A DNA stretch of 64,000 nt from a virus. The notes under the pieces were generated by a model. That model saw nothing but the letters and a program-made list of their open reading frames with translations. It had not been told where the DNA came from and ran no database searches. Where the stretch lies: the IMG/VR virus record IMGVR_UViG_3300045125_000040, positions 62,001 to 126,000 of that record; one strand, 5' to 3'. Position numbers and translations under genes: made by a program. Positions 1 through 64,000 of the stretch are shown here, one piece after another (the stretch's first letter is position 1; each line of letters opens with the position of its first letter).

Positions 1-114
1 AAACAAAAAGCCGCTATGAAAATTAATATGGAAAATAATGAAAGAATTACAAAAGTGGAAAAAGATCTTAATGAAATTAAAGAAATGTTAAGCCAATTAT
101 TAAAGAGAAGCTAA
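1..114 (+). CDS. C-terminal end of a small coiled-coil protein (partial)
   Basis: An open frame runs from the window edge to a TAA at 112-114. From the first internal Met (position 16) it encodes about 32 residues rich in Asn, Glu and Lys, with heptad-like hydrophobics (I, L, L, M, L) near the end, so a short coiled coil is likely. It lies 3 nt before the start of the first long fibre gene. A similar small coiled-coil gene (6402-6611) precedes another fibre, so it may be a fibre-associated accessory or chaperone; that role is inference. The true start may lie upstream of the window. Confidence 0.5.
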   Translation, partial: KQKAAMKINMENNERITKVEKDLNEIKEMLSQLLKRS

Positions 115-117
115 TAA

Positions 118-3100
118 ATGACAGTAAATATTGCCAACACCGCAAATAATAATACTTTTGATTATTGGCGTAATAGAACGAATGAACTAGCATATGCGAT
201 GTCTACGTATGCAGTTACGGTCAATTCTAATACCGCTACTGGCAATGCAGCAATTACAGGAACCTTTACATCAAACAGTTTAATAGCTAACAGTGTTACA
301 ATTAACACTTCTATATCTTTTTGGTAATTCAACTGTTAATACATTTATTAATTCTACTTATATATCAACTGGCAATAGTTCAGTTAATACAATTATTAAC
401 ACATCTTCTATTAATACTTATAGTATAAATTTAGGGTCTAATTTAAGTCTGAGTACAAGTTTATTTTCTGTAGGAAATTCTACAGCAAATTTAACATTAG
501 ACAAAACCCAGATTTATCTAAGAGCGAACTCTACAACTAGTTCTCTTATTAATTCTTCCACTATATATATAACGTCAACTAATGGCGACGCTGTATCTCT
601 GACGCCTGCACTTTTTACATTCGGCACATCTGTAACTATTAATACTAGTGTAATAACTACAAATTCTACAGCTGGTTTTTATGCAAATACTAGTGCATTA
701 AGAGTTGGTTCAAATGTAGTAGTCAATACTTCAACAATCAATCTGGTAATACTATTGCAAACACAGTTGTCAATTCAACTATTTTGCAAATTTCTAATGC
801 TACTCATCTTGCTAACTTAACTCCATCAACTTTATTTGTAGGAAATTCTAGCAGCAATATTTTAATTTCCACATTGTCTGTTTCAGTTAATGGATCTTCT
901 ATAGTCAATACTACAGGAGTTTATACTACAACAGTTAATGCTGCTTCATACACTGTAGGAACTTCTACAGTAGCAAACGCAACTGGTGTTTATACTGGTG
1001 TTGTTAATGGATCTGTTCTACAAGTTGGAACATCAACTGTTGCAAACTCAACTGGTGTTTATACTGGTGTTGTTAATGCTACTTCACATACCACAACTGG
1101 TGTTACAGCAAACGTAACAGGTGTATATCCTACTTCTAACACATCTGGTAGTTCACTAGGTTTAGCAGCAAATAGATGGATTGTTTTTGCCAATACTATT
1201 GATTCTTCTGGTTTGATCACAGGAAGTTCTGGTGCAACAATAACAGGTACAACAAATACTTCTGTAGAATTTAATGTAGGAAGTTCTTTTAAAGCTAATA
1301 CTACTGGAGTATACGCTGGTGTTGTTAATGGTTCTGTTCTTCAAGTCGGAACATCAACTATTGCCAATTCTACTGGTGTTTATACTGGTGTTGTTAATGC
1401 TGCTTCATATACAGTTGGAACTTCATTTACTGCTAATGCGACTTTAGTTAATGCTTCTGCTATTAACATAACAAACCAAACTAACACTGCTACTTTATTT
1501 GTTACAACTTCTGCAAATGTTGGTGTTAATGTTCAGGTCACTACACAAGGACTTAACATTACAGGCAATACCACAACACAACCAACATTGAATTTAGTAA
1601 GTAATTCAGTAGCTTCAGGATTATTTATAGGTAATAATACTGTAACTGGCGCTCCACAATTAATGGTAGCTAATAGTGCTGGTAATACTACAATCAATGC
1701 CACATCTATTGGTTCAAGTTGGGGATTTTCGGTTAATTCAACAGCCACTGTTATTCCCGGAACTTTAACTGCTGCTGTTAATGCTTCGTCTATTTCTCTT
1801 GGTAACTCAACTGTTAATACGGTTGTTAATTCAACATCTATAAGCACTGGTAATTCAACAGTTAATACATTTATTAACTCAACTGCTATTTCTGTAAATG
1901 GTTCATTAAGTGTTCAAAGAACAGCTAGTATTTCCGGTAATACTACTTTATCAGGTAATTGGGCGAATGTAACTAGTGATTTGTTCGTTCGTGGAAATCT
2001 GATTGTAAATGGTTCTGTCACATATACAGGTAATGCGACTGGAGATATCATTCCTGTAAGTAATAACTATTCTTTAGGTAATACATCAAATAGATGGAAT
2101 CTATATGCTGTACAAATTGATAATATTGGTAATACAATTTCTAATAATGTTATAGTAACCAATGTTGTTAATTCAGCTTCATTTACAGTTGGCACAAGTT
2201 CTGTTATCAATTCTACTGGTGTTTGGACCACAGGAACAACAAATTCAGCTATTGTTCAGACCGGTAATGGTTATAATGTTGCTGGTAACGGAATTTATGC
2301 TAATGCTACTCTAATCTGGATTGGTAATAATTCAGTTTCTACTACTGTGAATTCTACAGTCTTTTCAGGAACATCTAACAATACATCATTTGTTGGTTCT
2401 GTTTCTGCCGCTAATGTTGTTTCTAATGCTCAATTGTCTGCTAATTTAGCTAATTATGCGGCACTCGCAGGTGGAGCAACTTTCGTTGGTTCAGTTTCTG
2501 TTTCAAATAATGTCACTATTACTGGTAATTTGATAGTCACGGGAACTACTCTTTATGCAAATGTCACTAATCTTGATGTTAAAGATCTTAATATTACAGT
2601 TGCAAAAGGTGTAGCTTCTGCTGCAGCCGCAGATGGTGCTGGTATAACAGTTGATACTGCTAATGTTGGATGGTATTATCATAATTCTTCTAATACTTGG
2701 CAATCAAATGTTGGTATCACTCCTTCTGCCAATAATACTCTAAACCTTGGTACCACTACATTAAGATGGGCTAACGTTAATGCTAATAACGTTGTTGCTT
2801 CTAATCTGTATGGAACAGTATTAACTGCAACACAGGGTACTATTGATCACAATAGTCTAGCAAATTATGATGCCAATAAACATATTGACCATACTACTGT
2901 TAGTATTTCAACAGCAAATGGTGTTGCTGGCGGCGGAACTATTGCTGCTACCAGAAGTCTATATGTGGTTTCTAATAATGGTATAGTTGCTAATTCTACT
3001 GGTGTTTGGGCAGCAGCCGCTAATGGTATTTCTGTTACTGCCGCTGGTATCAATGTTCTAGGAAACACTGGAATTGTTTCTAATTCTTCTGGTGTATTTG

Positions 3101-3438
3101 CTAATTCTAGCTATATTCAGTCACTTGTAAATGTTTCAAATGGCTCTGTAGTAACATCCGGAACTTCTGCACAGAGTATTGATAATTTTGCTATAGCATC
3201 TTATATGGGTGCGGAATATCTTATAAGTGTTTCAGACAACTCTGCCAATAATAAATACTTATCAAAAGCTCATGTTATGCATGATGGTTCAATCGCTCAA
3301 ATAACAGAATATGGAGCAATAACTTCCAATAATTCTGTTGGTGTGTTTTCTGCTACACAGAATACTACACATATTATATTACAATTCACACCATCATTGA
3401 CTGCAACAACCGTTAAGTTTACTAGAATGGTAGTGTAA
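118..3438 (+). CDS. Long Asn/Ser/Thr-rich repeat tail fibre (frameshifted)
   Basis: Reconstructed protein of about 1,100 residues. The N-terminus contains TFDYWRNRTNELA, an anchor-like motif I associate with fibre proteins of marine T4-like phages. The body is built from degenerate repeats of about 22-24 residues around NSTGVYTGVVNGS and VGTSTVANATG, typical of repetitive beta-structured fibres. The reading frame is broken at a T5 run near 318-322 (one base too many) and near 740 (one base missing); both flanks continue the same repeats, so I treat it as one gene. Exact receptor unknown. It abuts the next small tail gene with an ATG overlapping its stop region. Confidence 0.8.
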
Positions 3439-3767
3439 TGGCAACAAAGTCAAATTTAGTAATAGATCAAGGTTCAACATATTCGGTCACTTTGGATCTT
3501 ACTGATGAAAATGGTGATGTTATCGTATTAAATGGATATGTTGCTAATTCACAGATAAGAAAGTGGTATACATCTTCTACACCTGCGGCTACTTTTACAA
3601 CATCAATTAATGTTGCTTCAGGAGAGTTATTATTATCATTAACTGCCAATCAGACCAGTAATTTAGTGGCTGGCAGATATGTTTATGATGTAGAGCTTAA
3701 TAATAATGGGATTATTTCCCGAATTGTAGAAGGCATAGTAACGGTTACACCACAGGTCACAAAATGA
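3438..3767 (+). CDS. Small virion structural protein, fibre region
   Basis: 109 residues, intact. The pattern VIDQGSTY...QIRKWY...AGRYVYDVEL matches a small beta-sandwich protein commonly found in the tail-fibre region of cyanophage-like T4 relatives and annotated as a virion structural protein. The start codon overlaps the fibre stop, suggesting translational coupling. I cannot assign a biochemical role; an adaptor or fibre-tip function is inference from position. Confidence 0.65.
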   Translation: MATKSNLVIDQGSTYSVTLDLTDENGDVIVLNGYVANSQIRKWYTSSTPAATFTTSINVASGELLLSLTANQTSNLVAGRYVYDVELNNNGIISRIVEGIVTVTPQVTK

Positions 3768-4033
3768 CAACAGTAAACGTTGTAGTAGGTCGAAAGAAAA
3801 ATATACAGGTTTCAGCTAATGCTACAGGTGGAAGCATTAGCACAAATAGAAATCCGGTTACATTAAAATCTTCTATACCCATTACAACTAGATTAGATAG
3901 CCTAAATGATGTAGTAGCCACAGGAGAAGTTTCCGGCGCAGTTCCGGTTTATGATGCTGCAACAGACAAATACGTGGTCCAAAAACTTGATTTAAATAAT
4001 GTTATTGGCGATTTAGATGGTGGAACCTTTTAA
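3764..4033 (+). CDS. Small hypothetical tail-region protein ending in DGGTF
   Basis: 89 residues, intact, overlapping the previous gene by 4 nt (ATGA). The C-terminus reads IGDLDGGTF; the next fibre (ending at 6379) finishes with YLDGGTF, so the two share a C-terminal peptide. The middle (PVYDAATDKYVVQKLDL) is a short conserved segment typical of phage fibre proteins. No enzymatic motif. Probably part of the distal tail, by context only. Confidence 0.55.
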   Translation: MTTVNVVVGRKKNIQVSANATGGSISTNRNPVTLKSSIPITTRLDSLNDVVATGEVSGAVPVYDAATDKYVVQKLDLNNVIGDLDGGTF

Positions 4034-4045
4034 AAACATATTTTT

Positions 4046-4053
4046 AATAAATA
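4046..4053 (+). promoter_or_regulatory. Weak late-promoter-like box AATAAATA
   Basis: AATAAATA differs by one base from the T4 late box TATAAATA and sits 37 nt before the ATG at 4083, close to the 36-41 nt seen for the exact boxes at gp22, gp23 and the fibre at 16731. It lies in the only gap of this part of the fibre module. Confidence 0.35.
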
Positions 4054-4082
4054 CTAAAAGATTCCAATAGGAGAAACATCAA

Positions 4083-6379
4083 ATGGCTAATAATAGGATT
4101 CAAATCAAAAGGAGTGCCACAACGGCAACACCTGCTTCGCTTCTACCAAGGCGAACTAGCGTTTTCTAACGTTACGGGTGGTTCTGGTGTCCTATTCATT
4201 GGTGATACTTCTAATTCAACGGTTGTAGCCATTGGTGGTGTCAGAAATCCTGGTACTCTAACAGCCAACCAAGCTCTTGTTGCTAACTCTACCAGTGGTA
4301 TTAATCAGGTTATAGTAGGAAATGTGTCATTTACAGGCGCAACTCAGACTATTTCCGCTAATGGTAGTACCGGAACAGCAGGATTTGTGCTTGCTTCTGG
4401 TGGTGCTAGTTCTAATTTATATTGGCAAACTGTTTCTAGCTTTGGTGTTAATACCGCTGCTCAATATACTTGGACTAATACTCAAACTTTCCAAATTGGT
4501 ACAGTAGTTGGTGCAAATCTTGTATCTGACAACACCTCTATAAGATGGGTTGGTAATACCACTACTTCTCCGACTGTTACATTTGCCAATTCTGGTACAA
4601 TTAGTATTGGTAATAGTTCTACCACACAGACTACAGGTCAGATTTTAGTTCAAAATAGTGCTGGTTTATCAACTATTAATGCTGGTTCTATAACAACAAG
4701 CACTTTATATGCAAATTTAATTGGTTCTACTGCAAACCTTTCGACTTCTGTTAATTCTGCTGTTCTTTCTGTTGGAACTAACTTTATCGCTAATTCTAGT
4801 CAATTAACGGTATCTGGAATTCCTATTTCTGCTAATGGAAATGTTGGCTCTGGTGGTCAAGTCCTAGTATCAAATGGTGCTACTGGTTCTCCATATTGGG
4901 CAGCAGTTTCTGCTCTTAGCGGAGGTGTTAATACATCTTATCAATATACTTGGACTAATACTCATACCTTCCAAGCAGGAATAACTGTTGGTGCAAATCT
5001 TGTAACAGATAATACTTCATTAAGATGGGTTGGTAATACTACTACTTCACCAACAGTTACTATAGCAAATACAGGTGCTATTTCAGTTGGTAACAGTACC
5101 ACTACCGAAACTACTGCTTCTGTTACTCTTCAGAACTCTGTATCAGTTTCTACATTAACTCCTCTTTCATTAGCTGTTGGTAATTCTAGTGTGACTTCAG
5201 CACAACAGATTGTTGTGCAGAATACAGCCGGAACAACCACTGTAAATTCTAACTATATTGCAACAACCACTGTTGGCGCAAATCTAGTCGGATCTTACGT
5301 ATCCGTCACCACAGCTAATGCTACTACCTTTAATGGTACTACGGTAAACGCTAACCTAGCAGGATCTTATGTTGCTGTAACAACTGCAAATGCTACCACG
5401 TTCAATTCTGGTGGTATTTTTGTAGCAAATACAATAACATTAAATGCTAATGGTTTGGTTGTTAATTCAACTGGTGCCTATGTTACTGGTCTAACCAATT
5501 CAACATCATTTAATGCTGGTGCAACTGGAACAGGAACAGGTGGTTCTGTTCAGAATACAACCACGATATTTGTTGGTAATAACACTATTAACACTGTTAT
5601 TACTTCTGCTGGTCTTGCTGTTAATGGAACTGCAACCATTGCTAACTCTACTGGTGTTTATACCGGTGTTGTTAATGGTTCTTCAATAACAGTTGGTTCA
5701 AACTTCATAGCAAATAGCACTAAAGTAACATTCACTGGTGCTAATATTGATGCCACTTCTGCATTCCTAAAAGTCGCAGATGCAGTGATCTCAGGAAACC
5801 TAGTAGTCTCAGGTTCTGTTGTATCTATTAATGTTGCAACTCTAATTGTTAATGATAACATCATTGAAGTTGGTCTTAATAATATCACTACAGACGTTGT
5901 TGATACTGGTTGGTATTCTCCTGCTGGTAATGCCACCAATATATGGTATTCCGGTCTTGTTCGTCAAGCAGCAAAATCAACTAATACTAATCCATATTTC
6001 TGGTTGTTCGCTTCAAATACTAATCCAAATACAGCAGCAACTGTAGATACAAGTGCGAATTCATCAACTGCTACTCTACAGGCTTACCTAGTTCCTTATG
6101 GAACCGGTGGTGCGTTTGTAGCTAATTCAACAACTGTTACATTAACAGCAAACTCTACTGTAAATGTTAATATAACAGCAAATACATTATCACTATCCAC
6201 TCCTCTTCCAGGAACATCTGGTGGTACTGGCCGTGCATCTTGGACTTCACAAGATATATTGGTCGCCAATGCAACTAATGGTATTAATGCACTATCTGTA
6301 GGAACTGGTGGTTATGTATTATCAGTATCAACTTGCTGGTATAGTTGTATGGGACTACTTAGATGGCGGAACCTTCTGA
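4083..6379 (+). CDS. Repeat tail fibre with MANNR N-terminal anchor (frameshifted)
   Basis: About 765 residues after joining frames. The N-terminus MANNRIQIKRS followed by YQGELAFSN and LFIGD is the adaptor-type N-terminus of T4-like marine phage fibres; the gene at 6649 starts with nearly the same peptide. The body carries NSTGVYTGVVNGSS-type repeats plus two near-copies of a YTWTNTxTFQ...VGANLV...RWVGNTTTSPTV block. One frameshift near 4140 separates the ATG from the rest and a second near 6330 precedes the C-terminus, which should read WDYLDGGTF. A good ribosome binding site (aggag) precedes the ATG. Confidence 0.78.
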
Positions 6380-6401
6380 TAATAAAAAAGGTGATTATAA
6401 C

Positions 6402-6611
6402 ATGAATGAACAATTTGTCAATATGTACATTGAAAGTTTAGTAAAAGAAGTCACGGAGGGTGTGAAATCTCGCATCCTCCTTGAAACACAACTAAAGTTT
6501 GCTGAAAATTTTAATAAAGAATTACAAGCTAAATTAGAGCAAGCAGAAGCTCAATTAGAAAAACTAAATAAGAAAAAACCTAAAGAAGTAAATACTTCTG
6601 ATACTTTTTAA
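6402..6611 (+). CDS. Small coiled-coil protein between fibres
   Basis: 69 residues. I chose the ATG at 6402 because the upstream in-frame Met lies inside the end of the fibre gene. Leu/Gln/Glu/Lys heptads from residue 25 to 60 predict a coiled coil, ending in a Lys-rich tail. Comparable small coiled-coil proteins accompany fibres in related phages; a fibre chaperone or trimerisation helper is plausible but unproven. Confidence 0.6.
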   Translation: MNEQFVNMYIESLVKEVTEGVKSRILLETQLKFAENFNKELQAKLEQAEAQLEKLNKKKPKEVNTSDTF

Positions 6612-6615
6612 AACC

Positions 6616-6631
6616 TTCGGTACATACCGAA
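6616..6631 (+). promoter_or_regulatory. Hairpin before fibre ribosome binding site
   Basis: TTCGGT (6616-6621) and ACCGAA (6626-6631) form a perfect 6-bp stem with a 4-nt loop in the 38-nt gap before the next fibre gene. The gaggt ribosome binding site follows about 7 nt later. It may be a weak terminator or an mRNA stabiliser; there is no T run. Confidence 0.4.
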
Positions 6632-6648
6632 CTGTATGAGGTAGCCAT

Positions 6649-8094
6649 ATGGCAAATAATAGGGTTCAAGTAAAACGCACGTCTACAACTGGACGTACGC
6701 CTAATACAACAGCATCATACGCCACAAATTCACAATACATTTCAGCGGGCGAACTTGCTCTTAATATGACGGATGGAATTCTATATTCCTCTAATGGTTC
6801 TGCGCTTATTACAGTTGGTGCTAATAACGTAAATGTTAATGTTTCTAACACTTTAACAACATATGCTTTAAGAGCTGGCGGTTCTTTAGGAACAGTTGGC
6901 CAAATATTAGTTTCTAATGGCACAGCTATTAATTGGGAAACATATCCTTCAACAAATGAACTATTTGTATCAAAATCTGGTTCTGATACAAATAACGGGA
7001 CAAACAATCGTCCATTCCTTACTATTAAAGCTGCTTTAAATGTAGCTACTAGTGGAACAACAGTATTCATTGACAATGGCGATTACACAGAAAATAACCC
7101 TTTAACTGTTCCAGCTGGAGTTGCTGTTGTTGGTAATTCTTTAAGAGGCGTTAACGTTATTGCTCAAAATCCCACGAGCGACGTATTTTGGGTAAATAAT
7201 GGGTCTTATGTGAGAGAAATTACAGTCAAAGACTATACTTCTCCGGCTGCAGCTTTTGCATTTCCGTCAGCTGGTGCAGGAACTATTACTAGAAGTCCTT
7301 ACATTCTTAATTGCACTTCGTTAACTACTAATGGTATTGGTCTTAGAATTGATGGTTCAAAGGCTACCGGAAATAAATCTATAATTGCGGGTCTTTATAC
7401 GATTATCAATCAAAACGGTATAGGCGTTTATATCAGTAATCAAGGATATTCTCAGTTAGTTAATATTTATACAATTTGTTGTAATGTATCTGTTCAATGC
7501 GAATCCGGAGGGTTCTGTTCTTTAAATTGTTCCGATACAACTTTTGGTAATTGGGGGTTAGTGGCTAATGGAACAAGTGCTGCTTTAAATTCTGGTAATT
7601 TGAATGGTGCTCAATCTGGTAACACCTTTTCTTTAAAAAATATAGCTAATGGCACTCCAATTATCAACGGAACTATAAAATTTGGATCTGACCCTAATTT
7701 CTATACTATTGTTAATACAACAGCCCCTGTTTCGAATGTTAGCACTATTAATATTCTCGAAACGATAACAAATACTATAGCAGATAATACTGCGTTTTCT
7801 ATTTTTCAAAGAAGTCAAATTACTGCTTCTGGGCACACATTCGAATATTGCGGCACAGGAACTAATATTTCAAACGCTTCTCCTTTTGCGGGTGGTATTT
7901 CTAATACAGCAACGCAAATTCTTTATAATAACGGAGGCGTTGTTAACTATACTTCTACTGATCAATTTGGTAATTTTAATATTGGTAATAATTTGACTAT
8001 TAATGGTCCTACTTCTACGATTATCGGTGACACTTTTCAAAGATCGTTGTTTGGAATATTAACTCCCTATATTCTTGCTTTGGAAGGAAGTTGA
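6649..8094 (+). CDS. Tail fibre with beta-helix (pectate-lyase-like) domain
   Basis: 481 residues, intact. Residues 1-100 form an adaptor (MANNRVQVKRT, SAGELALNMTDG). From about residue 105, FVSKSGSDTNNGTNNRPF starts a DUF1565-like right-handed beta-helix: short-turn repeats with GVAVVGNSLRGV and Asn-rich ladders. The C-terminus DTFQRSLFGILTPYILALEGS-like end (last 20 residues) is a conserved closing segment in related phages. Such helices bind or cleave surface polysaccharide; no catalytic triad is evident, so binding is the safer call. The stop codon sits 2 nt before the heme oxygenase ATG. Confidence 0.75.
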   Translation: MANNRVQVKRTSTTGRTPNTTASYATNSQYISAGELALNMTDGILYSSNGSALITVGANNVNVNVSNTLTTYALRAGGSLGTVGQILVSNGTAINWETYPSTNELFVSKSGSDTNNGTNNRPFLTIKAALNVATSGTTVFIDNGDYTENNPLTVPAGVAVVGNSLRGVNVIAQNPTSDVFWVNNGSYVREITVKDYTSPAAAFAFPSAGAGTITRSPYILNCTSLTTNGIGLRIDGSKATGNKSIIAGLYTIINQNGIGVYISNQGYSQLVNIYTICCNVSVQCESGGFCSLNCSDTTFGNWGLVANGTSAALNSGNLNGAQSGNTFSLKNIANGTPIINGTIKFGSDPNFYTIVNTTAPVSNVSTINILETITNTIADNTAFSIFQRSQITASGHTFEYCGTGTNISNASPFAGGISNTATQILYNNGGVVNYTSTDQFGNFNIGNNLTINGPTSTIIGDTFQRSLFGILTPYILALEGS

Positions 8095-8095
8095 T

Positions 8096-8620
8096 ATGGT
8101 TATTAAAAATTTGATAACAGAAAAACACAAAGAAGCAGAAAATACATTATTTTTTAAAAAATTAATATCCAAAAAAATAACAAAAGAAATTTGGGCTAAT
8201 TTTCTTTTTAATAAAATGTTATTCTATAATGAAATAGAACATAAATTGAATTTAGAAATATTTAAAGATCTCATTAGAACTGAAAAATTAAAAAAAGATT
8301 TTTTAAATCTAAAAGTAGAAACATTTTCTATCAAAAATTCTGTTTTTGAATATATAGATTATTTAAACAAAATTAATGAAAAAGAATTAATGGCTCATGT
8401 ATATGTTTGGTATATGGGAGATTTAAATGGAGGGAATGTGATTAATAAGATTATAGATTTTGAATCTTCCAGTTTGGTATTTGAAAATTCAGAATATCTG
8501 AAACAGAAAATTTTAGATTACATAGATATTAGTATGTTAGAGGAAATTAATAATTCGTTCGACTGGGCTATAAAAATTTTGAATGATTTTGAAAAAGATT
8601 TACTAGAGGAATCTAATTAA
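8096..8620 (+). CDS. hmuO/ho1-like: Heme oxygenase (biliverdin-forming), phage-encoded
   Basis: 174 residues, intact. Family hallmarks are present: a proximal-helix motif EKHKEAEN placing the heme-ligand histidine at residue 11 (compare TKxxHxxAEN), and the distal-helix signature AHVYVWYMGDLNGG (GDLNGG at 108-113; usual form RYLGDLSGGQ). The C-terminal helix INNSFDWAIKILNDFE also matches. Heme oxygenases use O2 and electrons to open heme to biliverdin, CO and Fe(II). The ATG at 8096 has a ggaag ribosome binding site; its stop overlaps the next tail gene. It is inside the fibre operon and transcribed with it, so late expression is likely. No bilin reductase is seen in the window. More AT/Lys-rich than the neighbouring fibres, consistent with separate acquisition. 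Shorter than most cellular homologues. Confidence 0.88.
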   Translation: MVIKNLITEKHKEAENTLFFKKLISKKITKEIWANFLFNKMLFYNEIEHKLNLEIFKDLIRTEKLKKDFLNLKVETFSIKNSVFEYIDYLNKINEKELMAHVYVWYMGDLNGGNVINKIIDFESSSLVFENSEYLKQKILDYIDISMLEEINNSFDWAIKILNDFEKDLLEESN

Positions 8621-8947
8621 TGGCAAATTTAAATACGTTTAAAAACGTTAGCGCAAATTTAACTTCATCAAATACAACAGTATATACCGCTCCAGCAGGA
8701 TATACTTCTATTGTGTTGATGGCACAAGTTACAAATATAACTACTTCTGTAGCTAATGTTACTGTTGGTTGGAACAATGGCACTACAAATACCGAATTAG
8801 TTTTTAATTTATCAACACCTCAAAATGATGCTTTGAATGCTTTAGTTGGAAAAATTAGTACTTGCAAATTCTCATTACGTATATGCTTCAGCTAGCTCAA
8901 ATAACACTTTAAAAATGACTTTAAGTGTTTTAGAATCATTAAATTAA
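8620..8947 (+). CDS. Small beta-rich tail protein (frameshifted)
   Basis: About 108 residues after repair. The start MANLNTFKNVSANLTSSNTT and YTAPAGYTSIVLMAQVTN belong to a small structural protein found in fibre regions of T4-like marine phages. The frame breaks near 8860; the other frame continues to ...LKMTLSVLESLN and a TAA at 8945-8947. The start overlaps the heme oxygenase stop by one base. Role unknown beyond presumed virion localisation. Confidence 0.6.
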
Positions 8948-8956
8948 AGGTTTAAA

Positions 8957-11900
8957 ATGGTAAAAACTGTATCTGGATTTAATAATCTAACTGTTTCGGA
9001 TAAATTAACATTGAAAACAGTTGTTGCCAATGGAAGTGTTGGTACATCTGGTCAAGTATTGACTTCTAATGGTTCTGGTAACGCTTATTGGTCTACTTTA
9101 GTCGGTGTTAATACTTCTGCTCAATACACTTTTACTAATACAATAAATTTTTCTAATTCCATAACTATTGATAATAATAAAAATTTAAATTTCAGAACTG
9201 TTAATACTTCTGCTCAAGCATCATTCGTTCAACAGAGTGACGATAATTTCGTCATGTACACTACTAATTCTGCATATGGTCAAAGAGCAGTATGGTCGAT
9301 ATTTGCTAATAGTTCGTCAAGTAATTTAAACTTTTCTGTAAGAACGCAATTTAATGGCGGTTTGTATATACCAACGGGAGTCACCCTTCTTGATTCTACT
9401 GGTTCTCAAGGTTCTGCTGGTCAAATTTTAGCATCAAACGGTAGTGGTAATGTTTATTGGGTATCACCAAGCGTTGCATCAGTAAATACTTCTGCTCAAT
9501 ATACTTGGACAAATACGCATACTTTTCAGGCTAACGTTTCCTTTACAGGAAATGGTATTGGTATAACATCAAATACAGGTGCGATATACGTTGGTGGTAT
9601 TTCTGATGCTAATTGGAAAATTGGTAGAAATCTTGGAGTTTATACTAAATGGAGATATACGAATAACAGCTTAGACATTGCTGTAGCTAATTCTAATCTT
9701 GAAGGATTTACGATTGGTAATTCTATCAATCCAGGAAATGCATATTTTGAAACAGGTTTTCTTGGAACATTTATTGCAAGTAATGTTACTATTGGTAATT
9801 CTTCTTCAAATGTTTCTATTAATTCTACCGCTTTTTCAGGAACATCTAATAATTCTTCTTATCTTGGCGGTGTGTTAGCCGCTTCATATGTTCAAAATAC
9901 TGACTCTAGGACATTATCAGGTAATATATCTTTTACTGGTGCCAATTTAGTCGTTTTAGGAACTAATACGTATATCACATCTAATGTATTAATTGGTAGC
10001 ACCGCTTCTTTCTATAGTATAAATGGTCAGGCCAATGCTTCTGGTGGTAATTTCATAGCTAATGCATATGCAACATTAAGTGGGGCCGGTGGAAATTATC
10101 TAGCATTTGGACAGCAGACAAATTTTTCTCAATGGATTCAATCTGGATTTTCAAGTGCAGGAACGCCAGTTTATTATAATATAATTTTAAATCCGTTAGG
10201 CGGTAATATTGGTATTAACAATACGGCTCCAACTGATAGATTATCCGTAAATGGCAATACTTACATCGGCGCAAACTTAACTGTAGCTGGTGCTAATTTA
10301 ATTGTTTCAACTGGTGTTATTTCTGGTAATGGCACTTCTATCACTAGCGTTAATGCTATTGCTCTAAATGGTCAACCAGCATCTTATTATACTAATGCTA
10401 CTAATATTACAACTGGAACTTTGCCTTATGCTCAGATTCCAGCGAATATTGTAAATACAACAGGTTCGTTTACTCTTTCCGGTAATACTACATTAGCAGG
10501 AACTAATACTGTAATTAGTTCCAATTTAAATGTTACTGGAACTTTCATTAATGTTGCTTCGGCATTCGTAGCAAATTCTACTGGCGCTTATCACACTGGA
10601 ACTATGAATGCTGCTTCCCACACGGTGGGAACGGCTTTCACCGCCAACGCTACTGTTGTTAATGCTGTATCTTACTATGCCGGAACAACGTTAATTGGTA
10701 ATACTACTGGACCATATGGTAAGACTGAAGGTAATTTGAATGTCAATAGTAGTTTGATTTCTAATACCTTATTAAGAGTTGATAACAGAAGTATTGTTGC
10801 CAATGATACTCCTGCTGGTTATCTCCGTTTCGGTTTCACTTCTTTTGCTGTCAACAATACTTCACCGTATGGAGATTTTCTTCAATTAAGAAGTTATACA
10901 GATTCATCTGGCGGTAGTGATAACCTTTTAGTTTTTAATAAATCTACTATCGGTGTTCGAGTTTATCAAGCGGCTTGGACTAACTCCACAACTGGTAATA
11001 CTTCGGCTTATACCAATTATAAAGACCTTGCGTTTACTGACGGTACTAATGCTACTGGTACATGGAACATTACAGCCAATAATGCTTCAAATTTAGGAGG
11101 CACAGCGGCTGCATCTTATCAGTTAAATTCCACTTTGAATGCGAATATTGCCAGCTACCTTCCGAATTATACTGGTGTTGTTAATGGTTCTTCGTTAGCG
11201 GTAGGAACTTCTACGATTGCCAACTCTACCGGTGTTTATACAGGCGTAGTAAACGGGTCGTCGATAACAGTTGGGACTGCATTTACTGCTAATGCTACTG
11301 TAGTTAATGCTGTATCTTACTATGCTGGCTCTACTTTAATTGGTAATACTACTGGTCCTTATGGTAAGACAGAAGGTAATTTGAATGTTAACAGCGCATT
11401 AACAGCTAATAACTCTACCAATCTTGGTGGAACAGCAGCTGCTTCTTACCAATTAAATTCTACATTAAACGCAAATATCGCATCATATCTACCTACATAC
11501 ACTGGTGTAGTAAATGGTTCTTCATTGGCGGTAGGAACTTCAACAGTTTCTAATGCTACTGGATTATGGACAACAGGAACGGTTAATGCTGCTATACATC
11601 AGGCAGGATCGCCATTAACAGGAACTGGTGGATTTTATGCCAATACAACGACATTGATTGTCGGTAATAATACTATAAACACAACTATTACTTCGGCTGG
11701 TCTAACGGTTAATGGCGCTTCTGTAGTAAATTCATCAGTCGTTAACTCTGCAGCACATACAATTAGCACTACATTTATAGCCAACACTACTGGTGTTTAT
11801 CATACTGGAACTATGAACGCCGCTAGTTATACTACTGGTTCCACTGGAACTGGAACTGGTGGATTAATTGCTAATGTTACTACTTTGTTTATTGGTAACA

Positions 11901-12745
11901 ATACAGTTAATGCTTTCTTAAATACAACTCAATTAAACATTAATGCAGTAACAATAGCTAACACTACTGGTGTATATACTGGAACTATAAATGCTGCTAG
12001 TCATACAGTTGGAACTAGCACCATTGCTAATTCTACTGGCATTTATACTGGTATTGTTAATGCTACTACAATTTCTACTGGTTCTGTTAACGTAATTAAT
12101 GCTTCAGGATTAACAACTACAGCAAATGTAAGTATTGGCGCCGCTGGCGATCTTATTATTACTGCAGGTGCTGGTATTTCTGCTAATGGTGGATTTGGAA
12201 CCTCTGGACAAGTTCTTACTTCTAATGCTTCTTCAATTTACTGGTCAACCATTGCAGCTGGTGCTACACTAAACGCCAACAATACTGAAACTGGAACTTT
12301 CTATTTCGGTATGGCCAATACTACTTCAGGAACTTGGTCAAACGCTGTAGTTTCGACTACAAAAATATCATTCGTTCCTAACACAGGCGCACTAACTGTA
12401 AACGGTTCTATAAGCGCAACAACTAAGTCATTCTTGATCGACCACCCAACTAAATCTGGAATGAAGTTGCGTTATGCTTCGTTGGAAGGTCCAGAAAACG
12501 GCGTTTATGTTCGTGGTAAAATAAACGGTTATGTTATTGAATTGCCTGACTACTGGACTGGTCTTGTTGATGAAGATACCATTACAGTTCAACTAACCGC
12601 TATTGGTGAGCCACAAAATCTTTATGTTGTAAAAATTAGTGACAACCAAGTGTTCATTTGTGGTGAAAATGGTTCAATGCCTTATTGTTATTACACTGTA
12701 TATGGTGAGCGTAAAGACGTTGATAAGTTGATAGTGGAGTATTGA
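8957..12745 (+). CDS. Giant repeat tail fibre with conserved C-terminal adhesin domain
   Basis: 1,262 residues, the longest intact frame in the window. It opens with GQVLTSNGSGNAYWST blocks and YTFTNT/YTWTNT segments, followed by many NSTGVYTGVVNGSS and YYAGTTLIGNTTGPYGKTEGN-type repeats (two near-identical copies around 10.7 and 11.3 kb). The last 110 residues switch style: KSFLIDHPTKSGMKLRYASL, EGPENGVYVRGKINGY, IELPDYWTGLVDEDTITVQL. This is the compact 'HPT...LEGPE..VY.RG' domain found at the ends of many phage and bacterial adhesins. A distal receptor-binding role is inferred. Confidence 0.82.
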   Translation: MVKTVSGFNNLTVSDKLTLKTVVANGSVGTSGQVLTSNGSGNAYWSTLVGVNTSAQYTFTNTINFSNSITIDNNKNLNFRTVNTSAQASFVQQSDDNFVMYTTNSAYGQRAVWSIFANSSSSNLNFSVRTQFNGGLYIPTGVTLLDSTGSQGSAGQILASNGSGNVYWVSPSVASVNTSAQYTWTNTHTFQANVSFTGNGIGITSNTGAIYVGGISDANWKIGRNLGVYTKWRYTNNSLDIAVANSNLEGFTIGNSINPGNAYFETGFLGTFIASNVTIGNSSSNVSINSTAFSGTSNNSSYLGGVLAASYVQNTDSRTLSGNISFTGANLVVLGTNTYITSNVLIGSTASFYSINGQANASGGNFIANAYATLSGAGGNYLAFGQQTNFSQWIQSGFSSAGTPVYYNIILNPLGGNIGINNTAPTDRLSVNGNTYIGANLTVAGANLIVSTGVISGNGTSITSVNAIALNGQPASYYTNATNITTGTLPYAQIPANIVNTTGSFTLSGNTTLAGTNTVISSNLNVTGTFINVASAFVANSTGAYHTGTMNAASHTVGTAFTANATVVNAVSYYAGTTLIGNTTGPYGKTEGNLNVNSSLISNTLLRVDNRSIVANDTPAGYLRFGFTSFAVNNTSPYGDFLQLRSYTDSSGGSDNLLVFNKSTIGVRVYQAAWTNSTTGNTSAYTNYKDLAFTDGTNATGTWNITANNASNLGGTAAASYQLNSTLNANIASYLPNYTGVVNGSSLAVGTSTIANSTGVYTGVVNGSSITVGTAFTANATVVNAVSYYAGSTLIGNTTGPYGKTEGNLNVNSALTANNSTNLGGTAAASYQLNSTLNANIASYLPTYTGVVNGSSLAVGTSTVSNATGLWTTGTVNAAIHQAGSPLTGTGGFYANTTTLIVGNNTINTTITSAGLTVNGASVVNSSVVNSAAHTISTTFIANTTGVYHTGTMNAASYTTGSTGTGTGGLIANVTTLFIGNNTVNAFLNTTQLNINAVTIANTTGVYTGTINAASHTVGTSTIANSTGIYTGIVNATTISTGSVNVINASGLTTTANVSIGAAGDLIITAGAGISANGGFGTSGQVLTSNASSIYWSTIAAGATLNANNTETGTFYFGMANTTSGTWSNAVVSTTKISFVPNTGALTVNGSISATTKSFLIDHPTKSGMKLRYASLEGPENGVYVRGKINGYVIELPDYWTGLVDEDTITVQLTAIGEPQNLYVVKISDNQVFICGENGSMPYCYYTVYGERKDVDKLIVEY

Positions 12746-12746
12746 T

Positions 12747-13298
12747 ATGGCAGTAGCATATGGACCAACTTCCATAGCTAAATTTGGTGATCCTACAACT
12801 TCTGGTTTGTTGGGTAAAAGATATGTAGGATGCTATACCAATGGCGTTCCGACTCCTGCTCTAAATGACCCTTCATGGTTCAGAACGGCCACTTTGCAAG
12901 GTAGTACCAGCACAGTAACAGCATTAAACGCTTTTACCAGTAGCGCAGATACTTATAGCTGGATGTTCTTAGGTTATTTTAAACCAACAACTACAGAAAT
13001 ATATACGTTTTATTGCACTGTAGACGATAACGGGCAAATATGGATTGGAGATAAAGCAATAAGCGGTTATGACACTTCTAATTCTTTATTAACAACCACT
13101 TCTGCTGGCACAGAATTTTCTGCTGCTATATCGTTGATCGCAGGTAAATACTATCCTATCAGAATTATGTTTGGTGAAAATTTAGGTAATGATTATATCA
13201 CGGTATCGTTTGCTACAGCTACTATTGCAAAAACTACAAATGGTTCGGGATATTATTTTGGCGGCGATTCTGCCTGGAATAGATTTGGAGCACTCTAA
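12747..13298 (+). CDS. PA14/GLEYA-like adhesin domain protein
   Basis: 183 residues, intact. The central part (WMFLGYFKPTTTEIYTFYC, VDDNGQIWIGDKAI, AGKYYPIRIMFGENLG) follows the PA14/GLEYA beta-barrel pattern: aromatic strand, D-D-x-x-x-x-W-I-G loop, then YPIRI. PA14-type domains bind carbohydrates in many adhesins. It begins 2 nt after the giant fibre and overlaps the next gene by one base, so it belongs to the same transcript. No signal peptide, consistent with a virion part. Confidence 0.75.
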   Translation: MAVAYGPTSIAKFGDPTTSGLLGKRYVGCYTNGVPTPALNDPSWFRTATLQGSTSTVTALNAFTSSADTYSWMFLGYFKPTTTEIYTFYCTVDDNGQIWIGDKAISGYDTSNSLLTTTSAGTEFSAAISLIAGKYYPIRIMFGENLGNDYITVSFATATIAKTTNGSGYYFGGDSAWNRFGAL

Positions 13299-13984
13299 TG
13301 GGGCTTAGTCATTCTCCTAGAATAGTCACTAATGGATTAGTTGGGTATTGGGATGCCGGTAACGCTCGTAGTTATCCTGGTTCTGGAACTACATGGACCG
13401 ATTTGAGTGGTAACGTTTTGAATGGAACCTTAACTTCTACAACATTTAGTTCTAGCAATGGCGGGTCTTTAGTATTTGATGGATTGAATAGTATTTCAGA
13501 TCATGGAACGTCATCAACTCTCAATTTAACTACTGCCCTAACACTTGATGCGTGGATATATCCTACTGGTTGGGGTGAGGGGTCATTAGGAAGAATAATT
13601 CAGAGAACTGATGCTTCAGAGCTTGGATATATACTTTTTGCAGGAAACACAGGTATATATTCTAGTGGCATAGTTTATGTCGTAAATGCGTCAACTAGTG
13701 TTTTTACTTATATAAACAATGTAGTAGCGTTAAATACATGGGCAAACTTTACTGTAACCCACGGCGGCGGAGTAGCAACAATATATAAAAACGGTATTAA
13801 TATAGGTTCTGCCAACTTATCTCAAGCCACTACAGTATCTTCTAATTTTTACATAGGAAATAGATCTGCCGTAGACAGAACATTCCAAGGTAACATACCG
13901 TGTGTTAAAGTTTATAACCGTGCTTTATCTGCAACAGAAGTTTTACAAAACTACAACGCTCTAAGAGGAAGATTCGGAATATGA
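13298..13984 (+). CDS. LamG/concanavalin-like lectin domain tail protein (copy 1)
   Basis: 228 residues, intact. GLVGYWDAGNARSYPGSGT, TWTDLSGNVLNGTL, LTLDAWIYP and VKVYNRALSATEVLQNYNA are the typical strands of the laminin-G-3/concanavalin A-like jelly roll, a glycan-binding fold. It overlaps its neighbours by 1-4 nt on both sides. The next gene carries a diverged copy of the same domain, so this is a tandem duplication. A role in glycan recognition at the tail tip is inferred. Confidence 0.78.
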   Translation: MGLSHSPRIVTNGLVGYWDAGNARSYPGSGTTWTDLSGNVLNGTLTSTTFSSSNGGSLVFDGLNSISDHGTSSTLNLTTALTLDAWIYPTGWGEGSLGRIIQRTDASELGYILFAGNTGIYSSGIVYVVNASTSVFTYINNVVALNTWANFTVTHGGGVATIYKNGINIGSANLSQATTVSSNFYIGNRSAVDRTFQGNIPCVKVYNRALSATEVLQNYNALRGRFGI

Positions 13985-15474
13985 GTGTTTATGAAGGACC
14001 AGCTAACTGGTGGGCTGTTAATAACAATTCTGGCAGAACTCATATTTCTACCAAAGCTGTTTCTCAATCAGGTTTAATAATGAATCTTGACGCTGGTTCT
14101 TCTACTAGTTATTCAGGTAGTGGAACTACATGGACAGATTTAACAGGCACTAACAATGGAACTTTAGTAAACGGACCTTATTATTCTTCGTTTTCTTATG
14201 GTAGTATGGGATTTGATGGCACTAATGATTATATGACATCAACTTTAGCCACCACAAGTGGTCAAGCTGTGACTTATGAAGGTTGGTTATATTCTATAGA
14301 AACTACATCAACTGCCAGAAATTTTGTTGATAGCGGTTCTGCAAATCCTAGAATCTGGTGGAATACTTCTGGTCAAATTGAATTTGATTCTACAGGTTTT
14401 ACTACTACAACAGTTTATAGAAATCAGTGGGTTCATGTAGTATTATCTAAACCTTCAGGTTCGTCTGCAGCTTCATATTATGTTAATGGAGTGTTGGTTG
14501 GAACTGGTTCAGCATACACTACGCCTGCAGTAACTCCTGCTTGGTTTAATGTTGCAGCCGCATCTACTTGGAAAGGTAAATGCGCTATGATCCATGTTTA
14601 TAACCGTGCATTATCGGCTGCAGAAATTTTATCTAATTATAATGCCACTAGTAAAAGATTTACCGCAGTTGCAGATTTTTCATTCATAAGTTCTGGTGGT
14701 GTTGCAACGGGAGGTGACATTACAGACGTTGAAGGATATCGCTATCATATATTCAATTCTTCTAATAATTTAACAGTTTCTTCTGGTTCTGGAAATGTAG
14801 AATATGCTATAGTTGCTGGCGGTGGTGGTGGTGGTGTTTCTGGAGGTTGGGAAGCTGGTGGCGGCGGCGGCGCAGGAGGTATGCTTACTGGAACTATTAG
14901 TATTAATACAGCATCAAGTCCTTATACTATAACAGTTGGTGCTGGTGGTGCAGCTAGAACTACTGGATCTAATAGTTCTGCTTTTTCTTTAACTGCTAAT
15001 GGTGGTGGTAAAGGTGGCGTTGGAATTGATTCTGTATATGCTGGAGGTCCTGGTGGATCAGGAGGTGGTGCGACGACCGGCTCGGGTGGATTAGGAACTA
15101 CAGGACAAGGAAGTAATGGTGGATCTGGTATAGCAACAGGCACCCAGTGTAATATTGGCGGTCCTGGCGGCGGCGGTAAATCTGCCGTTGGTTTATCTTC
15201 TAAAGATAGTGTGAGGGTTGGTGCGCCTGGTGGAGCAGGACAGTTATTTGGTTTCAGTTATTATGCTGGTGGTGGTTCTGGTGGTAATGGAAATTCTAAT
15301 GTCGCACAAATAGCAGCATTAGGTGGTGGTGGCGTAGGTCAAACTAATGCAGCATCTGCTATTGCTGGAACGATAAATACTGGTGGTGGTGGCGGAGGAG
15401 GTCGATACGCTGCTGCAGGTACAACAGCAGCAGCGGGAGGATCTGGTGTAGTAATTATAAGGTATCCACTATAA
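13981..15474 (+). CDS. LamG lectin domain (copy 2) fused to glycine-rich domain
   Basis: 497 residues, intact. Residues about 30-225 repeat the LamG pattern (SGLIMNLDAGSSTSY, TWTDLTG, VYNRALSAAEILSNYNA). From about residue 270, NVEYAIVAGGGGGG starts a Gly-rich region with long G runs to the C-terminus, ending GGSGVVIIRYPL. Such G-rich sheets occur in phage adhesins (polyglycine-like sandwiches in T-even gp38 are the best-known analogue; homology here is not shown). Position after copy 1 suggests duplication followed by fusion. Confidence 0.75.
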   Translation: MSVYEGPANWWAVNNNSGRTHISTKAVSQSGLIMNLDAGSSTSYSGSGTTWTDLTGTNNGTLVNGPYYSSFSYGSMGFDGTNDYMTSTLATTSGQAVTYEGWLYSIETTSTARNFVDSGSANPRIWWNTSGQIEFDSTGFTTTTVYRNQWVHVVLSKPSGSSAASYYVNGVLVGTGSAYTTPAVTPAWFNVAAASTWKGKCAMIHVYNRALSAAEILSNYNATSKRFTAVADFSFISSGGVATGGDITDVEGYRYHIFNSSNNLTVSSGSGNVEYAIVAGGGGGGVSGGWEAGGGGGAGGMLTGTISINTASSPYTITVGAGGAARTTGSNSSAFSLTANGGGKGGVGIDSVYAGGPGGSGGGATTGSGGLGTTGQGSNGGSGIATGTQCNIGGPGGGGKSAVGLSSKDSVRVGAPGGAGQLFGFSYYAGGGSGGNGNSNVAQIAALGGGGVGQTNAASAIAGTINTGGGGGGGRYAAAGTTAAAGGSGVVIIRYPL

Positions 15475-15830
15475 TGGCACATTTCGCAGAGATAGATGAA
15501 AACAATATTGTCATGAGAGTTTTGGTTGTTCCTAACGATCAAGAACATAGGGGTCAGGATTTCTTATCCAACGATTTAGGTTTAGGTGGAATTTGGATAC
15601 AGTGTAGTTACAATAATAAAATAAGAAAACAATATCCAGGTCCAGGTTTTATATATGATCCTGAAAAAGATATTTTCATAATTCCAAAACCACATGATAG
15701 TTGGATACTAGATGAAAATAATGATTGGCAAGCGCCAATACCTTATCCAGACGATGGTCAACAATACGTTTGGGATGAATCTGTATTAAACTGGAAAATT
15801 ATAGAGATCGTAGAGAGCATAGATGGCTAA
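15474..15830 (+). CDS. Small conserved fibre-region protein (MAHFAEI family)
   Basis: 118 residues, intact. MAHFAEIDENNIVMRVLVV, IRKQYPGPGFIYDPEKD, FIIPKPHDSWILDEN and APIPYPDDGQQYVWDE define a small protein repeatedly seen next to fibre genes in T4-like marine phages. Trp/Pro-rich loops and mixed beta pattern; no catalytic motif. It may be a tail-fibre assembly or tip protein. Overlaps the next gene by 8 nt. Confidence 0.7.
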   Translation: MAHFAEIDENNIVMRVLVVPNDQEHRGQDFLSNDLGLGGIWIQCSYNNKIRKQYPGPGFIYDPEKDIFIIPKPHDSWILDENNDWQAPIPYPDDGQQYVWDESVLNWKIIEIVESIDG

Positions 15831-16688
15831 TACTTATAAAAATATAGTAATTACTCCAAATATAGGTTCGAACACTGCTGATCCAAAAGTAGTATATTCT
15901 GGCGGTAATACCACAGCTAACACAGATATAACTCTTTATGTGTATCCAGATTCAAATGGTTCTCTTTCTTGGGAAGGTTCTGCTGGCCAGTTATTCTCTA
16001 TAACTAACGATTTATCTAATAATCTTTTTGGTGTTAATGATATTTCTGGCATTCCTTATATCGAAGTTTATGCTAACGGTCTTGTTTCTGTTGCACAATA
16101 TGGTGGAAATGTCACAATAGGTAATACTGCAGAGTTTATATTGACTCCTGGCGCTGGATTATGGGCAAATAGTTCTGTTGGAACAGCAGGTCAGGTTCTT
16201 ACATCTAATGCTTCTTCGGTTTACTGGAGACCTTCAGTAACAAATGCAGCATCTGTTGCATTAACTACACAATCAACTGTAGACTTTACTGGTATTCCTT
16301 CTTGGGTAAGAAAAATTACAGTTTTATTCCATCAAGTTTCATTATCGGGCGGCGATAAACCGTTGTTGTACAGTTAGGAACTTCTGGTGGTTTTGTTACT
16401 ACTGGTTATCAATCATGGGAAAGTAGTGGAGGAACCTCCACTACTGGAATTTTAATTCCTGGAACAACTGCAACAGACACTAGATCGGGGTCATTTCAAT
16501 TTTTCTTAATTGATGGCGTTGGATTATGGGTTTGTACTGGTCTCTGTAATAATAATGGTGGTAGTATAAGTAGCGATCAAAGAATTTTAGCCATAGTAAA
16601 CCTTGCTGCTGCTCTTACACAAGTCAGATTAACTAGAACAGGAACTAATACGTTTGATGGTGGTACTGTAAATATATTTTATGAATAA
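15823..16688 (+). CDS. Fibre protein with shared C-terminal adhesin domain, copy A (frameshifted)
   Basis: About 288 residues after joining a frameshift near 16368. N-terminal part is a GQVLTSNASSVYWRP-type fibre segment. From about residue 145 a globular domain begins with STVDFTGIPSWVRKIT and continues, in the second frame, through GYQSWESSGGTSTTGILIPG, WVCTGLCNNNGGSISSDQRI and a final TNTFDGGTVNIFYE. The same domain recurs at the end of the gene at 17590-18406, with many identical stretches, so one is a duplicate of the other. Likely receptor-binding tip, by position and modularity. Confidence 0.72.
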
Positions 16689-16694
16689 CAATTA

Positions 16695-16702
16695 TATAAA
16701 TA
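16695..16702 (+). promoter_or_regulatory. T4-type late promoter TATAAATA
   Basis: Exact TATAAATA, the sequence recognised by gp55-RNA polymerase with the sliding clamp in T4. It lies in the gap after the fibre stop at 16688 and 36 nt before the ATG at 16731. Confidence 0.7.
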
Positions 16703-16730
16703 ATAAAAACAACCAAGGGGATAGGGAACC

Positions 16731-17580
16731 ATGGCAGATAAAAGATTTCGCCGTTAAAAATGGTATAGTTGTAAATACTTCTTTTTCAGCTAATTCTTCT
16801 GGCATATATTTTAGTAATACTTTATTAGCTAATTCTACACAAGTAAACGCTGCAACATTTACTGGGACTGCAAATAACACATCGTTTGTAGGTTCTGTAT
16901 CAGCCGCTAATGTGGTCTCTAATGCTCAGTTATCATCAAACTTAGCAAATTATGTCACAACAACAAATCTAACAAATAATTTATCTAATTATCAGACTAC
17001 TGCAGGTCTCTCTGCCAACGTATCCACTCTTACAGCAAATAATACTTCTTTTGTGGGATCAGTATCAGCCGCTAATGTGGTCTCTAATGCTCAGTTGTCA
17101 GCCAATCTAGGCAATTATGTCACAACAACAAATCTAACAAACAATTTATCCAATTATCAAACCACCGCTGGTCTAAACGCTAATATCGCCTCATACCTAC
17201 CAACATACTCCGGTGTTGTCAACGGATCTACTTTTTCTGTTGGTTCTTCATGGACGGCTAATACTACAAGAGTTGTTTTTGGAACAACAGTAGGGCTTCA
17301 AGCCAATGGTTCCATAGGTTCTGCAAATCAAGCACTATTTTCTAATGGCACTACAGTATACTGGGCTAATGTTTCTGGCGGCGCTGGTTATTACAAAGGT
17401 AATCAAGGAGCAGCAGGTTCTCCTTCTAACGCTAATAACCTTTTCAGAATCAATTCAAATACTATGTCAAACAATATAACCATTTCAGCGGGAGAAAACG
17501 CATTAACTACAGGCCCAATAACTGTAAATACTGGAATCACACTAACCATCGATACTGGTGGTAGAGCAGTAATAATATAA
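16731..17580 (+). CDS. Repeat tail fibre with MADKRFAVKNG start (frameshifted at start)
   Basis: About 283 residues. I start at ATG 16731 (ribosome binding site aagggg upstream); a one-base error near 16746 then moves MADKRF into FAVKNGIVVNTSFSANSSG, the usual N-terminus of this fibre class. The body repeats FVGSVSAANVVSNAQLSANL and NYQTTAGL blocks; the first is nearly identical to part of the fibre at 118-3438 (around 2390-2450), pointing to recombination between fibre genes. Ends with a small IDTGGRAVII strand. A late promoter box lies just upstream. Confidence 0.72.
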
Positions 17581-17589
17581 GAGGCTACT

Positions 17590-18406
17590 ATGAGCACATT
17601 ATCCGTAACAACAATTAATACTGCTAATACAACCACTGATCTAACTTTGGCTTCAGGAAACAATTCTGCTGGTAAAATAGTTATACCAGCATCTGGTTCA
17701 GCTATAAAAGCTAACTCAATGCTTCTTCAAGTCGCAACTAATAGTTGGGCTTTACAGTGCAACACTAATGCTAATAATTCTTCTGGTATTTGGATGGAGT
17801 CTGGAGGAGCAGGACAGCTAGCATTAAGAGATAATAACGCAAATTTAGCTACCATTACAACTTCTGGTGGTGGTCTTACTACCAGCGGTGCTCTTACTAC
17901 TACTGGTAATTTTATATCTGGTGGAACGGTTACTGACAGCACGGCGACGCTTAGACCTCTGGTGCCTATGACTTCTGTTACGTTGTCCACACAATCAACT
18001 GTAGACTTTACAGGTATACCTTCTTGGGTAAGAAAAATTACAATTATATTTTATGGGGTTTCTTTGTCAGGCGGCGATAAGCCTCTAATACAATTAGGAA
18101 CATCAGGGCTTTGTCACTACTGGATATCAATCGTGGGAAAGTAGTGGTGGAACTAGCACTTCTGGAATTCTTTATCCGGGAACAACCTCAACTGACACTA
18201 GATATGGATTGACTCAGTTTGCTCTACTTGATGGTGTTGGTGCGTGGGCTTGCACTGGTCTCTGTAATAATAATGGTGGCAATATAAATAGTGATCAAAG
18301 AATTTTAGGTTTCATAAATCTCGCTGCTGCCCTTACACAAATCAGATTAACTAGAACAGGCACCAACACATTCGATGCTGGTTCTATAAACGTAATTTAC
18401 GAATAA
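17590..18406 (+). CDS. Fibre protein with shared C-terminal adhesin domain, copy B (frameshifted)
   Basis: About 272 residues after repairing a break near 18105. N-terminal region MSTLSVTTINTANTTTDLTL resembles structural fibre shafts. The C-terminal domain (STVDFTGIPSWVRKITIIFY, GYQSWESSGGTSTSGILYPG, WACTGLCNNNGGNINSDQRI, TNTFDAGSINVIYE) is the second copy of the domain ending the gene at 15823-16688. The two copies differ by scattered substitutions and flank the fibre at 16731. A taaggag motif follows and serves the next gene. Confidence 0.72.
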
Positions 18407-18415
18407 GGAGTTATC

Positions 18416-18771
18416 ATGCAAAAACAATAGTAAACGCTGAAACTGGTGAAATAACAACAGTAGATTTAACTCCAGAGGAAATTGCTGAAGATTTAGCACA
18501 ACAAGCCATTATTGAAGCGGAACAAAGTGTTTTTGTGCCTGCTAAAGTCCCTATGTGGGCTGTTAGAACCGTTTTGCAAAATAATAATCTATTTGATCAG
18601 GCTAATACTCTTATTTCATCTTCTACTGATAATGCATTAAAAAATATTTGGGAATATGGAAATGATGTTTATAGAAATTCTCCAGCAATTGGTTCATTAG
18701 CATTAAGTTTAGGATTATCAAATGAACAAGTGGATCAGATGTTCAGAGATGCTTTTAGTATTTCCATTTAA
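18416..18771 (+). CDS. Small conserved tail-fibre accessory protein (frameshifted)
   Basis: About 118 residues. The ATG at 18416 follows a strong aaggagt site; one A appears to be missing from the A-run at 18420-18424, after which the frame reads MQKTIVNAETGEITTVDLTP and EEIAEDLAQQAIIEAEQ. The C-terminal helical part (NIWEYGNDVYRNSPAIGSLA...NEQVDQMFRDA) parallels the end of the gene at 19868-20379 (WEYATVFERNNPIITSATQA...EEVDDLFRLA). This helical module is common in fibre-region proteins of this phage group; function unknown. Confidence 0.62.
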
Positions 18772-18783
18772 CAGGAATTAAAA

Positions 18784-19233
18784 ATGTCAACACTACAGTG
18801 CGCTAATATTCATTTCGAATCAACTCAAAACAACAGAGTTCAATATTTAGGTTCAAATAACTTTGCCTTTGTTGCCGGTGGATCTAATTTAATGGTTATA
18901 TCAACCAGTGGTAGTACATTAAATTCAGGATTTACTGTCACGCCCTATAATCTTGGTGTGATCACCACAGCATTAACTGCCAATGGAGCTCTAGGAAATT
19001 ATCAATATATGACGGCTAATGCTGCTTTCACGTTAACTGCTCCTACTTCGGACACTGCTATCGATATTCTTGTTACCAATGGAACTGGTGCCGGAACCAT
19101 TACGTTTTCTGGTTTTACTGCTCCATCTGGAGGTGGTGGCGATACGTATGCGACTACTAGTAGCAACAGATACTTGCTTATGATTCGTCGTATTAATAGT
19201 ATTGCAACATATGCTTGGAAGGCATTACAATAA
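18784..19233 (+). CDS. Small fibre-region structural protein
   Basis: 149 residues, intact. STLQCANIHFESTQNNRVQY at the start is typical of phage fibre/head-decoration-like beta proteins; the later FTAPSGGGGDTYATTSSNRY and a final YAWKALQ complete a small beta domain. No catalytic motif. An ATG follows 1 nt after its stop. Virion role inferred from context. Confidence 0.58.
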   Translation: MSTLQCANIHFESTQNNRVQYLGSNNFAFVAGGSNLMVISTSGSTLNSGFTVTPYNLGVITTALTANGALGNYQYMTANAAFTLTAPTSDTAIDILVTNGTGAGTITFSGFTAPSGGGGDTYATTSSNRYLLMIRRINSIATYAWKALQ

Positions 19234-19234
19234 T

Positions 19235-19858
19235 ATGCCTACGACTACAACAACAACTTATAGCACGCCAGGAACATATACATTTACAGTTACTGCATAT
19301 AGTACCATAGTTGTAACTTGTTGGGGTGCTGGTGGAGGTGGATCAACCGCTAGTGGTAGCGTAGATTATCCAGGTGGAAATGGCGGATCTTCCACTTTTA
19401 ATACTACATTATCCGCCGGAGGCGGATTCGGTGGAGGTGGAAAATCATTACCTGGTAATGGAGGTACTGCTTCTGGTGGTACAACAAACACTAATGGTAA
19501 TGCTGCAACAGGTATGAAAGGTGGAGATTGTCCCAATGGTGGAACTGGAGGAGCAGCACGAACAGGTTTGGGAATAGGTAATAACGGAAATGCACCAGGT
19601 GGAGGTGGTGGAGCAGGTTATTTTTGTTAACAATGCAGGTGGAGGTGGATCAGGGGCTTACGTTAATAAAACTTATGTTCCTGGAGATTTATCAATAGGA
19701 TCTTCAATAACAGTAGTAGTTGGTTCAGGAGGAACTTCTGGAGGAGCAGGAGGCCCATTAGATAGTTACAGAGGAGTGTTGGAGCCGCTGGACAAGTAAC
19801 TGTTGAATTAACAACTCCATTACCAACAAATTTTAATATGCCAATTCTAGGAATGTAA
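19235..19858 (+). CDS. Glycine-rich distal adhesin (frameshifted)
   Basis: About 207 residues after joining frames broken near 19620 and 19775. STPGTYTFTVTAYSTIVVTC then WGAGGGGS begins a Gly-rich domain with many GG/GGGG blocks, continuing past the break (NNAGGGGSGAYVNKTYVPGD, ITVVVGSGGTSGG) and ending QVTVELTTPLP...MPILGM. It resembles the Gly-rich domain of the gene at 13981 and, in style, T-even gp38-like adhesins. Probably a receptor-recognition tip; this is inference. Confidence 0.6.
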
Positions 19859-19867
19859 GGAAAGAAA

Positions 19868-20379
19868 ATGAGACAAACAGGATATTGTTTAATAGATAAA
19901 GATAATAATATTATTGAAAGTTGGTATGAAAATGCAGGTATGCGTTCTATTCCGGAAATAATTATATTACCCAATGGAGATATTCTAAACGCTCCTGAAG
20001 TATACGGAGTTTATGGTGATTACACTCTTGTAAAGAAGATTTCTTGTTGATGAGAGTACAGGTCAATGGTTCAGTCATACATCTTCTACAATTAAATTTA
20101 ACGGGACAGATGTTGTTGAAACATATATTTATCCACAAACTCCTAATATTGTTCCTCAATCTGTTACTTCCATTACAGTTTAGAAGAGCATTAAATCAAC
20201 TAAATTTGAGAACTCAGATTGAACAATATGTTCATACTTTAGATACTGATTCCAAAGATGCCTGGGAATATGCTACTGTTTTTGAAAGAAACAATCCTAT
20301 CATTACAAGTGCAACGCAGGCTTTAAATAAATCAACCGAAGAAGTTGATGATTTGTTTAGGTTAGCTTCTAGTTTATAA
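19868..20379 (+). CDS. Fibre-region protein with helical C-terminal module (frameshifted)
   Basis: About 170 residues after repairing breaks near 20030 and 20180. N-terminus MRQTGYCLIDKDNNIIESWY and VYGDYTLVKRFLVDESTGQW are followed by a C-terminal helical segment (RRALNQLNLRTQIEQYV, WEYATVFERNNPII, EEVDDLFRLASSL) shared in pattern with the gene at 18416. The stop codon overlaps the late promoter in front of gp13. Function unknown; last gene of the adhesin module. Confidence 0.6.
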
Positions 20380-20382
20380 ATA
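20375..20382 (+). promoter_or_regulatory. T4-type late promoter TATAAATA (gp13)
   Basis: Exact TATAAATA overlapping the stop codon of the last adhesin-module gene and 27 nt before the gp13 ATG at 20402; an aggata site precedes that ATG. It separates the adhesin module from the neck and packaging genes. Confidence 0.65.
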
Positions 20383-20401
20383 GAAACAAATAGGATAAAA
20401 A

Positions 20402-21143
20402 ATGGCAATACCAACATCAAGAGCAGAATTTACTTGAGAATTGCCTAAGACGTTTAGGCAAACCAGTCATTGAAATAAACGTTGATGATGATCAGGTTTC
20501 TGATCGTATCGACGAAGCTCTACGTTATTATTGGGATTACCATTTTGACGGATCAGAAAAGACATATTATAAACATATTATAACAGAACAAGATATTACA
20601 AACAAATACATAATAATACCAGAAAACATTATTGGCGTTGTTAATATATTTGATCTTGGTTCTGCTCTTGGTCTTAATAATCTTTTCAATATTCGTTATC
20701 AGGATTGCTTTGAATGATCTATACACTCTTACATCTGTCTCTATGGTTCCATACTATATGGCCATGAATCATGTTCAGTTTTTGGAACAAATGTTAATTG
20801 GTAAACAACCATTAAGATATAATCGTCATATGAATAAACTTTATATTGATATGTCATGGGATCAGATTTCTGTTGATAATTATTTGATTGTTGAGGCATA
20901 TCAAGTCGTTGATCCTGATGTTTATACTGATGCCTGGCTGATCGCTGGTTACTTAGATATGGCGCTTGTTTGATTAAACAACAGTGGGGTCAGAACTTGA
21001 AAAAATTTGAGGGCATGAAGATGCCCGGTGGTTTGACGTTTAATGGTCAGAAGATCTATGATGAAGCCACACAGGAACGTAATGAATTAGAGAAAGAAAT
21101 GATCATGACTTATTCTTTGCCTTGTACAGATATGATCGGATGA
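20402..21143 (+). CDS. gp13: Neck protein gp13 (frameshifted)
   Basis: About 247 residues after joining frames. NCLRRLGKPVIEINVDDDQV, DRIDEALRYYWDYHFDGSEK, DMSWDQISVDNYLIVEAYQV and a final MIMTYSLPCTDMIG are characteristic of the gp13 head-completion/neck protein, which closes the packaged head and forms the tail-docking site with gp14. Breaks occur near 20435, 20705 and 20965. A late promoter precedes it; gp14 follows after an inserted homing endonuclease gene. Confidence 0.85.
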
Positions 21144-21166
21144 TATATACATAAAGAGTGTGAATA

Positions 21167-21194
21167 TATAAATATGTTGAGCAAGGAGTTCAAC
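21167..21194 (+). promoter_or_regulatory. Late promoter fused to a ribosome-site hairpin
   Basis: TATAAATA at 21167-21174 is followed by GTTGA (21176-21180), loop GCAAGGAGT containing the AAGGAG ribosome binding site, and TCAAC (21190-21194) directly before the ATG at 21195. On transcripts from upstream the 5-bp stem could hold the ribosome site in a loop. A transcript started from the late box would begin near 21181 and lose the left arm. This mimics the known control of T4 homing endonuclease genes, but the stem is short. Confidence 0.5.
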
Positions 21195-21797
21195 ATGAAA
21201 ATTAATTATAGAAAAATATATGAAAAAATTAAAGGTCCAATACCAAAAGGTTATGAAATTCATCATATAGATGGTAATCATAATAACAATGATATTGATA
21301 ATTTAAAATGTGTTTCTATTCAAGAACATTACGAAATACATAAAAAACAAGGCGATTGGGGTGCTTGTAGAAAAATATTAAAAGAATGAATATGTCAGAA
21401 GAAGAAAAAAGCAAATTATGTTCTGAATATTCAAAAAATTTTTTGGTTAAATCTTTCTCCAGAAGAACGAAAAATAATTTGTGAAAAAATTTCTAAAAGT
21501 CAAATAGGAAAACCAAAAACCGGAAAAATTGCTAAAGGACACGTCAAATCAGAAGAATGGCGTAAAAAAATATCAGAATCAAATAAAAAAACAAAAAAAG
21601 CAAATCCAGACAAAACTACAAAAGGTAAACTGTGGTGGAATAATGGGATTATAAATACAAGAAGTAAAGATTCACCGGGTTTAGAATGGGTTAAAGGTAA
21701 ATTGCCACATAACAAATCATATAATTCAGATAAAATGAAAGAAATCTGGGCTTTAAGAAAGGCTGGTAAATTACCTATGCCAGACTACGGTAAATAA
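21195..21797 (+). CDS. Free-standing HNH homing endonuclease with NUMOD-like tail (frameshifted)
   Basis: About 200 residues if the break near 21385 (and one near 21435) is repaired. Residues 1-65 hold the HNH core GYEIHHIDGNHNNNDIDNLK with H-H and N at the expected spacing, then EHYEIHKKQGDWG. The rest (EERKIICEKISKSQIGKPKTGK, quoted only in part: EKISKSQIGKPKTG; KKISESNKKTKK) contains NUMOD3-like DNA-binding repeats. It sits between gp13 and gp14, its stop overlapping the gp14 ATG, a classic intergenic homing position. It would cut alleles lacking the insertion during mixed infection. Confidence 0.8.
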
Positions 21798-22519
21798 TGT
21801 CCACAAACTTTTTCTTCAATAATTTTCAAGCTTCACAAGAACAACTGCTTCTTGAGAATCTTATTATTGAATCTATTCGTATATATGGTCATGATGTATA
21901 CTACATTCCCCGTAAATTAAACAATTATGATTCGGTTTATGGCGCTGATGATGTTTCATCATATGAACAAGCTATTCCAATTGAAATGTATATTAAATCA
22001 ATTGATGGATTCACTGGTGATGGTGAATTCCTATCAAAATTCGGTATTGAAATTCGTAATCAAGTTATATTCTCAATGTCTCGCAGAATTTTCTCAGAAG
22101 AAGTGGGAACTATAACTACTCAAGTAAGACCCAATGAAGGCGATATTATATACTTTCCATTAAATCAAAGATTGTTTGTTATCAGATATGTAAATAAATA
22201 TGAAATGTTTTATCAATTAGGTGCGCTTCAAACGTGGGAAGTAACAACAGAAGTATTCGAATATGCTGGTGAAAAATTCAGCACTGGTATAGAAGAAATA
22301 GATTCTATTCAAACAAAATTCAGCACTGATATTCTTAATTGGGGTATTAAAGATGAAGATGGTGCATATATTCTAGACGAAGAAAGTAATTATCTAATTC
22401 TTGAAAATGCTGCTATTGATGATCTTATTGCCGCTTCTGATAATGATGAAATTCAACAAGAATCTGATCTATTTGTTGATTGGTCAGCACAAAATCCATT
22501 TACAGAGGAACATATTTAA
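21797..22519 (+). CDS. gp14: Neck protein gp14
   Basis: 240 residues, intact. FFFNNFQASQEQLLLENLI, ESIRIYGHDVYYIPRKLNN and EMYIKSIDGFTGDGEFLSKF are conserved gp14 motifs. gp14 joins gp13 at the head-tail junction after DNA packaging. Its ATG overlaps the endonuclease stop and its own stop is adjacent to the gp15 start, so translation is probably coupled with gp15. Confidence 0.9.
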   Translation: MSTNFFFNNFQASQEQLLLENLIIESIRIYGHDVYYIPRKLNNYDSVYGADDVSSYEQAIPIEMYIKSIDGFTGDGEFLSKFGIEIRNQVIFSMSRRIFSEEVGTITTQVRPNEGDIIYFPLNQRLFVIRYVNKYEMFYQLGALQTWEVTTEVFEYAGEKFSTGIEEIDSIQTKFSTDILNWGIKDEDGAYILDEESNYLILENAAIDDLIAASDNDEIQQESDLFVDWSAQNPFTEEHI

Positions 22520-23395
22520 TTGTTTTCCAAACCATTTTATTTTTCATTAACACGTAAGTATGTCATCCTCATGGGCACTTTGCTCAATAATATTCGTATT
22601 ACCAGAACAGATAAAGATGGTAATATGATTGATCTATTAAAAGTTCCAATTACATACGGTCCAAAAGATAAAATGCTTGCTCGTATTATGCAAGATCCAG
22701 CACTTGATAGACCAACAGCAACTGCTCCTCTCCCAATGATCTCATTCGAAATGGGTGAAATAAGATATGATGGTAGTCGTAAATTAAATACTATTGGAAA
22801 AAGCACAGTTAAAAGTGTTGGTGCTGATCAAAGAAACATTTTTAAATATCAATATAATCCTGTTCCATATAATATAAATTTTAAAGCATATATCTATGCT
22901 AAGAATGTTGAAGATGGAACAAAAATCATTGAACAGATTTTGCCATACTTCACTCCGGATTGGACTACAACATGTAATCTTATTCCAGAAATGGAAATCT
23001 CTATGGATATCCCTGTGATATTAACAAATATTAATTATGATGATAAATATGATGGTGATTTTAAAGACCGTAGAACAATTATATGGTCTTTAGATTTCTT
23101 ATTAAAAGGATATTATTATGGTCCTGTTAAGAAATCTGCTATTATTAAATTTATCAACCTTAATTTTTATATACCACCAGTTCCAGATGGTAAACTAGCT
23201 GATGCTGTTGGTAATACTGCAATCGCAGAAAAAGTGACTATTCAGCCAGGTCTAACAGCAAACGGTCAAAAGATAACTTATTCTGGTAAACCAAATGCTA
23301 ATACTGGAACTGTTCCATATGCTGAAATTGAAGTTGATGATGATTATGGATTCATAACACAAATTTATACAAAAGATGATTTAGATCAACAGTAA
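22520..23395 (+). CDS. gp15: Tail completion / sheath stabiliser gp15
   Basis: 291 residues, intact. A TTG start is chosen because the N-terminus FSKPFYFSLTRKYVILMGTL then LNNIRI aligns with T4 gp15 (which also has a Tyr-rich start followed by MGxLxxNIxI). VPITYGPKDK, KYQYNPVPYNI and EQILPYFTPDWTTT are further family features. gp15 caps the contracted or extended tail at the head-proximal end. Placement between gp14 and gp16 is the standard T4 order. Confidence 0.88.
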   Translation: MFSKPFYFSLTRKYVILMGTLLNNIRITRTDKDGNMIDLLKVPITYGPKDKMLARIMQDPALDRPTATAPLPMISFEMGEIRYDGSRKLNTIGKSTVKSVGADQRNIFKYQYNPVPYNINFKAYIYAKNVEDGTKIIEQILPYFTPDWTTTCNLIPEMEISMDIPVILTNINYDDKYDGDFKDRRTIIWSLDFLLKGYYYGPVKKSAIIKFINLNFYIPPVPDGKLADAVGNTAIAEKVTIQPGLTANGQKITYSGKPNANTGTVPYAEIEVDDDYGFITQIYTKDDLDQQ

Positions 23396-23406
23396 AGTGA
23401 AATAAA

Positions 23407-23817
23407 ATGTCAGATAATAATGAAGAACCATCAAAAGATTTAGAACCTTTTGTAGAGAATTATTCTGTTATAGATAAATTATTAGAAAAAGGTCATGATG
23501 ACTCTGCTTCAAATGATTTTGAAATGGCACGTGCAAACATTCATGAAATGATAAACGATGGAAAAGCTTCTTTATTAAAATTAGCACAAATAGCTGCATC
23601 AAGTCAACATCCCAGAGCCTTTGAAGTTTATGCCAAGCTTATGGATACAGTTCTTAATGCGAATAAAGAATTACTCAACCTTCAAACAAAAATTCGTGAA
23701 ATTAATCATGCTGATTCTCCAGTTAATGAAAAAGCTAAAAGTGTGACAAATAATCTATTTGTAGGGTCTACTGCAGAATTACAAAAAATGATACAAGAAA
23801 TGAAAAAAGATGACTGA
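23407..23817 (+). CDS. gp16: Terminase small subunit gp16
   Basis: 136 residues, intact, mostly helical. It contains an acidic N-terminus, a central helix pair (ARANIHEMINDGKASLLKLA, SSQHPRAFEVYAKLMDTVLN) and a Lys-rich C-terminus, as in gp16 of T4-like marine phages. It binds DNA and stimulates the large terminase. Its 3' end overlaps gp17 by 8 nt. Confidence 0.88.
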   Translation: MSDNNEEPSKDLEPFVENYSVIDKLLEKGHDDSASNDFEMARANIHEMINDGKASLLKLAQIAASSQHPRAFEVYAKLMDTVLNANKELLNLQTKIREINHADSPVNEKAKSVTNNLFVGSTAELQKMIQEMKKDD

Positions 23818-25465
23818 TCCAGTTGGTGGGTATAAGGGTAATGTACTTCTAAAAAAGTCTAACCAATCAATTGATTGGACGCCAGACCTTGTTTCCGAAT
23901 ATATGAAATGTGCGGAAGATCCAATTTATTTTATTGAAACCTACATGAAAATCATCAACGTTGATGAGGGTCTGGTTAATTTCAAGTTATATCCTTATCA
24001 AAAGGATATGATAAATTCTTTCAAAGATAATCGTTATAGTATTGTAACAACCGCTCGTCAGGCAGGTAAATCTACGACTACTTGTGGATTTATTCTATGG
24101 TATATTATTTTTCATTCAGAAAAAGTTGTTGCTCTATTAGCCAATAAGGGTGATACTGCTCGTGAAATCCTTGGACGTGTTCAGTTAGCGTATCAACATC
24201 TCCCAAAGTGGCTTCAACAAGGCGTTGTTGAATGGAATAAGGGATCTTTTGTTCTTGAGAATAATAGCCGTGTTATTGCTGCTGCTACCTCTGCATCAGC
24301 GGTGCGTGGTTATTCTATTAACATGCTATTCATTGATGAGGCGGCATTCATTGATAATTGGGATGAATTCTTCACATCAGTCTTTCCTACAATTTCATCT
24401 GGTTCAGAGTCTAAAATAGTTCTGGTGTCCACACCAAATGGTTTAAATCACTTTCATAAAACATGGGCTGGTGCTTTTAAAAAGGATTTAGAACATAACG
24501 GATATAATCCAATTCTTGTCCGTTGGCAAGATGTTCCTGGTAGAGATGATAAATGGAAGCAAGACACTCTTGCTGGTATGAATTTTGATGTTGAAAAATT
24601 CGATCAAGAGTATAATTGTGAATTCTTAGGTTCATCAGGAACGCTTATTGCTGGTTGGAAACTTAAAGAACTGGTCCATAGACCACCAGTTGTTGAAAGA
24701 GATGGCCTTACACAGTATTTTCAACCGGAAGAAAATAATGTCTATATGATGATATGCGACGTTTCTAGAGGCAAAGGTCTAGACTATTCGGCATTTCAGC
24801 TTATAAACGTTTCAAGAATGCCATATCAACAAACCTGTGTTTTCAGAAGTAACGCTGTGACCCCCCATGATTATGCTGGTATTATTCATAGAGTCGCCAA
24901 AGCATATAATAATGCGTCTATTCTTGTAGAAGTAAATGATATTGGTGAGCAGGTATCTCATGCTCTACATTATGACTTTGGATATGAACATATCCTTTAT
25001 ACTGAAAATGCGGGTAGATCAGGAAAAAGGATTACATCAGGATTTGGCGGCGGACAGATTGATAAAGGAATTAGAACGACCAAAGTAGTAAAATCAGTTG
25101 GGTGTTCAATATTAAAACTATTAGTAGAACAAAATCAATTAATTATCAATGATTTCAATACGATAAATGAATTATCAACATTCTCCAAAAGAAATAATTC
25201 CTATGAAGCAGAACCGGGTAAAAATGATGACCTAGTTATGTGTATGGTTCTTTTTGCTTGGTTATCTGAGCAGCAATATTTTAAAGATTATACAAATATT
25301 AATACATTAGCATCATTAAGAGATAAAACAGAAGATGAGATAGAACAAGATTTGTCACCTTTTGGTTTTGTTATGTCCGGTAGAGATGAATTTGAATATA
25401 TTGATGAAACTTATGACGATTATAGCCCTGATGCGTGGATGTGGAGACAGGTAGAGAACTTTTAA
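23810..25465 (+). CDS. gp17: Terminase large subunit gp17
   Basis: 551 residues, intact, one of the few long core genes without a frameshift. ATPase domain: Walker A RQAGKST near residues 83-89, Walker B MLFIDEAAF near 172-180, coupling motif LVSTPNG. C-terminal RNase H-fold nuclease: MICDVSRGKGLDYSAFQLIN (first Asp), a second acidic cluster ILVEVNDIGE and KNDDLVMCMVLFAW (last Asp pair). It cuts concatemeric DNA and pumps it into the prohead through gp20. Transcribed with gp16. Confidence 0.95.
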   Translation: MTDPVGGYKGNVLLKKSNQSIDWTPDLVSEYMKCAEDPIYFIETYMKIINVDEGLVNFKLYPYQKDMINSFKDNRYSIVTTARQAGKSTTTCGFILWYIIFHSEKVVALLANKGDTAREILGRVQLAYQHLPKWLQQGVVEWNKGSFVLENNSRVIAAATSASAVRGYSINMLFIDEAAFIDNWDEFFTSVFPTISSGSESKIVLVSTPNGLNHFHKTWAGAFKKDLEHNGYNPILVRWQDVPGRDDKWKQDTLAGMNFDVEKFDQEYNCEFLGSSGTLIAGWKLKELVHRPPVVERDGLTQYFQPEENNVYMMICDVSRGKGLDYSAFQLINVSRMPYQQTCVFRSNAVTPHDYAGIIHRVAKAYNNASILVEVNDIGEQVSHALHYDFGYEHILYTENAGRSGKRITSGFGGGQIDKGIRTTKVVKSVGCSILKLLVEQNQLIINDFNTINELSTFSKRNNSYEAEPGKNDDLVMCMVLFAWLSEQQYFKDYTNINTLASLRDKTEDEIEQDLSPFGFVMSGRDEFEYIDETYDDYSPDAWMWRQVENF

Positions 25466-25477
25466 AATGTCTCTTTT

Positions 25478-25485
25478 TATAAATA
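25478..25485 (+). promoter_or_regulatory. T4-type late promoter TATAAATA (gp18)
   Basis: Exact TATAAATA just after the gp17 stop and 48 nt before the gp18 ATG. A strong gggagag ribosome site follows. It gives the abundant sheath protein its own late transcript. Confidence 0.7.
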
Positions 25486-25532
25486 AAACAAGAAAATCAT
25501 AATACACATTCTCGCATAAAGGGAGAGAAAAT

Positions 25533-28174
25533 ATGGCATTTCAATTAAGCCCCGGTGTTAATATCACAGAAATTGACCTTACTACGGTTGTTCCTGCAGT
25601 AGCTACTTCAGATGGTGCATTTGCAGGTGTTTTCCGTTGGGGTCCAATTGGTGAGAGAGTTTTATTGAGTCTGAGAATGCTCTTGTTCAAAGATTTGGTA
25701 AGCCAACAAATCTTAATGCCGAAACATTTTTCACTGCTGCAAACTTTTTATCATATGCTAATCGTCTATATATTTCACGTGCAGCAAACACAACTGGTGC
25801 AACTCCAGGCGCATTAACTTTTAATGTTAAGGCAAACACAACAGTTTCTAATACAGTCCTAACTGGTTCTGCTGGTGCAAACGTAGCAAATCTTGGTCTT
25901 GCTATTGGCATGTATATTAATCAGTCAACAAATGCATCTTCAATCCCAACAGGTAATTCATATTATATTACTTCAATTAATACAACTGCGATTGTTCTAA
26001 ACAAAGGTGTTTATACAACTCAGACTGTTGCTACTGGCAGTTCAACTGCTAATGCAGAAATTTATTTTGGTCGTCCAGAAGTTGCTTATAATTCAATTGG
26101 TATAGATCCTGATTCTGTTATTAATACAACAAATTCAACATATGGTTTCGTTTCAAATCTTGTTAATCAGATTGTTAAAAATGAAACCGATTATGTACTT
26201 AAAGATGGTAATTTTGATACTGATGCCTTTTATGTAGCAAAATATCCCGGTCTAATTGGTAACTCATTAAGAGTTTCTGTCTGTGATAATGCTACTAGTT
26301 ATCAGTCAAATGTTAATTTGAATGCTAATGCTGCAGCAAATGTTGCTGGTCAGTCAACTGCTATTAATACAGCAATCCACTTTGTTGTTGGATCAAATGT
26401 TGCTACTATTAAATTCCTTGGTAGTTCAAATACCGTTGCTTCTCCAGTTGCTTCATTAATTTCTGTTGGTGATCAGATTCTTACTGGTAATAGTTCAATT
26501 GGTCTACAGTATATGCTTGTTAAAGGCAAATCTGTTGTTACAAATTCAACTGCGACAGCATCATTCAATGGTAACTCTAATATTAGTAACACATTGAACT
26601 TTATTTATCTTTCCAGCAATCCATTCTCAAATGGTGATGCTGTTGTATATGCAAACTCTGCTGGTAATAATACTATTGGAGGTCTTTCTGGTGGTACTTA
26701 TTATGTTGTAGAAGCAAACACTCTTGGTGTAAAACTATCTACTACACCATTTGGTGATGTAGTTAATCTAACTTCTACAAATGGTGCTAATGGTTCATTG
26801 ACTTCAAATACTACCACAGTAAATATTAATTTTGAAGATCCATTTAGACTTCGTGTAGCTTATACTTCTAATGTCGTCCAGCGTAATTGGGAATTCTTCA
26901 ATGTTGTAGATACTGCACCAGGTCAATCAAATTGGCAGCTTTATCATGGCAACACTTCCGCACAGGACGAAATGCATGTTGTTGTAGTAGATGATGGTGG
27001 ACAATTCACTGGTACTCCAGGAACAATCCTTGAAGTATATTCTGGTGTTTCAAGAGCCACAGATGCACAAAATGAAGATGGTTCTGATAACTATTATAAA
27101 AATGTTATCAACAAAGATTCAAACTATATTTGGTTTGCAAATGATAGAACAACTGCTCTATCAAACACAGCTGTAAATCTAACTTCTTCAACATCTAGTA
27201 GTCCAGCAAATATTCCATTTACTCTTGGTGCTGATGGTCTTTCAGAAGTAAACGCAACTCTTGGAATTCTTGGTCAAGCATATGATCTATTCAAGTCTGC
27301 AGAAGATATTGATATTTCACTTGTTCTACAGGGAAGACCAATTGGCGGCGTAACAGTTGTCAATGGAAGAACTGTTCAGAATTTCCAACTTGCAAACTAC
27401 ATAATTGATAACATTGTTGAAACAAGAAGAGATTGTGTTGCTCTGATTTCTCCAGATAAAGGTCTTGTTCTTAACAACGTTGGTAATGAAACATTAGATC
27501 TCATAGCATGGAGAGGAGCCATTCATAGTTCTTCATATGCTGTAATGGATTCTGGATATAAGTATCAGTATGACCGCTATAATGACATCTATCGTTGGGT
27601 TCCTATGAATGGTGATATTGGTGGTCTATGTGTAAGAACTGATAATACAAATGATGCTTGGTGGTCTCCAGCAGGATTTAATCGTGGTCAGATTAAAAAT
27701 CTTGTTAAGTTGGCATTCAATCCAACCAAACCACAAAGAGATCTTCTATATCCAGCAGGAATTAACCCAGTTGTTACATTCCCTGGTCAAGGAACTGTTC
27801 TTTATGGTGATAAAACACTACAGGCTAAACCATCTGCATTTGATCGTATCAATGTCCGCAGATTGTTTATTGTTCTTGAGAAGGCAATTTCTGCTGCTGC
27901 TAAGTATTCACTATTCGAGTTCAATGATGCATTTACTAGAGCACAGTTCAGAAATCTTGTAAATCCTTATCTAAGAACTGTTAAGGGTCGTAGAGGTATC
28001 ACTGATTTCTTGGTTGTATGTGATGAAACTAACAATACACCACAGATTATTGATACCAATCAGTTCGTTGGTGACATCTATATTAAACCTGCGAGAAGCA
28101 TTAACTTTATCCAACTTAACTTTATTGCTGTTCCAACTGGTGTTCAGTTCAGTGAAGTTGTTGGCAAGTTTTAA
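25533..28174 (+). CDS. gp18: Tail sheath protein gp18 (frameshifted, enlarged)
   Basis: About 880 residues after repairing one break near 25663. N-terminus FQLSPGVNITEIDLTTVVPA and GAFAGVFRWGPIGERV are diagnostic. The C-terminal half (VLQGRPIGGVTVVNGRTVQN, YDRYNDIYRWVPMNGDIGGL, ARSINFIQLNFIAVPTGVQF) is the conserved contractile-sheath core. T4 gp18 has 659 residues; the extra length here lies in the N-terminal half, as Asn/Ser/Thr/Ala-rich stretches (e.g. around 26300-26850) similar in style to the fibres, probably surface-exposed domains. Forms the contractile cylinder around gp19. Confidence 0.92.
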
Positions 28175-28205
28175 TAAATAAATAAAACTCAAAGGAGTAA
28201 CATAG

Positions 28206-28822
28206 ATGGCTTTTAATATTAGCGCATTTAAATCAAGAGGTCTGGTATACGGTGGTGCCAGACCATCCCTCTTCGAAGTAATTCTAACACCACCAGTTGG
28301 CATAGCTCTTAATCCTGCTGCCTTACAGAAATTCATTTTCACATGTAAGTCAGCAGAATTACCAGAATCAACAATTTCAAATATTGAAATTCCATACTTT
28401 GGTCGTAGAATCAAAGTTGCTGGTGAGAAGAATCATTTGCTGATTGGTCAGTAACAGTAATGAATGATGAAGATTTCGGCGTTCGTTCAATGTTTGAAGC
28501 ATGGCATAATGCTATCAATACCATTGTTTCAAATGTTCGTCTACAGTCTGCATCAAGAGAAGAATATAAGACCGTTTTGGACGTTACTCAGTTCTCCAAG
28601 GATGGTGAAATTCTTCGTACTTATCAGCTAGTAGGTGCATTCCCAACTTCAGTTGCCGGTATTGGTCTTGGATGGGACTCACAGAACGCAATTGAAGAGT
28701 TTGCAGTTAACTTCTCATATGATTACTGGCTACCTGTTATTGAGAATGCTTCTGGTAAAACCGCTGGTCAAGTTACAGAGTTTCTTGGACAGACTGAAGC
28801 TGGTCCTCAATCAGTACTATAA
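28206..28822 (+). CDS. gp19: Tail tube protein gp19 (frameshifted)
   Basis: About 205 residues after repairing a break near 28455. AFNISAFKSRGLVYGGARPS, FTCKSAELPESTISNIEIPY and FGRRIKVAGE are strong gp19 motifs; the second frame continues NDEDFGVRSMFEAWHNAINT and AFPTSVAGIGLGWDSQNAIE. It stacks as hexamers forming the tube inside the sheath. AATAAATA lies 33 nt upstream of the ATG. The same fold appears in the gene at 37330. Confidence 0.92.
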
Positions 28823-28842
28823 TAAATATTCTATATTATTAA

Positions 28843-28862
28843 GGAGGGAAATATTTCCCTCC
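28843..28862 (+). terminator. Perfect 10-bp palindrome after gp19
   Basis: A 20-nt perfect inverted repeat (GGAGGGAAAT and ATTTCCCTCC) lies 20 nt after the gp19 stop; a short T run (ATTTTG) follows. It could end gp19 transcription or, because it precedes the TTG start of the endonuclease by only 19 nt, limit read-through into that gene. AATAAATA at 28821-28828 lies just before it. Confidence 0.55.
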
Positions 28863-28881
28863 ACATTTTGGGAGAAAAAAT

Positions 28882-29463
28882 TTGGCTTACACTTATTTAA
28901 TAGGTTGGTCTGACCATAATAAATATTATTATGGTGTCCGTTATAGTAAAAATTGTGACCCATCTGATTTGTGGGTCACTTATTTCACTTCATCAAAATA
29001 TGTTCATGAATTTAGAAAACAATACGGCGAACCAAATATAATAGAAATAAGAAAAACATTTGATAATACAGATAAAGCCAGATTATGGGAACATAAAGTT
29101 CTTAAAAAAATGAACGTGATTAAAGAAGACAAGTGGTTAAATAAAACAGATAATGTTTCAATTGATCCATTATGTGCTATTAAAGGTACATTAAGTCATA
29201 TAGGCAAAAAACGTTCTAAAAAAACTATACAAAAAATGCGTGGACCAAAAACATTAAACCATAGAAAAAATATGATGGGAAAACGACCAAATGTTAATCA
29301 AACTGGTTCAAAAAACAATGCATTTAAAGGTTTAATAGTAACACCTTTTGGTATATTTGAAAGTTTATTTGAAGCATCAAAAGTTGAGGGAATACATTAT
29401 AGTACAATTTCTTTAAGAATAAAAAATGAAAATTTTAAAGAATACATGAGGTTAGATATATAA
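28882..29463 (+). CDS. Free-standing GIY-YIG-like homing endonuclease
   Basis: 193 residues, intact; TTG start preceded by gggagaa. YLIGWSDHNKYYYGVRYSKN is a GIY-YIG-type catalytic start (YLIG...YYGVR with the conserved Arg), followed by DLWVTYFTSSKYVHEFRKQY and a Glu-containing ARLWEHKVLKKM. The C-terminus has KKRSKKTIQKMRG and a helix-turn-helix-like SLFEASKVEGIHYSTISLRI, typical NUMOD3 and NUMOD1 DNA-binding modules. It lies between gp19 and gp20, each of which is intact in outline, so it is an intergenic mobile gene. Confidence 0.8.
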   Translation: MAYTYLIGWSDHNKYYYGVRYSKNCDPSDLWVTYFTSSKYVHEFRKQYGEPNIIEIRKTFDNTDKARLWEHKVLKKMNVIKEDKWLNKTDNVSIDPLCAIKGTLSHIGKKRSKKTIQKMRGPKTLNHRKNMMGKRPNVNQTGSKNNAFKGLIVTPFGIFESLFEASKVEGIHYSTISLRIKNENFKEYMRLDI

Positions 29464-29464
29464 T

Positions 29465-31280
29465 ATGGGTCAATTATATGGATTTGAACTACGTAGACGA
29501 GTTCCTACACAACAGTTAACATCATTTGCGCCTCAAAAGGATGCAGATGATGGTGCAGTTGTTGTATCTGCCGGTGGTGCATATGGAACTTACGTAGACC
29601 TTGACGGTACCGTAAGATCCGAAGCAGAGCTTGTTACAAAATATCGTGAAATGTCTCTTCAACCAGAAGTTGATTCTGCTGTTGATGAAATTGTAAACGA
29701 ATCAATTGCAATTGATGAAGAACATGTTGTTAGCATCAATCTTGATGAATTAAAAATAAAAGAAAACATCAAACAAATTATAAGACAAGAATTTCAGACC
29801 TGTCTTAATTTATTAGAGTTTAATAGATTTTCATATGAGATTTTTCGTCGTTGGTATATTGATGGTCGTTTATACTATCATGTAGTAATTGATGATAAAA
29901 ATCCAATAGCCGGTATACAAGAGCTTCGTTATGTTGATCCACGAAAAATCAGAAAAGTAAGAGAAGTTCAGAAGAAAAAATTCAACTTAATAATCACTGG
30001 TGATTCTGTTGTTTCAAAGACAGTAAACGAGTATTACATTTTCAATGATAAGGGATTTAATTTTGGTAATAAATCAGTTGGTACTTCAACCACTGGATTA
30101 AAAATTGCAAAAGATTCTGTTCTTCATGTTGTTTCAGGTTTAACTGATAATCAGGGAACTATGGTTCTCTCATACTTACATAAAGCTATTAAGCCATTAA
30201 ATCAGTTAAGAACACTTGAAGATGCTCTTGTAATTTACAGACTATCACGTGCTCCTGAACGTCAGTATTTGGTATATTGATGTTGGTAATCTACCTAAGA
30301 TGAAAGCGGAACAATACGTTCGTGACATTATGGTTAAGCACAAGAACAGATTAATCTATGACGCCCAAACAGGCGACATTAGAGATGACCGCAAATTCAT
30401 GACAATGTTGGAAGACTATTGGCTTCCACGTCGTGAAGGTGGTAGAGGTACGGAGGTTACTACCCTACCTGGCGGTCAGACATTAGGTCAAATGGATGAC
30501 GTTCTATATTTTCAAAGAAATTATTGAATTCATTAAATGTTCCAATCAGTCGTTTGAATTCTGATGCATTGTTTTCTATTGGACGTGCTACTGAAATTAC
30601 TCGTGATGAAATTAAATTCATGGGTTTCATTACAAGACTAAGATCAAGATTTTCACAAGTATTTTTAAAACTACTAGAAAAACAGCTTGTTCTTAAAAAT
30701 ATTATAACAGTTGAAGATTGGGAACTATTTCAAAACAATATTAAAATTTGATTTTGCCAAAGACAATTATTTTGCAGAATTAAAGAATGCTGAAATTGCA
30801 AATGAGCGTCTTCGTTTAGCAGGTGCATATCAAGAGTTTGCTGAAAAATATTGATTCTCATTATTACATTCGTAAAAATGTTCTTAAGCAAACTGATGAT
30901 GATATCATGCAGATTGATCAACAGATTGCGATGGAAAATCAATCACAAGATCCAAGATGGGTCAATCCAACTATACTATCAAATGAACAAATGGTTATGC
31001 AAACACAAGCAATGATGCAACAACCAGTACAACCTGCTGCTGATTTATCACCCAGAACACAAGGTTCTCCGGGTCCATCAGAAGAAGCGAAGAAGATGGA
31101 AGATGTTCGTAAAGGCACAAATCATTGTTAAGCAGATGAAAGATTTAGGTAAAGAAAATAGAACAGACAAAGATAATCAAAAATATAAAGCTGCTGTTCC
31201 AGATTCTTGCTAAAAACAAAGATATTGCAACTAAAGTTGCTGGCACAGCTGGCATTCAAGACGATAAAGGTGGAAAATGA
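29465..31280 (+). CDS. gp20: Portal protein gp20 (frameshifted several times)
   Basis: About 605 residues after joining breaks near 30270, 30523, 30750, 30850, 31115 and 31205. Motifs: TKYREMSLQPEVDSAVDEIV, NEYYIFNDKGF, LPKMKAEQYVRDIMVKHKNR, LEDYWLPRREGGRGTEVTTL, PGGQTLGQMDDVLYFQ and VPISRLNSDALFSIGRATEI are all hallmark gp20 segments. The portal is a dodecameric ring initiating head assembly and channelling DNA. Its end overlaps the gp67-like gene by 4 nt. So many breaks in an essential gene argue for sequence errors. Confidence 0.92.
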
Positions 31281-31530
31281 CAGATAATAAATATGAAGTA
31301 GCAGATTTAATTAATTACACTTTTGAAAAAAGCCTATTGAATTTGAAAATGCTTTTAATGATGTTGTAATTGATAGAATTAGAACAGCAGTAGAAGATAA
31401 GAAATTAGAAATCGCTCAACAAATGTATGGTTACGAACCACCAGAAGAATTTGATACGGACGAATATGATGATGAGTTTGGTGTTGATGATGTAGAAGCA
31501 GAAGACTCAGAGGAAGATTACGATGGCTAA
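31277..31530 (+). CDS. gp67: Prohead core protein gp67-like (frameshifted)
   Basis: About 85 residues after repairing a break near 31330. Starts MTDNKYEVADLINYTFEK, continues PIEFENAFNDVVIDRIRTAV and ends in a highly acidic tail (EEFDTDEYDDEF...EDSEEDYDG). Small acidic proteins directly after gp20 correspond to gp67, a prohead core component needed for correct head shape. Assignment rests on position and composition. Confidence 0.65.
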
Positions 31531-32251
31531 ACCACTCAGACACGTCACTGGTGTTAAATCCAGCAAAATAGAACCAATGGATCTTAAAGATTTAGACAAA
31601 TCACCAGATGGTGCCAAACTTGACGCCAAGTATCATAAGATCGAAAAACATGCTGATCGTGCTGAAACGGTGATGATGTCTATAAGGGAACAACTAAAGA
31701 AGCTCCTTATAAAAAAGCAAAGGTAGCCGAAGAAGTTGATCTTGGTGAAGGCAATAAAGAAAACAAAGCCAAGAAAAAAGAAGTAATGGGTGATCGTCCA
31801 AAAGAAAAAACTAAAAAAGAATTTGATCCAAGAGAATTTTTTAGTGCTGCTAGACGTGGACGTAAGGTAGATGAAGCAGCTGCTTGTAATCATACCATGG
31901 AAGGTGTTCATTGTGAAGTTCATGGAGAAGCTGCATGTCCTTCTGATGACAAAAAAGATTACAAAGATAAAAAAGGTCGTAGACTTTTAATTGATAAGAA
32001 AAAAATCGCAGAAGCAATAATGAATGAAGTTGCTCCTCCAGACCCTAAAATAGAAAAATGGGTTAAGGCAAATAAAGAACGTTTTGTCAAAGAATATGGT
32101 CCGAAAAAGGGTATGGAAGTTCTTTATGCAACTGCATGGAAAAGACATGGAAAATCAGAATCAGGAACATCTCCTGCAACAGAAACAGATTAGTGCTGGA
32201 CCCGGTGCTGCTGGTTGGACAACCGGTAGACATGATGTAGGAACATTATAA
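31523..32251 (+). CDS. Prohead-region Lys-rich protein (gp68 position, frameshifted)
   Basis: About 242 residues after repairing breaks near 31670 and 32192. Lys/Glu-rich N-terminal half (AKPLRHVTGVKSSKIEPMD), a central HTMEGVHCEVHGEAACPSDD with possible metal-binding Cys/His, and a compact C-terminal motif EKWVKANKERFVKEYGPKKG, MEVLYATAWKRHG. That C-terminal motif is frequent in cyanophage-like T4 phages near the prohead genes. In T4 this slot holds gp68; homology is not demonstrated. The C-terminus ends AGWTTGRHDVGTL with its stop overlapping the next ATG. Confidence 0.6.
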
Positions 32252-32493
32252 TGATTATTAAACTTTTAGGCGCAGAAATTTCTATTGCATCGGCAAATAA
32301 TGTAGCTAACGCTAACCTTGTAAGAATTATCAATACGGGTGCTGCAGCTGTAATGAATGTAGCATATAGCAATGGTGTTGTTTATGCAAATGTAACTGTA
32401 ACAAATACAGAAAGTATTATTTTACAGAAATCAACAACAGATACTATTATTGGAGCTAATATGAAAGCGGTTCCAGTAGCATATAGATATTAA
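32251..32493 (+). CDS. Small structural protein before gp21
   Basis: 80 residues, intact. IIKLLGAEISIASANNVANA and IILQKSTTDTIIGANMKAV give a small beta-rich protein seen immediately upstream of the prohead protease in related phages. No recognised domain. Start overlaps the previous stop. Confidence 0.6.
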   Translation: MIIKLLGAEISIASANNVANANLVRIINTGAAAVMNVAYSNGVVYANVTVTNTESIILQKSTTDTIIGANMKAVPVAYRY

Positions 32494-32503
32494 GGTAATA
32501 AAA

Positions 32504-33165
32504 ATGAAACTAATAACAGAACTTAATGAAGATACTCATTACATAACCGAAAGATCCGAAGACGGTAAAAATTACCGTTATATAACTGAGATCGTTTTAT
32601 TGTGGCTGAAGAAAAATAAAAACGGTCGTATGTATCCAATGGATGTTCTTGAAAACGAAGTTTCAAGATACGTTAGAGAAGTTGTTAATATGAACAGAGC
32701 CTATGGTGAACTTAATCATCCATCAGGACCAACTATTAACCTTCAGAATGTATCACATATTATCACAGAATTGAAAAAGACAAGAATTATTTTATTGGTA
32801 AGGCAAGATTAACAGAAACACCAATGGGTAAAGTTGCTATTGGTCTTTTGGAATCTGGTGGACAACTTGGCGTATCTACTCGTGGAATGGGTTCTTTAAA
32901 AGAATCAAATGGCGTCATGATAGTTCAAAGAGATTTCAGCTTTCAACAGTTGATATTGTATCAGATCCAAGTGGTCCTGATTTGTTTTGTTAATGGTATT
33001 ATGGAAGGTGTTGAATATTTTTATGATCCAGTAAAGAATACTTGGATGGAAGAAAAATTAGATAATACTAAGAAGAAAATTAAAAAGCTATCAAGATCAC
33101 AAATTGAAGAACAAAAGATGGCTATTTTGAGAAATTATATTTCTTCATTGGTAAAGTTCAAATAA
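32504..33165 (+). CDS. gp21: Prohead protease gp21 (frameshifted)
   Basis: About 220 residues after joining breaks near 32590, 32790, 32920 and 32990. NKNGRMYPMDVLENEVSRYV, NRAYGELNHPSGPTINLQNV (catalytic His region), GLLESGGQLGVSTRGMGSLK (catalytic Ser region: S-T-R-G) and VDIVSDPSGPD are the typical herpesvirus-assemblin-like serine protease motifs of gp21. It cleaves scaffold and capsid proteins during maturation. Confidence 0.9.
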
Positions 33166-33166
33166 T

Positions 33167-33174
33167 TATAAATA
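33167..33174 (+). promoter_or_regulatory. T4-type late promoter TATAAATA (gp22)
   Basis: Exact TATAAATA directly after the gp21 stop and 41 nt before the gp22 ATG, with a taggaga ribosome site in between. Spacing is the same as at gp23. Confidence 0.72.
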
Positions 33175-33207
33175 GTTAAAGCAAATTCACAATAGGAGAC
33201 TATTCTA

Positions 33208-34372
33208 ATGGCTAATTTAGAACAAGAACACGATGTAGAAGACTTCGCCACAATGGATGAGGCAAAGATGAATCTGGTGGAAAGCACGAAGAAGAAGGAA
33301 GGAAGAAGAGGAAGAGTCTTCTAAGAAGCATCATCGTGGTAAAAAGAAGATGAAAAAGGTTGAAGAGAAACTGAAGTTTCTGAGGAAGCTCTCGCCGCTG
33401 CCTCACTTCATCCCGGTGCTGCTCGAGGTGAAGGAATGTCAAAGATTGGCATGATGTCATCTGTACTTGGTAAAATGCATAATATGTCTAAGGGAGACCT
33501 AACCCATTGGTTCAATGCAACCATGGCACTGGTTGGTCCGGTAAGACTCTATGGTGTTGGTGATAATTCTGTTCGTAATCAAGCAACCGTTGATTCCAAA
33601 GCTTGGTTCAGGACCAAAGACAAGAGATCCAATGCCACGTCTAAATGTTAAAGAAGACGTAGAAGAAATGTTTGATGGACAGGATCTATCAGAAGAATTT
33701 AAAGAAAATGCTGCGACTCTATTTGAGGCTGCTGTTTCTGCACGTTTGATTGCTTTGAAACTGCTCGTCTTGAGGAAGAGTATGAAGCAAAGTTACACGA
33801 AGAACTTGCTGCTTTCGGTGAAGAACTAACATCACAGCTAGATGTATATCTTGATTACGTTGTCGAGAACTGGATGAAAGAAAACGAAGTAGCTATTGAA
33901 TCAAGCCTTCGCAATGAACTTGCAGAAGAGTTCATTGAAGGATTGAAGAACTTATTCGCTGAACATTACATTGATGTCCCAGAGAATAAGGTTGATGTTC
34001 TTGAGGCAATGGCTGAAAAAGTCAATTCTCTTGAAGAAAAATTAAATGAAACAATTTCTGAAAACATTGAGCTAAGAAACTATGTTGTTGAAGGTCAAAT
34101 GCAGGAAATCTTTGCAGAACTAGCATCTGATCTAGCACTGACACAACAAGAGAAGTTCTCTCACTTGCAGAAGGAATTGAATTTGACGGTGATCTTGACG
34201 TTTATGCCAGAAAGCTAATGATCGTTAAAGAGAACTATTTTAAGAATGAAAGTTCTTCTTATTCTTCAAATATTGAGGAAGAAACCTTGAGGGCGATGTT
34301 GCAGAAATTCGTAACGTTGATCCAGTCGTCAACCGTTATGTTCAGGCTATCGCCAAAACTGTTAAAAAGTAA
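33208..34372 (+). CDS. gp22: Prohead scaffold gp22 (frameshifted)
   Basis: About 385 residues after joining many breaks (near 33262, 33300, 33365, 33540, 33755, 34165, 34285). N-terminus LEQEHDVEDFATMDEA with an acidic/basic low-complexity stretch; then MPRLNVKEDVEEMFDGQDLS, EEFKENAATLFEAAVSARLI and long helices (LAEEFIEGLKNLFAEHYIDV), ending VDPVVNRYVQAIAKTVKK. This is the helical core scaffold removed by gp21. Glu-rich repeats at 33285-33320 are error-prone, explaining the density of breaks. Confidence 0.88.
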
Positions 34373-34377
34373 ATTTT

Positions 34378-34385
34378 TATAAATA
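34378..34385 (+). promoter_or_regulatory. T4-type late promoter TATAAATA (gp23)
   Basis: Exact TATAAATA directly after the gp22 stop and 41 nt before the gp23 ATG, with an aaggaaa ribosome site. In T4 the major capsid gene also has its own strong late promoter. Confidence 0.75.
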
Positions 34386-34418
34386 AAATAAAGCGTATTT
34401 CTAAGAAAGGAAATCTAA

Positions 34419-35815
34419 ATGTATCTAGCCGAAGAAATTCAAAATAAGTGGGCACCCGTCCTAGACCATGATGCTCTTGGTACCATTAAGGACCAGCATC
34501 GTCGTTCAGTTACTGCAGTTATGCTTGAGAATACTGAGAAGGCACTCCGTGAGTCAGCTGCTCATGGTTCTTATCAGACTCTAACAGAAACTGATTCACT
34601 AACTCCTGTCAACATGATGGGTGCTTCAAGTTCAACAGCTGGTGCTGGTGGTATTGATACCTTCGACCCAGTTCTAATTTCACTAGTTCGTCGTGCAATG
34701 CCTAACCTCATTGCTTATGACATCTGCGGCGTACAGCCAATGACAGGTCCAACTGGACTTATCTTTGCTATGCGTTCAAAGTACAACAATCAGGGCAATG
34801 GTTCTGGCAACACTTCATTCGCTGGTGTTCAGGCCAACGAAACCTTCTATAATGAAGTTGATACTTCATTCTCAACTCGTGTTGATAACAAGACTGGTTT
34901 CGGTAACGCTCATATTGGTACCTATTCGAGTGCAACTAATACCACACCACTAACTGCTGTTTCACAGTATAACACTGGTTCTGGTATGTCAACTGCACAG
35001 GCAGAAGCTCTTGGAACTAGATTCCAACACAGCTTCCCACAGATGGCATTCTCAATCGAGAAGGTTACTGTTACTGCAAATACTCGTGCTCTAAAGGCAG
35101 AGTATACTCATGGAACTAGCACAGGATCTCAAGGCTATTCATGGTCTAGATGCTGAGACAGAGCTAGCCAATATTCTTTCTGCTGAGATTATGGCCGAAA
35201 TCAACCGTGAGGTTGTTCGTACCATCAATATCACTGCAGTTGCTGGCGCACTAGGATAATGTTACTACTGCTGGCGTCTTCGATCTTGACACCGACTCAA
35301 ACGGTCGTTGGTCAGTTGAGAAGTTTAAGGGCCTAATGTTCCAGCTAGAGCGTGAAGCTAACCAGATCGCCAAGCAGACACGTCGTGGTAAGGGTAACAT
35401 CGTTATCTGTTCTTCAGACGTTGCTTCTGCACTACAGATGGCTGGTGTTCTTGATTACGCTCCTGCTCTTAATTCAAACAACCTACAGGTTGACGATACT
35501 GGCAATACCTTCGCTGGTGTTCTAAATGGTCGTCTACGTGTTTACATTGATCCATATGCCATTGGTGGTAACTATATCACTGTTGGTTATAAGGGTTCAA
35601 GTGCATTCGACGCTGGCCTATTCTACTGCCCATACGTCCCACTACAGATGGTTCGTGCAGTTGATCAGTCAAGCTTCCAGCCAAAGATCGGCTTCAAGAC
35701 TCGTTACGGAATGGTTGCAAACCCATTCGCAGAGGGTCTTAATAAGGGTCTTGGTGGTCTTACTATCAATACTAACAAGTATTATCGTCGTGTGATTGTA
35801 AATAATCTCATGTAG
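34419..35815 (+). CDS. gp23: Major capsid protein gp23 (frameshifted)
   Basis: About 465 residues after repairing breaks near 35105 and 35250. VRRAMPNLIAYDICGVQPMT, GPTGLIFAMRSKY, LAQDLKAIHGLDAETELAN (from the second frame), FQLEREANQIAKQTRRGKGN and LRVYIDPYA are hallmark gp23 sequences used for T4-like phylogeny. Codon use is more GC-rich at third positions than in the fibres, as expected for a highly expressed gene. A hairpin terminator follows. Confidence 0.95.
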
Positions 35816-35839
35816 GACACGGAAAAACCATATTTGTGG

Positions 35840-35877
35840 TATAAATATTACCGGGAAGAAATTCCCCGGTTTTTTTA
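35840..35877 (+). terminator. gp23 terminator overlapping a late promoter box
   Basis: TATAAATA lies at 35840-35847. Immediately after it, ACCGGGAA (35850-35857) pairs with TTCCCCGGT (35862-35870, one bulged C), followed by seven T residues: a good intrinsic terminator for gp23. A transcript from the late box would start inside the left arm (about 35853), destroying the terminator and reading into the endonuclease gene at 35892. Confidence 0.7.
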
Positions 35878-35891
35878 TTTGGAGAATAACA

Positions 35892-36551
35892 ATGGAAAAA
35901 TATGGGTTTGTATATATCTGGTATGATAAAAAAACGTAATATGTTTTATATTGGATCTCATTGGGGAACAGAAGATGATGGATATGTATGTTCATCAAAC
36001 TGGATGCGTGATGCATATAGATATCGTCCACAAGATTTTAAAAGACGTATTGTGACAAAAGTTTTTACTAATAGAGTTGATCTTTTGAAAGAAGAAGAAC
36101 GTTGGTTGTCTATGATAAAAGATGAAGAAATGGTAAAAGCTAATACCACATATGAGTCAAGAAAGAATGTTAAATATTATAATATTTCAAAGGTTATTAA
36201 AAATCCTTGGCATATGACAGAAGAAGGTGTTAAGACTATAGGTCAAAAAATTTCACACTCTAAAAAAGGAAAAAGTGTTCCGGCCCCACTAGAAGAGGAG
36301 CAGCTATATCAGCCGCTAAAAAAGGAAAAGCACTTACAGAAGAGCATAAAGAAGCTTTACGTGGAATAAAGAAAAAACCACACACTGATGAATGGAAAAA
36401 GAATAATTCTACTATGATGAAAAAAACATGGGCTAATGATGAAGAAAGAAAAAGAAAACATTCAGAAAGAATGAAAAAACGTTGGGAAGAATATAGACTA
36501 AATAAATCGTTAGACAAAGATCTAACAAATTCAAACTTTATGGGGGAGTAA
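35892..36551 (+). CDS. Free-standing GIY-YIG homing endonuclease after gp23 (frameshifted)
   Basis: About 220 residues after repairing breaks near 35935 and 36290. GFVYIWYDKKRNMFYIGSHW is a GIY-YIG module (YIW...FYIGS), with Arg-containing RDAYRYRPQDFKRRI and Glu in LLKEEERWL. The rest has KISHSKKGK, ISAAKKGKALTEEHKEALRG and MKKTWANDEERKRKHSERMK, NUMOD3-type DNA-binding repeats. Inserted between gp23 and the next gene. A terminator hairpin overlaps its stop codon. Confidence 0.8.
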
Positions 36552-36564
36552 TCCCCCTTTTTTT
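36542..36564 (+). terminator. Intrinsic terminator after endonuclease
   Basis: GGGGGA (36542-36547), loop GTAA, TCCCCC (36552-36557), then T7. A textbook rho-independent terminator; its left arm overlaps the last codons and stop of the endonuclease gene. Confidence 0.8.
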
Positions 36565-36565
36565 A

Positions 36566-36573
36566 CATAAATA
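36566..36573 (+). promoter_or_regulatory. Late-promoter-like box CATAAATA
   Basis: One mismatch to TATAAATA, directly after the terminator T run and 32 nt before the ATG at 36598. Spacing matches the exact boxes, so a weaker late promoter is likely. Confidence 0.45.
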
Positions 36574-36597
36574 GTTGAAATAATACCAGGAGAAATT

Positions 36598-37330
36598 ATG
36601 AAATCTTTCTTAGAATATATATTAGAAGAAACACATAATGCTCCATCCGGAGTTATATTTGATGGTGATAAAAAAGCATATGTAGGTTCTCATCATGGGA
36701 AACCAATAATTTTATCTAATGATTTAAAATCAAAAATTCTAAATTTAGCAAAAGAATATGGAATTTGGTATGAAGGAAACGGTGATGACATTGCTCCGAA
36801 TATTAAACTATTTGGTAATAAAAAAGCATATGAAGGTTCTTGGGATAAAGAATTCGCTAAAACAGTAAAAGGTTATCCTATACATTTTATAGGTGGTATA
36901 TTTTCTAATGTAAAAGAAAACAATAGAGTTAAAAAACTTACATCACCAAATTTATCTATATTTGATGCTATAATAAAAAAACAAAAGGGTAATAAGTATT
37001 TTGAAGATCGTAGTTATAATGAACATGATCTTACTAAATTTCTAATTGCGGCTAGTGAAAACAATGTAGATTTTTTAAAAATGTCACAGTTGTCTGCAAC
37101 AGAAGAAAATATGCGTAAATTTCTTACTACTGGTGAAAAATTAATGTGGCCTGATAACTGGCAAGAGTATCCAAATAAACTAGGTAAATTGGCAAAGAAA
37201 GCCGAAGATGAAAGAAATAGGTTTGTTCTAAAACAGAAACAAGGGGTTTTTGTTTTTAGGTTCTGGACACTTATTAGAATTAAAAGCATTAGATAAAAGT
37301 CTTAAAATGATAGGCGGGGAAAAAGCATAA
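36598..37330 (+). CDS. Unknown protein with MKSFLEYI start (frameshifted)
   Basis: About 243 residues after repairing a break near 37252 (ending SLKMIGGEKA). MKSFLEYILEE resembles the short N-terminal leader seen on several virion or injected proteins of T4-like marine phages. Two related segments, FDGDKKAYVGSHHGK and FGNKKAYEGSWDKE, suggest an internal duplication. The middle is Lys/Asn-rich and the C-terminus helical. I do not recognise a fold. Stop overlaps the next ATG; a late-type box precedes it, so a virion or late function is possible. Confidence 0.55.
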
Positions 37331-37851
37331 TGTCAGCAATAGATAACACGCCACAGAATAAAAATTTCTTATCACCATTAAACTTTAAATTTTTTATAAA
37401 ACGTTCACCCCATGTTAACTTTTTTATCCAGAAGGTTAATATTCCTGATCTTGTATTGAAAAATGTAAATTACCCTAATCCTCTTGTAAATATACCTATT
37501 CCTCGTGAACACCTTGATTATGGAACTCTGAATATAACATTCAAAGTGGATGAAGATTTACAAAACTATATGGAATTACACAATTGGATTAGAGCATTAG
37601 GTAAACCAATAGATTATGATGAACATAGAGTATTAGCTCAAAAAGCTATTGTCACAGGAGAAGGTATCTTTTCAGATATCTCTTTGATGGTATTATCAAG
37701 CACTAAAATGGCGAATTACGAAGTTGTATTTGCAGATGCACATCCTGTCAGTTTAACCGGAATGGTATTTAATACTACAGATACAGATGTGAATTATATT
37801 GAGGCATCAGCATCATTTAAATATACCTATTATGAGATTAATAATATTTGA
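37330..37851 (+). CDS. Tail-tube-like structural protein (gp19/gp54 fold)
   Basis: 173 residues, intact. NFLSPLNFKFFIKRSPHVNF, FIQKVNIPDLVL, IPIPREHLDYGTLNITFKVD and EDLQNYMELHNWIRALGKPI match a conserved tail-tube-like family in T4-like marine phages, found near uvsY. The fold pattern is that of gp19/gp54 tube-initiator proteins. It probably sits at the baseplate-tube junction; exact T4 equivalent uncertain. Confidence 0.7.
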   Translation: MSAIDNTPQNKNFLSPLNFKFFIKRSPHVNFFIQKVNIPDLVLKNVNYPNPLVNIPIPREHLDYGTLNITFKVDEDLQNYMELHNWIRALGKPIDYDEHRVLAQKAIVTGEGIFSDISLMVLSSTKMANYEVVFADAHPVSLTGMVFNTTDTDVNYIEASASFKYTYYEINNI

Positions 37852-37876
37852 CAAGTCCTATAAAGTATGATATGAT
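37848..37876 (+). promoter_or_regulatory. Sigma70-type early promoter upstream of uvsY
   Basis: TTGACA (37848-37853), 17-nt spacer, TATGAT (37871-37876). The start site would be about 37883, leaving a short leader with a tggag ribosome site before the uvsY ATG at 37901. Marks the change from late structural genes to early/middle recombination genes. Confidence 0.75.
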
Positions 37877-37900
37877 ATGTTGTTTACAATGGAGTGATAT

Positions 37901-38332
37901 ATGAATATTGAAGATATATTATCTGAATGGAAAGCTGATGGTAATATTGATAAAACTGAATTAGGTGATGAAGCATTAAAGAAGGCTAAACTTCATCACA
38001 AATATTATCAGATTTTAATCACAGAAAGACTAAAACTTAAAAAGCTTGATTCTGAATTAAAAATTCTCAAGCTTGAAAAGTATGAATATTACACTCAAGG
38101 CGCATCTCAAGAGCATATTGAAAAGGGATGGAAGCCTCTTAGTAAAATAATAATAAAATCAGAGATTCCTTTGTATATGGACAGTGATGCAGATATCATT
38201 CGTAAAAATCTTATCATTTCACAACAACAAGAAAAAGTAGATCTTATTATGGATATTTTAAAAGTGATTCACAATAGAGGATATGATGTGAAGAATGCCT
38301 TGGAATGGCAGAGATTCACCATGGGAGGATAA
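37901..38332 (+). CDS. uvsY: Recombination mediator UvsY
   Basis: 143 residues, intact. ILSEWKADGNIDKTELGDEA, KLHHKYYQILITERLKLKKL, KLEKYEYYTQG and a C-terminal IHNRGYDVKNALEWQRF follow the UvsY pattern. It loads UvsX on gp32-coated ssDNA. Followed directly by uvsW with overlapping stop/start; preceded by a consensus promoter. Confidence 0.85.
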   Translation: MNIEDILSEWKADGNIDKTELGDEALKKAKLHHKYYQILITERLKLKKLDSELKILKLEKYEYYTQGASQEHIEKGWKPLSKIIIKSEIPLYMDSDADIIRKNLIISQQQEKVDLIMDILKVIHNRGYDVKNALEWQRFTMGG

Positions 38333-40827
38333 TGAAAGAAATTATTCAAATTGAAAAATATAATGAAGTTTATAATAGGATAAAAGCAGATCCTGGTATA
38401 ATCATGGAGATGAGTGATTATTTCACTTTTTCTGTGCCCGGAGCCAAATTTACTCCAGCATATAAGAACAAATATTGGGATGGTAAAATACGCCTTCTGA
38501 ATTCAATGACTGGTTTATTATATGGTGGACTTCTGAACTATGTAGAAGAATTTTGTAATTCAAGAAATTATGATATTGAATATATTTCAGATTTTTCTAC
38601 ACAAGAATTTTCTTTAAAAGAGGCCAATGATTTTGTCATAAATATTAAACCTGCGATGCAACCTAGAGATTATCAGCTAGATGCATTCGTTCATGCTGTG
38701 AGGGAAAGACGAGCATTGCTCCTTTCTCCCACAGCGTGTCATATGGCCGGGGATAAAGTTTTGATGTATTCAGGAGAATGGAAAAATATTGAAGATATTA
38801 AAATAGGTGAATATGTTATTGGTGAAGATGGACTACCAAAGAAAGTAATCAATACATTTAATGGAGAAGATGATTTATATCACATTCAACCAAAAAACAA
38901 TTCTTCTAAAATAACTGTCACTGGAAATCATCTTCTTCCTCTTAAATTTTCTGATTATTCTAAAAAATATGGTTATGGAAAAGGAGATAAAAATTTTATA
39001 GAAAATTTAAGTGTCGTTGAATATATTAACAAATCAAAATATTATAAACATTCTGCTAATATATTTTATAACAATAAAATTATTAATTTTGAAAATCAAA
39101 AAGATCCAGAAACTTTGTTGTCTCCATACTTTATTGGCTGTTATTTAGGTGATGGTCACTGTGGTTCTTGTGCTATAACAAATATAGATAAAGAAATTAT
39201 TGATGAAATATATAAACAAGCAGAAATATCATCTTGTAATGTTGTTATTAATCAAAACATAACTTATTTTTTAAGAGGTAAAATAGGAAAAAAATAAAAT
39301 ATTAGTCGAATTTGAAAAATGTGGTTTGTGTTTTTCTGGTAAAAATAAATTAAACTGTGGTAATAAATTTATACCAGACACATTATTAAAATCAACACCA
39401 GAATTTCGTTTTGAATTATTAGCTGGATTAATTGATACAGATGGAACACTTGATAAAAACACAAGTTTTGTTTTTACATCAAAATCATATATTTTAGCAA
39501 ATGATGTTTTGAAATTAGGAATTTCCTTGGATTTAGATGCAGTATCGCATCAAAATTAAATAAAAAATATAATAAAATCTATTATAATGTGAGAATATGT
39601 GGTGATATTGAAAAAATACCAGTAAGAATATCTAGAAAAAAATGTGTAAAAAAACTATAAAGGATAGTTATAGATCAAAGTTTGATGTGTTATACCATGG
39701 AAGGGATAAATACTATGGAATTCAGGTTGAAGATCATCTATACATAACAAATGATGGAATGATCACACATAATTCTGGTAAGTCCTTTATCATCTATTTA
39801 CTTGTGAGGTATTATGCGAAAAGAACTCTTATTATTGTACCAACTACTTCTCTTGTTAGTCAGCTTGCCAGTGATTTTGCTGACTATGGCTTCGACTCTG
39901 ATGCTTACGTACATCGTGTCTTTGCTGGACAGGATAAGGGATCAACAAAACCAATCACAATCACAACTTGGCAGAGCATATACAAATTACCTAGCGAATT
40001 CTTTAGTGACTTTGATGTTGTCATCGGAGACGAAGCTCATCTCTTCAAAGCAAAATCTCTTACTTCTATACTTGCTAAGATACCCAATGCACGCTACCGT
40101 TTTGGATTTACCGGAACATTGGATGGTACTCAAACCCACCGCCTCGTTCTTGAAGGACTCTTTGGACCAGTCAGAAAAGTAATTTCTACTGCAGAACTGA
40201 TTGAAAAGAAGCATCTAGCAGAGTTTAATATCAAAGCCATTGTTCTTTCTTATCCAGATGACATAAGAAAGATGATAGCAAGATCAAAATGATTATCAAT
40301 CAGAGATTGACTATCTTGTTAGGTGTGAAGCCAGAAATAAATTTATTACAAACCTTGTACAATCATTAGAGGGTAATACTCTTTTACTTTTTCAGTTCGT
40401 TGAGAAGCATGGAAAGGTATTATATAATAGTCTGATTAATGAATCAAGTGATAGAAAAATATTTTTTGTTTCTGGTTCAGTTGATGGTGAACAACGTGAA
40501 GAAATAAGAAGGATTGTTGAGAATGAACGGAACGCTATTATTGTTGCTTCTTTTGGTACTTTTTCTACCGGCGTCAATATTAAGAATTTGCATAATATTA
40601 TTTTTGCTAGTCCTTCAAAGTCAAGAGTTAGAAACTTGCAAAGCATCGGTAGAGGCTTACGTAAGTCGGATAGTAAAAACAGTTCCACTCTCTACGACAT
40701 CAGTGACGACTTATCCTGGAAGTCCAAACGAAACTTCACGCTCTTACACTTCATGGAGCGAATAAAGATATATAATGAAGAAAAGTTCAATTATAAACTG
40801 TATAAAGTTTCACTGTGTATTAAATAA
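38332..40827 (+). CDS. uvsW: UvsW helicase interrupted by an intein (frameshifted)
   Basis: N-extein (135 residues) begins IIQIEKYNEVYNRIKADPGI and reaches QPRDYQLDAFVHAVRERRAL then LLSPTA. After the intein, SGKSFIIYLLVRYYAKRTLI restores the Walker A motif (SPTA+SGKS). Further SF2 motifs: LIIVPTTSLVSQLASDFADY (Ia), VIGDEAHLF (II), FGFTGTLDG (III), VASFGTFSTGVNIKNLHNII and LQSIGRGLRKSD (VI). Breaks occur near 39290, 39545 and 40290. UvsW unwinds R-loops and branched DNA, switching origin-driven to recombination-driven replication. Downstream lies gp55. Confidence 0.9.
38737..39773 (+). mobile_element. LAGLIDADG intein in the UvsW P-loop
   Basis: About 345 residues. It begins with Cys (CHMAGDKVLMYSGEW, block A), has block B VTGNHLLPL with the conserved His, and ends DHLYITNDGMITHN (blocks F and G) directly before Ser+1 of SGKS. 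Two LAGLIDADG-type motifs are visible: YFIGCYLGDGHCG (about 39130) and FELLAGLIDTDGTLD (about 39415), so it carries a homing endonuclease. The endonuclease part contains two frameshifts (near 39290 and 39545), probably sequence errors, but real decay cannot be excluded. Splicing is required to rebuild the ATP-binding loop. Confidence 0.9.
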
Positions 40828-40902
40828 TATCTTCATGGTCACAGTATTATTATACAGGGAATAAAAAATATGTCAAGTTAAATTTTGTTAATGTGAGGAA
40901 AA

Positions 40903-41661
40903 ATGAAAAGTACAGATAATGATTACAATCAGCCTAGTCCTTCCAAGAAGAGAAAGACCAACTATATCAATAACAAAACTTTATATGGAGCTATGATTCA
41001 TTACAAAAATGACATACAACACGCTTTAGAACATGATGCGGATAAACCAAAAATTCCTAACTATATTGGTGAATCTATTCTTTTGATTTGTAACAATTTA
41101 GCAAAGAAACCAAACTTTTCTGGGTATACATACAAACAGGATATGATTAATGACGGTATCATGGATTGTGTTGCAGCTGTAGACAATTTTAATCCAGATA
41201 AAACAAACAACCCTTTTGCGTATTTTACACAGATTGCATGGAATGCGTTTTTACGTAGAATACAAAAAGAGAAAAAACAGACATATATAAAGCATAAGAA
41301 TTTTGAGAATTCATACCTATTCACAGAGATTTTTGAAGATGCTAATCATGCTATGCATTTGAAATCCAATGATTATTCTAATGAGATTGTAAAATCTTAT
41401 GAAGAGAAATTGACAAAGACGAAAAAATCTGTTAAACTGGTTGGACTTGAAAATTTGCTGAAGGAGTTAAAAATGAAGAATGAACATCTTGTTCCTGTTA
41501 ACATTCAGGATATTGTAGGAAGACTTAGCGAGAATAATCTAACTCAGAACGAAAGGTTTGTTCTGATTCAGCGTCTTGAAGCCATTCGTGATTATTGCAC
41601 AGATGCTGTAAAGAAGCATAACTTTGTTGATATGGGTCAGGTTTGGTCAAGAAAGAAGTAA
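40903..41661 (+). CDS. gp55: Late-transcription sigma factor gp55
   Basis: 252 residues, intact. YINNKTLYGAMIHYKND, KQDMINDGIMDCVAAVDNFN, PDKTNNPFAYFTQIAWNAFL and RRIQKEKKQTYIKHKN form the sigma region 2-like core of gp55, which recognises TATAAATA. The C-terminal part is helical. The 75-nt gap before it has no clear promoter. Its presence fits the many TATAAATA boxes in the window. Confidence 0.9.
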   Translation: MKSTDNDYNQPSPSKKRKTNYINNKTLYGAMIHYKNDIQHALEHDADKPKIPNYIGESILLICNNLAKKPNFSGYTYKQDMINDGIMDCVAAVDNFNPDKTNNPFAYFTQIAWNAFLRRIQKEKKQTYIKHKNFENSYLFTEIFEDANHAMHLKSNDYSNEIVKSYEEKLTKTKKSVKLVGLENLLKELKMKNEHLVPVNIQDIVGRLSENNLTQNERFVLIQRLEAIRDYCTDAVKKHNFVDMGQVWSRKK

Positions 41662-41670
41662 GATAAATCT

Positions 41671-42726
41671 ATGAAAATAGCAGTAATTACTGATTCACAT
41701 GCGGGAGTCAAAAATGACTCCCTTGCTTTTCATGACTATATGAAGAGGTTTTATGATTTTTTTTATGAATACCTTGACGCTAACAATATCTCAACTGTCA
41801 TCCATTGCGGGGATATTATTGATCGTCGTAAGTATATTAACATTTATACTGCTTATCGTTTACGCAAGGACTTGATTGATCCTGCGATGCAGCGTAATAT
41901 TAAATGGCATCAGATCCTTGGTAATCATGATGTTTCCTTTAAAAATACTAATGATGTCAGTTCTTTTCGAGAGCTTTTTCATGCATATCCCCTAAATATA
42001 TATGATCAGGCAACAGAGATTGAACTAGGTGGTATTAATATTCTTCTGTTGCCTTGGATCAATGAAGAAAACAGGGAACATGCCCTAAAGCTAATTAAGG
42101 AAACTAATGCTCAAATTTGTTTCGGACATCTTGAAATTCAAGGTTTCGAAATGTATAAAGGATCTCCCGTATCTCATGGAGACGATCCTAAATTGTTTGA
42201 AAGATTTGATTTCGTTGCTAGTGGTCACTATCATCATAGGTCAAGCCGTGGTAATATTAATTATTTGGGGAGTGCTGCAGAGTATACTTGGTCTGATTAT
42301 AATGATCCACGAGGCTTTAATATATTTGACACAGAAACCAGAAAACTAACATTTATTGAAAACCCATTTAAAATGTTTCATAAGTTTTGGTATAATGATG
42401 AAAAGACTAATTTCCTAGAACAGGAAATAGATTACACGCAGTTTGCTAACAAATGTGTGAAGGTAATCATTCAAACCAAAAACAATCCTTACTTTTTTGA
42501 AACATTTATTGATAAGGTTCAGAAACAAAATCCGGTAGATTTACAGGTAGTTGAAGATCATCTTAATCTTGGATTAGAAGATGATCAAGAGATTGTGGAT
42601 GAAGCAGAATCAACATTACAGATATTTAAGAATTATATTAATAATGTTGATGCTAAAGGAATTGACAAAACCAAATTAGAAAATAAAATTAATGAACTAT
42701 ATCATGAAGCTTTGACGCTGGAGTAA
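41671..42726 (+). CDS. gp47: Recombination nuclease subunit gp47 (SbcD/Mre11-like)
   Basis: 351 residues, intact. Metallophosphoesterase motifs: ITDSHAGVKND (D8, H10), HCGDIIDRR (about 45-53), LGNHDVSF (GNHD at 84-87), ICFGHLEI and ASGHYHHRSS. With gp46 it resects DNA ends for recombination-dependent replication. An unusually strong hairpin (41703-41722) lies in codons 11-18. Confidence 0.92.
   Translation: MKIAVITDSHAGVKNDSLAFHDYMKRFYDFFYEYLDANNISTVIHCGDIIDRRKYINIYTAYRLRKDLIDPAMQRNIKWHQILGNHDVSFKNTNDVSSFRELFHAYPLNIYDQATEIELGGINILLLPWINEENREHALKLIKETNAQICFGHLEIQGFEMYKGSPVSHGDDPKLFERFDFVASGHYHHRSSRGNINYLGSAAEYTWSDYNDPRGFNIFDTETRKLTFIENPFKMFHKFWYNDEKTNFLEQEIDYTQFANKCVKVIIQTKNNPYFFETFIDKVQKQNPVDLQVVEDHLNLGLEDDQEIVDEAESTLQIFKNYINNVDAKGIDKTKLENKINELYHEALTLE
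41703..41722 (+). promoter_or_regulatory. Perfect 8-bp hairpin in the gp47 5' coding region
   Basis: GGGAGTCA (41703-41710), loop AAAA, TGACTCCC (41715-41722), about 32 nt after the ATG. A stable GC-rich stem is unusual in this AT-rich genome and could affect translation or transcript stability; it may also simply follow from the codons. Confidence 0.4.
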
Positions 42727-42729
42727 ATT

Positions 42730-43146
42730 ATGTCTGTTCTTGATGATATTATTATGAAACATTGTCTTATTAGTAAGAATCAACCAGATGCGCTTGGTGA
42801 AATTCTCAGGAGTTGGGCATTCAAAAAAGAATACGGATGTTATTCTTGTTTTGATTTGATTGAAGAGTTTCAAAAGGTAGAAGTCACACCACGAGAATTT
42901 AAATTACTTTGGGGTCGTGAATATGATTCAAACAATAAAGATGATTATTGGGGGTTTGATGAAAAAAATGCATTTGAAGAAATTGAATGGTTCAAGCATC
43001 CTAATGGTATTGAAGTAGGGTGGCACTGGGATGGTGATGGTCTATTAGGTTTTTATATTCCTGAAATGGAAGATGAATATTATGATGGAACTCTGACTAA
43101 TTCTGATTGTAAAAAGAATTATGGATGGGAATTTGGTGAGAAATGA
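42730..43146 (+). CDS. Unknown acidic protein between gp47 and gp46
   Basis: 138 residues, intact. Cys-containing KKEYGCYSCFDLIEEF, and a Trp/Gly-rich IEVGWHWDGDGLLGFYIPE near the middle, with many Asp/Glu. No fold recognised. It overlaps gp46 by 4 nt and follows gp47 by 3 nt, so it is co-translated with the nuclease subunits. Confidence 0.6.
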   Translation: MSVLDDIIMKHCLISKNQPDALGEILRSWAFKKEYGCYSCFDLIEEFQKVEVTPREFKLLWGREYDSNNKDDYWGFDEKNAFEEIEWFKHPNGIEVGWHWDGDGLLGFYIPEMEDEYYDGTLTNSDCKKNYGWEFGEK

Positions 43147-44847
43147 TAAAATTCAAAAAGATACGATGGAAAAATTTTCTTTCAACTGGCAACGTCTTTA
43201 CAGAAATTACTCTGAACAGTTCGGAGACTACGCTTATTGTTGGCACGAACGGGGCTGGAAAGTCTACACTTCTAGATGCACTGTCTTTTGGAATGTTTGG
43301 AAAACCATTCCGAAAAATCAACAAGCCTCAACTTCTAAACTCAATCAATCAGAAAAACCTGGTTGTTGAGGTAGAATTTTCTATTGGTACAAACGAATAC
43401 AAAGTCATTCGTGGTATCAAACCAAGTGTCTTTGAAGTCTATAAGAATGATAGTCTATTAAATCAATCTGCAGAATCAAAAGATTACCAAGAGATCCTTG
43501 AAAATCAAATCTTAAAAGTTAATCATAAATCTTTTTGTCAAGTAGTAATCCTTGGCTCTGCAACATTTCAACCTTTTATGCAGCTTCCTGCTGCACAGAG
43601 ACGTGATATCATTGAAGATCTATTGGACTTACAGATCTTCTCTACTATGAATGTCTTATTAAAAGATAAAGTTTCTCTTAATAAAGAAGAATTAGAATCA
43701 ATCAATTCTGATAAAAAGGTTCTAGAGTCAAAGATTGAAATGACAAAAGAACATATGAAAGAAATTCAGATCAATAATGAAAAATTGATTGAGGAGAAGA
43801 AAGCTTTAATTAAAGATGCAGATGACCAGATTAAAGAATATACAGAGAAATATAATTTCTTTTTGGACGTTATTACTACTCTAAAACTAGAGCTTGATGA
43901 TGATAACTCAATCAAAGATAAACTTAACAAATTATCAAAATTACGCAATCAAATTGAGATTAAAATTGATCTTTTAAACAAAGAAGTAAAATTTTTAAAT
44001 GATCATACTAGTTGCCCAACATGCAAAACAAGATATTGATGAGTTTTTTGAGTGAAGAGTATTGAAAAAATAAAAAAGATATTACTGTTAAAAAAGATGG
44101 GATCAAAAAGCTTAATGAAGAGTATGAAAATCTAAACGATAAACTGAATCAGATTATTAAAAAGAATGATGAAATTCAAAGACATGAAATGAAAAAATTG
44201 AATTAAGAACATCAATTTCTTCTTTGTCTAGGTATATTGATCAGTTAGATTCAGATATTAAAAGATTGATCTTGTTCATAAAGAAAGATCAGACACCAAA
44301 TTATTGGATTATGAAACTGAACTAAAAAGAATTGAAGAGAAATTTAATGAACTAACGGATGAAAAAAACATTCTTTCTGCTGCTTCTGTTCTATTGAAGG
44401 ACAATGGCATCAAGTCAAAGATTATTAAACAATATATACCAATTATTAATAAACTTATTAATAAGTATCTCGCTTCAATGGATTTCTTTGTATCCTTTGA
44501 ATTAGATGAAAATTTCAATGAGGTAATCAAGTCAAGGTATAGGGACGAATTTACTTATGCATCTTTTTCAGAAGGTGAAAAACAAAAGATTGACTTGGCT
44601 CTTTTGTTCACGTGGAGAGCAGTTGCAAAGTTAAGAAATTCTATTAATACAAATCTATTAATTATGGATGAAGTATTTGATTCTTCTCTGGATCAAAATG
44701 CAACGGATTATCTAATGACATATCATACGTGAAGTTTCTAATGACAATAATATAATTGTTATATCACATAAGGAACATATGAATGAGAAATTTACAAATG
44801 TTATCAAGTTTGTGAAACATAAAAGTTTCTCAGAGATAGGAGAATAA
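43143..44847 (+). CDS. gp46: Recombination nuclease ATPase gp46 (SbcC/Rad50-like, frameshifted)
   Basis: About 568 residues after repairing breaks near 44035, 44065, 44195, 44270 and 44730. Walker A VGTNGAGKSTLLDAL (residues 34-41), a coiled coil, a zinc-hook TSCPTCKT (about 295), second coiled coil, signature FSEGEKQKIDLALLF, Walker B LLIMDEVFDSSLD, and IVISHKEHM (His switch). SMC-like partner of gp47 in end resection. Ends HKSFSEIGE, 6 nt before the deformylase ATG. Confidence 0.92.
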
Positions 44848-44853
44848 TACGAC

Positions 44854-45323
44854 ATGAATTTAAATAATACATATTTATTAGAACCATGTGAATCTTTTGA
44901 TTTTAAAATCCTCCATTTGATGCTATTCAATATGCACAAACTTTAATGAAGTTTATGTATGAAAAGAATGCACTTGGCTTGGCAGCGAATCAGGTAGGAA
45001 CACCATACAGAATTTTTGCTATGAGAGGGTCTCCAGAAAATTTCGTATGTTATAATCCAAGGATTGTAGAAAAAAGTCAAAAAGAAATAGTTTTAGAAGA
45101 AGGGTGTTTATCATATCCTAATTTAATTATTAAGATAAAAAGACCGGAATCAATTAGAGTCAGGTTCTCAACACCTAATGGCGATACTATAACAAAACAA
45201 TTCACGGGAATGACCGCCAGAGTATTTCAACACGAATATGATCATTTAGAGGGTATTCGTTTTTATGATAAAGCTAATAGATTTCACCGTGACCAAGCTA
45301 TGAGAAAGTGGAAAAATAAATGA
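44854..45323 (+). CDS. def: Peptide deformylase (frameshifted at N-terminus)
   Basis: About 157 residues. ATG at 44854, break near 44909. All three motifs are present: ALGLAANQVGTPYR (motif 1 GxGxAAxQ form), LEEGCLSYPN (EGCLS) and FQHEYDHLEGIRF (HExDH). The Cys and two His bind the catalytic metal, usually Fe(II). It removes formyl groups from new proteins; phage copies are thought to support synthesis of late proteins or host photosystems in cyanophages. Overlaps the next gene by 4 nt. Confidence 0.9.
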
Positions 45324-46021
45324 AAGAAGATCATTTTACACAAGACGAAATTGATGAAATGATTTCAGATTATGAAAATCTGTCTAAAAAAATCATCACT
45401 ATAAATCTTAATGATACTCCAACAGATTTTGTTTGGCCAAAACATGATGTTGAATGTATTTCAGTTTTGTTGCATGATTGGCCCAATCATAATAAAGCAC
45501 TTGATAAACATGTTAAAGATGGTAACGCAGTATTAATTGCTGGAGGTAATGCAGGTCTTTATCCGTTTTTTTATTCATTAAGATTTAAAAAAGTATATAC
45601 ATTTGAACCAGAAATTTTGAATTTCTCATGTCTAGTAGATAATTGTAAATCCGCTAATGTGATAAAATTTAATGCAGGTCTTTCTGATAAATCAGAATTT
45701 GTTGGATTTCATTTATCTCTTAATAATAATGGAATGCATCGTATAACTGATACCAAGTCTGAATCTGCTTTTGAAATTTTTACATTAACAATTGATTCTT
45801 TAAATATCCCTGAATTGTCTTTAATTCATCTGGATACAGAAGGATGTGAATTAAAAATATTTAAAGGTGCTATTGAGACTATAAAGAGATGTAAACCAAT
45901 CATTTTAACTGACCTGACAGTTGATGAAGAAGAAATAACTAAATTATTGACTGAACTTGGTTATGATAAAAAAGAAGAATATGGCATAGAAAAGACTGCC
46001 ATCTTTGTTCCCAAGGAGTGA
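45320..46021 (+). CDS. FkbM-family SAM methyltransferase
   Basis: 233 residues, intact. AVLIAGGNAGLYPFFYSLRF is the SAM-binding glycine-rich loop, followed by VYTFEPEILNFSCLVDNCK (acidic residue after strand 2), IHLDTEGCELKIFKGAIETI and PIILTDLTVDEEE, the FkbM pattern. FkbM enzymes often O-methylate sugars or other small molecules. In a phage, surface polysaccharide or DNA-sugar modification is possible; substrate unknown. Confidence 0.78.
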   Translation: MKEDHFTQDEIDEMISDYENLSKKIITINLNDTPTDFVWPKHDVECISVLLHDWPNHNKALDKHVKDGNAVLIAGGNAGLYPFFYSLRFKKVYTFEPEILNFSCLVDNCKSANVIKFNAGLSDKSEFVGFHLSLNNNGMHRITDTKSESAFEIFTLTIDSLNIPELSLIHLDTEGCELKIFKGAIETIKRCKPIILTDLTVDEEEITKLLTELGYDKKEEYGIEKTAIFVPKE

Positions 46022-46023
46022 TT

Positions 46024-46098
46024 ATGAAATATTTTCCATTTGACACATTAAATAAAATGGTTTATTATCAAGCCAAATTCGAAGAAACTTTTTATTAG
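46024..46098 (+). CDS. Possible 24-residue ORF
   Basis: MKYFPFDTLNKMVYYQAKFE then ETFY and a stop, 2 nt after the FkbM stop with the same transcript direction. Too short to judge; it may be the remnant of a longer frame or noise. The following 55 nt hold no gene I can support. Confidence 0.25.
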   Translation: MKYFPFDTLNKMVYYQAKFEETFY

Positions 46099-46153
46099 TT
46101 TTTATTCTATTGGTCATTTTTACTTTAATTAAAATTTTTAATTTATTTGACAA

Positions 46154-46345
46154 ATGACAATAGAAAAATTTTTAAATTATTGTGAATATTCTAATATTCA
46201 AATCGCACTAGACTTAAACCCATTCACATGGGGGTTTAAATATTATTATACTGGTCCAGATGATTTAGACCCCGGAATGTATTATTTGACATTTAAATTT
46301 ATTTGTGTTAGAATGACATTTCTATTCGATGATGGGAGTTGGTAG
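46154..46345 (+). CDS. Small unknown protein
   Basis: 63 residues. Aromatic-rich (TWGFKYYYTGPDDLDPGMYY), with a C-terminus ending FLFDDGSW. Overlaps the GTG start of the next gene by one base. A consensus promoter lies inside its 3' half. Function unknown. Confidence 0.4.
   Translation: MTIEKFLNYCEYSNIQIALDLNPFTWGFKYYYTGPDDLDPGMYYLTFKFICVRMTFLFDDGSW
46286..46314 (+). promoter_or_regulatory. Sigma70-type early promoter
   Basis: TTGACA (46286-46291), 17-nt spacer, TAGAAT (46309-46314); start site about 46321, 24 nt before the GTG at 46345, with a gggag ribosome site. Would drive the block from 46345 through the 2OG oxygenase, MazG-like and DUF3310 genes. Confidence 0.65.
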
Positions 46346-46889
46346 TGAACATTTTCTATATTGATCATGACCCTGTTCAGGCTGCACAGTGGATGGTAGA
46401 CAAGCATGTTGTTAAGATGATTCTTGAATCAGCACAACTATTGTCTACTGCCCATCGTGTTCTTGATGGCATGGAAAGTATTGGAACAAGTCCTTCTGGA
46501 AGAAGTAAAAGATATGGGAGTTATTTGATGCTCGTGAACCAATTGTTTATCAAGCTACGCATATTAATCATCCATCTGCTGTATGGTGCCGCAGTAGCAT
46601 CCAGAATTATGATTGGTTGGTAGAACACATGTTTGCTCTTATGGAAGAGTATACACATCGTTATAATAAAACTCATAAGTGTTATGGTGAACTATCATAC
46701 ACTCTTCAGTCACCTCCCAAGAATCTACAGGAATATGACTGGACTCCTATGCCATCTTGTATGGACGAACAGTATATAATCTCAAATGATCCCATAATTA
46801 ATTACAGGAATTACTATATAAACGGTAAAACCAATCTTCATAAATGGACAAATCGTGAGGCACCACTTTGGATCTCAAGCCAACATTAA
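46345..46889 (+). CDS. Conserved phage protein of unknown function (frameshifted)
   Basis: About 181 residues after repairing breaks near 46515 and 46600. NIFYIDHDPVQAAQWMVDKH, VVKMILESAQLLSTAHRVLD, then (other frame) INHPSAVWCRSS and a C-terminal YRNYYINGKTNLHKWTNREA are highly conserved in T4-like phages, with invariant His/Lys/Asp residues suggesting an enzyme. I know no established function. GTG start preferred because it follows the ribosome site gggag. Confidence 0.7.
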
Positions 46890-47446
46890 TTATTGATGAT
46901 TTAATCCCATCAGATAAACAACAAGAATTTCATGACATCATCATGTCTCAAAGAGCATGGTGTTTTGTTAAGGATATGACATATTCACGTGGAGATGTAA
47001 AATATCCATCATACGGATTTAATATGTTGTTTAAACATCCAGAATATGGTATAATGTCTGAATTGTATGAGGCCGTGTCAGTTCCTATTATTAATGCTCT
47101 ATTGGAAAAGACAGACATATCTATCAATGACATATTTTTCAATAGAGCGTTTCTTCAATTGCCTTTGTCTCCTTCGTTTTATAAAGGTCAAAATGGTCTT
47201 CATGTTGATTTGGCAGAACCACATTATGCATGTGTATACTATCTAAATGATAGTGATGGAGATACAATTATTATGGAACAATCTACTGTAGATACTGCTC
47301 CTGGTTCTCAAGGCGTTGATGTTAAAATTCATAGAAGCGTAACACCAAAAAAGGGTAGGATGGTTATCTTTGATGGTCGGAGATATCATTGTTCAAGCCA
47401 ACCAAAAGAAAATTATCGTGCAATAATAAACTTTGATTTAACTTAA
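46868..47446 (+). CDS. 2OG-Fe(II) oxygenase
   Basis: 192 residues, intact; a TTG start overlapping the previous gene by 22 nt is chosen because DLKPTLIIDDLIPSDKQQEF fits the family N-terminus. Metal site: LHVDLAEPHYACVYYLN (H-x-D) and RRYHCSS (distal His), then Arg in NYRAIINFDL for 2-oxoglutarate. Prolyl-4-hydroxylase-like family, frequent in T4-like marine phages; substrate unknown (protein, nucleobase or lipid). Confidence 0.8.
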   Translation: MDLKPTLIIDDLIPSDKQQEFHDIIMSQRAWCFVKDMTYSRGDVKYPSYGFNMLFKHPEYGIMSELYEAVSVPIINALLEKTDISINDIFFNRAFLQLPLSPSFYKGQNGLHVDLAEPHYACVYYLNDSDGDTIIMEQSTVDTAPGSQGVDVKIHRSVTPKKGRMVIFDGRRYHCSSQPKENYRAIINFDLT

Positions 47447-47458
47447 AGGATGTATAAT

Positions 47459-47842
47459 ATGAATATGTTCCAAGATGTGAAAGAATTTCAAACACTTATG
47501 GGTCAACTTGTAGGAACAAGACCAGAGTTTCCTGATGGTCCAGAACGTGCTCTACGTATGAGACTTCTAGAAGAAGAAATGAAAGAATACGAACAGGGTG
47601 AGTATAATAATGACCTCGAAAACATCGCTAAAGAGCTTGCTGATATTATTTACATTGTCTGTGGCACTGCTGTATCCTATGGAATCCCTCTTGACGAAGT
47701 ATTTGCCGCCGTCCATGCGAGTAACATGGCAAAACTAGTTGATGGTAAACCCATTCGTCGTGAAGATGGTAAGATTCTAAAACCAGAAGGTTGGACTCCA
47801 CCAAACATCAAGGCTATTTTATATGACAAGGAAGGTGATTGA
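47459..47842 (+). CDS. mazG-like: MazG-like nucleotide pyrophosphohydrolase
   Basis: 127 residues. ATG 47459 is preferred over 47450 because the aaagga site is correctly spaced only from it. LLEEEMKEYEQGEYNNDLEN (EExxE) and AKELADIIYIVCGTAVSYGI (ExxD) are the all-alpha NTP pyrophosphohydrolase motifs; the tail GKPIRREDGKILKPEGWTPP is typical of phage copies. It would hydrolyse (d)NTPs or ppGpp-like alarmones. Confidence 0.85.
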   Translation: MNMFQDVKEFQTLMGQLVGTRPEFPDGPERALRMRLLEEEMKEYEQGEYNNDLENIAKELADIIYIVCGTAVSYGIPLDEVFAAVHASNMAKLVDGKPIRREDGKILKPEGWTPPNIKAILYDKEGD

Positions 47843-48198
47843 TGAAGACTATTATATATGATGAATCCGGATTTTCAATTGGTGAGGTGGGACCATTGTT
47901 AAATACAAATACGCATAATATTGAATATAAATATGCAGAAGATAAAATCATTGCAGACTTCAAGTCATACATTGATAAGACTTACCAAGAGCATTACAAA
48001 ACCGACAATGACAAAGGTATTGAGTGCTTTGACGCTTGGATTGCTCTTGGGAACTCTTCAAGTTCATTTCGTGATACTGCTATCAAGTATCTTTGGAGAT
48101 ATGGTAAGAAGAATGGACTAAATAAGAATGACCTACTCAAAGTAATACATTATGCTTTGATGATGTTATATGTAGATCATTATAAGGATCATAAATGA
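47842..48198 (+). CDS. DUF3310 protein
   Basis: 118 residues, intact. GIECFDAWIALGNSSSSFRD, TAIKYLWRYGKKNGLNKNDL and KVIHYALMMLYVDHY are the DUF3310 pattern, found in many phages and sometimes labelled nucleotide kinase-like without proof. Start overlaps the MazG-like stop; its stop overlaps the next ATG. Confidence 0.72.
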   Translation: MKTIIYDESGFSIGEVGPLLNTNTHNIEYKYAEDKIIADFKSYIDKTYQEHYKTDNDKGIECFDAWIALGNSSSSFRDTAIKYLWRYGKKNGLNKNDLLKVIHYALMMLYVDHYKDHK

Positions 48199-48391
48199 AA
48201 TCTATTGATGAACATAATAAGAAAGAATAAATTCTTTCAGAGTGTTAGAAAAAGTTGGAACTGGTATTCAATGTCCTCAATGTGGTGATGAATTATTAGA
48301 AACTAATCCCGGCACATTATTGATGTCAAATCCTCCACAGAAAAATGTTCATTGTCCCACTTGTAAATATAAAAGTTATATTATAGCATAA
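48195..48391 (+). CDS. Small zinc-ribbon protein (frameshifted)
   Basis: About 65 residues after a break near 48230. Begins MKSIDEHNKKE, then VGTGIQCPQCGDELLETNPG and VHCPTCKYKSYIIA: two CPxC knuckles 28 residues apart, a zinc ribbon. Such small ribbons in phages may bind nucleic acid or polymerase. ATGA overlap with the DUF3310 gene supports the start. Confidence 0.6.
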
Positions 48392-48408
48392 AGAAAGGGT
48401 GAATAATA

Positions 48409-49429
48409 ATGGAAATTAAAATCCCAATTGAAAAGTTACGTGAGAGAAAGCTTTTTGTAGCCACGCCAATGTATGGTGGACAGTGCGCCGGTATGTTTGC
48501 CAAGTCATGTGCAGATTTATCAGCTATTTGCACACAGTATGGAATTCCTCTACAGTATTATTATCTCTTCAACGAATCACTAATTACACGTGCTCGTAAT
48601 TATTGTTGCGATGAATTCATGCGTTCTGAAGCAGAACATATGATGTTTATTGATTCTGATATTGGTTTCAACCCACAAGACGTTATTGCTCTTATGGCGC
48701 GCTACAGGCTAATGATGAAGAAAAGTATGATATCATTGGCGGTCCATATCCCAAAAGTGTATTTCTTGGGAAAGGTAAAACACGCTGTTGATAAGGGTAT
48801 CGCTGATGACGATCCAAATATTCTAGAAAGATTCGTTGGTGATTATGTTTTCAATCCCAAGGGTGGTCAGCAATCTATCCCACTCCAATGAACCAGTAGA
48901 AGTTCTTGAGAGTTGGAACAGGATTTATGATGGTCACTAAGAAGGCCATGCAGAAGTTTTATGATGCTTATAAGGATCAGTATTCATATAAGCCAGATCA
49001 TGTTCGCACAGAACATTTTGATGGTTCAAGAGAAATTCTACAATTTTCCAGGCAGAGGTTGACCAAATCGACTTTGGGCGTTATTATGAGTCTGAAATGA
49101 AGCGGTTGGCTTCTCTAAAGCTAAATGATCCAGATGCTATTCAGAAAGAAATCACAAAGATTTTTGATACAGCAAAGGAACTTAATAGCAAAAAGTCAAA
49201 GCGTTATCTTTCAGAGGATTATTGGTTCTGTCAGAAGGCACAAGATATTGGTCTTAAGACATGGTTCTGTCCATGGATGAAGATGCAGCATGTTGGAACT
49301 TATATATTTGGTGGATCATTGGCTGACTTGGCTCAGATTGGTGCTTCTGCAACTGCTGATCCGAGGTGCTATTGGCGGGAAGCCAAAGAAAAAGAATTAA
49401 GATTGAAGGGGTTATATTATGAAAATTGA
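48409..49429 (+). CDS. GT-A type glycosyltransferase (frameshifted)
   Basis: About 340 residues after joining breaks near 48705, 48765, 48885, 48915 and 49045. LFVATPMYGGQCAGMFAKSC, NESLITRARNYCCDEFMRSE and MMFIDSDIGFNPQDV (DxD-like metal motif) form the donor-binding half; VGTGFMMVTKKAMQKF and LSEDYWFCQKAQDIGLKTWF with a final His motif MQHVGTY complete it. Common in cyanophage-like T4 phages. May glucosylate phage DNA or a virion protein; target unknown. It overlaps gp45 by 11 nt. Confidence 0.8.
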
Positions 49430-50074
49430 TGCTGATACTATCAATGTGTTGAAGAGTTTTTCTAAAATCAATCCTTCTATTGTGTTTTCAGAGGGAAATA
49501 TCATAAAGTCAACATCTCCCAAGAAGTCTGTTAAGGCTATTGCCAGAGTCAAGACTAACTTTCCCAAGAGATTTGCAATCTATAATCTGGATCGTTTCAT
49601 TGGTATTCTTAGTACTTTTAATGATCCAGATATGGAATTTAATGATACTTCTGTTATTATTTCTGATAATAATAAGAAAATCAATTATGTATATGCTGAT
49701 GAAAGCACATTAAAAATCTTTGACAAAAGAAATTCCTTTTCCGTCGCCTTATATCACATGCACAGTTACAAATGAAAATTTGAAAGATGTAGAAAAAGGC
49801 GGCGGGTATTTTGGCGTTTCCTGAAATTGTTATTTCTGGTGATGGAAGTAACCTATATATTCAGGCAATGAATTCGGCTAATCCATCAGCGGATGTTTAT
49901 TCAATTAACATTGGATATACTGACAAGGTGTTTAGGGCTGTGTTTAATTGTGAGAATATTAAATTTCTACCAAGGAATTATGAAGTTAATATTGCATCAT
50001 CAGGAATTGCACATTTCGTAAGTGAAGATGTTGAATATTATATTGTGATTGAAGCAAAACCTTCAATGTTCTGA
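49419..50074 (+). CDS. gp45: Sliding clamp gp45 (frameshifted)
   Basis: About 219 residues after breaks near 49732 and 49795. KIDADTINVLKSFSKINPSI, FAIYNLDRFIGILSTF, IPFPSPYITCTVTNENLKDV and FPEIVISGDGSNLYIQAMN follow gp45. The trimeric clamp tethers the replicase and activates gp55-dependent late transcription. A terminator hairpin follows; gp44 is next. Confidence 0.9.
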
Positions 50075-50099
50075 TGGGGGTTATTCCCCCATTTTATAT
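50074..50099 (+). terminator. Intrinsic terminator between gp45 and gp44
   Basis: ATGGGGG (50074-50080), loop TTATT, CCCCCAT (50086-50092), followed by TTTATATT. Seven GC-rich base pairs and a T-rich tail fit a rho-independent terminator that could lower clamp-loader expression relative to the clamp. Confidence 0.68.
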
Positions 50100-50116
50100 T
50101 ATGATGGAGATATAGT

Positions 50117-51053
50117 ATGAATGAAGAATTCTTGTGGGTAGAAAAGTATCGCCCTAAGACTATTGAAGACACGGTTCTTCCATGTGATCTTAAGAAAACT
50201 TTCAGCTGTTTGTTTATCAGAAGAATATTCCAAATTTGATTCTATCAGGCACATCAGGTATTGGTAAGACTACCGTTGCACGTGCTATGCTGGAGCAGTT
50301 GGAGTGTGATTATATTGTAATTAATGGATCTATGAATGGAAACATCGACACTCTCAGAAACGAAATCCTCAACTTTGCCTCAAGCGTCAGTTTTTCTGGT
50401 GGAAGAAAATACGTCATCCTTGATGAGGCAGACTACCTCAATGCCAACTCAACACAACCTGCACTCCGTAACTTTATGGAGGAGTTCTCCAGAAACTGTG
50501 GTTTCATTCTCACTTGTAACTTCAAGAACCGTATTATCGAACCGCTCCACTCAAGGTGTTCGGTAATTGATTTCAAGATTAACAAGAAGTCAATGGCCAA
50601 ACTTGCTACACAGTTTTTTCAACGTGTCTGTGATATTCTACAGAATGAAAATGTAGAATATGACGAGTCTGTTGTGGCAGAAGTCATTAATAAATATTTT
50701 CCAGATTGGAGGAGAGTATTAAATGAACTTCAAAGGTATTCTACGATTGGTCGTATTGATTCTGGTATTTTGGTTAATCTACAAGAAACTTCAATCAAGG
50801 AACTTGTTAAATACCTAAAGGACAAGAATTATACAGAAGTTCGTAAATGGGTAAAGAACAATCTTGATACAGACGTAAATGAACTTTTCAATCAATTTTA
50901 TGAAATTTCATCTGAAATCTGTACAAAGCAGACTACCCCTCAACTTGTATTGGACCTAGCGAGGTATCAATACCAACATGCATTGTGGCAAATCCAGAAA
51001 TCAATTTTCTTGCTTTCCTTGTTGAGGTCATGATGAACTGTGAGTTTGTCTGA
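50117..51053 (+). CDS. gp44: Clamp loader ATPase gp44 (frameshifted)
   Basis: About 312 residues after breaks near 50205 and 51005. LWVEKYRPKTIEDTVLP, ILSGTSGIGKTTVARAMLEQ (Walker A), KYVILDEADYLNANSTQPAL (Walker B DEAD), ILTCNFKNRIIEPLHSRC (sensor and Arg finger SRC). AAA+ ATPase that opens gp45 with gp62. The end overlaps the gp62 GTG by 14 nt, as expected for coupled translation. Confidence 0.92.
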
Positions 51054-51435
51054 TGACATATGATTGGAGATATGAAAATAGTATTATAAATGGTAAAGAG
51101 ATTCCCGTTGATGATGATTATTCACAATGGAGAACCAATAGTATCCTTGCTAATCCAAGGATACGGTTTTATATGCGAATGAAATTAACATGGTTAATGT
51201 TAAGATCAGATGCATTATGACTATTTGTTTAATTCTATTCGTAAGTATAAACGATGGTCTAAGCCATTATCAATACGCAGAAAAAAAGAAAAAGAGAAAG
51301 GAAATGGAGTTAATTTCTTTAATTTCAGAATATTATAAATATAATACACTTCGTGCTAAAGAAGCAATTAAAGTTCTTTCGGCAGAGGATATAGAAATTA
51401 TAAGAAAAAAATTAGATAAAGGTGGAGTAAAATGA
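51040..51435 (+). CDS. gp62: Clamp loader small subunit gp62 (frameshifted)
   Basis: About 131 residues. I propose GTG 51040 (MSLSDDIYDWRYENSII after a break near 51060; second break near 51180). The segment RFYANEINMVNVKDQMHYDY then LFNSIRKYKRWSKP resembles the conserved core of cyanophage gp62 (YANxMN...YDYLxxxIRKxKRxSKW). Shorter than T4 gp62 (187 residues). Order gp44-gp62-regA supports the call. Confidence 0.72.
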
Positions 51436-51832
51436 ATGAATATTTGGACTCTCTAATTGAGGTTAAGATAGCCGAAGAAGAAGATTTTCTTAAAATAAAA
51501 GAAACATTGACCAGGATTGGTGTAGCTTCACGTAAAGAAAAGAAATTATTTCAATCTTGTCATATTTTTCCACAAGCAGGAAAATATTATATTATTCATT
51601 TAAAGAAATGTTTATTATTGATGGTAAGCCATCTAATTTTTCTGAGGAAGATAAAGGCCGAAGAAACAAGATTATAAGTCTCCTACAAGAATGGGGATTA
51701 TTGAAGATCGTTGAACCTGAAAGAATTCAGGAACCAATGGCCTCCATGAGTCAGATCAAAATTATCAATCATAAAGAAAAGAATGATTGGAATTTAGAAT
51801 CAAAATATAATATGGGCAGAAAAAAGAAGTAA
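51432..51832 (+). CDS. regA: Translational repressor RegA (frameshifted)
   Basis: About 133 residues after a break near 51600. EEDFLKIKETLTRIGVASRK, KLFQSCHIFPQAGKYYIIHF, KEMFIIDGKPSNFSEEDKGR and LLQEWGLLKIVEPERIQ align almost residue by residue with T4 RegA, which binds ribosome sites of early mRNAs (gp44, gp45, rIIB). Start overlaps gp62 by 4 nt. T4 has gp43 next; here only small genes follow. Confidence 0.92.
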
Positions 51833-51841
51833 GGATATATT

Positions 51842-52163
51842 ATGGCAAGAAAAGTCAGCCGCTGATTTAAAACTACGGAAAATCTCTCAAATTCTATTTC
51901 CAGAAACAAAAGTATTTGAGAGAGTAGAAGATAGTTGAAAAAATAAAATATATGGTTGATTATTCAATAGATAACAATCTATACGCAGTTCTTATTGATC
52001 TACAAGAAGGTAATAACACCAAGCTTGTCAGAATACAATTAATAAATGTATTGAGGCTCTTAACAAGGTCAGAGACATTCTAGAAGCCAGTATGTATTTG
52101 GAGAAAGACGCCAGATATATTATGGTGGACATGATAGAGGATAAGAACGTTGAAGACATTTAA
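51842..52163 (+). CDS. Small helical protein after regA (frameshifted)
   Basis: About 107 residues after breaks near 51860, 51940 and 52035. ARKVSAADLKLRKISQILFP, YMVDYSIDNNLYAVLIDLQE and CIEALNKVRDILEASMYLEK give a mixed alpha/beta small protein. No family recognised. Several breaks make the sequence uncertain. Confidence 0.45.
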
Positions 52164-52386
52164 TCCAAATAATTGTGAACAGAAAGAAATTTCTTTAGAG
52201 TCACTTGACATTTTGGAAAAAATGATAGATACTAGGTTTGAGTATTTGATAGAAAAAATGTATGAGAACCATTCTTATGCATTAAACATATATGAAAACA
52301 AATACTTACCACAAAAACAAAAAATGTATGAAATTCTCAAAAAGAGATTGACAATACCAAAAATAAGTAGTATACTGTATAAATAA
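52150..52386 (+). CDS. Small helical protein
   Basis: 78 residues from a TTG start overlapping the previous gene by 14 nt. Helical segment ISLESLDILEKMIDTRFEYL and a Lys-rich end. Its 3' part contains the promoter pair at 52348-52385. Function unknown. Confidence 0.45.
   Translation: MKTFNPNNCEQKEISLESLDILEKMIDTRFEYLIEKMYENHSYALNIYENKYLPQKQKMYEILKKRLTIPKISSILYK
52348..52385 (+). promoter_or_regulatory. Tandem early (sigma70) and late promoters
   Basis: TTGACA (52348-52353), 17-nt spacer, TATACT (52371-52376); immediately followed by TATAAATA at 52378-52385. The small gene at 52410 starts 24 nt downstream with a gaaggag ribosome site, so it and its followers could be made both early and late. 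Confidence 0.72.
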
Positions 52387-52409
52387 TCGAGATTGAAGGA
52401 GATTATAGT

Positions 52410-52616
52410 ATGGGTGATGTGAATATTAATACAGTATCTAACATGTTTTCTGCGGTAAATGATAGCGTAACACTATATCGTTTTGAAAATGGTTGGATGG
52501 TTGAGATCAATGGACGAGATCACTTTGATGAATGGCCAACAATAAAGATTGTCTGCTCTGATCTAAAAAGTGTCTTGACTCTTCTAGAAGAATATAGTAA
52601 GATTAAACTCACTTAA
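52410..52616 (+). CDS. Small conserved-looking protein under dual promoter
   Basis: 68 residues, intact. DSVTLYRFENGWMVEINGRD, EWPTIKIVCSDLKSVLTLLE: an alternating beta pattern followed by a helix, like small phage regulatory or inhibitor proteins. No family assigned. Confidence 0.6.
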   Translation: MGDVNINTVSNMFSAVNDSVTLYRFENGWMVEINGRDHFDEWPTIKIVCSDLKSVLTLLEEYSKIKLT

Positions 52617-52637
52617 ATCTTGAAACGGAGATATACA

Positions 52638-52812
52638 ATGGACGGTATTCAGATTCAGATGCAAGATCCCTCCGGTAACTGGAGAACGTATAATCTCACA
52701 ACGAATTTTTCCATGCCAGATTCGTATGGAAATGGAGAATCTTCGGCGTCAGTTCCCTGAAAGCAGGGTACGTGCCGTTGATATGAACGGTCGGCTAATC
52801 GACATTCTTTAA
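52638..52812 (+). CDS. Small conserved phage protein (frameshifted)
   Basis: About 58 residues after a break near 52730. Starts GIQIQMQDPSGNWRTYNLT and ends RRQFPESRVRAVDMNGRLID then IL; the RVRAVDxxGRLIDIL ending recurs in many phages as a small protein of unknown role. Good ribosome site (cggag). Confidence 0.55.
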
Positions 52813-52831
52813 CATGAAAGGGTAATATATA

Positions 52832-53053
52832 ATGACAAAGTATCAGAAGGCTTATGATGCACTAGTTAATAAGGGTCTGGAACTAACGACGAAGCAGATT
52901 ACGTCACGTTTTGGTGTTGCTAATCCCTATGACGTGATCTATATGCTCCGTAATAACGGTTTTCAATATTGTCAATGAGAAGGTTACAAATCGTAATGGT
53001 ACAAAGACTTCGAAGTATCGTTACGTAGCCGCAAAGACAAAGAAGCGGTAATA
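52832..53053 (+). CDS. Small winged-helix-like protein (frameshifted)
   Basis: About 73 residues after a break near 52968. YQKAYDALVNKGLELTTKQI, SRFGVANPYDVIYMLRNNGF and VTNRNGTKTSKYRYV resemble a small winged helix with a beta wing; such proteins are frequent in T4-like phages and may bind DNA. Stop lies 3 nt before a candidate structured RNA. Confidence 0.6.
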
Positions 53054-53055
53054 TA

Positions 53056-53125
53056 AGCGGGTGGGAGGTATAGTTATCTTGCCGGTTTCATACGCCGGTA
53101 AAAGTGGGGGCAGTTCCCACCCGCT
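53056..53125 (+). ncRNA. Candidate structured RNA with two alternative stems
   Basis: Outer arms AGCGGGTGGGA (53056-53066) and TCCCACCCGCT (53115-53125) pair perfectly over 11 bp. Inside, TTGCCGG (53079-53085) pairs with CCGGTAA (53095-53101). A second copy of the left arm core, GTGGG (53104-53108), can pair with the same CCCAC (53116-53120), giving a small competing hairpin. GC-rich against an AT-rich background and free of genes. Could be a riboswitch-like element, a processed small RNA or an mRNA end; I recognise no known class. Confidence 0.5.
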
Positions 53126-53146
53126 TCCAATAATACGAACTTCCTG

Positions 53147-53184
53147 ATTGTATTCTTTTTTTACCTCTATTTCTCGAATACAAT
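53147..53184 (+). other. Inverted repeat in the gap before tRNA-Lys
   Basis: ATTGTATTC (53147-53155) and GAATACAAT (53176-53184) are perfect 9-bp arms with a 20-nt T-rich loop. The rest of 53126-53234 holds nothing else I can name. It may be part of the same transcript structure as the element before it. Confidence 0.35.
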
Positions 53185-53234
53185 TTTCGTGCAGGTTTTC
53201 TGTGATCCTGTGGAAGAAAAACAGACAAGTTTAC

Positions 53235-53310
53235 GGACTCTTAGCTCAGTAGGTAGAGCATCGGACTTTTAATCCGCTGGTCTTGGGTTCGAACCCCAAA
53301 GAGTCCTCCA
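53235..53310 (+). tRNA. tRNA-Lys (anticodon TTT)
   Basis: Acceptor GGACTCT pairs with AGAGTCC; D arm TAGCTCAGTAGGTAGAGCA; anticodon loop CTTTTAA with anticodon TTT; T arm TGGGTTCGAACCCCA; CCA encoded at 53308-53310. 76 nt, complete cloverleaf. Lys(UUU) suits the A-rich codon use of the phage. Confidence 0.95.
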
Positions 53311-53311
53311 C

Positions 53312-53319
53312 TATAAATA
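53312..53319 (+). promoter_or_regulatory. T4-type late promoter TATAAATA
   Basis: Exact TATAAATA one base after the tRNA-Lys CCA end and 18 nt before the ATG at 53337, with a caaggaga ribosome site between. Confidence 0.6.
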
Positions 53320-53336
53320 GGGCAAGGAGATTGCCC

Positions 53337-53538
53337 ATGAGTGTAATTGATTTTACAAAGTTAAAAGAGAAGCAAGAACTTCAGCGTGAACTAAAAAGAA
53401 TGGCAAGAGCGTTTACGTTTGGCTTATGAATATGATTGGAAAGATCCTTCAAGAGCTATCTGCCATTCTGAAGTTAAAAGATTAAAAGAACTTTTGGAAC
53501 CAGAAACAATTATTGACAAGATAAGTAGATTGAGTTAG
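53337..53538 (+). CDS. Small charged helical protein between tRNAs (frameshifted)
   Basis: About 67 residues after a break near 53406. SVIDFTKLKEKQELQRELKR, MARERLRLAYEYDWKDPSRA and EVKRLKELLEPETIIDKIS give a highly charged helical protein. Similar small helical proteins are common in T4-like phages; function unknown. It ends 5 nt before tRNA-Asn. Confidence 0.5.
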
Positions 53539-53543
53539 TATAT

Positions 53544-53618
53544 TGGAGTGTGGCGCAGCGGTAGCGCAGGTGACTGTTAATCACTTGGTCGCAGGTTCGA
53601 ATCCTGCCTCTCCAGCCA
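53544..53618 (+). tRNA. tRNA-Asn (anticodon GTT)
   Basis: Acceptor TGGAGTG with CTCTCCA (one T-T mismatch), D arm with GCGC/GCGC, anticodon loop CTGTTAA with anticodon GTT, T arm GCAGGTTCGAATCCTGC, encoded CCA. Asn is abundant in the fibre proteins, which use AAT heavily. Confidence 0.93.
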
Positions 53619-53630
53619 GTTTAGAGAAGG

Positions 53631-53725
53631 CAGTATCGCATCACGGCTATGGATCTGCGGAGCTATAGCGAGGTCGGGAGATGAACCGTGAGGAGGCCAT
53701 CGTAACCTTGGAAACCCGGATACTG
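53631..53725 (+). ncRNA. Candidate structured RNA near tRNAs
   Basis: CAGTATC (53631-53637) pairs with GATACTG (53719-53725), closing a 95-nt element. Inside, CACGG (53642-53646) pairs with CCGTG (53696-53700), and CTAT (53647-53650) with ATAG (53665-53668), forming nested helices. No open frame of note, GC-rich. It lies 12 nt after tRNA-Asn. A phage small RNA or a tRNA-derived or processed element is possible; class not recognised. Confidence 0.45.
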
Positions 53726-53762
53726 AAAAGAGGATGCATACTCGTTCCTTTCTAATTTAATA

Positions 53763-53816
53763 GACTATGGGGTGGACGCCATAAATAGTCCCGTGAGGGT
53801 CCACGGTTAGACCCTC
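53763..53816 (+). promoter_or_regulatory. Leader element with competing helices
   Basis: GACTAT (53763-53768) pairs with ATAGTC (53785-53790). GTGGAC (53772-53777) can pair with GTCCAC (53799-53804), which overlaps AGGGTC (53796-53801) that pairs with GACCCT (53810-53815). The last hairpin is followed by CCTTTAA and then by the ribosome site (ggagag) of a secreted protein. CATAAATA (53780-53787), a weak late box, is inside. Attenuator-like layout; unproven. Confidence 0.4.
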
Positions 53817-53833
53817 CTTTAATGGAGAGAAAG

Positions 53834-54110
53834 ATGAAGAAGTTTTTAATTGTTCTTACGTTTCTTGGTTTAATTGCTGCAACTCCAGCTAATGCATGAG
53901 TATCGCTATGGGTATGGTGGATACTATGGAGGATGGGGTCCAGGTGCAGCAGTTGGTGCGATGGCTGGTGCCGCTATTCTTGGTGGTGTAATTGGTGGTG
54001 CTATTGCCTCGCAGCCCTATTATGGTGGATATTATAATGGATACTATCCACGTAACTATTACTATTATAATGCTCCTCCTCCTGTTTACAACTATTATTA
54101 TGGATGGTAA
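53834..54110 (+). CDS. Secreted Gly/Tyr-rich small protein with glycine zipper (frameshifted)
   Basis: About 91 residues. MKKFLIVLTFLGLIAATPAN then A is a clear Sec signal peptide (Lys, hydrophobic core, A-N-A cleavage site). A break near 53897 then leads into EYRYGYGGYYGGWGPGAAVG, AMAGAAILGGVIGGAIA (glycine-zipper-like segment that could insert in a membrane) and a Tyr/Asn/Pro-rich tail (PYYGGYYNGYYPRNYYYYN). Such Gly/Tyr proteins are known in the envelopes of Proteobacteria, some of them Alphaproteobacteria, so host origin is possible. Followed 1 nt later by another secreted protein gene. Confidence 0.7.
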
Positions 54111-54111
54111 A

Positions 54112-54378
54112 ATGAAAAAGCTTCTATTGGCTTCGGTTTTTGTCATGATTTCTACAAGTTCTTTTGCACAGTATATTATTTCTGGTTATGGTCCTGTTAC
54201 AGGAAATGTATATATTGCAGAGCCATATGTATATCCTGTACCAGTTCCTGTGGCTGTGCCTCAACCAGTTCCTGTTCCTGTTCCAGCCCGTAGACCAGTT
54301 TGTACTTCATATCCTGATCCATGGGACACACTAGGATATATTTTTGGTGATCCCTTTATGATCACTACTTGTTATTAA
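54112..54378 (+). CDS. Secreted Pro/Val-repeat small protein
   Basis: 88 residues, intact. MKKLLLASVFVMISTSSFAQ is a Sec signal peptide (cleavage after SFA). The mature part has PYVYPVPVPVAVPQPVPVPV, a Pro-Val repeat likely forming an extended rod, then a Cys pair (RRPVCTSYPD, ITTCY) at the C-terminal end. It might span the periplasm or modify the cell surface, for example in lysis or superinfection exclusion; this is inference. Confidence 0.7.
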   Translation: MKKLLLASVFVMISTSSFAQYIISGYGPVTGNVYIAEPYVYPVPVPVAVPQPVPVPVPARRPVCTSYPDPWDTLGYIFGDPFMITTCY

Positions 54379-54386
54379 CGGCTAGT

Positions 54387-54460
54387 GCGGGTGTAGCTCA
54401 ACGGTAGAGCAGTCACTGCTCGCAGTGACAGGGTGTTGGTTCAAGTCCAGCCACCAGCAC
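54387..54460 (+). tRNA. tRNA-like gene, anticodon uncertain
   Basis: D arm TAGCTCAACGGTAGAGCA, T arm GTTGGTTCAAGTCCAGC and acceptor GCGGGTG/CACCAGC (one mismatch) give a tRNA shape. The anticodon arm GTCAC/GTGAC encloses an 8-base loop TGCTCGCA, one base too long, so the anticodon (GCT, CTC or TGC are possible readings) cannot be fixed. One inserted base, as in many genes here, is the simplest explanation. No CCA is encoded. Confidence 0.65.
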
Positions 54461-54480
54461 TATAAAAAAAGAGTTTAATT

Positions 54481-54583
54481 ATGGATAAAAGTATCTTCAA
54501 ATTATGTGGATGAAAGTTCTAGCGTTTTTCTTCTAATGATAACAATGGGATTTATTCTACAAGATTTATATACCTTTGGATAA
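54481..54583 (+). CDS. Possible broken small membrane protein between tRNAs
   Basis: ATG 54481 opens MDKSIFKLCG and stops; in another frame MWMKVLAFF (from 54504) followed after a shift by LLMITMGFILQDLYTFG is strongly hydrophobic, ending just before tRNA-Gly. One or two single-base errors would unite these as a ~34-residue membrane peptide. Weak support. Confidence 0.3.
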
Positions 54584-54585
54584 TT

Positions 54586-54660
54586 GCGGGTATAACTCAG
54601 GGGTAGAGTGTCAGCCTTCCAAGCTGTTCGTCGCTGGTTCGAATCCAGTTGCCCGCTCCA
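54586..54660 (+). tRNA. tRNA-Gly (anticodon TCC)
   Basis: Acceptor GCGGGTA/TGCCCGC, D arm AACTCAGGGGTAGAGT, anticodon loop CTTCCAA with anticodon TCC, T arm CTGGTTCGAATCCAG, encoded CCA. 75 nt. Gly(GGA) codons suit the glycine-rich adhesins. Confidence 0.94.
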
Positions 54661-54664
54661 TTTT

Positions 54665-54694
54665 AAAGAGAGAGTGAAAACTCTCTCTTTTTTA
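54665..54694 (+). terminator. Intrinsic terminator after tRNA cluster
   Basis: AAAGAGAGAG (54665-54674), loop TGAAAA, CTCTCTCTTT (54681-54690), then further T residues. Perfect 10-bp stem with a T-rich tail; ends the tRNA/secreted-protein transcript. Confidence 0.82.
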
Positions 54695-54720
54695 TTGACA
54701 ATTTTTATATTTGGTATAAT
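54695..54720 (+). promoter_or_regulatory. Sigma70-like promoter with short spacer
   Basis: TTGACA (54695-54700) and TATAAT (54715-54720) are perfect boxes but only 14 nt apart; a missing base or two in the T-rich spacer would restore normal spacing. Predicted start near 54727 coincides with the ATG of the deaminase, implying a leaderless mRNA. Confidence 0.55.
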
Positions 54721-54726
54721 AATATC

Positions 54727-55147
54727 ATGATAAACAATCGTGACGAAAAAATATATGGCCTTCCTTAGACGACTGGCCATAAACAATCAAATGAAAATGA
54801 AACTCGCTGCGTGTCTTGTTATACGCAATGAGATCATTTCTATTGGTCTTAATTCTGATAAGTCACATCCTATGCAGAAAAAATTCTCAAAGAATAGTGA
54901 TGCGATCTTTAAACATGCAGAGGTTGACTGTATTATCAATGCTCTGCGTCATGTTGATCAAGAGGATTTGAAGTCTGCCACTCTTTATGTCCACCGTGTC
55001 AAGAGACAATACAAAGGAGATAAAGAGTGGTCTGATGGAATGGCTGAACCGTGCTGTGGTTGTTATAAAGCCATAGAGCATTTCGGTATCAAAAGGACCG
55101 TCTTTTCAACTGATGAAGAATCTAAATTTGGAGTCAGTTGGGTCTAA
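54727..55147 (+). CDS. Cytidine/dCMP deaminase family protein (frameshifted at start)
   Basis: About 139 residues. ATG 54727 gives MINNRDEK; one extra A in the A-run at 54744-54749 shifts into KYMAFLRRLAINNQMKMKLA, so I join them. Zinc-site motifs: FKHAEVDCIINAL (HAE) and EPCCGCYKAIEHFGI (PCxxC). LVIRNEIISIGLNSDKSHPM is also typical of phage deaminases. It would deaminate dCMP (to dUMP for dTMP synthesis) or a related nucleotide. Convergent with the minus-strand block; the ends overlap by 14 nt. Confidence 0.82.
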
Positions 55148-55796
55148 AAATCTCAATTACTTTATTGATATAGTGTTTTCTGTCTTTCACAAATAGTTGT
55201 GGTAATTCGTCATCAACGGCGATCATCACAACTATTTGTGGAATTTCTATTTTATTGCAACCATTCAAACATCATAGAATAACAGGTTGTCTGTAGAAAA
55301 TAATCTGTGATCCAATCTTCCTTCTTCATCTTTCTGGATGTCTTAAAATCAATAATAGAAGGTACGCCATCAAATTCAGCAATCAGATCACATCTTCCTG
55401 CTGTTCTGAGGACCAATAGAATGTAGAGGAAGTTCAACACCATAGATATTATCTACGTGTTTATCAAGATATTGCTTTAATGATTTGAACGAATCAAGCC
55501 CAGAAGGCATAGCTCCTTGGGCATAATTGTCTTCATTTAAAACATATTTTTCCGCAATTCTATGAACTGCTGTTCCACGTCTGGAAGCTTGAACCATAAT
55601 CTTTTTGGCTTCTTCTTCGCCTACTCTTTTTTCCATTCTAACAAAGGTTTCATATCTTTGTTTCTGGATAGAACAGTGGTCACAGATGGGAATTTTGACC
55701 AGTAGGAAGAACATAATGACGACTGCCATCAATATATTCTTCCCCTAGTTCTATTTCTTTCACAAACTTATGATTAAAAGTTTTCTCATATATCAC
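55134..55796 (-). CDS. PD-(D/E)XK exonuclease (Cas4/RecB-like, frameshifted)
   Basis: About 220 residues after joining breaks near 55690, 55420 and 55252. GTG start overlaps the PhoH stop (GTGA). KFVKEIELGEEYIDGSRHYV, SRRGTAVHRIAEKYVLNED, AGRCDLIAEFDGVPSIIDFK then TSRKMKKEDWITDYFLQTT: the D...D-F-K pattern plus Gln/Tyr is the PD-(D/E)XK active site. Ends VKDRKHYINKVIEIFRPN. Probably degrades host DNA or processes recombination ends. Confidence 0.82.
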
Positions 55797-56546
55797 ACAG
55801 TTATCCTCATTTTATCCTTTAGAATTATATATTCTTTAACTAGAGCGGATCTTACAATATCTGCTGCTTCAAACTCTATTAGATTGAAAGACTTCATACT
55901 ACGAACAACTCGCATGAAGTCAGTCAATCCGTTTCTTTCATGTTCTCTTGTAAAAGTCACTCTGACGGAAGTCTCCACAGAATATAACTTTACAGTTATA
56001 ACCCACTCTAGTAATAACAGAATCAAGTTCATGTAATGTCGCATTCTGCATTTCGTCTACGATGACAATGCAATTGTTAAGAGTAATACCACGAATGAAA
56101 GATGTAGACATAAACTCAACAAGACCTTTATTCTTAAGGTAGTCGTATGCGTCTCCTCTTCCAAACAATTCTGAACATATTGCATAATAAGGTGCTTCAT
56201 ATACCTTAGTCTTTTCTTTAGAGTTTCCTGGAAGAAATCCCATATCTCTCGTGGGAACTACCGATCTAACGATAACAATCTTTTTATAAGAACTGTCTGG
56301 ATTAGTTAGTATCTGTTTCAGCGAAAGATACATCGCCATAAAGGATTTACCTGTTCCGGCGATGCCATGTAACATCAAATTCTTATCATTATCAAATGCA
56401 TTAAAAGTATGTCTTTGATTTTGAGTTAATGGATCAAAATGTTTTAAATTAAAATTCAGTTTCTCTTGATAATTTTCTGATTGTTTTCCTTGTTGGCGAA
56501 GAAGTCTTTTTTCTCTACGTGTTAATCTTTTGGTTTCTTCTTCCAT
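55793..56546 (-). CDS. phoH: PhoH-like ATPase (frameshifted)
   Basis: About 250 residues after a break near 55940. LTQNQRHTFNAFDNDKNLML, HGIAGTGKSFMAMYLSLKQI (Walker A, 61-68), VVPTRDMGFLPGNSKEKTKV, FIRGITLNNCIVIVDEMQNA (Walker B VDE) and KVIFCGDFRQSDF are PhoH motifs; the tail runs EHERNGLTDFMRVVRSMKSF. A common marine-phage gene; likely an RNA helicase/ATPase; link to phosphate stress is not established for phages. Stop overlaps the exonuclease start. Confidence 0.92.
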
Positions 56547-56553
56547 TTTACCT

Positions 56554-56796
56554 CTAAAATGTGTTGATGGTGCTCCTTGATATGCCTTTTTGATTGCCCT
56601 TCTTCATATGTTTAAGCAGATCACGGAAACCCTGATCAGGTTTACCCATACCTCTGCCAGAATGGATCATTGGTGCACCATTTACGAGTTGAGTTATGTG
56701 CTTATTCTCTTCAAGGAAAGAGTCTAGTTCTGATATAGACATAAACTCTTCATACTCTTCACCAGTTTCATTATTTAAAAACTTATATGTAGGCAT
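56554..56796 (-). CDS. Conserved small protein (MPTYKF family)
   Basis: 80 residues from ATG 56796. PTYKFLNNETGEEYEEFMSI, SELDSFLEENKHITQLVNGA and PMIHSGRGMGKPDQGFRDLL are a small protein well conserved in T4-like marine phages; the N-terminus resembles FmdB-type regulators without their Cys pairs. Function unknown. Confidence 0.7.
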   Translation of the reverse strand: MPTYKFLNNETGEEYEEFMSISELDSFLEENKHITQLVNGAPMIHSGRGMGKPDQGFRDLLKHMKKGNQKGISRSTINTF

Positions 56797-57137
56797 TAGC
56801 ACACCGCCTTAATATCTTGATCTCGCAACCTAGAAATTGTTACTTCATTTATAGGTATATATATCTTTGAAGGAGGTTTCTCCGGTTTTTTCCAGATGTC
56901 TTCCACGGGTTCATTCCAAATTGTATCTTCTATAGGAAGTGTTTTCTTTACTGGTTCTGGATTTGTATAACAAGTATCTGCTTCGTTATACTGAGTTGTT
57001 GGGCGATCTGGCGTAACTTTCATGAAAACAAGATTTAAATGATCTTGAATTATATTCCATTGTTCTTGTGTTGGCGCTGCTCCACCATTTATTTCAGAAA
57101 ATCCTTGTAACCAATAAACAAATTGTAAAGAATCCAT
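56796..57137 (-). CDS. Conserved small protein (MDSLQFVYWLQGF family)
   Basis: 113 residues from ATG 57137 (preceded by ggagg). DSLQFVYWLQGFSEINGG, PTQEQWNIIQDHLNLVFMKV at the N-terminus is a small helical domain seen in many phages as a separate protein or N-terminal unit. The rest is Pro/Lys-rich and probably disordered. Function unknown. Confidence 0.7.
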   Translation of the reverse strand: MDSLQFVYWLQGFSEINGGAAPTQEQWNIIQDHLNLVFMKVTPDRPTTQYNEADTCYTNPEPVKKTLPIEDTIWNEPVEDIWKKPEKPPSKIYIPINEVTISRLRDQDIKAVC

Positions 57138-57138
57138 A

Positions 57139-57339
57139 TTACCTCCACGTATCTTCTGATACATCGTCAACGAAGTCCTGATCTTCATCTTCGATTAATG
57201 CTGAGATATCTTTAGTTCTCAAAGCACGTTCAACACGCTTTGCCTTGCGCTTGTTTTCCCTCTCACGAGGATCATCATGATATTCATCATGGTCTGAATA
57301 ATCGTTCTTCTTAAACTTCTTTAGTGCTGACTTGCTCAT
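57139..57339 (-). CDS. Small highly charged protein
   Basis: 66 residues from ATG 57339, chosen because the upstream gene's repaired stop overlaps it (ATGA). SKSALKKFKKNDYSDHDEYH, DDPRERENKRKAKRVERALR and an acidic tail EDEDQDFVDDVSED. Similar short charged proteins accompany rnh in related phages. Function unknown. Confidence 0.6.
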   Translation of the reverse strand: MSKSALKKFKKNDYSDHDEYHDDPRERENKRKAKRVERALRTKDISALIEDEDQDFVDDVSEDTWR

Positions 57340-57757
57340 TCTGCGATTAACCCTGGTAGCCCTTCCTTGACATGTTCGATTGTGATACCTGGAAATGGTA
57401 ACTTCTTGTCCTTCATTGAACAAAGAAGTTTTGCATCATTGGAGAAACTCTCTCCAAAAGTTCCACGAACATCATTTCCCTTTTTGCTTGGGGAAGATTA
57501 TCATGAAATCCTTTAACGAAATAACGTAGCTTTTCTGCTTCTTTCTTTAGAACGTGTTCTTGATCTACTAATTCATTTGGTGTATATGGTGGCACTCCTT
57601 CTGGGAGCAACCATACGACATTTGGATCAAACACACCCTGTAAAATGATTCTCAATGGAACACTATCATTCTCTCTGAGAGCGTCAATCTTTTCTTGTGT
57701 CTTTCGCTTTTTGCCAATTTTTTCAAGCAATTCATATAAACTAGTTACCATACCCAT
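57336..57757 (-). CDS. DUF6433-like conserved protein (frameshifted)
   Basis: About 140 residues after one missing A near 57438. VTSLYELLEKIGKKRKTQEK, LRIILQGVFDPNVVWLLPEG, VELLERVSPNDAKLLCSMKD (repaired) and KKLPFPGITIEHVKEGLPGL form a small helical protein found throughout T4-like cyanophages. Probably DNA metabolism by context (next to rnh); no catalytic motif. Confidence 0.7.
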
Positions 57758-57768
57758 TTATTGTCTCC

Positions 57769-58643
57769 TTAAAATTCACTTAAATGTTCTGTTAAATTTC
57801 GAAGTTTCTTTTCCATAAAATAACCTAGCATTTTACTGCGATCACGATTGGTTTGTTCAGCATACTGAACCATGACTTGTTCTTTAATTTTATTTGGAAT
57901 AAAAGACAAGTCTATTAGTTGTCTATTGCGATCAAAGTTACGTGCAATAGATGTTTCTATTTGAGATTGAATTGTATTGATTAGTTCATTAGTTTTCTTA
58001 GATGTAAGGCGCTTCTGTCTATCGCCTTTTTTCCTAGTGACAAAATAATCGTCTTGTGTTAGCACGTTAGGAATTCCATCTCCTTCATCCCCGTGCATTA
58101 TGTGCTCGCAAAGATACATATTGGGGTCTTCATGACTAATCCATTTTTTACGTGTAGGATCATATTGTTTAACATTTTTTGTATTTATGTAACTGAATGA
58201 AATCTTTGTCTCCAGAAAGTATAAGAATAGTTGGTCTATCAACTTGTGATGGATTCGATCCAAACTCTTCACATAAAGTAGCAATAATATCATCTGCTTC
58301 GGCTTAGATTCTACATCAATTACTCTGTATGGAAGGAACTCTTTAATTTCTGCTCTAATCTTATTTAGATATTTGAAGATTTCTTTCAGTTTATTTCTGA
58401 TTCTTGTATGTTCTTTTTACGGTTTGCTTTGTAATAAGGGAAGATTTTCTCCCGCCAGTAATTAGTATTATCACAGGCGATTATCATTTCACCATATTCA
58501 CTACCAAACTTAACTTTATATGATCTTAAAGAATTTAAAACCATATGACGAATCATATTTTCATCTAATGGAGCATTAGTATGCTTACCCAACTGCATTA
58601 GCATATTAGATAGCATTACCTGATTCAAATCTACAATAATCAC
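57769..58643 (-). CDS. rnh: RNase H / 5'-3' flap exonuclease (frameshifted)
   Basis: About 290 residues after breaks near 58390, 58300 and 58200. MIIVDLNQVMLSNML, MIIACDNTNYWREKIFPYYK (metal Asp), ANRKK, RVIDVESxEADDI region (garbled), YDPTRKKWISHEDPNMYLCE and HIMHGDEGDGIPNVLTQDDY (GDxxDGIPN metal site) match T4 RNase H. It removes RNA primers and flaps from Okazaki fragments. Confidence 0.88.
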
Positions 58644-58651
58644 AAAATCAC

Positions 58652-59038
58652 CTATTCAGTTTCTGGGTTTTTCAAATCAATTGCTAGTTCTTCTACGATT
58701 TTAAATGCACCCTCTTCATCATCTTTAGGAATAAAAACATTTTCTGCTATGATCTGAAAAGGATGATATTCTCCGTAATATTTGCACATATATGATCTTA
58801 GTGCTTCTATTATCAGAGCGCCATCTTTAACATCATCTGTTTCTTCATCTGATAAGCCAAAACCTGCTATATCTAAATTATTAAAAATAATAGGAGCAAG
58901 ATTTAATATTGTTTCTTGAATATGATAATGTTTCATCATATCTACATTACGCTGAATGTCTTCTACTGTTTTTAATTCTTTTTCTATTTTTACGTTAGCC
59001 TTGGGAAAGACTATAACATTATCTTGTTTATCTTTCAA
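58652..59038 (-). CDS. Conserved acidic protein of T4-like phages
   Basis: 128 residues, intact. VEDIQRNVDMMKHYHIQETI, LAPIIFNNLDIAGFGLSDEE, ALIIEALRSYMCKYYGEYHP, NVFIPKDDEEGAFKIVEELA. A well conserved small protein in cyanophage-like T4 phages next to rnh; function unknown. A sigma70-like promoter pair lies immediately upstream. Confidence 0.65.
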   Translation of the reverse strand: MKDKQDNVIVFPKANVKIEKELKTVEDIQRNVDMMKHYHIQETILNLAPIIFNNLDIAGFGLSDEETDDVKDGALIIEALRSYMCKYYGEYHPFQIIAENVFIPKDDEEGAFKIVEELAIDLKNPETE

Positions 59039-59039
59039 T

Positions 59040-59068
59040 ATATTACCCTATTGGTCTAGAGTTGTCAA
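59040..59068 (-). promoter_or_regulatory. Sigma70-like promoter, minus strand
   Basis: Reading the minus strand: TTGACA (59068-59063), 17-nt spacer, TAATAT (59045-59040). Boxes are near consensus, but the predicted start (about 59033) falls just inside the ORF at 59038, so either the ORF starts later or the promoter serves the downstream genes. A minus-strand TATAAATA (59079-59072) lies just upstream. Confidence 0.45.
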
Positions 59069-59071
59069 TGA

Positions 59072-59079
59072 TATTTATA
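59072..59079 (-). promoter_or_regulatory. T4-type late box on minus strand
   Basis: TATAAATA on the minus strand, 33 nt before the ATG at 59038 and overlapping the stop of the isomerase gene. Spacing matches plus-strand late promoters, so the rnh-phoH block may also be expressed late. Confidence 0.5.
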
Positions 59080-59662
59080 GTTTTAAACTCTTTCTATCTT
59101 TATTTGTATACACTAATCTAATTTGTTGTGCTAAAGTATGCATTAGAATCTGATGACAATCTTCAACTACACCGTAATTGTTTGATTTTACATGTATAAT
59201 TTTTTCACAAAGGGAGTCTGATACAACCTTTCCACCATCAAAACCAACAAAAGCAATACTGGTGTAATTCTTTTTATTTGCCGCTTCAAGACCTTTTATG
59301 ATATTAGGAGATCTTCCAGATGAAGAAATAGCTATCACCAGAGCATGTTCTTCGTTTATCCATTCAATTTGTTTTGAAAAAATTTCATCATAAGAAATGT
59401 CATTAGCAATAGCTGTCATAAGTGACATGTTAGCGGCCAGATTACGAATATTAGGGAACAAATCATGAACATCCGTTCTAATACCCTTTGTATGATCACA
59501 TCCCCAATGTTCGGCAATGGCAGCAGAACCACCATTACCCATGACAACAATAGGCATTTTGATTTCCATACTGATAACTAGTTTATCAAAAATATTTTTT
59601 AACATGTCTTCGTCAACAGTATCTAATGCATCATTGATCATTCTCTGATAATTTTTTATCAT
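59075..59662 (-). CDS. gmhA-like: SIS-domain sugar isomerase (GmhA-like sedoheptulose-7-P isomerase)
   Basis: 195 residues, intact. IVVMGNGGSAAIAEHWGCDH (phosphosugar-binding loop), TAIANDISYDEIFSKQIEWI, ALVIAISSSGRSPNIIKGLE, KNYTSIAFVGFDGGKVV and a C-terminal HQILMHTLAQQIR match GmhA: SSSGxSxN phosphate site and a catalytic Glu/His pair region. It would convert sedoheptulose-7-phosphate to heptose-7-phosphate, first step of NDP-heptose synthesis. TAATG overlap with the kinase gene upstream. Confidence 0.82.
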   Translation of the reverse strand: MIKNYQRMINDALDTVDEDMLKNIFDKLVISMEIKMPIVVMGNGGSAAIAEHWGCDHTKGIRTDVHDLFPNIRNLAANMSLMTAIANDISYDEIFSKQIEWINEEHALVIAISSSGRSPNIIKGLEAANKKNYTSIAFVGFDGGKVVSDSLCEKIIHVKSNNYGVVEDCHQILMHTLAQQIRLVYTNKDRKSLKL

Positions 59663-60639
59663 TAGATAGTCTCCAAAGTAGAGCCACTTTTTGTGAATTT
59701 GAAATTAAATCTATCATAGTTTTCATGGCTTCTAACAGTCTGTTTTTATGTTTATCCTGTACATATAGAAGTAGATATCCTCCACCACCAGCGCCAAGAA
59801 TCTTACCACCAAGAGCACCATTAGACATGGCTCTATGATACATTTCATCTATCTTATCATTAGATACGTTGTCTGTCAACTGCTTTTTTATCTGCCAAGC
59901 CTGATCTAATAGATTACCAAAATCATCAACTTTTCTTTTCTGTAAAAGTTTTAGTCCTGTTTTGGCTACACTCAACCATAGCTTTAGTCTGTTCTATGGT
60001 AACAACATTTTTTAAATTTTCTACCTGTTTTGTTAGAACAGAAGCAGTACCTGTCGGTTTATACCTGTATTAAAACAAACAAGATTGTTTGTTTAGCTCA
60101 AGTAATGCAAGTTGATCTACATCAACCGGCTTGACTTTTTATATGATTTTACTAAAATAAATTGCATTGAATCCACCAAAAGCAGCGGCGGACTGATCTT
60201 GTTTACCAATAGGTTCATTACATTTTACAATTTCAATATAAGAAGCTAGTTCTGCTAGTTCATTATGATCAATGTTTCTACCAGTTGTTATCCTATGCAA
60301 GGCATTAATAAGACCCACTGTGAATGTTGATGATGATCCTAGACCTGTTCCTCTCACCGGAACGTCAGAGAAAGAACAAATTTCAATATTGGACGGCAAG
60401 TCAAAATGTTTTAAACATTCTCTTACACGATTATGTTTTACTTCCTCAATGTTATTAACATGTTCTAATTCTGAATAGATAACTTTTAGATGAGGAGCAA
60501 CACATCTATTAATAGCCAAATAGATATGACTATTAATAGTTGTTGAAAGAACCATTCCATCATTTTCATCATAGAATTGAGGAATGTCAGATCCACCACC
60601 AAAGAATGAAATTCTTAAAGGAGTTTTTGAAATAATCAT
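59662..60639 (-). CDS. hddA-like: GHMP sugar kinase (HddA-like heptose-7-P kinase, frameshifted)
   Basis: About 325 residues after breaks near 60140, 60070, 59970 and 59680. IISKTPLRISFFGGGSDIPQ (HddA-type start), VPVRGTGLGSSSTFTVGLIN (GHMP phosphate loop, 97-104), EPIGKQDQSAAAFGGFNAIY (catalytic Asp region), NGALGGKILGAGGGGYLLLY (motif 3). Ends KSGSTLETI. Phosphorylates D-glycero-D-manno-heptose-7-P at C1. Related GHMP kinases for fucose exist, but the neighbouring GmhA and GmhB favour heptose. Confidence 0.82.
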
Positions 60640-61624
60640 ACTTTATACACAAACATTTGTCCAGAGTTTTTCTTGACTCGACTGTTGGATATTGATTCAA
60701 TAGTTCTCTTAGTGTTGATTCCCATTGTGAACTGATCTTTTTAATATTAAATCTGTTATCAGCATATGCTTTAACAAATTTTAAATAATTTTGTGCTTCG
60801 TCGGTATTAACAACATTAATAGCATGTTCAAGATATCTATAAAACATTTGTGCATGTTTATTGATATCTTCATTGTATTGATACATGGTTGTTAGCATAC
60901 CAGAAGTATCAGAAAGAGCAGCTAGATTAGGATGAACACACATTAGTCCTGCTGACATTGATTCAATAAGAACTCTACATGCGGTTTCTTTCCAAATATT
61001 AGGATATGCTAGAATATGTGCGTTCTCCACATGCTTTCTCAATACCTCTTGTGAGGCAAATCCATGATATGTCATGTGTGAATGATTTCTGATTTTATCA
61101 TATAACGGTTCAAAATTCTTATCAGCATCTTCCCATCCATAAATCTTGAATGAAGAAAATACATCAAGATGAATGTTATCATACTTCTTTGATAGACTAT
61201 CAACTACAGGATATAGAAGTTCAAGACCTCTCTGTGGTGTTGAGAAATAAATCAAATTTATTTTATTTTTATCTTTTGGTAAAAGATTTAAAGGCTCAAA
61301 TGGAGTTTCAATAATATCAACCTTTTCGTTCAAAGGAATATTTAATTTTAGATTGAAATCATTAAGATGCCAATTACAATTGAAAATCATTTTGTGAAAT
61401 CTATTACGACTATTTTCATCCTTGAGATGATTTAATTCAGGATCTTCTGGTAGATCATGGCACCAGTAAATACGAATCTTATCCTCTTCAAGATCTCTGA
61501 AACGTGAAGGAATGATCTGAAATTCTTTTAATAGTTCTTCAGGAACATACTTAGCAAGTGTTCTCTTGGTAATCTCAGTACCGCCATTTGCATTCTTTGA
61601 TACTTCATTTTCTTCAAAGCCCAT
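60636..61624 (-). CDS. Glycosyltransferase, GT-B family
   Basis: About 329 residues; a break near 60665 hides the true C-terminus NSGQMFVYKV, whose stop overlaps the kinase ATG. NANGGTEITKRTLAKYVPEE (N-terminal GG loop), IYFSTPQRGLELLYPVVDSL, TYHGFASQEVLRKHVENAHI and AYPNIWKETACRVLIESMSA (E-x7-E donor site) are typical of GT4-like retaining enzymes. Probably transfers the activated sugar made by its neighbours; acceptor unknown. Confidence 0.82.
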
Positions 61625-62158
61625 TATTTAACTCCATTATTAATTTACATGCAGACCATAAGTCTTCTTTTATAAAATCTGGTTTGATATCTCCATATTC
61701 ATCTGGAATATTCCAAACTTTAATACCAACGTATATAGTAGTCAAGCCAGACTTATTTCCCGGCACGATATCTTTCCAACGATCACCAATCATATAACTT
61801 TTAGATCTATCAATTTCATATGTTCTTATCAATGCTTCTATCATACCATTATTTGGTTTATACAAGTCTGAATCTTTATTAAGAGCATATAGGACATGAT
61901 CTACACCAGCCTCATCTTCAAGAAATGTACATATATCATCTAGGTCGGTCATATACATTTCGCCATCCATAACGCCTCGGCTTGGTTTGTAACCACAAAT
62001 ACCATATAGTTATTTTTTTGAATTTTTCAATAGCTTCAAAGACATTAGGATATAATTTTAATTCATCTAATGTCCATGGGGATCATCATTCTTCCATCTG
62101 GTCGTGAAACCAGATGATTGATAACTCCATCTTTATCTATGAATACTGCTTTGCGCAT
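61614..62158 (-). CDS. gmhB-like: HAD phosphatase (GmhB/HisB-like, frameshifted)
   Basis: About 180 residues after breaks near 62085, 62015 and 61985. MRKAVFIDKDGVINHLVSRP (DxDGV nucleophile), WTLDELKLYPNVFEAIEKFK, VVTNQ (motif 2), KPNNGMIEALIRTYEIDRSK (Lys motif 3) and YMIGDRWKDIVPGNKSGLTT (motif 4 GDRxxDI). GmhB removes the C7 phosphate of heptose-1,7-bisphosphate. Overlaps the glycosyltransferase start by 11 nt. Confidence 0.8.
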
Positions 62159-62553
62159 CTTTCTCTCAATTCACTAGATGAATAGTTATGTACTCTTTTA
62201 ATAAATTCAATCTTTATACCACGATCATTACATACTTCTGATCCTGTAATTTTTTTATTTTCATAATCAGAACCAATAAATCTTTTATCAATATTAAGTG
62301 TTGCTAACATATTGATAATATCTTGTTCCGACTCATATGGAATAATTTCATCAACTGCTTTCATAGCATTGAGCTGTTTCCATCTTTCATATACAGATTG
62401 AATTGGTTTATTTTTCGTATCTGGTCTCTCAGTTGTGGGGTCAAAGTGTAACCCCACAATGAGAAAATCACATTTTCTTTTGGCCTCTTCAAGCATAGCC
62501 ACATGTCCTGCATGAAGTAGATCAAAAGCACCAAAAGTAATTCCTATTATCAT
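62137..62553 (-). CDS. Nucleotidyltransferase (HldE C-terminal/TagD-like)
   Basis: 138 residues from ATG 62553. IIGITFGAFDLLHAGHVAML (HxGH at 14-17), KCDFLIVGLHFDPTTERPD, IQSVYERWKQLNAMKAVDEI (ERW), FIGSDYENKKITGSEVCNDR, and YSSSELRER in place of the usual ISTT motif. This fold makes ADP- or CDP-activated sugars or polyols. With GmhA, HddA and GmhB, an NDP-heptose product is likely; which nucleotide is unclear. Overlaps the phosphatase by 22 nt. Confidence 0.82.
   Translation of the reverse strand: MIIGITFGAFDLLHAGHVAMLEEAKRKCDFLIVGLHFDPTTERPDTKNKPIQSVYERWKQLNAMKAVDEIIPYESEQDIINMLATLNIDKRFIGSDYENKKITGSEVCNDRGIKIEFIKRVHNYSSSELRERCAKQYS
62433..62459. repeat. Perfect inverted repeat inside nucleotidyltransferase gene
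   Basis: TTGTGGGGT (62433-62441) and ACCCCACAA (62451-62459) form 9-bp arms with a 9-nt loop in the coding strand region for LHFDPTTER. Could be a chance result of codons or a translation pause structure. Confidence 0.35.
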
Positions 62554-62554
62554 T

Positions 62555-63119
62555 TTATATAATCCTAAAACATCCGCCAAAGTCGTGTGGTTTACCAATA
62601 TAATCTATTTTATATTTCGTTTCTGATAAAAATTCTTCAAACGCTTTAAACTCATGATTTCTCCAAGGTTCTGTATCTCCACCATAACCAATAATTTCAT
62701 CAAAAACCAAAATTGTTCCCTTTTGCATTCTTGGTTTCAAACAATCAAAAATTGTTTTGGTTGAAGAATATAAATCGCAATCTATATGAACAAAGGCAAC
62801 TTTTTCCTTGTGTTTTTTTAAAAATTCAGGCAAAGATTGTTCCATACCACCCGTCAATATATACTACATTTTCTGGTATATCAATTGGTTTTGCAGACTT
62901 AAATTCTCCTTTTTTATGCGTATATCCTTCCCAATCTTCTGGTAATCCTTCAAAAGAATCAAAAGAATATAAAATATTTTCTTTTAAAACAGATGATAAT
63001 ATTTGAGTACTCCCACCACTACCAAATTCTAATATCAATCCATCTGTATTAATATATGATATAAAATCTTCTAAACTTTTATTTTCAGAAGATTTAATTT
63101 TATCTACATCTATTATCAT
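62555..63119 (-). CDS. TylF/MycF-like class I methyltransferase (frameshifted)
   Basis: About 188 residues after a break near 62845. TDGLILEFGSGGSTQILSSV (SAM loop), ENILYSFDSFEGLPEDWEGY, KKHKEKVAFVHIDCDLYSST (metal-binding D-x-D), KGTILVFDEIIGYGGDTEPW match the macrocin O-methyltransferase family (Mg2+-dependent sugar O-methylation). Position in the sugar cassette suggests methylation of a surface sugar. Ends one base before the nucleotidyltransferase start. Confidence 0.78.
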
Positions 63120-63478
63120 GCTTGCCTTTCCAAAAATTCATGATTCATTCTTGATGGGAGAAAATATTCATCAATTAATGTTAATACAACATTCTTATCA
63201 TATGGTTTACAAGAAAACACATCTATATAGGCATCCCCTGTGTCATCACAGAAATGAGCACAAATATTACTAGTCTCAATAAGCTGAACTAATGTATATC
63301 CAGCTTTATTATCTTCTCCAAAATGAATGACCTGTGGCTCGCCATATGCTACCATGTCAATCTGTTCAACCAAGTCCTTGGCAAACTTTCGGATAATTTC
63401 TGCATTTGTTACTGCATTTCTGTTGCAATTTCCTGCATTAATTATTAGGTGATACCCCCAATAGGTGTTTTCTTTCAT
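63116..63478 (-). CDS. speD: S-adenosylmethionine decarboxylase-like protein (SpeD)
   Basis: 120 residues, intact. WGYHLIINAGNCNRNAVTNA, VIHFGEDNKAGYTLVQLIET, SNICAHFCDDTGDAYIDVFS then CKPYD follow the prokaryotic SpeD fold. The usual self-cleavage motif ESH is TSN here (Ser70 retained, His replaced by Asn), a form I associate with phage copies. AdoMetDC supplies aminopropyl groups for spermidine. Overlaps the methyltransferase gene by 4 nt; both use SAM. Confidence 0.82.
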   Translation of the reverse strand: MKENTYWGYHLIINAGNCNRNAVTNAEIIRKFAKDLVEQIDMVAYGEPQVIHFGEDNKAGYTLVQLIETSNICAHFCDDTGDAYIDVFSCKPYDKNVVLTLIDEYFLPSRMNHEFLERQA

Positions 63479-63500
63479 TTCTACCTCTGTCCGTTAAGAG

Positions 63501-63776
63501 TTAATATTGGTATGAATCAATAATTTGTACATAATTAACATGTGAAACATCAAAATTAACCCACATACCTTTTGAAATATTCCAAGCGGCAATCATATTT
63601 GGGTTATCATTATGATACTTACGTTCATCTTCCATTTCATTTATATAAGTTTTTGGGAGATGATCGGGCATAAGTGTGCAACGAATTTCGTGTTTATTAC
63701 CAGCAGTATCTGTGAAATATAATGCCATAGCATTTTCACGAAGATCCTTTAGAAGAGTATCACGTTCATAAATCAT
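63501..63776 (-). CDS. Sm-like SH3 beta-barrel protein (DUF2693-like)
   Basis: 91 residues from ATG 63776 (a ggagc motif lies a few bases upstream). IYERDTLLKDLRENAMALYF, NKHEIRCTLMPDHLPKTYIN and the closing KGMWVNFDVSHVNYVQII are the WYL_2/DUF2693 pattern, a small SH3-like barrel conserved in T4-like phages and of unknown role. Confidence 0.75.
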   Translation of the reverse strand: MIYERDTLLKDLRENAMALYFTDTAGNKHEIRCTLMPDHLPKTYINEMEDERKYHNDNPNMIAAWNISKGMWVNFDVSHVNYVQIIDSYQY

Positions 63777-64000
63777 AATTAAGCTCCAAAATAATTTTTC
63801 AGATTCCAATAGTATCTTTCTCTTGTCGCCTGTCTCTTCATTAATCTGTTGCTGCAATTGATGATATCCTCCAATATGGAAACCATCAATTACTATTACA
63901 GGAAAAGTTTTTGCTTCTGGAAATTTGCTAAGAAGAATATCACGTGTGAAATCTTCATCTAATTTGTATTCAATAAAATCTTTACCATGAACACGAAGTA
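63766..64000 (-). CDS. nrdC-like: Glutaredoxin/thioredoxin-like protein, 5' end outside window (frameshifted)
   Basis: The last 75 or so residues are visible: VHGKDFIEYKLDEDFTRDIL, LSKFPEAKTFPVIVIDGFHI (cis-Pro TFPVI) and GGYHQLQQQINEETGDK, the C-terminal half of a glutaredoxin. A break near 63793 leads to the end ELNYDL with its stop overlapping the next gene. The CxxC is beyond the window. It probably reduces phage ribonucleotide reductase. Confidence 0.75.

What the first reader, a model, noticed from the sequence alone, without database searches (positions are those of the whole stretch)
8096..8620. Heme oxygenase embedded in a tail-fibre operon
A clear heme oxygenase (His11 in KHKEAEN, GDLNGG distal helix at 108-113) sits between a beta-helix fibre and a small tail protein, overlapping the latter. 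Known viral heme oxygenases (for example cyanophage ho1) are usually linked to bilin reductases or photosynthesis genes; here none is visible in 64 kb. Late expression with adhesins is odd for a metabolic enzyme. Possible roles: release of iron from host heme late in infection, making biliverdin for a host reductase or photoreceptor, CO signalling, or even packaging with the tail. The Ser-to-Asn change in GDLSGG is unusual but conservative.
Basis: partly seen in the sequence, partly recalled or inferred. Interest (0 to 1): 0.85.

Follow-up and report, generated by a model that had tools for sequence, protein, structure and literature searches.

The report
Phage heme oxygenase without its partner
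A T4-like phage carries a gene for a heme-splitting enzyme tucked between two tail genes; related phages nearly always carry it next to a second, pigment-making enzyme that this phage lacks, so here the enzyme probably serves some other purpose, such as freeing iron from the host's heme.

Summary
ORF 8096-8620 (+, 174 aa) is a real canonical heme oxygenase (PF01126, E 9e-16; AlphaFold2 pLDDT 94.6; best solved match Synechocystis HO-1). It lies between a fibre gene and a small tail gene, with coupled reading frames. It is not an assembly join: four other contigs (L002, L174-176) have the same order. In 72 of 80 loci of the small tail gene, the fibre gene abuts it directly, so the heme oxygenase is inserted cargo.

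By phylogeny it derives from the phage hemO-pcyA/X (bilin reductase) cassette: 118 of 140 related viral loci carry a bilin reductase, 117 of them within 300 bp. This record of 158,790 bp has none. A single origin for the reductase-less copies is rejected (AU p 0.0008). All 13 invariant residues are kept. The heme-propionate arginine (Arg183 in human HO-1) is Leu here and in its sister lineages.

Tail-region placement is not unique: Pelagibacter phage Mosig has its cassette beside neck genes. The GDLNGG Asn is ordinary among phages. Most likely this is an active heme-degrading accessory gene with host iron and heme turnover as the benefit; the benefit is inferred, not shown. New variant of a known kind.

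The parts
8096..8620 (+). heme oxygenase CDS, 174 aa
   Evidence: PF01126 E 9.3e-16; AF2 pLDDT 94.6, pTM 0.90; Foldseek best match 1we1, TMq 0.84
8126..8128 (+). codon of His11, predicted proximal heme ligand (His25 of human HO-1)
   Evidence: invariant in all aligned phage and bacterial HOs
8408..8410 (+). codon of Trp105 at the Arg136 (human HO-1) position; shared with the related clade, including bilin-reductase-linked HOs
   Evidence: W in 70, R in 48 FDBR-linked HOs; W in all 17 FDBR-less HOs
8417..8434 (+). distal-helix GDLNGG (residues 108-113)
   Evidence: G108, D109, G112, G113 invariant; residue 111 variable
8513..8515 (+). codon of Leu140 at the Arg183 (human HO-1) heme-propionate position
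   Evidence: R in 116 of 118 FDBR-linked HOs; L in window, L002, L174-176; E in L026, L221, L227
8082..8088 (+). GGAAGGA, probable ribosome-binding site for the HO, inside the 3' end of the fibre gene
   Evidence: sequence; function inferred from position
6649..8094 (+). beta-helix-type tail fibre gene (481 aa) directly upstream
   Evidence: phrog_17885 tail fiber 3.2e-65; 91.6% identical to L002 homologue
8620..8947 (+). small conserved tail-module protein, frameshifted in this record near 8848; intact 109 aa in L174
8957..12745 (+). next large fibre gene of the same operon (1262 aa)

Best explanation
This is a phage-borne canonical heme oxygenase (HO-1/HmuO type). Its ancestors belonged to the phage hemO-pcyA/X bilin cassette. 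In this lineage it lost the bilin reductase and became accessory cargo between two conserved tail genes, so it is translated late from the tail operon. Using host ferredoxin or another host reductant, it should open host heme to biliverdin, CO and Fe2+. With no reductase of its own, biliverdin is probably an end product, and the most likely benefit is iron release or heme turnover in the dying cell. Shown by sequence: identity, ancestry, insertion point, lack of reductase in the record, conserved catalytic residues. Inferred: catalysis, late timing, electron donor, benefit.
For: Family and fold. All 13 invariant residues are kept, including His11, Glu15, Tyr103, Gly108, Asp109, Gly112 and Gly113. 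Ancestry: the HO nests in a phage clade of 32 rows (100*), and window + L002 + L174 form a clade at 100/99. Of 140 related viral loci, 118 carry a bilin reductase (117 within 300 bp, one at 586 bp). No PF05996 in the 158,790-bp record, and a profile built from close relatives finds none even in 20-aa stop-to-stop fragments, while controls ring. None in 16 other reductase-less records. A single clade of reductase-less HOs is rejected, p-AU 0.0008. Same fibre-HO-small tail order in L002 and L174-176. The site without HO appears in 72 of 80 loci. Purifying selection: HO dN 0.43, dS 1.06 against L002, fibre dN 0.053, dS 0.735, so the HO has diverged in place for about as long as its neighbour. A freshwater phage HemO of the cassette kind (CB_2) makes biliverdin IXalpha, and iron supply has been proposed as a role (PMC11480375). 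The same record encodes a Dps/ferritin-like protein.
Against: No activity is shown. The window copy evolves unusually fast (end branch 1.3-2.1, 44-45% identity to L002 against 92% for the neighbouring fibre), which could mean relaxed function. The Arg183-equivalent is lost. The record is linear and may be incomplete, so a distant bilin reductase cannot be excluded. The iron benefit rests on exclusion and on a Dps gene far away in the record. No ferredoxin of the Fer2 family (PF00111) is encoded, so the electron donor probably comes from the host.
Confidence: 0.68

Rival explanations
1. The HO supplies biliverdin to a host-encoded user: a host bilin reductase or a bacteriophytochrome that binds biliverdin. 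The phage thereby keeps a bilin-making role without its own reductase.
For: The ancestral phage cassette makes bilins, and phage PcyA product assembles a phytochrome (PMC11480375). Most relatives keep the reductase. The R136W change is present in reductase-linked HOs, so it is presumably compatible with alpha-cleavage.
Against: The reductase is absent; the propionate Arg that helps fix heme orientation is lost in this lineage, which may spoil alpha-specificity; the host is unknown. Nearest terminase relatives are Sinorhizobium phages at 56-57% identity.
Confidence: 0.15
2. The product isomer has shifted. Loss of the Arg183-equivalent loosens heme seating, so the enzyme makes delta/beta or mixed biliverdin, useless to bilin reductases, and works purely as a heme-degrading enzyme like Pseudomonas PigA/HemO.
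For: R183 is kept in 116 of 118 FDBR-linked HOs but lost twice among FDBR-less lineages, as Leu (this clade) and Glu (L026, L221, L227). The human HO-1 R183E mutant is known for altered regiospecificity (references in PMC7948506; PDB 1xk2 title). Propionate contacts control heme placement (PMC6018153).
Against: Only two events; the sign test has no power. Lys at the K18 and K179 positions and the Y134-equivalent tyrosine are kept. Other reductase-less lineages keep Arg. Leu is not Glu.
Confidence: 0.2
3. The gene is decaying cargo: a remnant of the cassette under relaxed selection, soon to be lost.
For: Very long branch, dN/dS about 0.4 against about 0.07 for the fibre; low GC (0.21).
Against: Reading frame intact in three diverged lineages although this record is full of frameshifts; all 13 invariant residues kept; high-confidence fold; dN below dS.
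Confidence: 0.12
4. HO is a tail component or tail-assembly factor packaged in virions.
For: Coupled reading frames with fibre and small tail gene.
Against: The fibre and small tail gene abut without HO in 72 of 80 loci; no extra domain.
Confidence: 0.04

Closest known systems
HemO of Pelagibacter phage Mosig EXVC030M (QOI69018.1)
   Same: Heme oxygenase of a T4-like phage, among structural genes, 32% identical
   Different: Directly followed by a bilin reductase and near ferrochelatase and 2OG-Fe(II) genes; lies beside neck genes, not between fibre and small tail gene
Phage hemO-pcyX / hemO-pcyA(-valaS) cassettes (PMC11480375), including CB_2 vHemO
   Same: Same phage HO family; this HO nests among cassette HOs
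   Different: No bilin reductase; Arg183-equivalent lost; different genomic site
Cyanophage heme oxygenase (S-SSM6a, S-SSM7)
   Same: PF01126 in a T4-like phage
   Different: Groups with cyanobacterial HO1, sits among photosynthesis and metabolism genes
Synechocystis HO-1, HmuO, human HO-1
   Same: Fold and catalytic residues
   Different: 174 aa, shorter; Trp at the Arg136 position, Leu at the Arg183 position

Membership tests
Canonical heme oxygenase (PF01126) | Profile match over the curated cut-off | tested here: met
   58.7 bits against 23
Canonical heme oxygenase (PF01126) | Proximal His ligand and distal GD..GG helix | tested here: met
   H11, G108, D109, G112, G113 invariant and kept
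Canonical heme oxygenase (PF01126) | All-helical HO fold | tested here: met
   pLDDT 94.6; TMq 0.84 to 1we1
Canonical heme oxygenase (PF01126) | Propionate-binding set (K18, Y134, K179, R183 of human HO-1) | tested here: inconclusive
   K4, Y103 and K136 present; R183 position is Leu140
Canonical heme oxygenase (PF01126) | Heme binding and cleavage to alpha-biliverdin | not testable with these tools
   needs purified protein
Phage hemO-pcyA/X bilin cassette | HO in the phage cassette clade | tested here: met
   nested, 100*
Phage hemO-pcyA/X bilin cassette | Bilin reductase next to or near the HO | tested here: not met
   none in the 158,790-bp record
PigA/HemO-like delta/beta heme oxygenase | Rotated heme, beta/delta-biliverdin product | not testable with these tools
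   only loss of the R183 position points this way

The most novel reading that the evidence does not exclude
Phages have repeatedly converted the bilin-cassette heme oxygenase into a stand-alone heme-degrading enzyme. In at least two such lineages, including this one, loss of the heme-propionate arginine shifted the product away from biliverdin IXalpha, making a phage enzyme dedicated to iron release or heme removal and deployed late with the tail genes.
Probability: 0.2. Interest if true: 0.62.

Novelty: new variant of a known kind. Interest (0 to 1): 0.48.

Why it matters
Why phages of hosts that do not build phycobilisomes carry heme oxygenase and bilin reductase is an open question stated in the literature (PMC11480375). 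Phages that keep only the heme oxygenase separate the two candidate benefits, pigment making and iron or heme turnover. The several independent losses of the reductase found here are natural experiments. The product isomer of this enzyme would directly test whether the pigment is dispensable.

Tried and rejected
Assembly join: rejected, the same two junctions occur in L002 and L174-176. Recent import or replacement of the HO: not supported, since dS of HO (1.06) is close to that of the fibre (0.74) and GC3 matches the neighbours; NG86 dS near saturation is rough. Low GC as a sign of foreign origin: explained by amino-acid make-up. R136W as the odd feature of this lineage: rejected, it is clade-wide including reductase-linked HOs. 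Late-promoter scan TATAAATA: 16 sites against 10.7 expected, none on the + strand in the first 16 kb of the window, so uninformative. Test of R183 loss against reductase loss: only two events, no power. R2 ribonucleotide reductase search: none.

Full report
What is there. The ORF at 8096-8620 codes for a 174-residue protein with an ATG start, a GGAAGGA motif in front, and the described His11 and GDLNGG motifs. Pfam heme oxygenase matches at E 9.3e-16. PDB sequences that match are human, bacterial and cyanobacterial heme oxygenases. AlphaFold2 gives pLDDT 94.6 and pTM 0.90, and Foldseek's best match is Synechocystis HO-1 with heme, TM-score 0.84 on the query. None of 20,000 base shuffles kept such a frame open. 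The gene is real.

Residues. In an alignment with phage and bacterial heme oxygenases, the 13 invariant residues (H11, E15, Y44, E48, Y86, H101, Y103, G108, D109, G112, G113, F129, E150) are all kept. The Asn in GDLNGG is at a freely varying position (F 65, Y 28, H 13, S 5, N 5, A 2 among reductase-linked phage HOs). Trp105, at the Arg136 position of human HO-1, is shared by 70 of 118 reductase-linked HOs, so it does not mark this gene. Leu140 does: it stands at the Arg183 position, which is Arg in 116 of 118 reductase-linked HOs. The two exceptions, Mosig and a near copy, have RR nearby and may be misaligned. It is Leu in the window, L002 and L174-176, and Glu in L026, L221 and L227. Lys18 and Arg183 of human HO-1 bind the heme propionates, and R183E changes regiospecificity (PMC7948506 and its reference to Wang et al. 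2005; LepHO contacts in PMC5542595; PigA discussion in PMC6018153). K4, Y103 and K136, the other propionate contacts, are kept. The mapping to human numbering of K18, K179, Y134 and R136 was made by motif alignment with the human sequence from my own knowledge.

Relatives and ancestry. The window HO falls inside a phage clade, apart from cyanobacterial and cyanophage HOs. In a careful tree it groups with L002 and L174 at 100/99. Of 140 related viral loci examined, 118 carry a ferredoxin-dependent bilin reductase: 117 within 300 bp of the HO, and L046 at 586 bp. The published phage cassettes hemO-pcyX and hemO-pcyA(-valaS) and Pelagibacter phage Mosig are of this kind. The window record of 158,790 bp has no bilin reductase by Pfam. 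A profile of close relatives run against all stop-to-stop fragments also finds none, while controls score 1e-87 or better. Sixteen other reductase-less records have none either, including ones of 103 and 57 kb. The reductase-less HOs do not form one clade (p-AU 0.0008), so decoupling happened several times (five changes on the tree).

The site. In the window the order is fibre (6649-8094), HO, small tail protein (from 8620), large fibre (8957-12745). L002 and L174-176 have the same order, with the HO start touching or near the fibre stop and the HO end overlapping the small tail gene. These are separate contigs of other metagenome records, so an assembly join is excluded. In the 80 best loci of the small tail protein, 72 have the fibre gene directly in front of it, three have the HO (the L174-176 contigs), four start at the contig end and one has another ORF (my count; near-copies not removed). 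The HO is therefore an insert between two tail genes that normally adjoin. That speaks for cargo and against a structural part.

Age and selection. Against L002 the fibre is 91.6% identical in amino acids and the HO 45%. Yet synonymous divergence is similar (dS 0.74 and 1.06), so both have been diverging in place for a similar time. The HO changes faster in protein (dN 0.43 against 0.053) but still under net purifying selection (NG86, rough at this divergence). The long branch of the window HO (2.1) is the strangest quantitative feature, and it could mean relaxed or changed function.

Placement in other phages. Upstream of 109 viral HOs, ClpS is the commonest neighbour (51), with virion-structural and tail-fibre families in a smaller number. 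Mosig's cassette lies between tail-fibre and neck genes. Structural neighbourhood is thus a minority but known arrangement.

Host and phage. The phage is T4-like. The terminase is closest to Sinorhizobium phages phiN3 and phiM12 (56-57%), then Pseudoalteromonas, Methylophilales and Pelagibacter phages. A cyanobacterial host is not indicated; the host is unknown.

Mechanism. Most likely the enzyme binds host heme through His11, takes electrons from a host ferredoxin-type donor (no Fer2 protein is encoded in the record by family search), and cleaves heme to biliverdin, CO and Fe2+. Late timing follows from the tail operon (inferred). With no reductase, the benefit is most simply iron or heme turnover; a role in iron supply has been suggested for the cassette too (PMC11480375). 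A Dps/ferritin-like gene in the same record fits this but proves nothing. Rivals are biliverdin for a host user, a shifted product isomer, decay, and packaging.

Judgement. Heme oxygenase in phages is known, and its place among structural genes is known. New, as far as the papers searched here show, are the conserved insertion between fibre and small tail gene, the loss of the bilin reductase in several lineages, and the loss of the propionate arginine in two of them. It is a new variant of a known kind.

Noticed in passing
window 118-3438, 4114-6405, 8620-8947; record 87533-97815: Many genes of this record are split by frameshifts (portal in four ORFs, major capsid and tail tube in two, several fibres) relative to L002 and Mosig, suggesting uncorrected indels in the assembly.
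   Followed up: partly
window 54387-54460: tRNA gene called with a four-base anticodon (ctcg); may be a real odd tRNA or another indel of the assembly.
   Followed up: no
L009:1279-1725 (record 144279-144725, minus strand): Phage-encoded Dps/ferritin-like protein (PF00210, E 3.6e-23) in the same record.
   Followed up: partly
L009:13550-14490 (record 156550-157490, minus strand): FtsH-like protease (AAA part and peptidase M41, 1.6e-51), split into two ORFs.
   Followed up: partly
window 59075-62598, minus strand: Sugar-pathway cluster: SIS isomerase, GHMP kinase, glycosyltransferase, CTP-transferase-like; resembles heptose activation genes.
   Followed up: partly
window 12747-13298: Tail-region protein with GLEYA/PA14 domains (3.4e-18), a domain best known from yeast adhesins.
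   Followed up: no
L017-L229, upstream of HO (for example L177:7688-7990): ClpS adaptor gene lies directly upstream of 51 of 109 viral heme oxygenases; L177 also has an Hsp20-like gene in front of it.
   Followed up: partly
L026:5619-8401: UvsW-like helicase interrupted by an intein-looking insert (L221 has the uninterrupted gene) just downstream of a reductase-less HO.
   Followed up: no
L013:5787-6483 (Synechococcus phage S-SSM7): Heme oxygenase annotated in separate pieces, while near-identical S-SSM6a has it whole.
   Followed up: no

What the first reader, a model, noticed from the sequence alone, without database searches (positions are those of the whole stretch)
38737..39773. LAGLIDADG intein splitting the UvsW ATP-binding loop
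The intein lies exactly between SPTA and SGKS of the P-loop, so UvsW cannot bind ATP until splicing occurs. This gives post-translational control of the switch from origin to recombination-driven replication, and homing into a highly conserved site. Blocks A, B, F and G and two LAGLIDADG motifs are readable despite two frameshifts.
Basis: partly seen in the sequence, partly recalled or inferred. Interest (0 to 1): 0.72.

Follow-up and report, generated by a model that had tools for sequence, protein, structure and literature searches.

The report
Mobile intein in phage UvsW helicase
A self-splicing, self-spreading protein element (an intein) sits in the ATP-binding loop of a T4-like phage's UvsW helicase; it is a new example of a well-known kind of mobile element, the breaks in its reading frame are almost certainly sequencing errors, and nothing found here shows that it controls the helicase.

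Summary
Window 38737-39773 (+) is a class-1 intein (Cys1, block B TxxH, His-Asn end, Ser+1) with a two-motif LAGLIDADG endonuclease. It lies exactly between SPTA and SGKS of UvsW's Walker A loop. The frame changes three times inside the intein, not twice, and once in the C-extein. The capsid, portal, protease and clamp-loader genes of the same window are broken in the same way, so these are contig indel errors rather than decay. Twelve IMG/VR UvsW genes carry a related intein at the identical site, each in one open frame. Its nearest relatives are 52-58% identical but sit in distant UvsW proteins (extein 26-43%). The closest UvsW proteins (76-86%) have an empty site, and 79 of the 80 best matches do. 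This mismatch supports gain by horizontal homing. The wider family fills P-loops of many phage ATPases at the same or the classic GK|T position; its closest solved relatives are the VMA inteins (PI-SceI). That the unspliced precursor cannot use ATP is likely, by analogy with RadA. A regulatory role in the replication switch is unsupported, and the patchy distribution argues against a conserved one. Verdict: new member of a known kind, modest interest.

The parts
37901..38332 (+). uvsY (upstream neighbour; its stop overlaps the uvsW start)
   Evidence: PF11056 UvsY 7.7e-22; phrog_231 2.2e-35
38332..38736 (+). uvsW N-extein, ending ...LLLSPTA (first half of Walker A)
   Evidence: PF21241 UvsW_N 1.5e-16; phrog_16259 DNA helicase 4.7e-33
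38737..39773 (+). class-1 LAGLIDADG intein (about 347 aa), CHMAGDKV...GMITHN; the frame changes three times
   Evidence: PI-SceI-type match in PDB by sequence 4e-8
38737..38955 (+). N-terminal splicing blocks (A to B): Cys1 and T62-G-N-H65
   Evidence: PF05203 Hom_end_hint residues 1-72, 4.1e-14; C1 and H65 invariant in alignment
39127..39160 (+). LAGLIDADG motif 1 (PYFIGCYLGDG), active-site Asp present
   Evidence: G138 D139 G140 invariant
39407..39445 (+). LAGLIDADG motif 2 (ELLAGLIDTDG), active-site Asp present
   Evidence: PF14528 6.2e-5 and PF05204 4.3e-4
39705..39773 (+). C-terminal splicing blocks F and G (YYGIQVEDHLYITNDGMITHN)
   Evidence: Y328 G329 D341 H346 N347 invariant
39774..40824 (+). 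uvsW C-extein, beginning SGKSFIIY (second half of Walker A), motif II GDEAH, helicase C domain; one frame change near 40285-40295
   Evidence: PF04851 5.6e-17, PF00271 2.3e-7; phrog_16 6.9e-46; frames

Best explanation
This is a mobile class-1 intein with a LAGLIDADG homing endonuclease, inserted in the Walker A loop of uvsW. The gene is translated as one precursor; the Hint domain cuts itself out (Cys1, then Ser+1, then Asn cyclisation) and joins SPTA to SGKS, giving normal UvsW. The endonuclease cuts intein-free uvsW genes of co-infecting phages at the joined site, and recombination repair copies the intein in. The site is favoured because its sequence hardly varies, and because imprecise loss would destroy the helicase. 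Shown here: gene, site, intact catalytic residues, empty homologues, intact alleles elsewhere, and extein/intein mismatch. Inferred: splicing, cutting, homing, and ATPase inactivity of the precursor.
For: Exact junctions and residues. Pfam Hint and LAGLIDADG matches. Twelve UvsW genes in IMG/VR with a related intein at the identical site, all in one open frame. 79 of 80 best-matching UvsW loci have SPT[AG]|SGKS uninterrupted. Window intein 52-58% identical to L092-L095, whose exteins are only 26-43% identical, while L096 has 63.5% C-extein identity but only 39.6% intein identity, and L002-L005 (76-86% C-extein) have none. Extein tree: the window nests with intein-free L002 and L004 (95/88); intein tree: it groups with L092-L095 (99, SH-aLRT). 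AlphaFold2 model of the L092 intein (pLDDT 92.4) matches PI-SceI, E 4e-23, and VMA inteins. Frame breaks also hit gp23, gp20, gp21, gp22, gp44, gp46 and phoH; runs of 6 or more bases are four times denser in the intein (7.7 against 1.8 per kb).
Against: No splicing or cleavage was measured. In this contig the intein frame is broken three times, so intactness rests on residue conservation and on intact alleles elsewhere. The breaks in the intein (3 in 1.04 kb) are denser than elsewhere (about 24 in 22 kb, my count), although its homopolymers are denser too.
Confidence: 0.93

Rival explanations
1. The intein is a regulator: splicing is slow or conditional, and its timing sets when UvsW becomes active and hence the switch from origin-dependent to recombination-dependent replication.
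For: It splits Walker A, so the precursor is probably inactive; conditional splicing at P-loops is known for RadA and mycobacterial DnaB (PMC6195587).
Against: Sporadic presence: 1 of the 80 best-matching UvsW loci, nearly none in isolated phages. Intein and extein trees disagree. An apparently intact endonuclease explains its maintenance without any benefit.
Confidence: 0.06
2. A dead intein: real frameshifts have inactivated the element and with it UvsW.
For: Three frame changes in the intein and one in the C-extein.
Against: The major capsid protein, portal, prohead protease and clamp loader in the same window are broken the same way, which a viable phage could not bear; all splice and endonuclease residues are kept; twelve relatives have open frames.
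Confidence: 0.03
3. The endonuclease has lost activity and only the splicing part still works; the intein is now inherited vertically.
For: L180 carries a shortened 273-aa relative at the same site, so endonuclease loss seems to happen in this lineage.
Against: Both LAGLIDADG acidic residues are kept in the window copy, and the closest UvsW relatives lack the intein, which points to a recent gain.
Confidence: 0.15

Closest known systems
PI-SceI / VMA inteins (yeast VMA1, T. litoralis VMA)
   Same: Hint plus LAGLIDADG architecture; best sequence match in PDB (4e-8) and best fold match (E 4e-23 for the L092 relative). From general knowledge, not tested here, the yeast VMA intein sits at the same Walker A position (PGAFG|CGKT).
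   Different: Host gene is phage UvsW, not a V-ATPase; about 347 aa instead of 454; Ser+1 instead of Cys+1; only about 20% identical in the fold alignment.
Phage P-loop inteins in terminases and SF2 (D10-like) helicases (e.g. Klebsiella JD001, Listonella phiHSIC, Vibrio PS65A.1; mycobacteriophage TerL1-a/b)
   Same: Full-length homologues at 27-32% identity; phiHSIC at the same Walker A phase (AATG|CGKS), others at GK|T. PMC5050341 describes P-loop insertion as the classic pattern.
   Different: Different host proteins; four of the five isolate loci inspected use the GK|T phase.
UvsW P-loop inteins in IMG/VR contigs (L092-L096, L111, L172-L176, L180)
   Same: Same gene and same site; the nearest (L092-L095) form one clade with the window copy.
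   Different: Uncultured contigs, not described in the papers searched; L095 and L111 also hold a second Hint-like element at the DExx box.

Membership tests
Class-1 intein | Nucleophile (Cys/Ser) at position 1 | tested here: met
   TGT at 38737; C1 invariant
Class-1 intein | Block B T/N-x-x-H | tested here: met
   T62-G-N-H65, H65 invariant
Class-1 intein | His-Asn end and Ser/Thr/Cys at +1 | tested here: met
   THN|S at 39765-39776; H346 N347 invariant
Class-1 intein | In frame with both exteins; homologues lack the insert at exactly that point | tested here: met
   79 of 80 best-matching UvsW loci have the joined site; the frame itself is open only in relatives
Class-1 intein | Self-splicing | not testable with these tools
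   needs expression
LAGLIDADG homing endonuclease | Two LAGLIDADG helices each with an acidic residue | tested here: met
   D139 and D234 invariant; PF14528 and PF05204 matches
LAGLIDADG homing endonuclease | Site-specific cutting of the intein-free allele | not testable with these tools
   needs a cleavage assay
Conditional-splicing regulatory intein | Splicing responds to a signal and alters host-protein timing | not testable with these tools
   no sequence evidence for it; patchy distribution argues against a conserved role
UvsW helicase (host gene) | UvsW_N domain, SF2 helicase core and helicase C domain, next to uvsY | tested here: met

The most novel reading that the evidence does not exclude
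Splicing of the UvsW intein is slow or conditional during infection and works as a timer that delays R-loop unwinding and the shift to recombination-driven replication.
Probability: 0.05. Interest if true: 0.65.

Novelty: new member of a known kind. Interest (0 to 1): 0.27.

Why it matters
It adds UvsW to the list of phage recombination helicases whose Walker A loop is a homing target, with a clear set of empty and filled alleles and a visible mismatch between intein and host-gene history. That makes it a tractable case for studying intein spread among T4-like phages. It does not by itself change ideas about replication control.

Tried and rejected
Single-sequence search of IMG/VR with the read-through intein found nothing; only the alignment queries did. 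NCBIfam gave no intein match. No relative in GTDB genome contigs with the clade-specific alignment. Synechococcus phage DSL-LC02 looked like a UvsW intein in an isolate but has an ordinary helicase gene of normal length. Salmonella phage 38 has a helicase gene annotated in pieces, with no intein-sized insert. The AlphaFold model of a whole intein-bearing UvsW precursor was too weak to use (pTM 0.49). No paper in the library was found that reports an inteinated UvsW; subscription papers are not held, so priority cannot be claimed.

Full report
Observation. The window lies in an IMG/VR virus record of 158,790 bases. UvsY (37901-38332) is followed by uvsW starting at 38332. The N-extein ends LLLSPTA at 38736; the next codon is Cys (38737), and the insert ends THN at 39773, followed by SGKSFIIY. 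The N-extein matches UvsW_N, and the C-extein matches ResIII and Helicase_C. The first 186 residues of the insert are in one open frame and match Hom_end_hint at 4e-14; the middle piece matches LAGLIDADG_3 and, just under its cut-off, Hom_end. In PDB the best sequence relatives are PI-SceI structures.

Frame changes. The frame changes three times in the intein (about 39286-39298, 39525-39535 and 39634-39660) and once in the C-extein (about 40285-40295). I compared the window with proteins of Methylophilales phage Melnitz and of IMG/VR relatives. The major capsid protein gp23 is split over three frames, and gp20, gp21, gp22, gp44, gp46, the neck protein and PhoH also change frame, while gp17, gp47, UvsY and the late sigma factor are open. 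By my count that is about 24 changes in 22 kb. A living phage could not carry all of these, so they are errors of the contig. Runs of six or more equal bases are 7.7 per kb in the intein against 1.8 in the window, which accounts for the somewhat higher density of breaks there.

Empty and filled sites. Of the 80 IMG/VR loci that best match the C-extein, 79 read SPT[AG]|SGKS without interruption and one (L023 = L096) carries an intein at the same point in a single open frame. A query made from an alignment of inteins found more. UvsW genes with an intein at the identical site are L092, L093, L094, L095, L096 and L111, and L172-L176 and L180: twelve contigs, none with a stop inside the intein. 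In isolated phages, 2419 of 2423 records with a match cover at least 80% of the joined 66-residue site in one place. That query also reaches related helicases, and the few exceptions were not all inspected.

History. The window intein is 57.8, 54.7, 52.5 and 52.0% identical to those of L092-L095, whose C-exteins are only 35-43% and N-exteins 26-33% identical to the window's. L096 has a C-extein 63.5% identical but an intein only 39.6% identical. L002-L005, the closest UvsW proteins (C-extein 76-86%), have no intein. In the extein tree the window groups with intein-free L002 and L004 (95/88). In the intein tree it groups with L092-L095 (SH-aLRT 99), then less surely with L096 and L111 (92). Several extein rows have long branches, so deep placement is unsure, but the nesting of the window row among empty sites does not depend on them. 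Horizontal gain of the intein in the window's lineage is the simplest reading.

Wider family. The 80 best relatives in IMG/VR mostly sit in P-loops of ATPases, in two phases: (T)(G/A)|(S/T/C)GK(S/T), as here, and the classic GK|(S/T). The first phase needs 7 changes on the tree against 20 in shuffles. The AlphaFold2 model of the L092 intein (pLDDT 92.4) matches PI-SceI (E 4e-23) and T. litoralis VMA. From general knowledge the yeast VMA intein occupies the same Walker A position (PGAFG|CGKT); I did not test that here.

Function. Splicing is inferred from Cys1, TxxH, His-Asn and Ser+1. Endonuclease activity is inferred from the two acidic LAGLIDADG residues. That the precursor lacks ATPase is likely, because Walker A is split and the P-loop intein of P. 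horikoshii RadA is reported to disrupt ATPase (PMC6195587). Conditional splicing is known in other proteins, but nothing here points to it in UvsW, and patchy presence plus horizontal gain argue against a conserved switch.

Novelty. P-loop inteins in phage ATPases are well described (PMC5050341). No open-access paper found here names UvsW as an intein host. The finding is a new member of a known kind.

Noticed in passing
window 20436-58643: Many essential T4-type genes (gp13, gp20, gp21, gp22, gp23, gp44, gp46, phoH) change reading frame, so the contig has a high indel error rate and any frame-based finding in this window needs care.
   Followed up: yes
L095 after 2924; L111 after 1950: These UvsW genes carry a second Hint-like element starting at a Cys just after VIVDE of motif II (DExx box), so UvsW is hit at both Walker A and Walker B.
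   Followed up: partly
L180:3001-3819: A shortened (273 aa) relative at the same UvsW site, ending Lys-Asn instead of His-Asn: perhaps an intein losing its endonuclease.
   Followed up: no
L177, L178, L179 at 3001: Relatives of the UvsW intein inserted in a different, non-UvsW phage protein (GVGG[AP]|C...), not at a P-loop.
   Followed up: no
window 54387-54460 +: ARAGORN reports a tRNA with a four-base anticodon (ctcg); probably an indel error in a tRNA gene of the cluster at 53054-54660.
   Followed up: no
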